From Clostridiaceae bacterium (GTDB lineage: Bacteria > Bacillota > Clostridia > Saccharofermentanales > DTU023), in contig JAAYRJ010000168.1 in NCBI GenBank assembly GCA_012518845.1, positions 1 to 36,050 on the forward strand: a stretch of DNA of 36,050 nucleotides, given 5' to 3'. The translations under genes and the position numbers were made by a program. The stretch's first letter is position 1. Each line of letters starts with the position of its first letter. This document shows, one piece after another, positions 1 to 36,050 of the stretch. The notes under the pieces are model-generated. The model was not told where the DNA came from, searched no databases, and saw only the letters and a list, made by a program, of their open reading frames with translations.

Positions 1-1596
1 AATGATTTAGAAGAATCTAGTTATAAGAATAGTAGAGGAGAAATTATTGAACCTCAGAGTAAGGTTAAAAATAAAACTTTTTCATGGCGTAAAATAGGTG
101 CAATTGCGGCATCTTTAGTTATAATTATTGGTTCTATTACACTTTTGAAAAACAATTTACCTGGAGGTAATTCAAGCCAAGGTATTGGCTCCCCTAACAA
201 TACAACTACTGATGAATCCAGTCTGTTTATGAGATATGAAGGTCCCGTTCTACCGATAATGATAAGTCCCGAAAATAAAAATCCGGATATAAATGTTGAA
301 CGTAAACTAATTTACGATTTCTATCGTTTGAACGATATGGAACCAACCGCTGGAACAGTCTTATTAAAAGATCAATATCAGATCAAGAATAATGGAGAAG
401 AAGGTCAGATAAAAGTTTTATACCCTTTTGTTTCTAGTATTGATGATATGTATTACTCCTATCCAAGAATTATGCAAGATGGAAAAGTCTTGGAGCCGAA
501 GTTGTATTATGGAAATTATACTGGTGATTTTGTTTCGACTAAAGATGAGATTGATCCGTTAGAAACACTTAATCTTAAAGATTATGTATCTTGGCAAGAA
601 TTTCAGACAGTATTAAAGGGAAGATCATATTTGGATGCAGGATATGCTTCGCCACCAGATATAAAAGATATTACAGTTACTGTTTATAGTTTTAGTAATA
701 GCTATTATTCTGAAACATCTGAAGTAGAAAACCCAACCTTAGTGGCTGGTATTGAAATTGATAGAAATAAATCTACTGTATTAACATTAGGTTTTGAAGG
801 ATTTGCCAAGCTTGATGATAGTAAAGAAGAATATTATCAATATTCTATTCCAAAAAAGAATGAATATATTTTCGCAGAAGGTACACGCTATTTGATTATT
901 GTTGGCGAGGACTCACCATCAATAAATATTGAAACTCAAAGTACAGGTGGCTGGGATGCTTACGAAAAGAAATCATCACACTTAAGAAATAACTTGGAAG
1001 ATGCTGGTGCTGACTTGGAAAGAAATGAGATGAGTTTAGATGAAGCATTAGAATTAACCTTGCCAATACTATATGAGAGGTATAAAGAAAATCAATTAGC
1101 TAGAGAAAATGACTTTTCTTATTGGAAATTAGATAATCACAAGATTTCATCATATGTTTTATCTTACGAAGAGTTCAAAGGACTTTACATTAAAGAACTA
1201 TTTGAAACAGGTGTGTTAAATGAAAAACCTATGATGAGATACGAAGATGGGAGTCTAGATTTAATTGATGTAACCAATATTCAAAGAATTATTTTTGCGG
1301 AATTTGATCTTGATTTAACAAGAAGTAAAACGACTGAGCTAAATATAAGTTCATATAAACAAGGAAGTTATGATTTCATCGGTGAGAAATATGATCAGAA
1401 AATATATGGATATGATCTTTTAACAACTTTGGATTTAGCTATACCAATTGATATATTTGAAGTTGAAATTATCGATTATGATAAAGTTGTGATAGTTAAA
1501 CAGAACTTTAGTTTTGATTTAGAAAAAGACATTAGATTAGTTACTTTATCTAAAGATATACCTCACTATTTTATGGAAGTTACTGAAAAGAAATAG
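1..1596 (+). CDS. Partial membrane-anchored protein, probable ECF sigma-factor partner (anti-sigma/DUF4179-like)
   Basis: The frame is open from base 1, so the true start lies upstream of the window. About 531 codons are visible, ending in TAG at 1594-1596. One membrane segment is encoded at about 88-144 (WRKIGAIAASLVIIIGSI), preceded by a polar cytoplasmic stretch. A large extracytoplasmic domain of about 480 residues follows, rich in Tyr, Asp, Glu and Lys, with no cysteine motif. A short cytoplasmic N-terminus, one membrane span and a big external domain is the usual shape of the gene that follows an ECF sigma factor in Clostridia, but no sigma factor is visible here. The role is inferred from topology and recollection of similar proteins. 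An internal TTG at 145 is not a credible start because it follows the membrane segment. Confidence 0.6.
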   Translation, partial: NDLEESSYKNSRGEIIEPQSKVKNKTFSWRKIGAIAASLVIIIGSITLLKNNLPGGNSSQGIGSPNNTTTDESSLFMRYEGPVLPIMISPENKNPDINVERKLIYDFYRLNDMEPTAGTVLLKDQYQIKNNGEEGQIKVLYPFVSSIDDMYYSYPRIMQDGKVLEPKLYYGNYTGDFVSTKDEIDPLETLNLKDYVSWQEFQTVLKGRSYLDAGYASPPDIKDITVTVYSFSNSYYSETSEVENPTLVAGIEIDRNKSTVLTLGFEGFAKLDDSKEEYYQYSIPKKNEYIFAEGTRYLIIVGEDSPSINIETQSTGGWDAYEKKSSHLRNNLEDAGADLERNEMSLDEALELTLPILYERYKENQLARENDFSYWKLDNHKISSYVLSYEEFKGLYIKELFETGVLNEKPMMRYEDGSLDLIDVTNIQRIIFAEFDLDLTRSKTTELNISSYKQGSYDFIGEKYDQKIYGYDLLTTLDLAIPIDIFEVEIIDYDKVVIVKQNFSFDLEKDIRLVTLSKDIPHYFMEVTEKK

Positions 1597-1652
1597 ATTA
1601 ATCACCTGGATCTCATGTCATAATTGTGACAAGAGCAGATAGTAACAATGAA
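1591..1652 (+). repeat. 62-bp dispersed repeat, copy 1
   Basis: This matches 6317-6378 without gaps over 62 bases, with about ten differences that are mostly A/G transitions. The first 15 bases (AAATAGATTAATCAC) are identical and include the stop codon of the preceding gene. The core TGTCATAATTGTGACA is a one-mismatch version of a 16-bp palindrome that is perfect in copy 2. Both copies lie in the same orientation and bracket the metal importer. Both also keep an open frame reading S-x-G-x-x-V-I-I-x-T-R-A-D-S, so the element may be the tail of a decayed gene. Confidence 0.6.
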
Positions 1653-1707
1653 ATAAGGCTTTACAGCACTATATAAAAAAGCAAAACAATTTATTACTAA
1701 CACCTAA

Positions 1708-1745
1708 CTTTCCAAACTCTAAAAATATTTAGATTTGGAAAGTAG
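1708..1745. terminator. Stem-loop downstream of the metal-importer operon
   Basis: The arms ACTTTCCAAACTCTAAA and TTTAGATTTGGAAAGT pair over about 16 bases with one bulged base and an AATAT loop. The element lies about 40 bases past the last stop of the minus-strand importer operon. No T-run follows on either strand, so it may be an mRNA 3' stabiliser rather than a classic intrinsic terminator. Confidence 0.4.
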
Positions 1746-1784
1746 GATGCCATAATAGCCGAAATTCGACCTAATAGTCTACTT

Positions 1785-2933
1785 TTATAGACCATATTGT
1801 GTCTTTAATAAATCATAACGTTCTTGTCCTTTTTCTGTAAGTATGAATATTTTTTTGACTTGTTCAGCTACAATGTAATTTTCTTTTATTAGTCTCTTTA
1901 ATGTTTTGCTACTGCGTTCTTGTTTCCAGGATAGATGATTGGCAATGGAATCAAAGCCTAATTCTAGCTGCTCAGATTCTTGGCCTAGATGATTACCAAT
2001 ATGCACGATAACCAAATCTAATTTTAATTGTCTCCTATTACGACGTAGACGCAACAAAGAAGTAACCACCCCGTTCTCATAAAAGAGAACAGTGAGAAAG
2101 CAAGTCAAACCAGATATAACAGCCACCATACCAGAAATAGAAACGTTTAAAGCGACTGCAACATAATAACCGATGATAGAGTTGACAGTAGCATAGAGGC
2201 TGGCCACGATTAACATATATTTTAAATCCTTAGTAATTAAATAGGCCGAGGCACTAGGAGCTATGAATAATGAAATAACCAAAATAGCACCAACTGTGTC
2301 AAAAGCACTAACTGCTGTAAAAGAAGAGAGTGCCATCAAGCAATAAAATAAAAAGGTCGACTTAAATCCAGACAAGGTAGCTTGCTGGGGATCAAAAGTA
2401 GATACTTTTAATTCTTTATAAAAAAGGAGAATAAAGATTACATTGATCAATAGAATAATAGACATGTTTAGTAAAGATTTGGGCAGAACAATACCTAAAA
2501 ATTCTGTTGTATAAAGAGGTATCATAATTGTCTGGCCCATCAAAACAATATCTGTATCCAAATGGACATTGGAGGCAAACATACTGATTAAAATTACGCC
2601 CAAGGAAAAATATAGAGGGAAAATAATGCCCACGGCATCATCATTTTTGACTAGGCCTGTATTGGCGACTAATTCGATAGAATAAACAGTAAATACACCG
2701 AAAATACCTGCACCAATAATCAGAAAAGGAGAACCTAAATCTTTGGTTACAAAATAGGCTATAACGATGCCCAGTAAAATCGAATGAGATAAGGCATCTG
2801 TCACCATAGATAATTTACGTAAAACTAAAAAGCAGCCCAATAAGGCACAAGCTATAGCCGTAATAATCATGGTGATGAGAATTTGCTCGCCCAAGCCGAT
2901 AAAATTGCTTAATTTAAACATTAGATTTATCAT
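1785..2933 (-). CDS. Mn/Zn ABC transporter permease fused to a C-terminal winged-helix domain
   Basis: Residues 1-290 form an ABC-3 family (ZnuB/MntC/TroC-like) integral membrane permease with about eight to nine hydrophobic segments. It has the family pattern LVLRKLSMVTDALSHSILLG near residue 37-56. After the last span a basic stretch (LLRLRRNRRQ) leads into about 85 soluble residues. These look like a winged helix: a short helix, QESEQLELGFDSIANHLS, a second helix ending KRLIKENYIVAE, then a beta wing with ILTEKGQERY. Similar tails are known on some Firmicutes metal permeases and resemble DtxR/MarR wHTH domains. It overlaps the upstream permease gene by 20 bases, and AGGAGGAG lies 10 bases before the ATG. 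It forms the channel with the product of the next gene; the cargo is a divalent metal. Confidence 0.88.
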   Translation of the reverse strand: MINLMFKLSNFIGLGEQILITMIITAIACALLGCFLVLRKLSMVTDALSHSILLGIVIAYFVTKDLGSPFLIIGAGIFGVFTVYSIELVANTGLVKNDDAVGIIFPLYFSLGVILISMFASNVHLDTDIVLMGQTIMIPLYTTEFLGIVLPKSLLNMSIILLINVIFILLFYKELKVSTFDPQQATLSGFKSTFLFYCLMALSSFTAVSAFDTVGAILVISLFIAPSASAYLITKDLKYMLIVASLYATVNSIIGYYVAVALNVSISGMVAVISGLTCFLTVLFYENGVVTSLLRLRRNRRQLKLDLVIVHIGNHLGQESEQLELGFDSIANHLSWKQERSSKTLKRLIKENYIVAEQVKKIFILTEKGQERYDLLKTQYGL

Positions 2934-3900
2934 TTATAAATTTTCTCCTCCTAAAGTATTTGGCTAGTATGCCACGCGGGCCAATCAACATGGATAAAAA
3001 AGCAATCAATGACATGACTAAAATAATGCTTGGTCCAGTTGACATGCCGGGATATATACTAGATATATAAGTGCCCAAAAAGGCAGAGAACATGCCGGTC
3101 AAAGAAGCAATGAGTATGACCCGGTTAAATTGTTGTGCCCATTGCATTGCCGTAATTGCAGGAACGATCAAAAAGGAAGAAATTAAGATAGCTCCAACAA
3201 CTTTAAGGCCTGTAGCAATTAAACCCATGGTGATTACCAGCATGAGGGCATACATAAAATTGCTTTTTATGCCAATAGATTTGGCATATGTTTCATCAAA
3301 AATAAAGACTTTAAATTCCTTATAGAAAATAATAAAAATTAAAATGGATGGAATCGCCACCGCCAAAATTAAATAAACATCTGCATTTTTGATATAGGCA
3401 GCTTGGCCAAAAATATAATTTTTCAAACCGCCTTGAGAGACATGGGCGAATGCTTCATGTCCTTGAATATAGCTTTTTAAAACCATACCTAAACCAAAAA
3501 AACTAGATAAAATGATGGCTAATGTAGCATCCAGATTTAATTTAGAATGTCGGCTAATTAATTGGATTAAAGCAAAAGCGATGGCTCCAGAAATAATAGC
3601 ACCAATAAATAATTTTAAGGGGTCTAATGCCATGCCTATCATAAAGGCAATGACCACACCGGGATAAGCCGAATGGCCAATTGCATCACCAATTAAAGAT
3701 TGGCCTTTTAAAACACTAATTGTGCCTATGGCGCCAGCTGCTGCCGCTAAAATCATAGTACCAGCGCAAACGACCATAAAAACATAACTGCTTAAAATAT
3801 CCATGTCCAAGGATAGAAAAGCAAGCTGAAATGAACCGATGTCTATGATCTTACTGGCAGTAAATAAGTTAAACAGATACATCAAGTCCATAATCTCCAT
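2914..3900 (-). CDS. Mn/Zn ABC transporter permease (ABC-3 family)
   Basis: The product is a 328-residue polytopic membrane protein of the ZnuB/MntB/TroD family. It carries the family signature GQSLIGDAIGHSAYPGVV near residues 67-84 and the later segment TGLKVVGAILISSFLIVPA. It probably pairs with the second permease as a heterodimer served by the ATPase encoded just upstream. Translational coupling is likely: the gene overlaps the ATPase gene by 32 bases and the next permease by 20. The start is uncertain. ATG at 3900 has no good ribosome site, while ATG codons at residue 4 (3891) and residue 7 lie after a GGAG. The C-terminus is strongly basic (FRRRKF), as expected for the cytoplasmic end. 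Confidence 0.9.
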   Translation of the reverse strand: MEIMDLMYLFNLFTASKIIDIGSFQLAFLSLDMDILSSYVFMVVCAGTMILAAAAGAIGTISVLKGQSLIGDAIGHSAYPGVVIAFMIGMALDPLKLFIGAIISGAIAFALIQLISRHSKLNLDATLAIILSSFFGLGMVLKSYIQGHEAFAHVSQGGLKNYIFGQAAYIKNADVYLILAVAIPSILIFIIFYKEFKVFIFDETYAKSIGIKSNFMYALMLVITMGLIATGLKVVGAILISSFLIVPAITAMQWAQQFNRVILIASLTGMFSAFLGTYISSIYPGMSTGPSIILVMSLIAFLSMLIGPRGILAKYFRRRKFINDKSNV

Positions 3901-4609
3901 TCATATTGGCATTCTCTAAATTTTCTTGGGTCAAAACTTTTGTCATTTTACCCTGGGCAACAATTCGCTTATTGATAATGACAAGATGGTCAAAATATTC
4001 AGCTAAAGTATTTAAGTCATGATGGACAACTACAGAGGTTTTACCTTGTTTTTGAGACTCATTTAAAAAATCCATAATAATTGACTCTGTATTTTTATCT
4101 ACGCCTGCCAAAGGCTCATCCATGATGTAGATATTGGCGTCTTGGGCAATGGCTCTGGCAATAAAGACACGTTGTTTTTGACCACCGGATAATTGAGAAA
4201 TTTGCCGATTTTTAAATTCAGACATGCCGATTTGCGCCAAAGCTTGCTCAGCAATTTTTTTATCTTTTTGGCTAGGGCGCTTAATCCAACCTAAGTGTAC
4301 ATAACGTCCCATGAGTACGACATCAAGAGCAGTTGTTGGAAAATCCCAATTAACTTCGCTCGATTGAGGAATATAAGCAATTTCTGCTTGGACTTCTTTA
4401 TATGCTTTGCCCATAAAATGAGCTGAGCCAGATAGAGTAGGTAACAGGCCTAGTATGCCTTTTAAAAAAGTAGACTTGCCCGCACCGTTAGGTCCGATAA
4501 TAGCTGTTTTTGAATTTTCAACAATACTGACATCATTGTCCCAAAGAACGGGCTGATCACTATATGCCATGGTCAAATCTTCGACTTCAATAATAGTTTT
4601 ATTTGACAT
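3869..4609 (-). CDS. Mn/Zn ABC transporter ATP-binding protein
   Basis: This 246-residue ABC ATPase powers the metal importer from the cytoplasmic face. In order it has Walker A (GPNGAGKST), a Q-loop (IPQSS), the signature LSGGQKQR, Walker B followed by Glu (IYIMDEP), a D-loop (LAGVD) and the switch His (VVVHHD). The LGWIKRP stretch in the helical subdomain is typical of ZnuC/MntA/TroB ATPases. The ATG at 4609 is preferred because AAAGGAG lies 5 bases before it. The reading frame stays open upstream to 4672 but that extension (MQLVTFCF...) has no ribosome site and is not family-like. It is the second gene of the operon, 113 bases after the lipoprotein gene, and overlaps the first permease gene. 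Confidence 0.93.
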   Translation of the reverse strand: MSNKTIIEVEDLTMAYSDQPVLWDNDVSIVENSKTAIIGPNGAGKSTFLKGILGLLPTLSGSAHFMGKAYKEVQAEIAYIPQSSEVNWDFPTTALDVVLMGRYVHLGWIKRPSQKDKKIAEQALAQIGMSEFKNRQISQLSGGQKQRVFIARAIAQDANIYIMDEPLAGVDKNTESIIMDFLNESQKQGKTSVVVHHDLNTLAEYFDHLVIINKRIVAQGKMTKVLTQENLENANMNGDYGLDVSV

Positions 4610-4722
4610 TTTTCTCCTTTCAAGGAAGTACAGCTTGTCTTTTTGTATGAAACAAAAAGTTACAAGCTGCACATTAATATATTATAAATTGACTTCATAT
4701 AAGCTATAAGTTATTCATTTAT

Positions 4723-5814
4723 CTATTTTAAATTTTCTACGATTAAATCTACATTATGTTTAAACATAGTGAGGAAGGTATCGCCATCACTACCCTCTGG
4801 TGCTAAGGAGTCAGAGAATAGTTCACGGCCTTCGCCACTAACCACTTCGACATCAAAACCTTGTGCAGTACAGGCTTCTTTTAATTTTTCCATCCTAGCT
4901 GGGTCTGTTGTAGATTCGGCAAAAATAGCCTTTACCTTGTTTTCAACAATAAAATCGACTGTGTTTTGAATATCTTTATTGGCTACTTCTGAGTCTGTAC
5001 TAATACCTTGCGGTGCCATAACGGGAATATTAAATTCACGTGAAAAATAGTTAAAAGCATCATGCGGTGTAATTAAAAACCTAGATTCTTTTGGGATAGA
5101 ATCCATTTTTTCTGTACATTCTTTAATCATGGTATCTAATTCAGCTTTATAATTTTCAGCATTTTCAGCGATAGTATCAGCATTATCCGGTAATAAAGCT
5201 TGCAAATAGTTTTGTGCATTATCCACTGCTAATTTGTAAAGGTCAATATCAAACCAGAAGTGTGGATCGACAACTAAATCACCATCTTGATCCATATTGC
5301 CGATTTGGCTAGCTGGGAAATCACGGGTTAAATCATAGCCAAGCGATTCTAATACATCAACCATTTTTCCCTCAAAGTGTAAACCGTGATAAATGACTAA
5401 ATCGGCTTGACTTAATTTTTCCAGGTCTTGTGGTTTGGTTTCATAAAGGTGTGGATCTTCACCAGCAGGAATAATTAATTGTGTTTCTACAAAGTCACCG
5501 GCTAAGACTTTAACCATATCAGAAACAAAAGTGGTTGTTGCAGTTACTACAGGTTTGCCCTCAACAACTTTAATTTCTGAAATGTCTTTTTGGGTATGTT
5601 GATGGCTTTCTACTTCTGTTTCAGCAGCTTGACTTTCCTCAGCTTCTGTTTCTCTCTGGGAACTTTCTTCCTGAACTTCAAGCTGATTTTCTGTTACGGT
5701 TTGATCTGGAGAACTTTGATTCGTTTGATTTTCCGTGTTTGCTTGACCACAAGCTGTCAAAAATAGAACCATCATCATAAAAATTGATACATAGGAGAAT
5801 ATTTTTTTTATCAT
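4723..5814 (-). CDS. Metal-binding lipoprotein of the Mn/Zn ABC importer (TroA/ZnuA/MntA family)
   Basis: This is the extracytoplasmic cluster A-I substrate-binding protein, 363 residues. It starts with a lipoprotein signal peptide ending in the lipobox LTAC (Cys22 would be lipidated). A Glu/Gln/Ser-rich linker to about residue 70 follows, with a short His patch (HQH). Expected metal ligands are visible: His122 (EDPHLYE), His185 (VDPHFWF), His251 (TPHDAF) and Asp335 (LFSDSL). The His-His-His-Asp set is the TroA/MntA type rather than the His-His-Glu-Asp set of PsaA, so manganese or zinc cannot be separated on this basis. It is the first gene of the operon. Its promoter carries DtxR/MntR-like operators, which favours manganese or iron-type control over Zur control. 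Few His residues lie in the linker, unlike the His-rich loops of many ZnuA proteins. Confidence 0.93.
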   Translation of the reverse strand: MIKKIFSYVSIFMMMVLFLTACGQANTENQTNQSSPDQTVTENQLEVQEESSQRETEAEESQAAETEVESHQHTQKDISEIKVVEGKPVVTATTTFVSDMVKVLAGDFVETQLIIPAGEDPHLYETKPQDLEKLSQADLVIYHGLHFEGKMVDVLESLGYDLTRDFPASQIGNMDQDGDLVVDPHFWFDIDLYKLAVDNAQNYLQALLPDNADTIAENAENYKAELDTMIKECTEKMDSIPKESRFLITPHDAFNYFSREFNIPVMAPQGISTDSEVANKDIQNTVDFIVENKVKAIFAESTTDPARMEKLKEACTAQGFDVEVVSGEGRELFSDSLAPEGSDGDTFLTMFKHNVDLIVENLK

Positions 5815-5924
5815 AATACTTATCTCTTAACATATTAAACTTTCTAAAAATAATTATATTTAAGGTTAGGCTGTACCCTTCTTAAAAGCTGAAAATTTCA
5901 TCCAAAAGGACAAAATCAGCATAA

Positions 5925-5940
5925 GTTAGGCATGCCTAAC
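5925..5940. promoter_or_regulatory. DtxR/MntR-like operator, proximal site
   Basis: GTTAGGCATGCCTAAC is a perfect 16-bp palindrome placed immediately after the -10 box of the metal importer, across the expected transcription start. The half-site TTAGG matches the DtxR/IdeR class of metalloregulator boxes. Metal-bound repressor here would block transcription when metal is sufficient. The assignment to the DtxR family is by resemblance to the known half-site. Confidence 0.65.
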
Positions 5941-5943
5941 GAT

Positions 5944-5972
5944 AAAATAAATTAATCTCTCCTTTTTGTCAA
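5944..5972 (-). promoter_or_regulatory. Promoter of the metal-importer operon
   Basis: On the minus strand, -35 TTGACA (5967-5972) and -10 TATTTT (5944-5949) are separated by exactly 17 bases. The -35 lies inside the distal operator-like palindrome and the -10 directly abuts the proximal one. The distance to the lipoprotein ATG at 5814 leaves a leader of about 120 bases. Confidence 0.7.
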
Positions 5973-5983
5973 GCATGCCTAAC
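5968..5983. promoter_or_regulatory. DtxR/MntR-like operator, distal site
   Basis: GTCAAGCATGCCTAAC shares GCATGCCTAAC with the proximal site. Its left half is altered so that it also supplies the -35 hexamer TTGACA on the minus strand. The two site centres are 43 bases apart, about four helical turns, a spacing that allows cooperative binding. Confidence 0.55.
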
Positions 5984-5986
5984 AAA

Positions 5987-6094
5987 ATGGAAAACAATTG
6001 GATTATCAGAATACTTTTGTTGCTTGGATACTGTGTTCCATTTGCATTTCTATCAGTCAATGGTGATGGAACATCTGGGACAATGATGTTTTAG
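5987..6094 (+). pseudogene. Fragment of a small membrane protein
   Basis: A 35-codon frame starts at ATG 5987 and encodes a basic/hydrophobic start (NNWIIRILLLLGYCVPFAF) followed by LSVNGDGTSGTMMF and a stop. It has no ribosome site and begins only four bases after an operator. It reads like the N-terminus of a larger membrane protein cut off at 6094, where a different gene fragment takes over in another frame. It is interpreted as a remnant; the identity of the parent family is a weak guess. Confidence 0.35.
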
Positions 6095-6255
6095 TTTGTT
6101 TTAAGCGAGAGGAATTTCTAAAGGTCAGATTAGGGTACATGAAAGGTAACCCACAAGCGAAAGCATTCTGGGAAAAATGTGGTTTTGTAGATAATTTTAT
6201 AGAAACAGAAAATAAACAAGGGGAAGTAATTATCTTGGAAAAATATCTAAATTAG
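6067..6255 (+). pseudogene. C-terminal fragment of a GNAT acetyltransferase
   Basis: The frame is open from 6067 (after a TGA) to TAG at 6253-6255, with no credible start. The translation carries the typical GNAT C-terminal pattern: LGYMKGNPQAKAFWEKCGF, corresponding to the helix alpha4/strand beta5 end of the fold, then an acidic segment and ILEKYLN. The N-terminal half and acetyl-CoA-binding motif A are absent. It joins directly onto the membrane-protein fragment, so the site looks like a recombination scar. Confidence 0.6.
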
Positions 6256-6316
6256 AAAATTATTAGTAATCCATAAGACTTTATACTATCTCTTGATTTA
6301 GAATGATTGGTTTCAC

Positions 6317-6378
6317 AAATAGATTAATCACTAGGGTGTCGTGTCATAATTATGACAAGGGCAGATAGTGACGATGAA
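6317..6378 (+). repeat. 62-bp dispersed repeat, copy 2
   Basis: This is the second copy of the element at 1591-1652, in direct orientation 4.7 kb away. It contains a perfect 16-bp palindrome, TGTCATAATTATGACA. It follows the GNAT fragment by 60 bases. The flanking AT-rich stretch (6256-6316 and 6379-6494) holds no open frame of note. Confidence 0.6.
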
Positions 6379-6494
6379 CACTGGGTTTCAAAGCCTCTGA
6401 TAAAGAAATAAAAATAGTTAATTAAATAAAAAGTTTAATCGTGTGTATTTTATACGTTTAATTTTGTGTTCAATTATATATTGGACTAAAAATT

Positions 6495-6547
6495 AGAAGT
6501 AAAGTTCTAACTTTATATAAAAACAAACAAATCGGAACTATACTTCT
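6495..6547. repeat. Interrupted inverted repeat upstream of the AAA ATPase gene
   Basis: The left arm AGAAGTAAAGTTCT (6495-6508) and right arm GGAACTATACTTCT (6534-6547) are inverted copies with two mismatches, separated by 25 AT-rich bases that include TATATAA. The placement 60-110 bases before the gene suggests an operator or a promoter-region hairpin; the binding factor is unknown. Confidence 0.4.
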
Positions 6548-6573
6548 AAAAGCTCTCAACATGTATTAAAATA

Positions 6574-6587
6574 GGAAATATATTTCC
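6574..6587. promoter_or_regulatory. 14-bp perfect palindrome before the AAA ATPase ribosome site
   Basis: GGAAATATATTTCC is a perfect palindrome ending 7 bases before the AAAGGAGG ribosome site (6595-6602). It is a candidate operator or translational control element. AT-rich palindromes this short can arise by chance. Confidence 0.3.
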
Positions 6588-6607
6588 AACAACGAAAGGA
6601 GGCTATG

Positions 6608-7804
6608 ATGTATATAAGGAAAGACTATTTAGATAAAATAATTGATTTTAAGGATTCTGACTTTATAAAAGTAATTACTGGAGTAAGAAGATCTGGGAAA
6701 TCTGTAATGTTGATGCAGTATAAAGAGTATTTAATTGACTCTGGAGTGCTAAAAGACAATATTATTTATATAAATTTAGAAAGTTTTGAAAATCAGCTAA
6801 TCAAAACAGAAGTTGATTTCAGAGATTTAATAATAAGTTTTATACCAAAAACAAAAGAAAAATTTTATCTCTTAGTTGATGAAATCCAATTCGTAAAAGG
6901 TTGGCAAAGGATCATTAATGGGTTAAGGGTTAGTTATGATTGTGATATAACTATTACTGGTTCAAATGCTAAGTTACTTTCTGGTGAACTTGCATCACTT
7001 TTAAGTGGGAGATATGTTGAAATTCCTATATATCCATTTTCATTTAAAGAATTTTTAGAAGTAAAGAGAATAGATTCTAACTCTAGAGAGGTGGATTTAG
7101 CTTATAAAGAATACGAAAAGTTTGGTGGATTCCCAGGAGTTGTGTTATCAAATGAAAACCTTAAACCAAGTATAATTTCAGGAATATATGATTCAATAAT
7201 ATTAAATGATATTGCCACAAGAGGCCAGATAAGAGATACATTAACATTAAAAAGCTTAGTAGCATATCTTTCAGATAATGTTGGACAACTTGTAAATCCA
7301 AATAAAATATCAAATATATTTAAGAGTGAAAAAATCGATATTTCCAATCATACAGTAAATAGGTATATTGAATTATTAATGGATGCATTCTTATTTTATG
7401 AAGCAAAACCTTATGATATAAGAGGTAAAGAATATTTAAGGCAAAATTCAAAATATTTTATAGTAGATAATGGTTTGAGAAATTATGCAGTCAGTTTTAA
7501 AGAAAGTAATTATGGTAATAGATTAGAAAATATTGTATTTGTCGAATTGCTTAGAAGAGGCTATGAAGTTGATGTTGTTAGAATTGATGATAAAGAAATT
7601 GACTTTTTGGCTAGAAAAAAAGATTATGTAGAATATTTCCAAGTAACATATCATATACCTGAAAATACACATGAGACAGACAATTTACTACTAATAGGCG
7701 ATAACTTTAAAAAGACGTTAATTACGGGAAGATATGAGGGAGTGGATCAAATATCTGGGATAAAAGTTGAGTATATTGTAGATTGGTTGTTGAATGGCTA
7801 TTGA
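6608..7804 (+). CDS. AAA_14 ATPase with C-terminal DUF4143 domain
   Basis: This is a 398-residue cytoplasmic P-loop ATPase. Walker A is GVRRSGKS (residues 25-32), Walker B is YLLVDEIQ with Asp91-Glu92, and a sensor-1-like TITGSN lies near residues 115-120. The C-terminal part (from about residue 195) has the DUF4143 pattern: NDIATRGQIRD, then KPYDIRGKEYL, YFIVDNGLRN, NRLENIVFVELLRRGY and a PD-(D/E)XK-like EIDFLARK. The family is common, often as stand-alone accessory genes, and its substrate is unknown. ATG 6608 is preferred over ATG 6605 because AAAGGAGG then sits 5 bases away. The gene is markedly AT-rich, lies next to gene fragments and repeats, and is probably accessory DNA. Confidence 0.88.
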   Translation: MYIRKDYLDKIIDFKDSDFIKVITGVRRSGKSVMLMQYKEYLIDSGVLKDNIIYINLESFENQLIKTEVDFRDLIISFIPKTKEKFYLLVDEIQFVKGWQRIINGLRVSYDCDITITGSNAKLLSGELASLLSGRYVEIPIYPFSFKEFLEVKRIDSNSREVDLAYKEYEKFGGFPGVVLSNENLKPSIISGIYDSIILNDIATRGQIRDTLTLKSLVAYLSDNVGQLVNPNKISNIFKSEKIDISNHTVNRYIELLMDAFLFYEAKPYDIRGKEYLRQNSKYFIVDNGLRNYAVSFKESNYGNRLENIVFVELLRRGYEVDVVRIDDKEIDFLARKKDYVEYFQVTYHIPENTHETDNLLLIGDNFKKTLITGRYEGVDQISGIKVEYIVDWLLNGY

Positions 7805-7923
7805 TATGAAGGAAAATTAGAAAATTTTAGAAAAAATAAATTAATCGCAAGTATTAAGATATCTAAGAACTTATTTTATCCTAACGCTAGGAAATTTAGT
7901 CTTTAAGATTTAGAAAGTCAAAA

Positions 7924-9111
7924 ATGAATAATAATTTTTTTACAAAAGAAAATGACCGCTATGGATCTGGATCTTCTAAATGGGATTTGTTTGAGGCAAA
8001 TGGCTACCCGCAAGATACGATACCTATGTGGGTGGCAGATATGGATTTTCCAACTGTACCAGAGGTTATAGCAGAAATAGAAAAGCTAGCTAGAACTGGA
8101 ATTTGGGGATATACATATGCTTCAGATGCTTATTATCAAGCAGTTGTTAATTGGCAAAAAACAAGGCATAACCATCTAATAAAAAAAGAAGATATTTCGA
8201 TAATGCCTGGTGTTGTAACTGCTATTAATGTTGCGATAGAAGCTTTTACCGATGTAGGGGATTATGTCCTAATTCAAGAGCCTGTTTATCATCCATTTAG
8301 AATCCAAATTGAGAATTTAGGAAGACAAGCAATTTCTGCTGATTTGATTGAAAATCAAGGTCAATATAAAATGGATTTAGCTACACTTGAAGAAATGATA
8401 GTAAAGCATAATATTAAATTGATGTTATTTTGCAATCCTCACAATCCGGTTGGTAGGGTTTACACACGAGATGAGCTGATTGACTTATCAGAAATTTTAT
8501 TGAAATACAATGTCTTGGTTGTTTCAGATGAAATCCACGGCGATTTAATTTTACCTGGATATAAGCATATTCCTTATGCAACTTTATCTTCAGAAACAGC
8601 TAATCAGTGTATAACTTGTACTGCACCAAGCAAAACTTTCAATTTGGCAGGTTTAACTACATCAAATATTATTATTGAAAATACTGAACTAAAAGAAAGA
8701 TTTGATAGAGTGGCTCAAAAACGTGCTTTACCAGCCCTATCACCATTTGGCTTAAAAGCTTGTGAAACAGCTTACAATTGTGGTGCTTATTGGCTTGATC
8801 AGTTAAGAACGTTTATTGCTTCACAGTATCAAATTAGTAAAATATTTGTTGAAACAAATCAATTACCAATTAAAATTACTCCTTTGGAAGGAACTTATTT
8901 GATGTGGCTTGATTTTAGAGCATTAACAAATAATCCAGATTCGATCGAAGCTGCAGGTAAAAATGTTGGTTTGTGGCTCAATAACGGTAAAATTTTTGGT
9001 GATTCCGGTAGAGGTTTTATGAGACTTAATTTGGCATGTACAGAAAAAACTCTAAACCAAGGCTTAGTAAAAATAACAAAGATGGTTGAAGAATTAGCAA
9101 AAACTAAATAA
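7924..9111 (+). CDS. PatB/MalY-type PLP-dependent aminotransferase / cystathionine beta-lyase
   Basis: This 395-residue fold-type I PLP enzyme belongs to the MalY/PatB class, which cleaves C-S bonds of cystathionine, cysteine or related thiols and can transaminate. Evidence includes the N-terminal MWVADMDFPT signature (35-44), NPHNPVGR (171-178), SDEIHGDL (201-208) and the PLP-lysine motif APSKTFNLAG with Lys237. A C-terminal Arg in GFMRLNLAC binds the substrate carboxylate. Length is normal for the family. The upstream ribosome site is weak (AGAAAGTC). A near-palindrome, TCCTAACGCTAGGA at about 7878-7891, lies in the short leader and could be an operator. It is followed after 18 bases by the phospholipase D-type gene, so the two may be cotranscribed. 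Confidence 0.92.
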   Translation: MNNNFFTKENDRYGSGSSKWDLFEANGYPQDTIPMWVADMDFPTVPEVIAEIEKLARTGIWGYTYASDAYYQAVVNWQKTRHNHLIKKEDISIMPGVVTAINVAIEAFTDVGDYVLIQEPVYHPFRIQIENLGRQAISADLIENQGQYKMDLATLEEMIVKHNIKLMLFCNPHNPVGRVYTRDELIDLSEILLKYNVLVVSDEIHGDLILPGYKHIPYATLSSETANQCITCTAPSKTFNLAGLTTSNIIIENTELKERFDRVAQKRALPALSPFGLKACETAYNCGAYWLDQLRTFIASQYQISKIFVETNQLPIKITPLEGTYLMWLDFRALTNNPDSIEAAGKNVGLWLNNGKIFGDSGRGFMRLNLACTEKTLNQGLVKITKMVEELAKTK

Positions 9112-9129
9112 TTAACGGGATGTGATCCT

Positions 9130-10545
9130 TTGAGAAAAATTTTACGGAAATTTCCTAAATTACTTTTAATTTATGTGATATATTTGTTTATCGCAGGAAT
9201 TTTGATTTTCCTAAAAGATTTTAAAGCAGATACGTATCTACCACAAGATACCTATAAAAGCTACTTAAAAGAAACCGAGGGTGTGGATCGTGCTGCAATA
9301 ATAGAGGACAGAGAATTTGCCTTAACTACTCGTTTTCGTTTGCTAGATGAGGCTCAAGACTCAGTTAAAATATTAAATTATGGTATTTATAAGGGTGAGG
9401 TGAGTGAACTTTTCTATGGTAAAATTTTGCAAGCTGCCAATCGTGGTGTTGATGTAAAAATTGTTTTTGATGGATTTGTGAACAACCTTAAAGGACCAAT
9501 TAACAAAACTAAATGGGCATTAGTTAATCATCCCAATATAGAAATTAGATTTTATGAAAAACTAAATTTATTGAGACCTTGGGCTTTTCATAATCGTTTA
9601 CACGACAAAATTTGGCTTATAGATGAAACGTTTATTTTATCAGGCGGTCGCAATATTGATGATAGATTTTATCTGGCAGCTGAACAACTCTTTGAACCCA
9701 TCGTATTTGATCGAGACTTTTTAATTTATAATTCAAGTCAGAATAGCAGTAAAAGCGTTATTTCAGACTTCCAAAATTATTTTGAAGAAATCTGGCAACA
9801 TGATTATACTGCCAAAGCAAAGCCGACTTTATTAAAAAACTTAGGAAAAGATCGCAATGAAGAGCTAATAGCTTACGTTGAACAAGTAGAAAGCGATGAC
9901 AATGTTTCTTGGACCGCACCTATTGATTGGGCAAAGATTACTTCGCCTACGAACAAAGTCTCTTTAGTTACAAATCCTATCCAGCGCTATAAGAAAACAC
10001 CAATTGTTTTAGAAACTTTATCTCAGTTTTTTGATGAGGCTGAACATACGATCATCGCTCAATCACCTTATTTCGTTTTGAATGAAGAACTGGAACAGTA
10101 TATTAATAATGAAGAATTAACAGCAGATTTTCACTTACTAACTAATTCATATTCTTCGTCTCCAAATATACTAGCCATGCTAGGCACGCACAAATATCAA
10201 AAAGAAATAAAAGAATTGTCTAGCCAAATTTATACGTATGAAGCTGAAGGCTCAATTCATGCAAAAAGTTATGTCATAGATGATCGAATAAGCATGGTAG
10301 GATCTTTCAATTTAGATCCTAGAAGTGCATTTTTGAGTGCAGAAAATTTGATTATTATAGATAGTCCGGAATTAAACCAATCTTTGACCGAACATATTGT
10401 AACCCTGATGGAGCAAAGCAGTATCCATTTGAATGAAGAATCTCTTTCGAGTAATAATGTAAAGCCGAAGGAAATACCTAGACATCAAAAGCTAATTTAT
10501 TCTTTTTTATATATTTTAGCCTATCCATATGACGAATTACTTTAG
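9130..10545 (+). CDS. Phospholipase D-family protein (cardiolipin synthase-like)
   Basis: This 471-residue membrane-anchored protein has one N-terminal span (LLLIYVIYLFIAGILIFL, residues 11-28). It has two HKD catalytic motifs, HDKIWLID (His158, Lys160, Asp165) and HAKSYVID (His377, Lys379, Asp384). Each is followed by the expected Gly/Ser and Asn (SGGRNIDD and GSFNLDPRS). The layout resembles ClsC/YmdC-type cardiolipin synthases, which join phospholipids by phosphatidyl transfer, but a phosphodiesterase role is also possible. The only start near the N-terminus is TTG at 9130 with a weak GGGA site; ATG at 9120 is out of frame. It lies 18 bases after the aminotransferase gene. Confidence 0.85.
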   Translation: MRKILRKFPKLLLIYVIYLFIAGILIFLKDFKADTYLPQDTYKSYLKETEGVDRAAIIEDREFALTTRFRLLDEAQDSVKILNYGIYKGEVSELFYGKILQAANRGVDVKIVFDGFVNNLKGPINKTKWALVNHPNIEIRFYEKLNLLRPWAFHNRLHDKIWLIDETFILSGGRNIDDRFYLAAEQLFEPIVFDRDFLIYNSSQNSSKSVISDFQNYFEEIWQHDYTAKAKPTLLKNLGKDRNEELIAYVEQVESDDNVSWTAPIDWAKITSPTNKVSLVTNPIQRYKKTPIVLETLSQFFDEAEHTIIAQSPYFVLNEELEQYINNEELTADFHLLTNSYSSSPNILAMLGTHKYQKEIKELSSQIYTYEAEGSIHAKSYVIDDRISMVGSFNLDPRSAFLSAENLIIIDSPELNQSLTEHIVTLMEQSSIHLNEESLSSNNVKPKEIPRHQKLIYSFLYILAYPYDELL

Positions 10546-10605
10546 GAAATACCTCTCATTTCTGGATGAATTTCTAACCTCGAAAAATCTAAGCAAAATA
10601 AATAA

Positions 10606-10935
10606 TTAAAATATAACTTGAACTAAAAACATATAGAGTACAGTCCCAACACCAATACTAATGTACGATTTTCGCCATTTCATGTGAACAAGGGTAATGA
10701 CAATAAGAGTTATTAGTTCTGGCAATCCATGTGGTGCAGTAGTTAGGCTAACATCTTTTAAGGCATAAACTACTAGCAAAGCTATTGAAGCAGTGGGTAG
10801 ATACTTGCCTAAAAAGCGAACAAAATTTGGTACTTTTGATTCATCAGAAAAAATTATAAAAGGCAAAAATCTTGTTAAATGAGTTGAAAGTGCAATCAGG
10901 ACAATGGTAATAAATACTTGAATTTTAGTTTGCAT
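10606..10935 (-). CDS. azlD: Branched-chain amino acid exporter small subunit AzlD
   Basis: This 109-residue protein has three to four hydrophobic segments and the AzlD/YgaH pattern: THLTRFLPFIIF near the N-terminus and FLGKYLPTASIALLVVYAL in the middle. It works with AzlC to export branched-chain amino acids and their analogues. The A of its ATG is the last base of the azlC stop (TAATG), so the pair is translationally coupled. Length is normal. Confidence 0.9.
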   Translation of the reverse strand: MQTKIQVFITIVLIALSTHLTRFLPFIIFSDESKVPNFVRFLGKYLPTASIALLVVYALKDVSLTTAPHGLPELITLIVITLVHMKWRKSYISIGVGTVLYMFLVQVIF

Positions 10936-11624
10936 TATTTTGCCTCCTCTTTTTTGTATTTAAAGAAAAAACTTAAAATGATTAAAAACATAGCAGGAAT
11001 CATAAAATATTGTTCGCCAAAAGCAATTAAACATAAGGCTGAACTAATAAGACCGATTAAGGCACTTTGATAATCTTTTTGTTCTAACCATTGTTCGAGA
11101 AAAATAACATAAAACAAGGCAGTTAAAACAAAATCAATACCTTCGGGATTAAAAGGCAGAGTGTTTCCTAGAATTACACCAACAATTGTGCCAAAAACCC
11201 AATAACTATGATCTAATATAGAAATATATAAATATAATTTATCAGGATAACTTTTACCTGAAAGGTGCAAACTAGAAATCAAGGAGAAAGTTTCATCAGT
11301 TAAAGCGAAAATCATATAATTACGATGTTTCTTTATTTTTGAATAGGGTTCTAATAAACTAATCCCATAAAAAATATGTCTTGCATTTATTAAGATTGCT
11401 AAGAAAATGGCATGTCCAGGATTAAAGGGTGCCAAAATTAAAGGAATAGCTGCAAATTGCATTGAACCTGCATAAGTAATGATACTCATAACAATAGGTA
11501 GCCACCAGACAAAGCCATTGGATACTGCCAGAATAGCAAAAGAAATGCCTAAGAAAAGGTAGCCAGCAAATATAGGTAGACTTAATTCAAAAGCTTTTTT
11601 AATTAGTTCTTTTTGACTTTGCAT
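10935..11624 (-). CDS. azlC: Branched-chain amino acid exporter large subunit AzlC
   Basis: This 229-residue polytopic membrane protein is the AzlC subunit. Typical stretches are SLPIFAGYLFLGISFAILA, TYAGSMQFAAIPL, ARHIFYGISL and FALTDETFSL. The start at 11624 is chosen because AAGGAG lies 7 bases before it. The frame extends another 12 codons upstream but without a ribosome site. A TATAAT-like -10 occurs about 30 bases before the start on the minus strand. It forms a two-gene operon with azlD. Confidence 0.92.
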   Translation of the reverse strand: MQSQKELIKKAFELSLPIFAGYLFLGISFAILAVSNGFVWWLPIVMSIITYAGSMQFAAIPLILAPFNPGHAIFLAILINARHIFYGISLLEPYSKIKKHRNYMIFALTDETFSLISSLHLSGKSYPDKLYLYISILDHSYWVFGTIVGVILGNTLPFNPEGIDFVLTALFYVIFLEQWLEQKDYQSALIGLISSALCLIAFGEQYFMIPAMFLIILSFFFKYKKEEAK

Positions 11625-11791
11625 ATAAACTCTCCTTGTTAACACTGAATGATTATACAATAAAATGACAAAAAATACACAGTGTGATAAAAAGATAATG
11701 TGCCTTGAAATTATGGATTAAATAAAAATAGGGGAATTAGCAGAACTTGAAACTGGTGTTTTAATCTGGTCTTATTTGTATAAGGATTAAC

Positions 11792-12538
11792 CTACTGAAA
11801 TTCATTTGTTGATAATTTACATAACTTATACAATTCAGATTTTTCTTCTTTAGTTAACATACGCATTTCTCCTAATTCTAAATTAGGATCTAATGTTAAG
11901 TTAGCAATCTGAATACGTCTTAGATACTTGACTTCGCGTCCTGTAGATTTCATCATCCTTTTAACTTGATGATACTGGCCTTCATAAACTGTTAGCTCAG
12001 CTTCGAATCCATCAATAATATTTAATTCAGAAGGCAAAAACTCTGAACCATCTATAGTTCTAAAACCTTTAGCAAATTTCTTTTGATCTTTTTCGGAAAA
12101 TGGTTTTCCTTGGACAATAAGCCAATAAGTTTTTTTTATTTGCCATTTAGGTGAAGATACGCGATGTGATAATTGTCCATCATTGGTTAAGAGTAATAAC
12201 CCTTCAGTATTTTTATCCAATCTACCTATTGGGAATAATCCTTTGTTTCGCCACTTTTCTGGAATGAACTCAGATATAGTTAAATGATTTGGATCTTCTA
12301 AGGCAGTAATATAGCCTGCTGGTTTATTCAACATGAAGGTGAGAGATTCATAAATTTTTACAGGTTCTCCATCTATTGACAGGAACGCTGCGTCTTTTAT
12401 ATCAATTTTATGACCTAAATTGCTGATAACTTGATCTTTTATACTAATTCGACCATCTTTGATCATTTTTTTAATATCTTTTCGACTTCCATAGCCAGAT
12501 TGTGCTAAAATCTTATCAATGCGAACCAATTTATTCAT
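11792..12538 (-). CDS. rsuA: RsuA-family rRNA pseudouridine synthase
   Basis: This 248-residue protein has an N-terminal S4 RNA-binding domain (residues 1-60, RIDKILAQSGYGSRKD) and a catalytic domain with GRLDKNTEGLLLLTNDG, where Asp108 is the nucleophile. GQYHQVKRMM near the C-terminus is typical of RsuA-type enzymes, which isomerise uridine 516 of 16S rRNA. Low-G+C bacteria often have several RsuA-like paralogues, so the target is probable rather than certain. It is transcribed away from the pst operon. Confidence 0.87.
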   Translation of the reverse strand: MNKLVRIDKILAQSGYGSRKDIKKMIKDGRISIKDQVISNLGHKIDIKDAAFLSIDGEPVKIYESLTFMLNKPAGYITALEDPNHLTISEFIPEKWRNKGLFPIGRLDKNTEGLLLLTNDGQLSHRVSSPKWQIKKTYWLIVQGKPFSEKDQKKFAKGFRTIDGSEFLPSELNIIDGFEAELTVYEGQYHQVKRMMKSTGREVKYLRRIQIANLTLDPNLELGEMRMLTKEEKSELYKLCKLSTNEFQ

Positions 12539-12628
12539 ATAATTTCCGTTCTAATATAAATGCATATTTATTCCAATTTATTCCAACACTGAATAAATTT
12601 CTTAGGTACAATCCACAAAAAATGTAAC

Positions 12629-12667
12629 TTAACCTGGATTTTACAAAGATATCATCTGGCATTAACA
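12629..12667 (+). promoter_or_regulatory. Pho-box-like direct repeat array upstream of pstS
   Basis: Hexamers TTAACC (12629), TTTACA (12640), ATCATC (12651) and TTAACA (12662) lie exactly 11 bases apart, one helical turn. Three match the TT(A/T)ACA-like unit bound by PhoP/PhoB and one is degenerate. The location before pstS and the presence of a PhoP/PhoR pair downstream support a phosphate-starvation promoter. No convincing -35 is seen, as expected for an activator-dependent promoter. Confidence 0.65.
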
Positions 12668-12688
12668 GACGCCCGATATCCTAACAAT

Positions 12689-12734
12689 GACCTCATAAGT
12701 TTTCAACTATTCTTGGTGAGGTCGAATATATAAT
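12689..12734 (+). promoter_or_regulatory. Inverted repeat and -10 element before pstS
   Basis: GACCTCA (12689-12695) and TGAGGTC (12717-12723) form perfect inverted arms around a 21-base loop. TATAAT follows at 12729-12734, 30 bases before the pstS ATG. This could be the pstS core promoter with an overlapping dyad, or a leader hairpin if transcription starts nearer the Pho-box array. Confidence 0.4.
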
Positions 12735-12763
12735 ATCAAAAAACCAAAAATTTGGAGGAAAAA

Positions 12764-13819
12764 ATGAAACAAATGAAAAAAATACTTGTATTAGTTCTTT
12801 CTTTGATAATGGTTATGTCAGCTGTTGCTGCATGTGGCGGTAATGACGAACCAGAAGAAACAGAAGCTCCTGAAACAGAAGCTGAAGCAGTAGAAGTTGA
12901 AGAAGAAACAGACGCTGAAGCCGAAGTAGAAGAAGAGGAAGCTGAAGAAGAAGTCGAAGAAGAGCCTGCGACAGATGGTTTATCTGGACAAATTAATGTC
13001 TATTCTCGTGATGCTGCTTCTGGTACTCGTGATGGTTTCGAAAGTGTAGTTGATTTTGAAGATCAATTGACAGACTCAGCTAATGAAGTTGCATCAAATG
13101 GTGAAATGGCAACTCAAGTAGGTAAAGATGCTCAAGCTATTGGTTACGTTTCCTTAACAACAGACTTTGAAGCTAACAATCTTAAAGCTGTTAATTATGA
13201 AGGTGCTGTTCCGACTGAAGAAAATGTTTTAAGTGGTGAGTATCAATTAAGCAGACCGTTTGATTTTGCAACCCGTGCTGAAGGCGATTATGCTTCAGAT
13301 GAAGAAGAGCAACTTGTTAAAGCTTTTGTTGCATTCTTGACAGAATCTCAAGAAGGTTTAGAAGCTGTAGCCAGTGAAGGTGGTATCGTTGATTTAGAAG
13401 CAGCAACACCTTGGGATGAGTTAAAAGCAGATCATCCAATTGTTGATCAAGATAACTCTGGTATTACAATTAGAACTGGTGGATCAACCTCTGTTGAAAA
13501 AACTGTTAGAGCAGCTTTAGAAGCTTTTGTACCTTATGCTGGTAATTTCCAATTTGAAATGGACCAAACTGGTTCTGGTGATGGTTGGAAGAGAGTATTA
13601 GGCGATGAAAAAGATGGTCCAACATCTGCACATATCGGTTTTGCATCACGTCACTTTAAAGATGAAGAAGATGTATCCGGAGCTATCGCAAGTGGTACAT
13701 ACTGTCTAGACGCTATTGTTACAGTAGTTGAAGCTAATAACCCAATCGAAGATTTCACACAACAACAATTATTTGATATTTTCACAGGCGCATTAGAAAA
13801 CTGGGAAGATGTTCAATAA
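12764..13819 (+). CDS. pstS: Phosphate ABC transporter substrate-binding lipoprotein PstS, circularly permuted
   Basis: This 351-residue protein has a lipoprotein signal (AVAAC lipobox) and a strikingly acidic linker (residues about 25-70, mostly Glu/Ala/Thr/Val). The order of the two halves is reversed relative to classical PstS. First comes the usual C-terminal half: VYSRDAASGTRDGF (80-93), then IGYVSLTTDF, TEENVLSGEYQLSRPF and the closing EGLEAVASEGGIV. After a joining stretch comes the usual N-terminal half: TGGSTSVEKTV from residue 238, TGSGDGWKRVL, IGFASRHFKDEE and LFDIFTGALENWEDVQ at the end. Classical PstS runs from the NW-containing segment into the SRD-SGTR segment, so the break falls there. 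ATG 12764 is chosen because GGAGG lies 5 bases upstream. It is first in a pst operon after a Pho-box-like array. Confidence 0.9.
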   Translation: MKQMKKILVLVLSLIMVMSAVAACGGNDEPEETEAPETEAEAVEVEEETDAEAEVEEEEAEEEVEEEPATDGLSGQINVYSRDAASGTRDGFESVVDFEDQLTDSANEVASNGEMATQVGKDAQAIGYVSLTTDFEANNLKAVNYEGAVPTEENVLSGEYQLSRPFDFATRAEGDYASDEEEQLVKAFVAFLTESQEGLEAVASEGGIVDLEAATPWDELKADHPIVDQDNSGITIRTGGSTSVEKTVRAALEAFVPYAGNFQFEMDQTGSGDGWKRVLGDEKDGPTSAHIGFASRHFKDEEDVSGAIASGTYCLDAIVTVVEANNPIEDFTQQQLFDIFTGALENWEDVQ

Positions 13820-13852
13820 ACAAGTAAATTAAATTTAGATTAGTTTAAACAT

Positions 13853-13885
13853 AGCCGGTGCTTAATAATTTATTAGGCACTGGCT
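13853..13885 (+). terminator. Intercistronic hairpin between pstS and pstC
   Basis: The arms AGCCGGTGC (13853-13861) and GCACTGGCT (13877-13885) pair over nine bases with one G-U, and the AT-rich loop can extend the stem. TTCTTG follows. Such hairpins commonly let only part of the transcription continue, or protect the 3' end of pstS mRNA, giving more binding protein than permease. Confidence 0.6.
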
Positions 13886-13907
13886 TCTTGAATGCGAAGG
13901 TTTATAA

Positions 13908-14873
13908 ATGGAAAAAGATATAAACAATTCAAAAGACAATTATGAGCTGATCAGTGAAAAAAGAACAAAACGTCGTACGATGTATAAAACAATAGATACG
14001 ATTATGCGAGGTCTTTTTAAGCTAAGTGGTCTTATCTCAGCCTTGATGATTGTATTGATTATTTTATTTGTAACGATTAAAGGTCTAACTGTCTTTCTCC
14101 CTTCCTATGAAAATCCAGTAGATTTAGGTAATTTTTTGACGGGTATGCGTTGGCGAGCCGATCAACAGGATTATGGTGTGTTATTTATTATCATAAATAC
14201 AATACTTTCTTCATTTCTTGCAGCTCTTATAGCTTTTCCTTTAGCAGTGCTTTCAGCCTTGATGATAACCAAAATTGCCCCGAAAAGACTTAGTGGCGTT
14301 CTTACCACAATTGTTGAATTACTAGCAGCAGTTCCATCTGTTGTCTATGGTGTTTTTGCCTCAGGTGTTATTACTAGCTTAGTAGATAATATTGCAAGTT
14401 TTTTCAATTATACAACATTTGGTGGTAACTCAATGTTAGCAGTAGTCTTACTTCTTGCTATCATGATTTATCCAACAATTACATCTATGGCTGTAGTTGC
14501 AATTAACGCAGTTCCAGAAAGTCATGAGCTAGGTTCTTTAGCTCTTGGTGCTTCTAGAACTCAGACAAACTTTAAGGTAGTTTTATCTTCTGCCAAATCA
14601 GGTATCTTTGCCGGTTTGATTTTAGGATTAGGTAGAGCCTATGGTGAGGCAACCGCAGTCTCTATGGTTGCAGGTAATGCTTTTGTGGGTCCAACTTGGA
14701 ATCCATTTGGAATTACAAGAACTTTAACTTCAACGATGCTGTCTGGTATGCATGAAACAGCGGGTGTTGACTATGATATCCGTTTTTCAGTTGGTATCAT
14801 ATTGATGATTGTTATATTAATTAACAACTTCTTAGTTAATTACATAAAGAGAAGAATTGAATCGGGGGAATAG
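13908..14873 (+). CDS. pstC: Phosphate ABC transporter permease PstC
   Basis: This 321-residue inner-membrane permease has six expected spans. An N-terminal cytoplasmic tail (KRTKRRTMYK) precedes span 1 (LSALMIVLIILFVTIKG), and the classic PstC loop follows (ENPVDLGNFLTGMRWRADQQDYGV). The core includes ELLAAVPSVVYGVFA, the EAA-like loop VPESHELGSLALGASRTQTNFKVVL and GLGRAYGEATAVSMVAGN. It partners PstA to carry phosphate across the membrane. The ribosome site GAAGG lies 7 bases before ATG. Its TAG stop lies one base before the pstA ATG, so the two are coupled. Confidence 0.95.
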   Translation: MEKDINNSKDNYELISEKRTKRRTMYKTIDTIMRGLFKLSGLISALMIVLIILFVTIKGLTVFLPSYENPVDLGNFLTGMRWRADQQDYGVLFIIINTILSSFLAALIAFPLAVLSALMITKIAPKRLSGVLTTIVELLAAVPSVVYGVFASGVITSLVDNIASFFNYTTFGGNSMLAVVLLLAIMIYPTITSMAVVAINAVPESHELGSLALGASRTQTNFKVVLSSAKSGIFAGLILGLGRAYGEATAVSMVAGNAFVGPTWNPFGITRTLTSTMLSGMHETAGVDYDIRFSVGIILMIVILINNFLVNYIKRRIESGE

Positions 14874-14874
14874 C

Positions 14875-16128
14875 ATGACAAGAAGAAGAATCATTAATGA
14901 TAAAATCAAAGAAGCTCTAACTTGGCTTTCCTCAGGTATTTCTGCTTTTGTTCTTATAGCAATAGTTGTCTTTATTTTTAGTAGAGGATGGGAAACTCTA
15001 AATTGGGATTTACTAACAACCGGTTACAATTCTGAAAACTTAATGGCTGATTTTGTACATGTTGACATGAATGAATTCTCAGAATTTGAAAAACCAAGCA
15101 ACCTAAAAGACGACGCAGTTTTTTCAAGTAAATATGGAATTGCATTTGTAGATGGGATTGATGCTAACAAAGAAACTTACACAAAAGTTGTTTATTTAGA
15201 TGAGAGTTCACCCTTACAAGACGGTAAGATTACAACTGCCGGTCCCAGACAAGGTGAACAATTAGCTTTACATGAAGGCTTGTACCTTCAAAAAATTTCG
15301 TATTTAGATGAAGCGGGTGACAAAAAATCAGCTGGTCAGATGTCGCCAGAAGGTAAAGAAGCAAGTGAATTGGTTGCAATACTGGACAATCAATCAGTAG
15401 AAATAGTTGACTTTTATGCTCAAACTGAAGGTGGAGGCTTAAGAGGTTCAATAATTACAACTTTAATTTTGATTGGCATTACATTAGTAATAGCCTTACC
15501 ACTTGGTATTTTTGCAGCTATTTATTTAAATGAATTAGCTCCAAAAAATAAATTAACTTCCGCCATTCGCTCTTCAATCGAATTACTATCTGGTGTACCA
15601 AGCATTATTTTTGGTTTGATGGGTATGACAATGTTGTTCCCTATTACTCAATTATTTGGAATAGATGGACAAAGCATTACTTTAGGTGCGATGACTTTAG
15701 CGGTAATTTTGCTACCGGTTATAATCAGACAAACGGAAGAAGCTTTGATCAATGTGCCAAATGGTATGAGAATGGCGAGTCTATCTTTAGGTGCTACTGA
15801 ATTCCAAACTATTTATAAGGTAGTTGTACCTAATGCTCTTCCTGGGATACTAACTGCAACTTTACTTTCTATTAGCCGTATCATTGGTGAATCAGCAGCT
15901 CTTATTTTCACTGTAGGTACAGCAATTACCGATAATCCTGCTTGGAATGCAAAAGGTACATCATTAGCAGTTCATATCTACACTGTTATGGGGGGTGAGC
16001 AACCAAACTTTGAGTTAGCTTCCGCAATTTCAATTGTTATTTTAACTATTGTATTAATCTTAAATGTTTCTGTAAAAGTAATTACTTATTACATGACAAA
16101 AGAAAAGGATGAACCTGCCAAAGCTTAG
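14875..16128 (+). CDS. pstA: Phosphate ABC transporter permease PstA with large extracytoplasmic insertion
   Basis: At 417 residues this is about 120-130 longer than a usual PstA (near 280-300). The extra length lies between span 1 (residues about 18-37) and the permease core, which starts at GGLRGSIITTLILIGITLVI near residue 182. The inserted stretch is hydrophilic, rich in Asp, Glu and Lys, has no cysteine, and should be outside the membrane facing PstS. The core is normal: ELLSGVPSIIFGLMG, the coupling loop VPNGMRMASLSLGATEFQTI and SRIIGESAALIFT. The start at 14875 follows GGGGGA; the frame opens 18 bases upstream at a TTG inside pstC but this is not needed. The insertion may be matched to the permuted PstS. 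Confidence 0.92.
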   Translation: MTRRRIINDKIKEALTWLSSGISAFVLIAIVVFIFSRGWETLNWDLLTTGYNSENLMADFVHVDMNEFSEFEKPSNLKDDAVFSSKYGIAFVDGIDANKETYTKVVYLDESSPLQDGKITTAGPRQGEQLALHEGLYLQKISYLDEAGDKKSAGQMSPEGKEASELVAILDNQSVEIVDFYAQTEGGGLRGSIITTLILIGITLVIALPLGIFAAIYLNELAPKNKLTSAIRSSIELLSGVPSIIFGLMGMTMLFPITQLFGIDGQSITLGAMTLAVILLPVIIRQTEEALINVPNGMRMASLSLGATEFQTIYKVVVPNALPGILTATLLSISRIIGESAALIFTVGTAITDNPAWNAKGTSLAVHIYTVMGGEQPNFELASAISIVILTIVLILNVSVKVITYYMTKEKDEPAKA

Positions 16129-16194
16129 GTATAAACTTAAAAATTGCTAATTGATAATAATATTGTAAGATTATGATAAGGAGTCTTAATAAAG

Positions 16195-16974
16195 ATGTCA
16201 GAAAATAATAACACACAATTTGAAACGGCATTTGAAGTAAGAGATTTAGATCTCTATTATGATACATTTCAGGCACTGAAAAAAATTAATATGGATATTC
16301 CACTTAATCAGGTTACTGCTTTTATTGGTCCCTCTGGTTGCGGAAAATCCACATTTATTCGTTGCTTTAATCGTATGAATGATTTAATCGAAGATTGCCG
16401 TATTGAGGGTGAAATTTTCCATCATGGAGTTGAAATTCATGATAAAAGTGTTGATGTAGTCCAACTTAGAACCGAAGTAGGTATGGTTTTCCAACAACCT
16501 AATCCATTCTCGATGTCTGTTTATGATAATGTGGCATATGGACTTCGTTGTCAGGGCGTTAAAGACAAAAATATCCTTGATGAGGTAGTAGAAACATCGT
16601 TAAAACAAGCTGCTATATGGGATGAGGTAAAAGATCATCTTAATCGGAATGCGATGAAATTGTCTGGTGGACAACAACAAAGACTTTGTATAGCTAGAGC
16701 AATTTCATTAAAACCAGAAGTTATTTTAATGGACGAACCAACCTCTGCTTTAGACCCAATTGCGACAACCAAGATCGAAGATTTAATTACAGAATTAAAG
16801 AAAACCTATACAATAATTATTGTAACCCACTCCATGAGTCAAGCTGCTAGAATTAGTGACCGTACTGCATTTTTCCTTTTAGGAGAAGTGATTGAATATG
16901 ATGAGACAGATGTTATATTCCACAACCCTGCTGATTCCAGAACAGAAGATTATGTAACGGGTAAATTTGGTTAA
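16195..16974 (+). CDS. pstB: Phosphate ABC transporter ATP-binding protein PstB
   Basis: This 259-residue ATPase energises PstC/PstA. Visible in order are [19 protein letters not shown], Walker [10 protein letters not shown], the PstB-specific [10 protein letters not shown]-loop VFQQPNPF, signature [14 protein letters not shown], Walker B with Glu ([13 protein letters not shown]), and switch His in VTHSM. The C-terminus ([10 protein letters not shown]) is the standard PstB end. Length is normal for the family. AAGGAG lies 11 bases before ATG, a long but workable spacing. The gap to phoU is only 14 bases. Confidence 0.97.
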
Positions 16975-16988
16975 TGTAGGAGGAAGAT

Positions 16989-17705
16989 ATGTCACAAAGA
17001 ATTACTTATCAACAGGAGCTTCAAGCTTTGCACCAAAGAATGATTCGCATGGGATCAGCCGTAGAGGAAGCAATCCATATGGCGATCCTAAGTTTAATCG
17101 ATATTGATGTTGAGATGGCAAAAAAAGTTATCGCTAAGGATGATGAAATAGATGATTTTGAACGCTCCATTACACAAGACTGCATCATGTTAATTGCAAG
17201 ACAGCAACCAGTTGCAAAAGATTTAAGAGAAATTACATCTGATATGAAATTAATCACAGATCTTGAGCGGATGGGTGATCATGCGGAAGATATTGCTAAA
17301 CATGTACTTAACATTTCAAGATCCGAAAAGAAAATAACTATTCCTTATGATGTGATTCAACTCTCAAATCAAACAAAAGCAATGATTCACGCTGCCTTAG
17401 ACGCCTATGTTTCACGAGATCTCGAACAAGCTAAGAGTGTTATCTTAATGGATTCAAAGATCGATAAGCTTTATCAAAATATGAAAAAATATTTGAAAAA
17501 GCAAATGAGACTTGATCCAGAAAATGTAGATCCTTTGGTTGAATTATTGTTAATATCCAAACATTTAGAACGTATAGGTGATCATGCAGAAAATGTTGCT
17601 GAATGGATTGTATACTATATCGAAGGAGAATATGCTACTTCATCTGAAATTAAAAAAGAGATAAAGCAAGAACGTAAGAAGCAAGAACAAGCAGATCAAG
17701 AATAA
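16989..17705 (+). CDS. phoU: Phosphate signalling protein PhoU
   Basis: This 238-residue cytoplasmic all-helical protein has two PhoU repeats, residues about 12-100 and 115-205. Each has the metal/phosphate-sensing motif: LITDLERMGDHAEDIAKH and ISKHLERIGDHAENVAEW. It links transporter state to the PhoR kinase and shuts down the regulon under phosphate excess. A highly charged Lys/Glu/Gln tail closes the protein. AGGAGG precedes ATG. It lies between pstB and the phoP-like regulator, the usual place. Confidence 0.96.
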   Translation: MSQRITYQQELQALHQRMIRMGSAVEEAIHMAILSLIDIDVEMAKKVIAKDDEIDDFERSITQDCIMLIARQQPVAKDLREITSDMKLITDLERMGDHAEDIAKHVLNISRSEKKITIPYDVIQLSNQTKAMIHAALDAYVSRDLEQAKSVILMDSKIDKLYQNMKKYLKKQMRLDPENVDPLVELLLISKHLERIGDHAENVAEWIVYYIEGEYATSSEIKKEIKQERKKQEQADQE

Positions 17706-17736
17706 GGATGAAACATTTAAGAAATGAGGGGGCAAG

Positions 17737-18501
17737 ATGTCAGACCAGTTGTTGATAGTAGTTGTTGAAGACGATAAATCGATTGCCGAATTAATTCGTT
17801 ATAATTTGGAAAGTGAGTCTTATCGTGTTTTACATTTTGAGAATGGCTCAGACATGTTTGATGCTCTCGCTACTGAGAAAAATCCAATTTCTTTGTTTAT
17901 TTTGGATGTAATGCTACCTGGTCAAGATGGATTCGAAATATGTGAAACTCTGAAAAAAGACGAAAAATATCGTTGGTCTTCTTTTCTTTTTCTTACTGCT
18001 AGATCTTCGGAAACAGATAAAGTTGAAGGATTTCGAGTCGGTGCAGATGATTTTTTGACTAAACCATTTGGCATGCGAGAATTATTGGCTAGGGTTAAAG
18101 CCCTAGTCAGTAGAAATCAAGAACGTTTAGCACTATTAGAAGGCAAAGTTCTTACATTAGATAGTGGCAATTCAAAAATTGATTCCACAAAATCTGCAAG
18201 TGTTCAAGTAGGTGGCGTTTTGTTAGATGATGCAAGACATCGTGTTTACGTCAATGATCAAGAAATAGAGATGACACATCGTGAATATGAATTATTAAAA
18301 TTTTTGATGACTAATAAAGGACTTGCATTTACCAGAGATGATTTACTTAATCATGTTTGGGGTTATGAATATAGTGGCGAAACAAGGACAGTTGATGTTC
18401 ATATTCGTCAGTTACGCCGAAAAATTGAAGAGAATCCTTCTGAACCATTATATATTCAAACGGTTAGGGGGGTAGGATATCGCTTTCAGGATAAAGAATA
18501 G
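17737..18501 (+). CDS. phoP: OmpR/PhoB-family response regulator, probable PhoP
   Basis: This 254-residue protein has a receiver domain (residues 3-120) with acidic pocket Glu11-Asp12-Asp13, phosphoacceptor Asp57 (FILDVMLPG) and conserved Lys in FLTKPFG. A linker of about 35 residues follows, then a winged-helix effector domain (155-252: MTHREYELLKFLM, VWGYEYSGETRTVDVHIRQLRRK, RGVGYRF). The linker (LEGKVLTLDSGNSKIDSTKS) is longer than usual. Position directly after phoU and before a PAS-containing kinase identifies it as the phosphate-starvation regulator, which would bind the array before pstS. AGGGGG lies 4 bases before ATG. Confidence 0.88.
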   Translation: MSDQLLIVVVEDDKSIAELIRYNLESESYRVLHFENGSDMFDALATEKNPISLFILDVMLPGQDGFEICETLKKDEKYRWSSFLFLTARSSETDKVEGFRVGADDFLTKPFGMRELLARVKALVSRNQERLALLEGKVLTLDSGNSKIDSTKSASVQVGGVLLDDARHRVYVNDQEIEMTHREYELLKFLMTNKGLAFTRDDLLNHVWGYEYSGETRTVDVHIRQLRRKIEENPSEPLYIQTVRGVGYRFQDKE

Positions 18502-18550
18502 TCTTGCTTCTTCTTTTATTTGCATAGTATATTAATAGAGTATTATTTCA

Positions 18551-18581
18551 AAAATGACTTCGCTTATAGCAAAGTCATTTT
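18551..18581 (+). terminator. Hairpin between the PhoP-like and PhoR-like genes
   Basis: The arms AAAATGACTTCGC (18551-18563) and GCAAAGTCATTTT (18569-18581) pair over 13 bases with one mismatch and a TTATA loop. GTCTT follows. The hairpin lies in the 102-base gap between regulator and kinase and could attenuate kinase expression relative to the regulator, or end the pst transcript. Confidence 0.55.
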
Positions 18582-18603
18582 GTCTTAGATTAGGACATGT
18601 CTT

Positions 18604-20376
18604 ATGAAAAGAAGATTGGCGCTTTGGGGACCATTTGTTATTACTATTACTATCGTAATATTTTCTCTTTTTAGCTTTTTTAGGGTACGAGATGATTTCA
18701 TTTTTCAAACAGAAAATAATTTAGATTATGTTTATAAATATTTTGAAAATGAAATTGAGAATAGTTCCCATGAGAGTTTTACTTTTACTACAACTCACTA
18801 TGAAGAAATAACATCTAAAACTATTAATGCATTATCTGATATCAATATAAGTGATTTGAGAATTACTATATTGGATATGGAAGGTAACGTTGTCGTAGAT
18901 AGCGATTTTGAACCATCAGAAATGAATTTACATCGTTCTAGACCAGAGGTCTATGCTATTATTTCAGGTGAAAAAGAAGCATCTGCAGTTCGTAAATCTG
19001 ATACTCAAGGAACCGAAGTGCTTTACCGAGCATACAAGTTAAATGAAGAGGATATAATTATCCGTGTTTCACGTACACTTGATTATTTAAGCTATGTTAA
19101 AAATTCTTTGATGAAATATGGTGCTATTGCAATTGTTATTTCAATTAGCATTTTTTTAATACTTTTACATTTTATCTTTAAAAATGATCATGAGATGATC
19201 AAATCGCATCAAAACGATTTTTCTAAACTCGAACAAGGTGACTTATCAATTCGTTTACGTGAAAATCGTGAGACAGGTAAAGAATTAAAAAAATTATCTC
19301 GTTCTTTCAATTCTGCTATGGAAAAAATTGAACAGAGATATCTAGACATGGAAAGAAATCTTACTTGGTTAGAGGTTTTGGTTCAATCTTTAGAGGAACC
19401 GCTAGTAGTAGTGAATTCCGATCTTAATGTTATTTATACTAATCGTTATGCTCGTACATTATTTAATAGACATATTGATCCACAAAAAAATCCTTATCCT
19501 TTTGTTTTATTAACTCATGCAGAAGTACTGGATAGCTTAATTCTAGAAGTCTTAGAAACGAAAAAAACTATTCGAAAAGAATATACGTTGCAAACAGCAA
19601 AAGAAAACACTGCCTTTCAGGTTATCATGTCACCGATGGATGTTGATTATATTATTGTCTTATTTCATGATTTATCGCTAGAATATGAGGCCCGTAAACT
19701 AAGATCTAGTTTTGTTGCTAACGTTACTCATGAATTAAAAACCCCATTAACGTCAATCCGTGGTTTTGTAGAAACTTTGCGGACTAATAAAAATATTACA
19801 ACTTCCGAGCAAGCCGAAAATTTCTTAGAAATTATTGATGTTGAGGCAGAACGCTTAGTGCGCTTAATAGATGACATTTTGCGTCTATCAGATATAGAAC
19901 GGTTAGATGTAGATTATCATATATCTGATTTTGATCTTATTGAATTGTTAGATGAATGTTTAATTCAGCTCGATGATCGTGCTATGGAAAAACAAATCTC
20001 GATGATTCCTAATGAGGAACCAACATTTTTACAGGTCCGTGCAAATCGAGATCGTGTAAAACAAGTTTTCTTGAATTTACTTGATAACGCTATTAAGTAC
20101 AATAAAACAGGTGGTAAAGTTTGGATTAATATTGAAAAACCTGGTAAGTATGTTTATATTACTGTAAAAGATAATGGTTATGGATTTAGTGAAAGTGCGT
20201 CCAAAAGAATTTTTGAAAGATTTTATCGAATAGATAAAAGTCGTTCGCGCGAACTAGGTGGTACAGGTTTAGGTTTGTCGATAGTTAAACACATTGCAAT
20301 GTTATATGATGGAGAAGTATCGGTTAAAAGCATCCCCAATAAATCTACAACTTTTACTGTAAAGCTAAAAATATAA
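18604..20376 (+). CDS. phoR: Sensor histidine kinase, probable PhoR
   Basis: This 590-residue membrane kinase has span 1 (residues 10-26) and an external sensor domain of about 145 residues containing a dCache/sCache-like LRITILDMEGNVVVDSDFE. Span 2 (172-192) is followed by HAMP (about 193-245), a PAS domain (about 258-360, EEPLVVVNSDLNVIYTN) and HisKA with phosphoacceptor His377 (VTHELKTPLTSIRGF). The catalytic domain has NLLDNAIKYN (N box), DNGYGF (G1) and GGTGLGLSIV (G2). The architecture is the Gram-positive PhoR type. Its partner is the regulator upstream, although a hairpin in the gap suggests unequal expression. Confidence 0.88.
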   Translation: MKRRLALWGPFVITITIVIFSLFSFFRVRDDFIFQTENNLDYVYKYFENEIENSSHESFTFTTTHYEEITSKTINALSDINISDLRITILDMEGNVVVDSDFEPSEMNLHRSRPEVYAIISGEKEASAVRKSDTQGTEVLYRAYKLNEEDIIIRVSRTLDYLSYVKNSLMKYGAIAIVISISIFLILLHFIFKNDHEMIKSHQNDFSKLEQGDLSIRLRENRETGKELKKLSRSFNSAMEKIEQRYLDMERNLTWLEVLVQSLEEPLVVVNSDLNVIYTNRYARTLFNRHIDPQKNPYPFVLLTHAEVLDSLILEVLETKKTIRKEYTLQTAKENTAFQVIMSPMDVDYIIVLFHDLSLEYEARKLRSSFVANVTHELKTPLTSIRGFVETLRTNKNITTSEQAENFLEIIDVEAERLVRLIDDILRLSDIERLDVDYHISDFDLIELLDECLIQLDDRAMEKQISMIPNEEPTFLQVRANRDRVKQVFLNLLDNAIKYNKTGGKVWINIEKPGKYVYITVKDNGYGFSESASKRIFERFYRIDKSRSRELGGTGLGLSIVKHIAMLYDGEVSVKSIPNKSTTFTVKLKI

Positions 20377-20419
20377 ATTTTTCTTTATCTTTAAGATCCA
20401 CATTAATTTAACTTTAAGT

Positions 20420-20449
20420 TTGGCATTTGATAAAATACTTTAATTATAA
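20420..20449 (+). promoter_or_regulatory. Candidate ligA promoter
   Basis: TTGGCA (20420-20425) and TTATAA (20444-20449) are separated by 18 bases, 18 bases before the ligA ATG. The leader would be very short. Confidence is modest because the area is AT-rich. Confidence 0.35.
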
Positions 20450-20466
20450 ATGAAACGAGAGTAAGT

Positions 20467-22512
20467 ATGGCAAATCAAAAATCAAATACTCATGCTAGAC
20501 AAAACGAACAACATGATGAAGCAATAATTGCCGAAATGAATCGCTTACAGTATGAATTAGAGCAGCTAAATATTGCTTATTATGATCATGATTCACCTTT
20601 AGTTAGTGATGCTGAATATGATTTATTATTAGAACGCTTAAAGTTCTTAGAAAAACAATATCCAGAATTTAAAAATGAACAGTCTCCAACAATGCAGATT
20701 GGTGGAACTGTTGCAGATCGTTTTGAAACAGCACCACACCGTGTACCAATGCTAAGTCTCAATGATGTTTTTTCTAAAAATGAGGTTATAAGTTTTGTTA
20801 ATGGTATACGCGAGCGATATCCAGATGTGAAATTTATTGTAGAACAAAAGATAGATGGTTTGTCTATTAGTTTAGAATATACTGATGGTATTTTAGTTCA
20901 AGCTTTAACACGTGGTGATGGTGTTAATAGCGGTGAAGTTGTAACCGAAAATATTAAGCAAATTAGCACTGTACCCAGAGTACTACCTTTTACTGTTTCA
21001 AATCTCCTTGTTAGAGGCGAAGTTTTCATGACCAAAAAGAGATTTGAAGAAATCAATAGAGTTCAGGAAAAGGAAGGTCTAAAAACCTTTGCAAATCCTC
21101 GAAATTCAGCAGCAGGAACAATTAGGCAATTAGACCCTCAAGTTGTTAGAGATAGGGGTTTAAGTATCTTTATTTTCAATATTCAGGCAATTACAGATAG
21201 AACTTTTGCCACACATCATGAAAGTTTAGAATTCTTGCAAACTTTAGGTTTTCCGGTCAGTCCAAATTATTATTTATGCCAAACAAACGATGAAATTCTT
21301 AGTGCAATTGAAGAGATAAATCGTAAAAGAGAAAGTTTACCCTATGGTATCGACGGAGCAGTTGTTAAAGTAGACTCATTATCAATTAGAGATGAACTAG
21401 GTAGTAGTTCTAGAGTTCCTCGTTGGTCAGTTGCATATAAATATTCACCTGAGCAACAACAAACAAAAGTATTAGATTTGATAGCTCAGGTAGGTAGGAC
21501 TGGTAGAATTACACCTATGGCTATTTTAGAACCTGTTAACATTGATGGCTCAACAGTCTCGCGTGCAACTTTGCATAATCAAGCCTATATAGATGCTTTA
21601 GATATTCGCTTGCACGATATCGTCACTGTTCATAAAGGTGGCGATATTATTCCAGCTGTTATAGCTGTTGATTATTCAAAACGCAAGTCAAATCCCGAAA
21701 AATTTACGTTGCCAACTAATTGTCCAATTTGTAATGCACCTACAAAACATATTGATGATGGAGCGAATTTATATTGTACAGGTCTTGACTGTCCGGCTCA
21801 GATGACACGTAAAATTGAATATTTTGCTTCAAAAGAAGCAATGGATATTGTTGGGCTTGGAGAGTCATCAGTGCAGAAATTATGGGAGAAAAATTATCTC
21901 AAACATTTGACGGATATCTATAAACTTTATAAATATCGTGAAAACCTGATTGAAGAAGGTGATATAGGTAGAGAAAAAAGAGTGGATAATTTACTCAATG
22001 CTATTGAGGATTCTAAAACACGCAGTTTTGATCGTTTTATTACTGCACTTGGTATTACTCATATTGGTCCACAAACAGCTAAAAATCTTGTTGCTAAATT
22101 TAATAATATTGATTTGATAATGTCAGCCTCGGAAGAGGAGTTGCAGGAGGTTCCAGACATTGGACCTAACGCTGCTCGTTCAATTGTCGAATTCTTTGCC
22201 CAAGAAACCAATAGAGATGTTATTGCAGAGTTTAAAGAATTAGGTTTAAATCTTGAAATGAAAAAGCAAGATCAGACACAGAAATTGCCACTAGCGAATC
22301 TCACTTTTGTTGTTACTGGTACATTAGCTGATTTTACTAGACGAGAAATCAAAGAGCTAATAGAAAAATATGGTGGCAAGGTAACATCAGCTGTCTCATC
22401 AAGAACAAATTATTTGATCGCTGGCGCAAATGCGGGTAGTAAATTAACTCAGGCTGAATCATTAAATATTGACATTATTAGTGAACAAGATTTTCTATTA
22501 ATGATAAAGTAA
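20467..22512 (+). CDS. ligA: NAD-dependent DNA ligase LigA
   Basis: This 681-residue enzyme seals nicks during replication and repair using NAD. Domains in order: Ia NAD-binding helices (YYDHDSPLVSDAEYD, residues 38-52), the adenylation domain with Lys128 in EQKIDGLS and TRGDG, an OB fold (QVGRTGRITPMAILEPV), a four-Cys zinc finger (CPIC ... CTGLDCP), helix-hairpin-helix repeats (ALGITHIGPQTAKNL, VPDIGPNAARSI) and a C-terminal BRCT domain (FVVTGTLADFTRREIKELIEKY as two parts). It has about 24 extra N-terminal residues, polar and probably disordered. The ribosome site is weak (GAGAG), so an internal start at Met24 is possible. Confidence 0.97.
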   Translation: MANQKSNTHARQNEQHDEAIIAEMNRLQYELEQLNIAYYDHDSPLVSDAEYDLLLERLKFLEKQYPEFKNEQSPTMQIGGTVADRFETAPHRVPMLSLNDVFSKNEVISFVNGIRERYPDVKFIVEQKIDGLSISLEYTDGILVQALTRGDGVNSGEVVTENIKQISTVPRVLPFTVSNLLVRGEVFMTKKRFEEINRVQEKEGLKTFANPRNSAAGTIRQLDPQVVRDRGLSIFIFNIQAITDRTFATHHESLEFLQTLGFPVSPNYYLCQTNDEILSAIEEINRKRESLPYGIDGAVVKVDSLSIRDELGSSSRVPRWSVAYKYSPEQQQTKVLDLIAQVGRTGRITPMAILEPVNIDGSTVSRATLHNQAYIDALDIRLHDIVTVHKGGDIIPAVIAVDYSKRKSNPEKFTLPTNCPICNAPTKHIDDGANLYCTGLDCPAQMTRKIEYFASKEAMDIVGLGESSVQKLWEKNYLKHLTDIYKLYKYRENLIEEGDIGREKRVDNLLNAIEDSKTRSFDRFITALGITHIGPQTAKNLVAKFNNIDLIMSASEEELQEVPDIGPNAARSIVEFFAQETNRDVIAEFKELGLNLEMKKQDQTQKLPLANLTFVVTGTLADFTRREIKELIEKYGGKVTSAVSSRTNYLIAGANAGSKLTQAESLNIDIISEQDFLLMIK

Positions 22513-22531
22513 AAGAGAAAGGGGTTTTATT

Positions 22532-22978
22532 GTGATTGCATATTTCTTTGTTGCTCTTTCTGCTAGTGTAATCTTAGCTATTATGCTTTTTTTGATGCTT
22601 AGATGGCGATTGCGGATCAATTCAACAGGCAGTAATAAAATTGGTATTAGTTATGTTATGCCAGTAATAATTGTGATACTGTTTGTCTCGGTTATTATTG
22701 TTGACACTTTTCCAAGAATATTAGATACAGTTTTTCTTTTTCAAAACAATGTGAAAACGATTAGTGTTCCAGGTGATAAGATAGATGTAAAAAAACATCG
22801 ATATCTGATAGGAGATGAAATATATATCACAGGCTTTAGAGATGAGCTAATTGATCCTGATTTAGAATATTCAATTTCTTATTTACCAAATACTAAAATT
22901 GTTCTTAAACGAGAAGAAATCGTCACATTGCCAGAAATAGATCCTTCTAAACTCAATGATGAGGAAACAAACGAGTAA
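22532..22978 (+). CDS. Small two-span membrane protein of unknown function
   Basis: I do not recognise this 148-residue protein. It has two hydrophobic segments, residues 3-23 and about 41-60, joined by a basic loop (RWRLRINSTGSNK). The C-terminal part of about 85 residues is soluble, charged and predicted to be rich in beta strand (TISVPGDKIDVKKHRYLIGD). It starts at GTG with AAAGGGG 7 bases upstream, 19 bases after ligA, so it is probably in the ligA transcript. No cysteine or catalytic motif is seen. It ends with an acidic tail. Confidence 0.7.
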   Translation: MIAYFFVALSASVILAIMLFLMLRWRLRINSTGSNKIGISYVMPVIIVILFVSVIIVDTFPRILDTVFLFQNNVKTISVPGDKIDVKKHRYLIGDEIYITGFRDELIDPDLEYSISYLPNTKIVLKREEIVTLPEIDPSKLNDEETNE

Positions 22979-23074
22979 ATTTGGGATTTGCGAATTTCTA
23001 GATTACATATATAATAAACATAATAATATTCAATTATTTACCATCCACTAATAGTTTTTTGGGAGGTAAATATC

Positions 23075-23713
23075 ATGTTTCGAAAAATTACAAAAATTCA
23101 TCAAAAACCAGATTTTCACTTTTCTATTTGTAGCAACAATAAAGAGCTTTTTTCAAAATTTGAGGAAGCTCTCAGAAAAAATGGTATGGTGGGACTACCT
23201 GATCTACAGGGTAATCTCCATTATATTGTTGATGGACGAAAAGGTTTTCCAACGGCTTTTAAAACGATGAAAACGGCAACTATGCAATTAATGGAGTCAC
23301 ATTTTAATAATCAAAATCAAATAATTGAATCTTATCAAAGAATCGCTGATCAATTGATTACAAAATATGATTTTGATCAAGCCTTGATTGGGACAAAGTT
23401 TATATATCAAATAATCATTTATTGCTTATTAGACAAATCTTTGCTAATTTCTTTTTCAAAAAATTTGTATCCGACAATAGGTAAAATATTTCAAAGCTCC
23501 CCAGAAAAAGTTTCCTATTCTGTTCGTTATGCTTTTAAAAAGTTAGAACAAACTGAGAGAGAACAAAAGGCTAATAATGTCAAGCGAGATTATTTTTTCG
23601 ATGATAGTTTCGAAGGTAAAGGGAATCGCTTTACGATATATAAACTGGTTAAAGAGGCAGAAAGTTTAGTTAATATCAAAAATGGCGAAGAAATAAAAAA
23701 AGGCTATCACTGA
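23075..23713 (+). CDS. Spo0A C-terminal-domain-like DNA-binding protein with vestigial receiver
   Basis: In this 212-residue protein, residues about 105-160 align with the Spo0A effector domain. IGTKFIYQIIIYCLLD corresponds to the first helices, and LYPTIGKIFQSSPEKVSYSV to the LYPDIAKKFNTTASRVERAI recognition region of Bacillus Spo0A. The N-terminus has FSICSNNKELFSKFEEAL where Spo0A has its first receiver strand and helix (VCVADDNRELVSLL), but the acidic pair is Ser-Asn. The rest of the receiver, including a phosphoacceptor Asp, is missing. The protein is thus either a phosphorylation-independent descendant or a decayed Spo0A-like regulator with an intact frame. GGGAGG lies 8 bases before ATG. 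Similarity was judged by eye. Confidence 0.65.
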   Translation: MFRKITKIHQKPDFHFSICSNNKELFSKFEEALRKNGMVGLPDLQGNLHYIVDGRKGFPTAFKTMKTATMQLMESHFNNQNQIIESYQRIADQLITKYDFDQALIGTKFIYQIIIYCLLDKSLLISFSKNLYPTIGKIFQSSPEKVSYSVRYAFKKLEQTEREQKANNVKRDYFFDDSFEGKGNRFTIYKLVKEAESLVNIKNGEEIKKGYH

Positions 23714-23720
23714 TAGCCTT
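23700..23720 (-). terminator. Intrinsic terminator of the HU gene
   Basis: The arms AAGGCTATCA and TGATAGCCTT pair perfectly over ten bases. On the minus strand the stem is followed by a run of seven T residues (GCCTTTTTTTATTTC), giving a strong terminator 26 bases past the HU stop. It also overlaps the stop codon of the Spo0A-like gene on the other strand. Confidence 0.85.
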
Positions 23721-23745
23721 AAACACAAAATGTTATTTGTAATAA

Positions 23746-24021
23746 TTATTCATTAACGCGGTCTTTTAAATTTTTACCGGCTTTGAAAGCGGGAGATTTA
23801 GAAGCAGGAATTGTAATTACTTCTTTAGTTGCAGGATTTCTGCCTTGGCGTTCTACGCGATGACGAACCTCAAAAGTTCCAAATCCTACTAAAGTAACCT
23901 TTTCTTCTTTAGCTAATTCCTCGGTAATTGTTTCAAGCATTGCATTAACAGCTTTTTGACTGTCCTTTTTCGTCAAATTAGTTTTTTCTGCTACTGCAGC
24001 AATTAATTCAGTTTTATTCAT
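23746..24021 (-). CDS. hup: DNA-binding protein HU
   Basis: This 91-residue histone-like protein forms a dimer that bends and compacts DNA. It has the family pattern: [21 protein letters not shown], then [16 protein letters not shown], the DNA-binding arm [15 protein letters not shown] and [14 protein letters not shown]. Length is exact for the family. AAAGGAGG lies 6 bases before ATG. It has its own promoter and terminator, so it is a single-gene unit. Confidence 0.97.
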
Positions 24022-24051
24022 TAGGAGCCTCCTTTATTTTAATGCAAAAGT

Positions 24052-24080
24052 ATTATGGGGTGTTTTGATAGGCTTGTCAA
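24052..24080 (-). promoter_or_regulatory. HU gene promoter
   Basis: On the minus strand, -35 TTGACA (24075-24080) and -10 CATAAT (24052-24057) are separated by 17 bases, about 30 bases before the start codon. This is a near-consensus housekeeping promoter. Confidence 0.75.
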
Positions 24081-24191
24081 CTAAAATCATCCAAAAATGC
24101 TTATTTTATCGGCTTTTTCATAACTTTTGCGTAAAATCTATCTTGAAATTGTAGCTTCTTCTATATAAATACAAAAAAGCTTCTTGATATC

Positions 24192-24229
24192 AAAAAGTCC
24201 AGCTTCTAAATTAGTTAGCTGGACTTTTT
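24192..24229 (-). terminator. Intrinsic terminator after tRNA-Ser
   Basis: The arms AAAAAGTCCAGC and GCTGGACTTTTT pair perfectly over 12 bases around a 14-base loop. On the minus strand the stem begins right after the CCA end of tRNA-Ser and closes with a T-rich arm. It could also work on the plus strand. Confidence 0.8.
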
Positions 24230-24321
24230 TGGCGGAAGTGGAGGGATTCGAACCCTCGTGCCCATTGCTGGACAACCGCATTTCGAGTGCGGCGCGTTAC
24301 AGCCAACTTCGCTACACTTCC
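24230..24321 (-). tRNA. tRNA-Ser (anticodon CGA)
   Basis: This is a 92-base class II tRNA with CCA encoded. The acceptor stem is GGAAGTG/CACTTCC. The anticodon stem CCGCA/TGCGG encloses loop CTCGAAA, giving anticodon CGA, which reads UCG. The long variable arm and T-loop GGTTCGAATCC are typical of tRNA-Ser. Promoter and terminator flank it. Confidence 0.95.
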
Positions 24322-24343
24322 AAGACAAATGACTTGCCTTAGA

Positions 24344-24372
24344 ATTATAACGAAGTAAGTATAATTAAGCAA
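24344..24372 (-). promoter_or_regulatory. tRNA-Ser promoter
   Basis: On the minus strand TTGCTT (24367-24372) and TATAAT (24344-24349) are 17 bases apart, 22 bases before the tRNA 5' end. The -35 overlaps the stop codon of the small LexA-box gene. Confidence 0.65.
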
Positions 24373-24682
24373 TTCTATCATTATTAAGTGGAGTATTTTT
24401 TGCTGATAAAATTGATATTTTATTATTTTCCTGATTTGAATTTTGTGTTTGAATAATAAATAATCCTATATCTTTAGAATATGTTTCTTCAAATCTATTT
24501 TGCTTTATATTTTCTAGTTGTATATTAAGTAGTTGTTTTCTTTTGGCTAAAATGTTCATCTCATTTTGTATTTGTAAAAATTCTTGCTCTTGATTTGAAA
24601 TATATTCTTCTTGCTTTCCTAATCGCAAGATTGCAAGTAATCCTAGTATTAATAGAGATATATAAAATAATAAATTTAACAT
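24365..24682 (-). CDS. LexA-controlled small membrane coiled-coil protein, candidate SOS division inhibitor
   Basis: I do not recognise the family of this 105-residue protein. It has an N-terminal membrane span (LLFYISLLILGLLAILRL, residues 4-21). A predicted coiled coil to about residue 65, rich in Glu, Gln, Asn, Ile and Leu, is followed by a polar Asn-rich tail. The topology is that of FtsL/FtsB/DivIC divisome proteins and also of SOS-induced inhibitors such as YneA, but no LysM domain is present. GAGGG lies 5-6 bases before ATG. Two LexA-type boxes lie 15-53 bases upstream of the start, so DNA damage should induce it. Function as a division inhibitor is inferred from regulation plus topology. 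Confidence 0.7.
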   Translation of the reverse strand: MLNLLFYISLLILGLLAILRLGKQEEYISNQEQEFLQIQNEMNILAKRKQLLNIQLENIKQNRFEETYSKDIGLFIIQTQNSNQENNKISILSAKNTPLNNDRIA

Positions 24683-24696
24683 AATTTCCCTCTCTC

Positions 24697-24708
24697 GAAC
24701 GTTTGTTC
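24697..24708. promoter_or_regulatory. LexA (SOS) box 1
   Basis: GAAC-GTTT-GTTC preceded by C gives CGAACGTTTGTTCC, one half-site base short of the Bacillus consensus CGAAC-N4-GTTCG. It sits 15 bases before the start codon of the small membrane protein gene, between its promoter and ribosome site. Confidence 0.8.
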
Positions 24709-24723
24709 CTTTATAAAGTAGCA

Positions 24724-24735
24724 GAACAAATGTTC
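24724..24735. promoter_or_regulatory. LexA (SOS) box 2
   Basis: GAAC-AAAT-GTTC followed by G again matches GAAC-N4-GTTCG. It is 27 bases (centre to centre) from box 1. On the minus strand a TTGACT -35 candidate lies at 24738-24743 just upstream, so box 2 would occupy the -35/-10 spacer. Confidence 0.8.
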
Positions 24736-24795
24736 GAAGTCAAGAAAAGAAAACTATGTTCGGTTTACAAAATTGTTACAAATATATTTTCCTGC

Positions 24796-25293
24796 TTACA
24801 CATCTTCAACTCTATATGAAATAGTTAGCTCCTCTAAATCTGTTTTTAACTGTTCATAGCAGACTTCTGCTGCATTCATCATTCTTTTAGAAGCGATTAT
24901 TCCTTCCGTTTCGGCGTATTTGTCCGATAAGTAGACGACCTTTCGAATACCTGATTGTATAATAGCTTTACAGCATTCGTTACACGGAAATAAGGGAACA
25001 TAGATCGAGCAATCTTTTAATGACATACCTGGATTGTTCAAAATTGCATTTAATTCTGCATGACAAACATATGGATATTTGGTTTCCAAATAATCACCTT
25101 CACGTGCCCAAGGAAAATCATCGTCACTAACTCCTAAAGGCATACCGTTATAACCTACTGAAACAATTTTATTATCTTGATTAACAACACAAGCTCCAAC
25201 CTGAGTATTTGGGTCTTTACTTCTTTGAGCAGACAATAGGGCTATACCCATAAAGTATTCATCCCATGAAATATAATCTTCTCTTTTTTTCAT
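24796..25293 (-). CDS. Deoxycytidylate (dCMP) deaminase
   Basis: This 165-residue zinc-dependent enzyme deaminates dCMP to dUMP, feeding thymidylate synthesis. The zinc site is CHAELNAILN (His-Ala-Glu) and PCNECCKAII (Pro-Cys-x-x-Cys). WDEYFMGIALLSAQRSKDPNTQVGACVV is the normal N-terminal region (given here as start and end of one stretch). The start at 25293 is chosen because AGGAG lies 7 bases before it; ten more codons upstream lack a site. In Firmicutes the same family includes ComEB. It may be cotranscribed with tRNA-Pro read-through, but a strong terminator lies between. Confidence 0.93.
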   Translation of the reverse strand: MKKREDYISWDEYFMGIALLSAQRSKDPNTQVGACVVNQDNKIVSVGYNGMPLGVSDDDFPWAREGDYLETKYPYVCHAELNAILNNPGMSLKDCSIYVPLFPCNECCKAIIQSGIRKVVYLSDKYAETEGIIASKRMMNAAEVCYEQLKTDLEELTISYRVEDV

Positions 25294-25332
25294 AGCTTTT
25301 CTCCTAAGTTCTGATTTTTGCAACTATATTAA

Positions 25333-25367
25333 AAGAAGTCTAACTTTGTGAACAAGTTAGACTTCTT
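25333..25367 (-). terminator. Intrinsic terminator after tRNA-Pro
   Basis: The arms AAGAAGTCTAACTT and AAGTTAGACTTCTT pair perfectly over 14 bases with a seven-base loop. On the minus strand the stem ends in CTTCTTTTAAT. Confidence 0.85.
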
Positions 25368-25369
25368 GT

Positions 25370-25446
25370 TGGTCGGAGTGAGAGGACTTGAACCTCCGGC
25401 CTCATGCACCCCAAGCATGCACTCTAGCCACCTGAGCTACACCCCG
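25370..25446 (-). tRNA. tRNA-Pro (anticodon GGG)
   Basis: This is a 77-base tRNA with CCA encoded. The acceptor stem is CGGGGTG/CACTCCG with pairing by G-T. Anticodon stem CATGC/GCATG encloses loop TTGGGGT, giving anticodon GGG, which reads CCC and CCU. T-arm GGTTCAAGTCC is normal. Confidence 0.94.
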
Positions 25447-25458
25447 ATAGTCTAGCTT

Positions 25459-25487
25459 ATTCTAATGAATTGAAGCTTGAACGTCAA
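25459..25487 (-). promoter_or_regulatory. tRNA-Pro promoter
   Basis: On the minus strand TTGACG (25482-25487) and TAGAAT (25459-25464) are 17 bases apart, 12 bases before the tRNA 5' end. This is near-consensus for the housekeeping sigma factor. Confidence 0.7.
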
Positions 25488-25606
25488 CCATTCAATAACT
25501 CAATTCCGATTCTATTAATTTACAAATCCAATCCTATATAAAAAGCTTGCATAAATAAAAAGAATAATTAAAAATGGAAGAAAATAAATAGGAGATTTAA
25601 GATTTT

Positions 25607-26056
25607 ATGATCCGAATTATTTGTATTGGCAAAATGAAGGAAAAAGGCATGAAGTCTTTAGAGCAGGATTATGTAAAACGGATTCAACGTTTTAACAAAT
25701 GTGAAATTATTGAATTAAAGGAAGCAAATTCTTCTTATGATCAAGACAAAATAATTAAAGATGAGAGTGAAAGGCTGTTAAAAGCTGTTAGGAATGATGA
25801 ATATCTTATTCTATTTGATATAAAAAGCAAGCAAATGGATTCCTGTGCCTTTGCTAGTGTACTTGCCAAAGCTGGTTCGAAAATTGCGGTTGTTATTGGT
25901 GGATCAATCGGTTTTAATGATCAAGTTCGAAAACGTGCAAATAAAATTATCAGTTTATCAGAAATGACCTTTCCTCATTTATTAGCACGTATTATGATTT
26001 TAGAACAAGTTTATCGATCATATAAAATTTTAAACAATCAAAAATACCATAAATAG
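25607..26056 (+). CDS. rlmH: 23S rRNA (pseudouridine1915-N3)-methyltransferase RlmH
   Basis: This 149-residue SPOUT-class methyltransferase modifies helix 69 of 23S rRNA. It begins MIRIICIGKMKEKGMKSLEQ, as expected. It carries the SAM-binding knot motifs VVIGGSIGF and SLSEMTFPHLLARIMILEQ, and ends with the invariant RSYKILNNQKYHK. Length is slightly under the common 159 residues. AGGAG lies 12 bases before ATG, a long spacing. A near-symmetric hairpin follows the gene. Confidence 0.96.
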   Translation: MIRIICIGKMKEKGMKSLEQDYVKRIQRFNKCEIIELKEANSSYDQDKIIKDESERLLKAVRNDEYLILFDIKSKQMDSCAFASVLAKAGSKIAVVIGGSIGFNDQVRKRANKIISLSEMTFPHLLARIMILEQVYRSYKILNNQKYHK

Positions 26057-26077
26057 AACAGTTTTTTATTAAGTATT

Positions 26078-26109
26078 CCTTGAAAGAATGGAGCTTCATT
26101 CTTTCAGGG
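26078..26109. terminator. Hairpin between convergent rlmH and the beta-helix protein gene
   Basis: TGAAAGAATG (26081-26090) and CATTCTTTCA (26097-26106) pair perfectly around GAGCTT, extended by CCT/AGG with one bulge. No T-run follows on either strand, so it is probably a shared 3'-end structure for the two converging transcripts. Confidence 0.45.
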
Positions 26110-26119
26110 AAATAGGATT

Positions 26120-26782
26120 TTATTCACGCATTAAAACAATTTCAGATTTATTCTTGTAAATATGATTTGCTGGAATAACTCCTCGCACCATCGATAATGG
26201 ATAGATATGGCTATTTTTACCAATTATAGTGCCTGGATTTAAGACGGCATTGCAACCAATCTCAACATTATCGCCCAATATGGCTCCGATTTTTCGGAGA
26301 TTTGTTTCAATCTTGTCGCCATTGTGGTGAATAATTATGTCTTTTTTATCTGCTTTGATATTAGAGGTAATTGAACCTGCGCCCATATGACTATGAGGAG
26401 CTAATATGGAATCACCAACATAATTATAATGCGGAACTTCTACAGACTCGACTAAAATACTATTTTTTACTTCAGTGGAATTTCCAATTACACAGTTTTT
26501 GCCAATAAATGCATTACCACGAATATATGCTCCTGGTCTAACTTCAGTATTTTTATCAATAATTGTTGGACCAATAATTGTAGCTGTTTTAGCAACTTCG
26601 ACAGTTTTATGAATCCAAATATCCTGATCTATTTGAATGAAGTCTTCGCTCGACAAACTTTTTCCAAGCTCTAGAATATATTCATTTATTTTTGATAATA
26701 CTTCCCAGGGATATTCAACTTGTACTAATAAATGTTCAACTAATGTTCCGGTAAAGGTAATAAGATCACTTGTTTTAATCAT
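26120..26782 (-). CDS. Left-handed beta-helix (hexapeptide repeat) protein, GlmU C-terminal-like
   Basis: This 220-residue protein has an N-terminal helical stretch (1-50) followed by at least eight hexapeptide turns from about residue 55, such as ATIIGPTIIDKNTEV, AFIGKNCVIGNSTEV and AILGDNVEIGCNAVLNPGTIIG. HYNYVGDSILAPHSHMGAG resembles the acetyltransferase active region of GlmU (HFNYVGD). Homologues in Clostridia are often annotated as UDP-N-acetylglucosamine pyrophosphorylase-related, but no pyrophosphorylase domain is present. Likely a sugar-nucleotide or hexosamine acyltransferase; substrate unknown. The ribosome site is AAAGTAAATT before ATG 26782, fairly weak. Confidence 0.8.
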   Translation of the reverse strand: MIKTSDLITFTGTLVEHLLVQVEYPWEVLSKINEYILELGKSLSSEDFIQIDQDIWIHKTVEVAKTATIIGPTIIDKNTEVRPGAYIRGNAFIGKNCVIGNSTEVKNSILVESVEVPHYNYVGDSILAPHSHMGAGSITSNIKADKKDIIIHHNGDKIETNLRKIGAILGDNVEIGCNAVLNPGTIIGKNSHIYPLSMVRGVIPANHIYKNKSEIVLMRE

Positions 26783-26840
26783 TTTAATTTACTTTCTTTT
26801 ATTTTTAATATTTTCTGTGTTTTTTGCTATTGTACTCTAT

Positions 26841-27563
26841 TCATTCAAATAAAGTAAAAGGAAAATCCTCAGATGAACTTTTATAGATCAATATTTCATC
26901 TTTCACGGGATGCTTAAACTGCAAAAAAGAAGCGTAAAGAGCGGGCCCGTTTGCCTTGCGGTCAAGATGAGTTAATTTACCGTAAAGACGGTCACCAATT
27001 AAAGGATGATCATGTGCTTTCATTTGGGCTCTTATTTGATGACTGCGCCCAGTTTTTAATTCTATTTCCACTAAGGATAGATTTTGTTTGGGCAAGTAAG
27101 CTTGTACTTGATAATTGAGTGAGCAAGCTTGATACTTGTTTAGATATTTGGGATCTAAATTTGTATTGACAACATATTTACCCTTTATCTTTTTCTTACT
27201 AATATGTTCATCCCAAATGCCATTCTTTGGTTGTAAATGTCCATGTACAACAGCTAAATATTTGCGTACAAAAGTATTTTTCCTGATCTGATCAGAGAGG
27301 CGTGAAGCTGCTTTGGAAGTTTTTGCAAATGCCATCAAGCCACCAACTGGACGATCTAAACGATGTACAAGTCCAAGCCACGCAGCCCCAGGTTTTTCGT
27401 ATTTTACCCTGATGTATTCCTTAATAATATTTAGTAAATCGACATCACCAGTTTTGTCAGCTTGAGACAACATACCAACTGGTTTTTTTACTATGATTAG
27501 ATGATTATCTTCAAAAATAATTGGGATATTATAATTTGTGCTTTTATATAAAATATTTGCCAT
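26841..27563 (-). CDS. RluA-family pseudouridine synthase
   Basis: This 240-residue enzyme isomerises uridine in rRNA or tRNA. The catalytic motif VHRLDRPVGGLMAF contains Asp70. IIVKKPVGMLSQ lies near residues 23-34, and RSHQIRAQMKAHDHPLIGD with LYASFLQFKHP in the C-terminal half is typical of the family. No N-terminal S4 domain is present, so it resembles the shorter RluA-like paralogues of Firmicutes and the target site is not predictable. ATG 27563 has GGAG about 9 bases upstream. Confidence 0.9.
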   Translation of the reverse strand: MANILYKSTNYNIPIIFEDNHLIIVKKPVGMLSQADKTGDVDLLNIIKEYIRVKYEKPGAAWLGLVHRLDRPVGGLMAFAKTSKAASRLSDQIRKNTFVRKYLAVVHGHLQPKNGIWDEHISKKKIKGKYVVNTNLDPKYLNKYQACSLNYQVQAYLPKQNLSLVEIELKTGRSHQIRAQMKAHDHPLIGDRLYGKLTHLDRKANGPALYASFLQFKHPVKDEILIYKSSSEDFPFTLFE

Positions 27564-27605
27564 ATGCTCTCCTAGGTCCTAATATATGTTTCAAATTTAG
27601 GCTTG

Positions 27606-27634
27606 TTGTAAATTAACAAAGATTTAATTTACAA
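27606..27634. repeat. Perfect 11-bp inverted repeat between divergent genes
   Basis: TTGTAAATTAA (27606-27616) and TTAATTTACAA (27624-27634) are perfect inverted arms with a seven-base spacer, in the 194-base gap between the RluA-type gene and the TIM-barrel gene. A second, shorter dyad TTTAGCT/AGCTAAA lies at 27704-27723. One or both may be operators. Confidence 0.4.
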
Positions 27635-27757
27635 TATTATAGATTTTGTTATATAAAGTATACAAGCATTTAGGCCAATAGGCTAAAAATAAAAAATACA
27701 CAATTTAGCTTAATTCAGCTAAAATTCTAGATCAATAGTTAGGAAAATGAATAATAA

Positions 27758-28507
27758 ATGATGAAAAAAAAGAAAAGAAAATTTGTACCAGAAGTAATGA
27801 CATCATTCAGAGAAAAATCCTTAGTCAAAACTCCTTCAGTTATTCGAGAAGCTTCTGGAATTAGAATTTATAATAGAAGAATAAAATCATTTTTGTTTTC
27901 TACGGATGTTGCTACTATTACGTATTCAGATGCGGATGCAATCTTAGCAGTTTATCCACAATCACCTCATCCATCGATTATTGAGGCAATTACAACAGTT
28001 GCAAGTCAACCTGTAATTGCGGGTGTGGGTGGTGGCATGACATCAGGTATGAGGTCATCTTTTGTGGCACAGTTTGCCGAAGCTAGGGGAGTTTCCGGAG
28101 TCGTTGTCAATTCTCCAACGCCAATCGATACAATCGCCTTATTAAAAAAGAATATTGATTGTCCAATTATAGTTACGGTTTCCTCATTCTATGAAGATGT
28201 ACCGGGTAAAATTAAGGCAGGAGCGGATATCTTAAATGTTGCATTTGGACCTAAAACACCAGAATTGGTAGGTTATTTACGGAAAAAATATCCCAAATTT
28301 CCTATTATTGCAACTGGTGGACCAAATGATGAAACTATTTTGGAGGCAATTAGAGCTGGGGCAAACGCAATAAGTTGGAAACCACCGACTAATGCAGAAG
28401 TATTTGCTGTTAAAATGAAGCAATATCGTTCCGATAGCCGTCAAGATTTCCTGGATACACATGATGGAATGACATTATACGAGTATGAAGCACAAAAAGA
28501 TAAATAA
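27758..28507 (+). CDS. TIM-barrel protein of unknown function (often labelled hydrolase)
   Basis: This 249-residue cytoplasmic protein has a beta-alpha barrel pattern. SFLFSTDVATITYSDADAILAVYP is the first strands. VIAGVGGGMTSGMRS, GVVVNSPTP, IIVTVSSFYED, ADILNVAFG and IIATGGPNDETILEAIRAGANAISW (in pieces) mark successive strand ends, the last resembling a phosphate-binding loop. Homologues occur widely in Firmicutes, usually annotated only as hydrolase, and I know of no proven activity. A basic start (MMKKKKRKF) is unusual. AGGA lies 14 bases upstream, a poor site. The gene is followed by a promoter and operator for the acyl ligase. Confidence 0.7.
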   Translation: MMKKKKRKFVPEVMTSFREKSLVKTPSVIREASGIRIYNRRIKSFLFSTDVATITYSDADAILAVYPQSPHPSIIEAITTVASQPVIAGVGGGMTSGMRSSFVAQFAEARGVSGVVVNSPTPIDTIALLKKNIDCPIIVTVSSFYEDVPGKIKAGADILNVAFGPKTPELVGYLRKKYPKFPIIATGGPNDETILEAIRAGANAISWKPPTNAEVFAVKMKQYRSDSRQDFLDTHDGMTLYEYEAQKDK

Positions 28508-28529
28508 ACAAGTATAGTAAATAACTAAG

Positions 28530-28558
28530 TTGACAAAGTAGTTAAAAATATTTAATCT
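28530..28558 (+). promoter_or_regulatory. Candidate promoter of the acyl-CoA ligase gene
   Basis: TTGACA (28530-28535) and TAATCT (28553-28558) are 17 bases apart. The -10 is weak. The operator-like inverted repeat begins 6 bases after it, so transcription would start inside that repeat. Confidence 0.5.
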
Positions 28559-28563
28559 TATGA

Positions 28564-28588
28564 CTGGTTAAGTTTTTTTAACTAGTTG
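28564..28588. promoter_or_regulatory. Operator-like inverted repeat shared with acpP (ligase copy)
   Basis: GGTTAA (28566-28571), six bases, then TTAACTAGTTG (28578-28588). The same arrangement, AGTTAA-N6-TTAACTAGTTG, occurs before acpP at 34779-34801. Arms and spacing are conserved while the spacer differs. It probably binds a fatty-acid regulator, most simply the MarR-type protein encoded after acpP. Confidence 0.55.
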
Positions 28589-28665
28589 AATAGACTAATA
28601 AGTTTTTCGTTGTTTTTAGTATTTTTTTAGAATACTAAAAAAATTTGGGTTATAGGAGATTGCTT

Positions 28666-30525
28666 ATGACGGTTGTAAAAGGAAAAGCTTACTATGATAT
28701 GCCAGAATATAAAGATATTCCGGATATGTTTTCTCAGTCTGTGAGAATGTATAAAGACCAGTATGTAGTAACTTATCGGAATAATCCACAAGATGAGCCT
28801 ATTGATATCACTTATTTAGAAATGTCAAATCATGTAAATGCACTTTGTCAAATTTGGTCTGATTTAGATTTGACCAATAAGCGAGTAGCGATTTTGGGTG
28901 CCAATAGTTATCAATGGATAATTTCTTATTTTGCAGCGGCAACATGTCAAAATCTTGTAATTCCTTTAGATAATTTATTAAAGATTGACGAGATCGTTTC
29001 ATTACTCGAAAGATCCGAAAGTGACATACTATGTGTTGATCTAATGACTTTTTTAAAATTTACTGAAATAGATGATTTTGATCTTTTCAATAATTTTCAT
29101 TTAATTCAAGTCATGAATAAACAACAAGCTAATTCTAAATCATTAGAAAAATTTGAGGCTTTAAAGGAAAAGATAGAAACTCAGATTGACAATTGTCAAA
29201 TCATCTACTCAGAAGATTTGATTGAACAAGGGAAAATATTGGCTGATCAAAAGAAACCAATAATTTACGAAAAACAAGATCCAGAGACCCCAACAGTATT
29301 AATTTTTACGTCGGGCACGACAGATATGGCCAAAGGTGTCTTATTAACACAAAAAGCACTTGTAACGGATGTTTCACTATTACATGGGATTGTTTACTTT
29401 CCTGAGAAATTACGAAGTTTGTCATTGTTACCACTCAATCACACCTTTGAGAGTACATGTGGTATGTTGGCTGTAATTTCACTAGGAGGACATATTCATA
29501 TTTATGATGGTCTTCGCTACGTACAAAAAAATCTGCAGGAATATCAAATTCAAATGTTGATTGCTGTTCCAGCTATTTTTGAGAGTTTTTATAATCGTAT
29601 TCAGCAACAAATAAAAAAACAAAACAAAGAAAAAACAGTCAAATTTGCCTTGAGTCTCAGTCGTTTCTTGTTAAAATTTGGCATCGATATTAGACGTAAG
29701 TTGTTTAAAGATATTTTAGAAGGTATTGGTAATTTAGAATTGGCGATTGTTGGTGCCGCTGCAATGAAAAAAGAACAATTGGAATTTTTTAATGATATAG
29801 GTATCCGAATTTTAGAAGGATATGGTTTAACAGAAACAGCTCCTGTTTGTATAGCAAATAATGATTTTGTGTATGCTCCTGGAACTATTGGTCAACCTTT
29901 GCCTAAAATAGAGGCGAAAGTTGATACAGATGTACCTGGAGAGCCTGGTGAATTGATGATTAGAGGACCAATTGTAATGACTGGTTATTACAAAAATGAA
30001 CAAGCTACCAAAGAGGTTTTATCTGCTGATGGCTGGTTTAGAACAGGTGATTTAGCAACGCTTGATCCTAAAACCAATTATTTTACAATCACAGGGCGAA
30101 AGAAATCGATGATTGTTTTGGATAATGGCAAGAAAATTTTCCCTGAAGAAATAGAAAATTTAATCCGTGTTCAAGGGCATGCAATAATAAAAGATATGAT
30201 GGTCTTTAATCAAAAAGCACAAAATGATCAAATGATTTTATCAATAAAATTTGTTTTAAATAAAATTGATGATTCTTTGCCAAGTGATGAGGAAATTAGA
30301 GAGTTTCTGGATGAGTTAATTTCAGAAATAAATTCAAAAATTCCAAATTTTAAACGCATAAAATCTTATTTTTATAGTTACCGTGATATGATTTCTACCT
30401 CAACCTTAAAAGTAAAGCGAGAAGAGGAACGAAAAAGGATAGAAAATATCAAAAAGAAGTTAGAGTTAAGATGGGATGAAATCAATCGTCGCAACATTGA
30501 TACTTTTGAAGCACAACTATCATAA
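28666..30525 (+). CDS. AMP-binding long-chain fatty acyl-CoA (or acyl-ACP) ligase
   Basis: This 619-residue adenylate-forming enzyme activates fatty acids with ATP. Motifs in order: the P-loop-like LIFTSGTTDMAKGVLLT, the LPLNHTFESTCG segment, GYGLTETAPV, GWFRTGDLATLD and the hinge region GRKKSMIVLDNGKKIFPEEIE. The last replaces the common Lys-rich end seen in short ligases and suits long-chain FACS-type enzymes. A charged C-terminal tail (EEERKRIENIKKKLELR) ends it. The start at 28666 follows AGGAG by 7 bases; a TTG 21 bases upstream is in frame but has no site. Whether the acceptor is CoA or ACP is undecided; the operator shared with acpP hints at exogenous fatty acid use. Confidence 0.9.
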   Translation: MTVVKGKAYYDMPEYKDIPDMFSQSVRMYKDQYVVTYRNNPQDEPIDITYLEMSNHVNALCQIWSDLDLTNKRVAILGANSYQWIISYFAAATCQNLVIPLDNLLKIDEIVSLLERSESDILCVDLMTFLKFTEIDDFDLFNNFHLIQVMNKQQANSKSLEKFEALKEKIETQIDNCQIIYSEDLIEQGKILADQKKPIIYEKQDPETPTVLIFTSGTTDMAKGVLLTQKALVTDVSLLHGIVYFPEKLRSLSLLPLNHTFESTCGMLAVISLGGHIHIYDGLRYVQKNLQEYQIQMLIAVPAIFESFYNRIQQQIKKQNKEKTVKFALSLSRFLLKFGIDIRRKLFKDILEGIGNLELAIVGAAAMKKEQLEFFNDIGIRILEGYGLTETAPVCIANNDFVYAPGTIGQPLPKIEAKVDTDVPGEPGELMIRGPIVMTGYYKNEQATKEVLSADGWFRTGDLATLDPKTNYFTITGRKKSMIVLDNGKKIFPEEIENLIRVQGHAIIKDMMVFNQKAQNDQMILSIKFVLNKIDDSLPSDEEIREFLDELISEINSKIPNFKRIKSYFYSYRDMISTSTLKVKREEERKRIENIKKKLELRWDEINRRNIDTFEAQLS

Positions 30526-30563
30526 AAAGTAAAGTTTTCTTGTCAAAACTAACAATCAGAATA

Positions 30564-30597
30564 TGCTATAATAGCTCAGAACTAGATTTTGAGCTAT
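30564..30597 (+). promoter_or_regulatory. Extended -10 promoter overlapping a hairpin, before the second two-component system
   Basis: TGCTATAAT (30564-30572) is an extended -10 element; TTGTCA at 30540 lies 21 bases upstream, too far for a standard -35. The arms ATAGCTCA (30571-30578) and TGAGCTAT (30590-30597) form a hairpin followed by a T-rich stretch, TTCTATTTTA. It could terminate the ligase transcript, or fold at the 5' end of the regulator mRNA. Confidence 0.5.
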
Positions 30598-30651
30598 TTC
30601 TATTTTACAGAAGCGTTGAGCCTATATAAATTTAGATATCGGAGCTGAATT

Positions 30652-31347
30652 ATGACAAAGATACCTTTAATATTGATTTGCGATGATGATCCAATAGTTC
30701 ATGAATCGCTTGGTATTTATTTAGATGAAGAAAACTACAAATATGAATCTTGTTTTGATGGTGAACAAGCTTTAACTCTATTTAAAGAAAAAAAGCCAGA
30801 TCTTATTATACTGGATTTAATGATGCCAAAAATATTAGGCATGGATGTCTGTAAAGAAATTCGTAAAGAAAGTAATGTGCCAATAATAATGCTTACTGCT
30901 AAAGGAGAAGAAATTGATCGAATTTTGGGTCTAGAACTGGGTGCAGATGATTACATTGTAAAACCCTTTAGCCCTAGAGAAGTTGTTGCAAGAATCAAGG
31001 CAGTAATGCGTCGGGCCAATGATCCCGAATTAGGTACTGCTTCATCTATATTACGGTATGATGGCTTAGAAATAAATATAGATAACTACGAAGTCTTAGT
31101 TGATGATGAACCAGTTTCATTTACGCCAAAAGAAGTAGAAATACTACACTTATTAGCTTCTAATCCTGGTCAAGTAATGGACCGTGAGCAAATCCTCTCA
31201 CAAGTTTGGGGATATGACTATTTTGGTGATACGAGAACAGTTGACACACATATAAAACGAATAAGACAAAAAATAGATAGTGATAATCATAAATATGCAC
31301 TAATCACCGTATATGGTGTAGGCTATAAATTCGAGCCTGGTCAATAA
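30652..31347 (+). CDS. OmpR-family response regulator
   Basis: This 231-residue protein has a receiver domain (residues 6-120) with Asp11-Asp12-Asp13, phosphoacceptor Asp55 (IILDLMMPK), Thr in MLTAKG and Lys in YIVKPFSP. A winged-helix domain follows (about 135-229: FTPKEVEILHLLA, VWGYDYFGDTRTVDTHIKRIRQK, YGVGYKFE). It is closest in style to the ResD/SrrA/PhoP group of Gram-positive regulators. It sits 10 bases before its kinase gene. The signal is unknown. CGGAGC lies 8 bases before ATG. Confidence 0.93.
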   Translation: MTKIPLILICDDDPIVHESLGIYLDEENYKYESCFDGEQALTLFKEKKPDLIILDLMMPKILGMDVCKEIRKESNVPIIMLTAKGEEIDRILGLELGADDYIVKPFSPREVVARIKAVMRRANDPELGTASSILRYDGLEINIDNYEVLVDDEPVSFTPKEVEILHLLASNPGQVMDREQILSQVWGYDYFGDTRTVDTHIKRIRQKIDSDNHKYALITVYGVGYKFEPGQ

Positions 31348-31357
31348 TATAAGTATA

Positions 31358-33205
31358 ATGTCAAAAAACTTTCTATTTAGAAAAATTTTATCAATGCTGT
31401 TTTTGGCTTTAATTTTATGGTCAGTTTTGACAAGCCTAGTATATAACAAAATAGCCAGTCCAGTTTTTCAACGCCTAAAATCGGATGATTTATATGATCA
31501 AGCGTCAATAATTTCATATGTGGCTTCACAAAAGGATAATATTGTGGATCAAGAAATAATAGACACCATAATTTTGTCTAGTAGATTTTTTGAAACAGGT
31601 ACAATCATAACTAATCAAAACGGTGATATTCTAGTATATCAACTTCCAGACAATATTCCCGAAATAAATTTTTCTGAAGTAGGTGAACGTTCACATGCTC
31701 TAGTTCTTGATGTAATTAATGATGGTGCGCGCCATTCAAAAAGTATTAAATTGGATTCAATAGAACAAGAATTATTATTTGTGGCACTCCCAATCACCAG
31801 TCAGGCTAACCCGGATGAAATAATTGGCACTGTGGTAATGATGGAAACACTGGCGGAATTGAAAGCTGGCTATTCCAGTTTGAGTGTGGCACTACTTATT
31901 TCAGCTTTGATAGTTGGCATTATTGTAGTTATTCCTATAATTTTTATGACAAGCCGAATTGTACGTCCTATAACTGATATGAGAGATGCTGCTTCAGCTA
32001 TGGTTGAGGGAGACTTTTCACATCGGTTAAAACCAGTCAAAGAGAATAATGAGATTTCTTATCTAGTCAATGCTTTCAATCATTTGGCAAGTGAATTAGA
32101 TAATAATATTTCTAAATTGACAAATGAAAGAAACCAGCTAAAACATATCATTAATGGTATAGCAGAGGGAATTGTAGCTGTGGATGAACAGGGCAATGTA
32201 ACTCAAAGCAATGAAATTGTTTGGCAATTATTTCATCAAAATTCAAAAAAATATTCAGCTAACACTTTATTAGAAATTACAGGTTTGAGCGATTTATTTA
32301 AGTCTTGTTTAGAAGAACAAAAAAATATTATTGTGGTAAAACAATCTGGTGATACTTTGATTAATTGTTTAATTTCACCCTTATATGATCGAAGTGATAC
32401 ACTTTTTGGTGCAGTTGGCTTATTTAGAGATGTCACAGAATCAGAAAAATTAGAACAAACCAGACATGAATATGTCTCGAATGTTTCACATGAGCTACGT
32501 ACGCCTATAACTGCAATGCGTGGGCTTTTAGAACCATTAAATGATGGTATGGTTAAATCAGACGAAAAAAAGCAACAATATTATTCAATCCTTTTAAGAG
32601 AAACAATTCGTTTATCTAATTTGATCGACGATATGCTCGAACTTTCCAGAATTCAAACATCTGAACGAACTATAGATTTGGGTCCAGTAAACTTACATAA
32701 TGATTTAATTGATATGGCAATTCGCTTTAATGTTTTAGCAGAACAGAAGGATATCCATTTTTCAGCAATAAATATTGAGCATAGTTATCCTGCTGTTTGG
32801 GGGCAAGCAGATCGTATTACTCAAATAATGACAATTATTATGGAAAATGCTGTCAAATTTACTCCGGAAAATGGCAAGATAAACTTTATTATTGATGCTC
32901 AGACCGAAAATCTATCATTATTAATACAAGATAATGGTACTGGAATAAAATCTGAGGATCTGCCTTATGTTTTCGAGCGATTTTATAAAGCAGATAAATC
33001 ACATAATGAACAAGGGACAGGTCTTGGCCTTTCAATAGCTGCAGAACTAGCGGAGCAAATGGGGCATAGTTTAAGTGTTTCTAGCAAGGTTAATCAAGGC
33101 TCTACTTTTACTCTGTCAATGCCTTATGCACGAGATATAATGAAATCTGAATTGCATCTTAAAGATGTTTATGAAAGTGATATTCTCGGTGAAGAAGAAA
33201 AGTAA
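31358..33205 (+). CDS. Sensor histidine kinase (HAMP-PAS-HisKA-HATPase)
   Basis: This 615-residue kinase is the partner of the regulator 10 bases upstream. It has span 1 (residues 10-28), an external sensor of about 145 residues with a cache-like TGTIITNQNGDILVYQ, span 2 (176-198) and HAMP (199-252). A PAS-like domain (about 262-360, NGIAEGIVAVDEQGNVTQSNE) leads to HisKA with His378 (NVSHELRTPITAMRG). The catalytic domain has IMENAVKFTPENG, DNGTGI and GTGLGLSIAAEL. The ribosome site before ATG 31358 is weak, consistent with translational coupling. The 3' end overlaps the likely start of the RluF-type gene by 41 bases. Confidence 0.93.
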   Translation: MSKNFLFRKILSMLFLALILWSVLTSLVYNKIASPVFQRLKSDDLYDQASIISYVASQKDNIVDQEIIDTIILSSRFFETGTIITNQNGDILVYQLPDNIPEINFSEVGERSHALVLDVINDGARHSKSIKLDSIEQELLFVALPITSQANPDEIIGTVVMMETLAELKAGYSSLSVALLISALIVGIIVVIPIIFMTSRIVRPITDMRDAASAMVEGDFSHRLKPVKENNEISYLVNAFNHLASELDNNISKLTNERNQLKHIINGIAEGIVAVDEQGNVTQSNEIVWQLFHQNSKKYSANTLLEITGLSDLFKSCLEEQKNIIVVKQSGDTLINCLISPLYDRSDTLFGAVGLFRDVTESEKLEQTRHEYVSNVSHELRTPITAMRGLLEPLNDGMVKSDEKKQQYYSILLRETIRLSNLIDDMLELSRIQTSERTIDLGPVNLHNDLIDMAIRFNVLAEQKDIHFSAINIEHSYPAVWGQADRITQIMTIIMENAVKFTPENGKINFIIDAQTENLSLLIQDNGTGIKSEDLPYVFERFYKADKSHNEQGTGLGLSIAAELAEQMGHSLSVSSKVNQGSTFTLSMPYARDIMKSELHLKDVYESDILGEEEK

Positions 33206-33962
33206 TTTATCAAAAACAAATCCAGATTCATACAGGAAAAAACTAACCCAAAATGGAGTTCGGATCAACAAATATATTGCCTCTGCCGGTTATTGTAGTA
33301 GACGTGCTGCAGATAAATTGATTGAGGCTGGTAAAGTTTCAATAAATTCTAAAAAAGCGGAGTTAGGCAGCCAGATATTCCCAGGTGATGTAGTTAGAAT
33401 TAATGGAAAAGTTATTGAACCACAAAAAAAAGAAGATTTTGTTTATTTAGCTTTTAACAAACCTCAAGGCATCATCTGTACAGCTAATCCAGAAGTGGAA
33501 AAAAATATTATCTCATATATTAATTATCCAGAACGTATCTTTACAATTGGTCGCCTAGACAAAGATTCAGAAGGTTTGATTCTACTAACTAACAATGGGG
33601 ACATTTTCAATAAAATAGTACGGGCAGAATATGAACATGAAAAGGAATATGTTGTAGAGGTGGATCGACCTTACGGAAAAAAATTTCTTGAGAATATGGC
33701 TCAAGGCGTTAAGATTCTTGATACAGTTACCAATCCGGCAAAGGTTGAACCAATCTCTGCTACAACATTTAAACTGATAATAACTCAAGGTTTAAATCGA
33801 CAGATAAGAAGAATGTGTAAAGCTTTGGGGTACGAAGTTGTTTTTTTACAAAGGATTCGGATAATAAATATTTCTTTAAATGAATTACCTATCGGTGAGT
33901 ATAGGAATTTAAGTCAACAAGAATTAACAGAATTATTTAGAATAATTGATTACAAGATTTGA
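33165..33962 (+). CDS. rluF: RluF-type 23S rRNA pseudouridine synthase
   Basis: This protein of up to 265 residues has an S4 domain (GVRINKYIASAGYCSRRAAD, residues 31-50) and catalytic motif IGRLDKDSEGLILLTNNGD with Asp132. FNKPQGIICT and QGLNRQIRRMCKALGYEVV match the RluF subfamily, which modifies U2604 of 23S rRNA, better than RluB or RsuA. The start is uncertain: ATG 33165 lies inside the kinase gene without a ribosome site. A GTG at 33189 is an alternative; the first 30 residues are basic and not family-like. Likely coupled to the kinase gene. Confidence 0.88.
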   Translation: MFMKVIFSVKKKSNLSKTNPDSYRKKLTQNGVRINKYIASAGYCSRRAADKLIEAGKVSINSKKAELGSQIFPGDVVRINGKVIEPQKKEDFVYLAFNKPQGIICTANPEVEKNIISYINYPERIFTIGRLDKDSEGLILLTNNGDIFNKIVRAEYEHEKEYVVEVDRPYGKKFLENMAQGVKILDTVTNPAKVEPISATTFKLIITQGLNRQIRRMCKALGYEVVFLQRIRIINISLNELPIGEYRNLSQQELTELFRIIDYKI

Positions 33963-33999
33963 CAGATGAGATATTAATTGATAATTAGCAAATGATCAA

Positions 34000-34482
34000 T
34001 TACTTTTGATGTTCTAAATAACGATCTAATTCGACCAGATACTCATCAGCCATTTTAGACATAATCCTCTCATAAATTTCTAATTCTTCTCTAGTAAAAT
34101 TTCTTTGTAAACGACGTGAGAGTATATCAATATAACGTTCACCTGTACGAAGAAGATTTTTAGTTTTATCAGTTACTTCAATATATAAAATTCTACCATC
34201 CTCCTCAGAGGGGATTTTTTTTACATATCCTTTTTTTTCCAATGTATTTATTTTGTATGTAGCATTGGGTTTGGATACATTTATATAATCAGCAAATTCT
34301 GACTGAGTTGGAGAATCTAAGCCTTGTAATAAATCTAAACACAATACTTCTAAAGCAGTTAAAGAATCATCTTCACCGTCATTGATTTTCCTAAATACAC
34401 GATGATAGTTATATAATTTAGATTTAGTGTAAATAGTTTTTAATTCTTTTGCTATTTTTTCGATATTAGATTTATTTGTCAT
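34000..34482 (-). CDS. MarR-family transcriptional regulator, probable fatty-acid regulator
   Basis: This 160-residue dimeric winged-helix protein has the DNA-binding region at about residues 55-110. TQSEFADYINVSKPNATYKINTLEKKGYVKK is the helix-turn-helix (read as TQSEFADYINVSKPN then ATYKINTLEKKGYV), followed by the wing SEEDGRILYIEVTDKTKN. Flanking helices provide the dimer interface. It starts three bases after the acpP stop, so the two form an operon, as with FabT/FabR-type regulators near fatty-acid genes. It may bind the inverted repeat before acpP (autoregulation) and the matching one before the acyl ligase. Ligand unknown; acyl-ACP or acyl-CoA would be the precedent. Confidence 0.85.
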   Translation of the reverse strand: MTNKSNIEKIAKELKTIYTKSKLYNYHRVFRKINDGEDDSLTALEVLCLDLLQGLDSPTQSEFADYINVSKPNATYKINTLEKKGYVKKIPSEEDGRILYIEVTDKTKNLLRTGERYIDILSRRLQRNFTREELEIYERIMSKMADEYLVELDRYLEHQK

Positions 34483-34485
34483 TGA

Positions 34486-34713
34486 TTAATTGTTATTCTC
34501 TAAAAATTCAACAATGTCCGACACTTTTTCAAATTTCAAAATATCGTCATCATCAAGATCCAAATCAAATGTTTCCTCAATAGATATGGATAATTCAACT
34601 GCGTCGATGGAATCTGCTCCTAAATCATCTATTAAGTGAGAATCCATTGCTATTTCTTCTTCTGTAATGCCCATTGTTTCGGCTATAATTTCTTTTACTT
34701 TTTCAAATATCAT
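34486..34713 (-). CDS. acpP: Acyl carrier protein
   Basis: This 75-residue acidic carrier protein holds acyl chains on 4'-phosphopantetheine. The attachment motif is GADSIDAVEL, a variant of the usual GADSLDxVEL with Ile after the serine. Helices MGITEEEIAMDSHLIDDL and ILKFEKVSDIVEFLEN are as expected. The start at 34713 follows AAGGAG by 6 bases; the frame extends 15 codons upstream without a site. First gene of an acpP-marR operon. Confidence 0.95.
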   Translation of the reverse strand: MIFEKVKEIIAETMGITEEEIAMDSHLIDDLGADSIDAVELSISIEETFDLDLDDDDILKFEKVSDIVEFLENNN

Positions 34714-34747
34714 AAAAATCTCCTTAAATTTCATTATGAATGAACAT

Positions 34748-34776
34748 AATATACGCAAATCCCTGTATTATGTCAA
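34748..34776 (-). promoter_or_regulatory. acpP promoter
   Basis: On the minus strand TTGACA (34771-34776) and TATATT (34748-34753) are 17 bases apart, 35 bases before the acpP ATG. The operator-like repeat begins two bases upstream of the -35. Confidence 0.75.
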
Positions 34777-34801
34777 TTAGTTAATAAATTTTAACTAGTT
34801 G
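34777..34801. promoter_or_regulatory. Operator-like inverted repeat shared with the acyl ligase (acpP copy)
   Basis: TAGTTAA (34778-34784), six bases, TTAACTA (34791-34797), continuing GTTG. It matches the ligase copy at 28564-28588 in arms, spacing and the GTTG extension. Its position against the -35 of acpP suits either repression by exclusion or activation. Confidence 0.6.
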
Positions 34802-34908
34802 CAACAAATTCACGGCAAAAACAAGAATTTATGATGCTGTTTTTTTATCAGCAATCGCACATATTCAAAATATTGATAAGGTACTCTTTATTAAAATCTG
34901 ACTAAATG

Positions 34909-34925
34909 TTAAAGTTAAGTTAAAT
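34909..34925 (+). promoter_or_regulatory. Possible Pho-box-like repeats before the Na/Pi cotransporter gene
   Basis: TTAAAG (34909) and TTAAAT (34920) are 11 bases apart with TTAAG between them, about 65 bases before the cotransporter ATG. The repeat resembles the pstS array in spacing but the hexamers are AT-rich and less specific. Confidence 0.3.
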
Positions 34926-34990
34926 TTAGATGAGAAGATATAGAGAAAAAGCTCTTTAATGGGTCTTTTGTTATGTAGAGGTAAAATTAA

Positions 34991-36050
34991 ATGACAATAT
35001 TCAATATTTTGGAACTCATAGGTGGTTTGGCATTATTTCTATACGGAATGAATGTTTTAGGAGATAGCCTAACCTCAGTTTCTGGTGGCAAGATGGAGCA
35101 ATTGCTAGAAAAGTTGAGTTCCACAAAATTCAGAGCTTTGCTTCTCGGACTAGGTGTTACTGCGGTTATCCAGTCCTCATCAGCTACAACTGTAATGGTA
35201 GTTGCTCTAGTAAACTCTGGAGTCATGAAGTTAAAACAAGTGGTACCCATTATTATGGGTGCTAACATTGGTACAACTGTAACGGGTTGGATTTTGAGTT
35301 TAAGTGGTATTTCAGGTGACAGCTTTTTTGTTCAAATGTTAAAACCTTCATCGTTCACGCCAATTTTAGCATTAATCGGAATTGCATTAATATTCACAAG
35401 CAATACTGATAATCGTAAGATTATAGGTAATGGACTTCTAGGCTTCTCAATCTTGATGTTTGGTATGGATGTTATGTCGGGAGCTGTTAGTCCATTGCAA
35501 ACAGATCCAAATTTCCATACATTTTTTCAAGTTTTTAGGAATCCAGTAGTTGGTGTGATAGTTGGAGCATTGTTTACTGCATTAGTTCAGTCATCTTCTG
35601 CGATGACAGGTATTTTACAGGCTCTTAGTACTACAGGAGCAATGACTTTTTCCTCAGCAATTCCGTTGATTATGGGTCAAAATATTGGTACGTGTATCAC
35701 TGCAATTCTTGCTTCGATCGGTGCGGGTAGAAATGCAAAAAGGGCTTCTATTGTTCACCTGAGCTTTAATGTAATTGGTACAGTAATCTTTATGATTTTG
35801 TTTTATACAATTCATTTTTTCATACCTTTTTCTCTTTATAATGATCAAATAAACCAAGTTGGAATAGCAATTATTCACACTGTTTTTAATGTTGTGACAG
35901 TAGGATTTTTATATCCATTTTCGAATCAATTAGTTAAATTATCCCGAATTCTTATTCCTAGACGTGAACCAAAAATCAAAAAAGATGATTTAGAAAAAAC
36001 TATGCGTTTGTTAGATCAACGTTTCATAGAAAGACCTGCAGTAGCTGTAG
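34991..36050 (+). CDS. Na/Pi cotransporter family protein (NptA-like), partial
   Basis: The gene is cut by the window end; 353 codons are visible. It has the two inverted Na_Pi_cotrans repeats with the signature QSSSATTVMVVALVNSG near residue 60 and QSSSAMTGILQALSTTGA near residue 200. Each is followed by a Gly-Ala-Asn/Gln-Asn-Ile-Gly-Thr motif (MGANIGTTVTG and MGQNIGTCITA). The frame then enters a cytoplasmic region (RREPKIKKDDLEKTMRLLDQR) that usually leads to a C-terminal PhoU-like domain beyond the window. It would import phosphate with sodium, complementing the Pst system. GAGG lies 9 bases before ATG 34991. Confidence 0.93.
   Translation, partial: MTIFNILELIGGLALFLYGMNVLGDSLTSVSGGKMEQLLEKLSSTKFRALLLGLGVTAVIQSSSATTVMVVALVNSGVMKLKQVVPIIMGANIGTTVTGWILSLSGISGDSFFVQMLKPSSFTPILALIGIALIFTSNTDNRKIIGNGLLGFSILMFGMDVMSGAVSPLQTDPNFHTFFQVFRNPVVGVIVGALFTALVQSSSAMTGILQALSTTGAMTFSSAIPLIMGQNIGTCITAILASIGAGRNAKRASIVHLSFNVIGTVIFMILFYTIHFFIPFSLYNDQINQVGIAIIHTVFNVVTVGFLYPFSNQLVKLSRILIPRREPKIKKDDLEKTMRLLDQRFIERPAVAV

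Follow-up and report, generated by a model that had tools for sequence, protein, structure and literature searches.

Small, single-span and rapidly evolving membrane proteins, encoded at a fixed locus and controlled by LexA, are represented by YneA and SosA (PMC13396833, PMC6851548). YneA, SosA, ChiZ, and SidA block a late stage of division, and contact of their spans with FtsW was demonstrated for YneA and proposed for the others (PMC13396833). The C-terminus of SosA is a likely turnover signal: activity increased when the last ten residues were removed, and CtpA was implicated (PMC6851548). YneA is cleared outside the cell by YlbL and CtpA (PMC6051672). In Gram-positive bacteria, the link between the SOS response and division control arose several times (PMC3998124). 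A lexA mutant of Clostridium difficile filaments (PMC4689574), and the literature searched offered neither a named SOS division inhibitor of Clostridia nor a description of the LexA-controlled family that was the focus of this study. This family represents a concrete candidate for an SOS division inhibitor in one clostridial order.

The gene, its promoter, and LexA boxes

The gene is located on the minus strand at positions 24365-24682 of the window (the whole stretch of DNA that was analysed, 36,050 nucleotides). From an ATG preceded by a Shine-Dalgarno-like GAGAGAGGG, it encodes a protein of 105 amino acids (MLNLLFYISLLILGLLAILRLGKQEE...NNDRIA) with an uncharged N-terminus, one hydrophobic span (about residues 3-20), a helical stalk, and a variable tail ending in NNDRIA. 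The small protein with a single N-terminal span proposed in the preliminary description was thus confirmed, and the gene may indeed be called unrecognised: Pfam, NCBIfam, PHROGs, and PDB gave no family match, but at most scattered chance matches of single members. Between the species of the window and G002, dN and dS were 0.35 and 0.92, respectively (dN/dS 0.38), and third codon positions changed the most, indicating that 24365-24682 is a real coding gene. The coiled coil assigned to this protein previously was weak and not conserved: heptad periodicity was not clearly better than in shuffled sequences for the window protein (p 0.08), G002 (p 0.08), and five other relatives (p 0.2-0.99), and a coiled coil was dropped as the key feature of the family. 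AlphaFold2 (five sequences) predicted one helix at residues 2-82, with a mean pLDDT of 65 (low confidence), and a disordered tail.

The downstream neighbour in the genus of the window is tRNA-Ser (CGA; 24230-24321, minus strand), and the conserved upstream neighbour is a ComEB-like dCMP deaminase (24796-25293, minus strand), which lies upstream of the LexA promoter and is outside its control. The window also contains, at 23075-23713, a gene for a 212-amino acid protein in which a domain resembling the C-terminal part of Spo0A (Pfam E-value of 8e-9), but no receiver domain, was matched.

All of the following promoter elements are on the minus strand. A -35 element, TTGACT (24738-24743), which aligns with TTGACW in relatives, and a -10 element, TACTTT (24715-24720; G002, G003, G004, and G006 have TAAATT here), are separated by a 17-nt spacer. 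This spacer is filled by a LexA box, CGAACATTTGTTCT (24723-24736; 41-54 nt before the ATG), and another box, GGAACAAACGTTCG (24696-24709; 14-27 nt before the ATG), is located just past the -10 element; each has one mismatch from CGAACNNNNGTTCG, and the overall order is TTGACT-TCGAACATTTGTTCTGC-TACTTT-ATAAA-GGAACAAACGTTCG-AGAGAGGGAAATT-ATG. The first box starts at -54 from the ATG, and the second (start at -27) spans the expected transcript start. A degraded third box, CGAACATAGTTTTC (24749-24762; three mismatches), is directly above the -35 element, where relatives have better copies. The two boxes previously placed 15-53 bases upstream had been located essentially correctly, the computed span being 14-54 nt. 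This promoter was not listed by an automatic scan because its -10 element is weak. The exact sequence GAACNNNNGTTC occurred at 13 sites in the genome of 1.774 Mb, not above the 21 of the reversed control, and a single exact site may, therefore, be due to chance. Two of the 13 sites are at this gene, and the expected number of upstream regions (150 nt) with two exact sites is about 0.001 per genome (assuming about 1700 genes).

In the window genome (1.77 Mb, 237 contigs, 88% complete), in which the regulon was read from pattern searches, one lexA gene was found, the product of which, as read directly, retains a GDSM serine, as expected, and an Ala-Gly site for cleavage (...ITAGSP...). Similar boxes precede lexA, recA (CGAACAATTGTTTG), and dinB (the polymerase IV gene). 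In the same genome, a consensus LexA core, GAACATTTGTTC (box at 1501 of L012; G000:C114), is upstream of a gene for an RtcB-like RNA ligase (ORF 1625-2878), making SOS control of RNA repair possible. At another locus (L145; G000:C95), CGAACTTATGTTTG (box at 1501) lies immediately 5' of a long ORF following recF, probably gyrB as judged by position.

Relatives and conservation of the operators

Relatives were first sought downstream of dCMP deaminase genes, as short one-span ORFs behind LexA boxes. Such ORFs were found in three clades: the genus of the window, genus g5 of the same taxonomic family, and family f3 of the same order. A profile built from 18 proteins at the deaminase locus, with promoters ignored, was used to search the order (188 genomes) and the class (391 genomes), and it identified relatives in 25 genomes of the three clades, within one clostridial order. 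The preliminary description had suggested a search for homologues keeping the LexA boxes; all 25 relatives had a box (two or fewer mismatches) within 105 nt upstream, and 20 had two or more. The corresponding values for other genes at the same loci were 16/147 and 2/147, respectively, and this comparison is conservative because a few of the 147 belong to the family itself. The six newly found relatives (G005, G177, G180, G183, G184, and G185), which were identified without promoters, were boxed in every case (6/6). Among 16 weak profile matches elsewhere, one had a poor box match (Fisher 9e-5; p-values ignore shared ancestry); these matches outside the three clades were rejected since 15 of the 16 lacked a box, and several of them represent other proteins.

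A typical promoter among the relatives consists of TTGACW, 17 nt, and a TATAAT-like hexamer, with a box 5-14 nt past the -10 element and usually another just above the -35 element. The box after the -10 element keeps the same position relative to it in most relatives, and boxes within the spacer (also present in G002, G010, and G016) were found in the species of the window, G002, and genus g5. As in LexA regulons, a CGAACNNNNGTTCG-like operator (the Bacillus-type box) overlaps the promoter and is kept in relatives, and lexA and recA are boxed alike. The LexA (SOS) control claimed previously is now strong on sequence evidence, namely the boxes in 25/25 relatives, their overlap with the promoter, and the boxed lexA, recA, and dinB; conservation among relatives carries more weight than the sites of the window genome.

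Most of the family genes are located downstream of a dCMP deaminase; in G005, the gene and deaminase are on different contigs, and the operators are kept. Neighbours otherwise vary between clades, and the upstream deaminase is the sole conserved partner. A ruvC gene with its own LexA box follows the family gene in G041, and a small thioredoxin-like ORF with a CPHC motif immediately follows it at L038 (2269-2586) and L032 (G010 and G016), possibly forming one LexA-controlled operon with it. Some of these genomes share their protein with named records of uncultured Clostridia assemblies, among them 'Clostridiaceae bacterium AS10tlH2TH_42' (L050) and 'Mageeibacillus sp. UBA5734' (L051). A protein-alone sequence search of named genomes gave no match. 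Phage and plasmid records also gave no match to the family, and a mobile-element gene is, therefore, unlikely. Many LexA-bearing relatives lack the family, which is thus not indispensable.

Identity to relatives was only 10-51%, compared with roughly 72-89% for the adjacent deaminase over the same genomes, supporting the poor conservation noted at the outset for SOS division inhibitors. Features that are kept include the N-terminal span, an M-x-x-I-N-x-L-F-like beginning, and alanine at the C-terminus, and a brief motif, [RGD]-F-[FL]-x-[VI], recurs in several tails. Lengths range from 66 to 198 amino acids, with the exception of a 39-amino acid, span-only member in G178 (L131, 2123-2242) behind an intact LexA box, which is either a minimal form or a truncated allele. 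Neither LysM nor any other family was matched among 18 members, in agreement with the absence of LysM in the preliminary description. Judged from these sequences, this is a real membrane-protein family under LexA control; new here are the family itself, the position of its genes and the arrangement of their operators, an orientation predicted to be reversed, and the alanine conserved at the C-terminus.

Predicted orientation and the C-terminal alanine

All 25 proteins are free of lysine and arginine ahead of the span, whereas the 15 residues after it contain 63 of them across the set. This charge pattern predicts that the orientation is probably N-out/C-in, a prediction softened by 73 acidic residues in the same stretch. 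FtsL/FtsB (DivIC) proteins have a basic cytoplasmic N-terminus and an extracellular coiled coil, an orientation opposite to N-out/C-in. The FtsL/FtsB-shaped topology proposed previously was, therefore, unsupported, the basic residues being only after the span in 25/25 proteins and the heptads not clearly above shuffles. DivIC-like proteins among the weak matches (L165 and L188) have basic N-termini; DivIC, sought as a topology control, was not found in the window genome (88% complete). The orientations of YneA (PMC13396833) and SosA (PMC6851548), with the C-terminal part outside the cell, are also opposite to that predicted here.

The last codons of the gene, R-I-A-stop (24365-24376, minus strand), encode the conserved, degron-like C-terminal alanine, which was found in 21 of 23 complete relatives vs 24 of 560 other ORFs (4.3%). 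The alanine-type ends are KIA, CA, VA, AA, and SA, and the two exceptions end in KAG. A likely promoter of tRNA-Ser (TTGCTT-17 nt-TATAAT; window 24345-24376) extends over these codons, also in other species of the genus, and since this overlap confounds the genus of the window, clean evidence is given only by family f3: all of its 15 complete proteins end in alanine (many in RHxCA or similar), and no tRNA-promoter-like element was seen at the gene end. A tmRNA search for degron comparison yielded only partial, tRNA-like matches, and a CtpA-type protease (Peptidase_S41) was not found in the window genome (assembly 88% complete). Since the tail would lie on the cytoplasmic side according to the charge pattern, and since the incomplete genome yielded no S41 protease, turnover by a cytoplasmic protease is the simpler assumption.

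A putative division brake, its alternatives, and known systems

By analogy with the damage-induced small membrane inhibitors YneA, SosA, ChiZ, and SidA, the most likely role is that of a division brake, and we hold with slightly better than even confidence that the protein is a lineage-specific, rapidly evolving SOS effector of this type. Every step beyond the LexA boxes is one that we infer. The promoter would be repressed by LexA until DNA damage lifts repression, and the protein would insert into the membrane, probably N-out/C-in. Septation would be stalled by docking of the span on a divisome membrane protein, with FtsW as the leading candidate by analogy, and/or by action of the cytoplasmic tail on the Z-ring or membrane-anchor proteins. 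Once the DNA has been repaired, the protein would be removed by a protease reading the C-terminal xxA, of the ClpXP or Lon type if the tail is cytoplasmic. The family would thus fill the slot of the SOS division inhibitor in this clade. The boxes in 25/25 relatives and their conserved geometry around a sigma-70-like promoter are consistent with an SOS effector, the small single-span protein behind LexA boxes with the YneA/SosA type, and the alanine kept in 21/23 proteins, although the tail is hypervariable, with a shut-off. On the other hand, the family resembles no known inhibitor and is absent from many LexA-bearing relatives. More tentatively, we propose as a possibility that it represents a new, reversed-topology class of SOS checkpoint protein, in which the span and fast-evolving tail act on the divisome from the cytoplasmic side, with a cytoplasmic protease reading the C-terminal alanine, not CtpA, as the off-switch.

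SOS regulons also include membrane toxins, which counts against a division inhibitor. An SOS-induced membrane toxin or depolariser similar to TisB/DinQ, with a span that lowers the membrane potential such that damaged cells become dormant without the septum being blocked, would share the single span under LexA control, similar to the toxic SOS peptide DinQ (PMC3567139), and the span-only protein of G178 fits this; however, most relatives have a tail of 45-175 residues with a conserved end and known toxin peptides are much shorter, and we regard this as quite unlikely. A membrane-anchored SOS accessory with no action on division (a nucleoid-membrane tether, or a helper in repair or secretion) is unlikely: the long, variable tail and the ruvC and thioredoxin-like neighbours in G041, G010, and G016 suit it, whereas neighbours differ among clades and the only conserved operon partner, the deaminase, is outside the promoter.

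Regulation and size class, together with a fixed locus at low identity as in SosA (PMC6851548), might indicate a divergent classical member of the YneA/SosA group, oriented N-in/C-out and targeting FtsW from outside the cell. This is very unlikely because the gene is not beside lexA, no LysM or other family was matched in 18 members, the charge bias around the span is opposite, and Peptidase_S41 was not found in the 88% complete genome. The lack of genome-wide enrichment of single exact boxes (13 vs 21) would allow a random ORF beside chance LexA-like sites; conservation in 25 genomes, the promoter geometry, and dN/dS of 0.38 refute this, leaving it a negligible probability.

In over half of the genomes examined of genus g26 in family f2, lexA has a divergent neighbour of another kind, a small gene for a one-span protein with a basic N-terminus. 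These one-span ORFs (L194-L197, L201, L207, L208, L212, L214, L215, and L217-L219), at a shared box, CGAACAATCGTTTG, in the YneA position and with no evident LysM, appear from sequence to form another set of SOS membrane proteins that looks unrelated to the first. Different proteins may, therefore, occupy one and the same regulatory slot in sister groups, which fits the published multiple origins (PMC3998124). The family of the window also shows that the operator layout and C-terminal end of an SOS membrane effector can persist when most of the sequence and, in one genome, the location have changed, suggesting that such genes be sought without sequence similarity, through LexA boxes beside a fixed neighbour.

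EzrA and ZipA, in which an N-out span is followed by a cytoplasmic helical part, are far larger, constitutive membrane anchors of the Z-ring; the likeness is to the predicted architecture only, with no sequence similarity shown. TisB and DinQ, SOS membrane peptides of Escherichia coli, are restrained by antisense RNAs. They also have a single span under LexA control, but are much shorter than the proteins described here (66-198 amino acids, and one of 39); antisense RNA control was described for DinQ (PMC3567139). YneA of Bacillus subtilis is likewise a LexA-controlled small one-span protein, but its extracellular LysM is needed for activity and it binds TM7 of FtsW (PMC13396833), whereas LysM behind the span was found in 0/18 members here and the predicted orientation is opposite. 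Furthermore, the gene is not divergent from lexA, but on another contig beside the dCMP deaminase, and no small gene was found between lexA and its divergent neighbour in the window genome. The absence of LysM, from which a different class had been deduced, is a weak argument because SosA also lacks it (PMC6851548). SosA of Staphylococcus aureus (77 amino acids) is similar in LexA control, one N-terminal span, a fixed chromosomal place at low identity, and a C-terminus that limits its amount (PMC6851548). It differs in having no detectable similarity to the family, and in a tail outside the cell linked to CtpA, whereas the charge pattern here puts the tail inside, no S41 protease was found, and the conserved neighbour is a dCMP deaminase. 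SidA and DidA of Caulobacter crescentus are also small, damage-induced membrane proteins without LysM, of which DidA is SOS-independent (PMC4211646); they belong to a different phylum and have no similarity to the present family, in which a long tail terminates in a conserved alanine.
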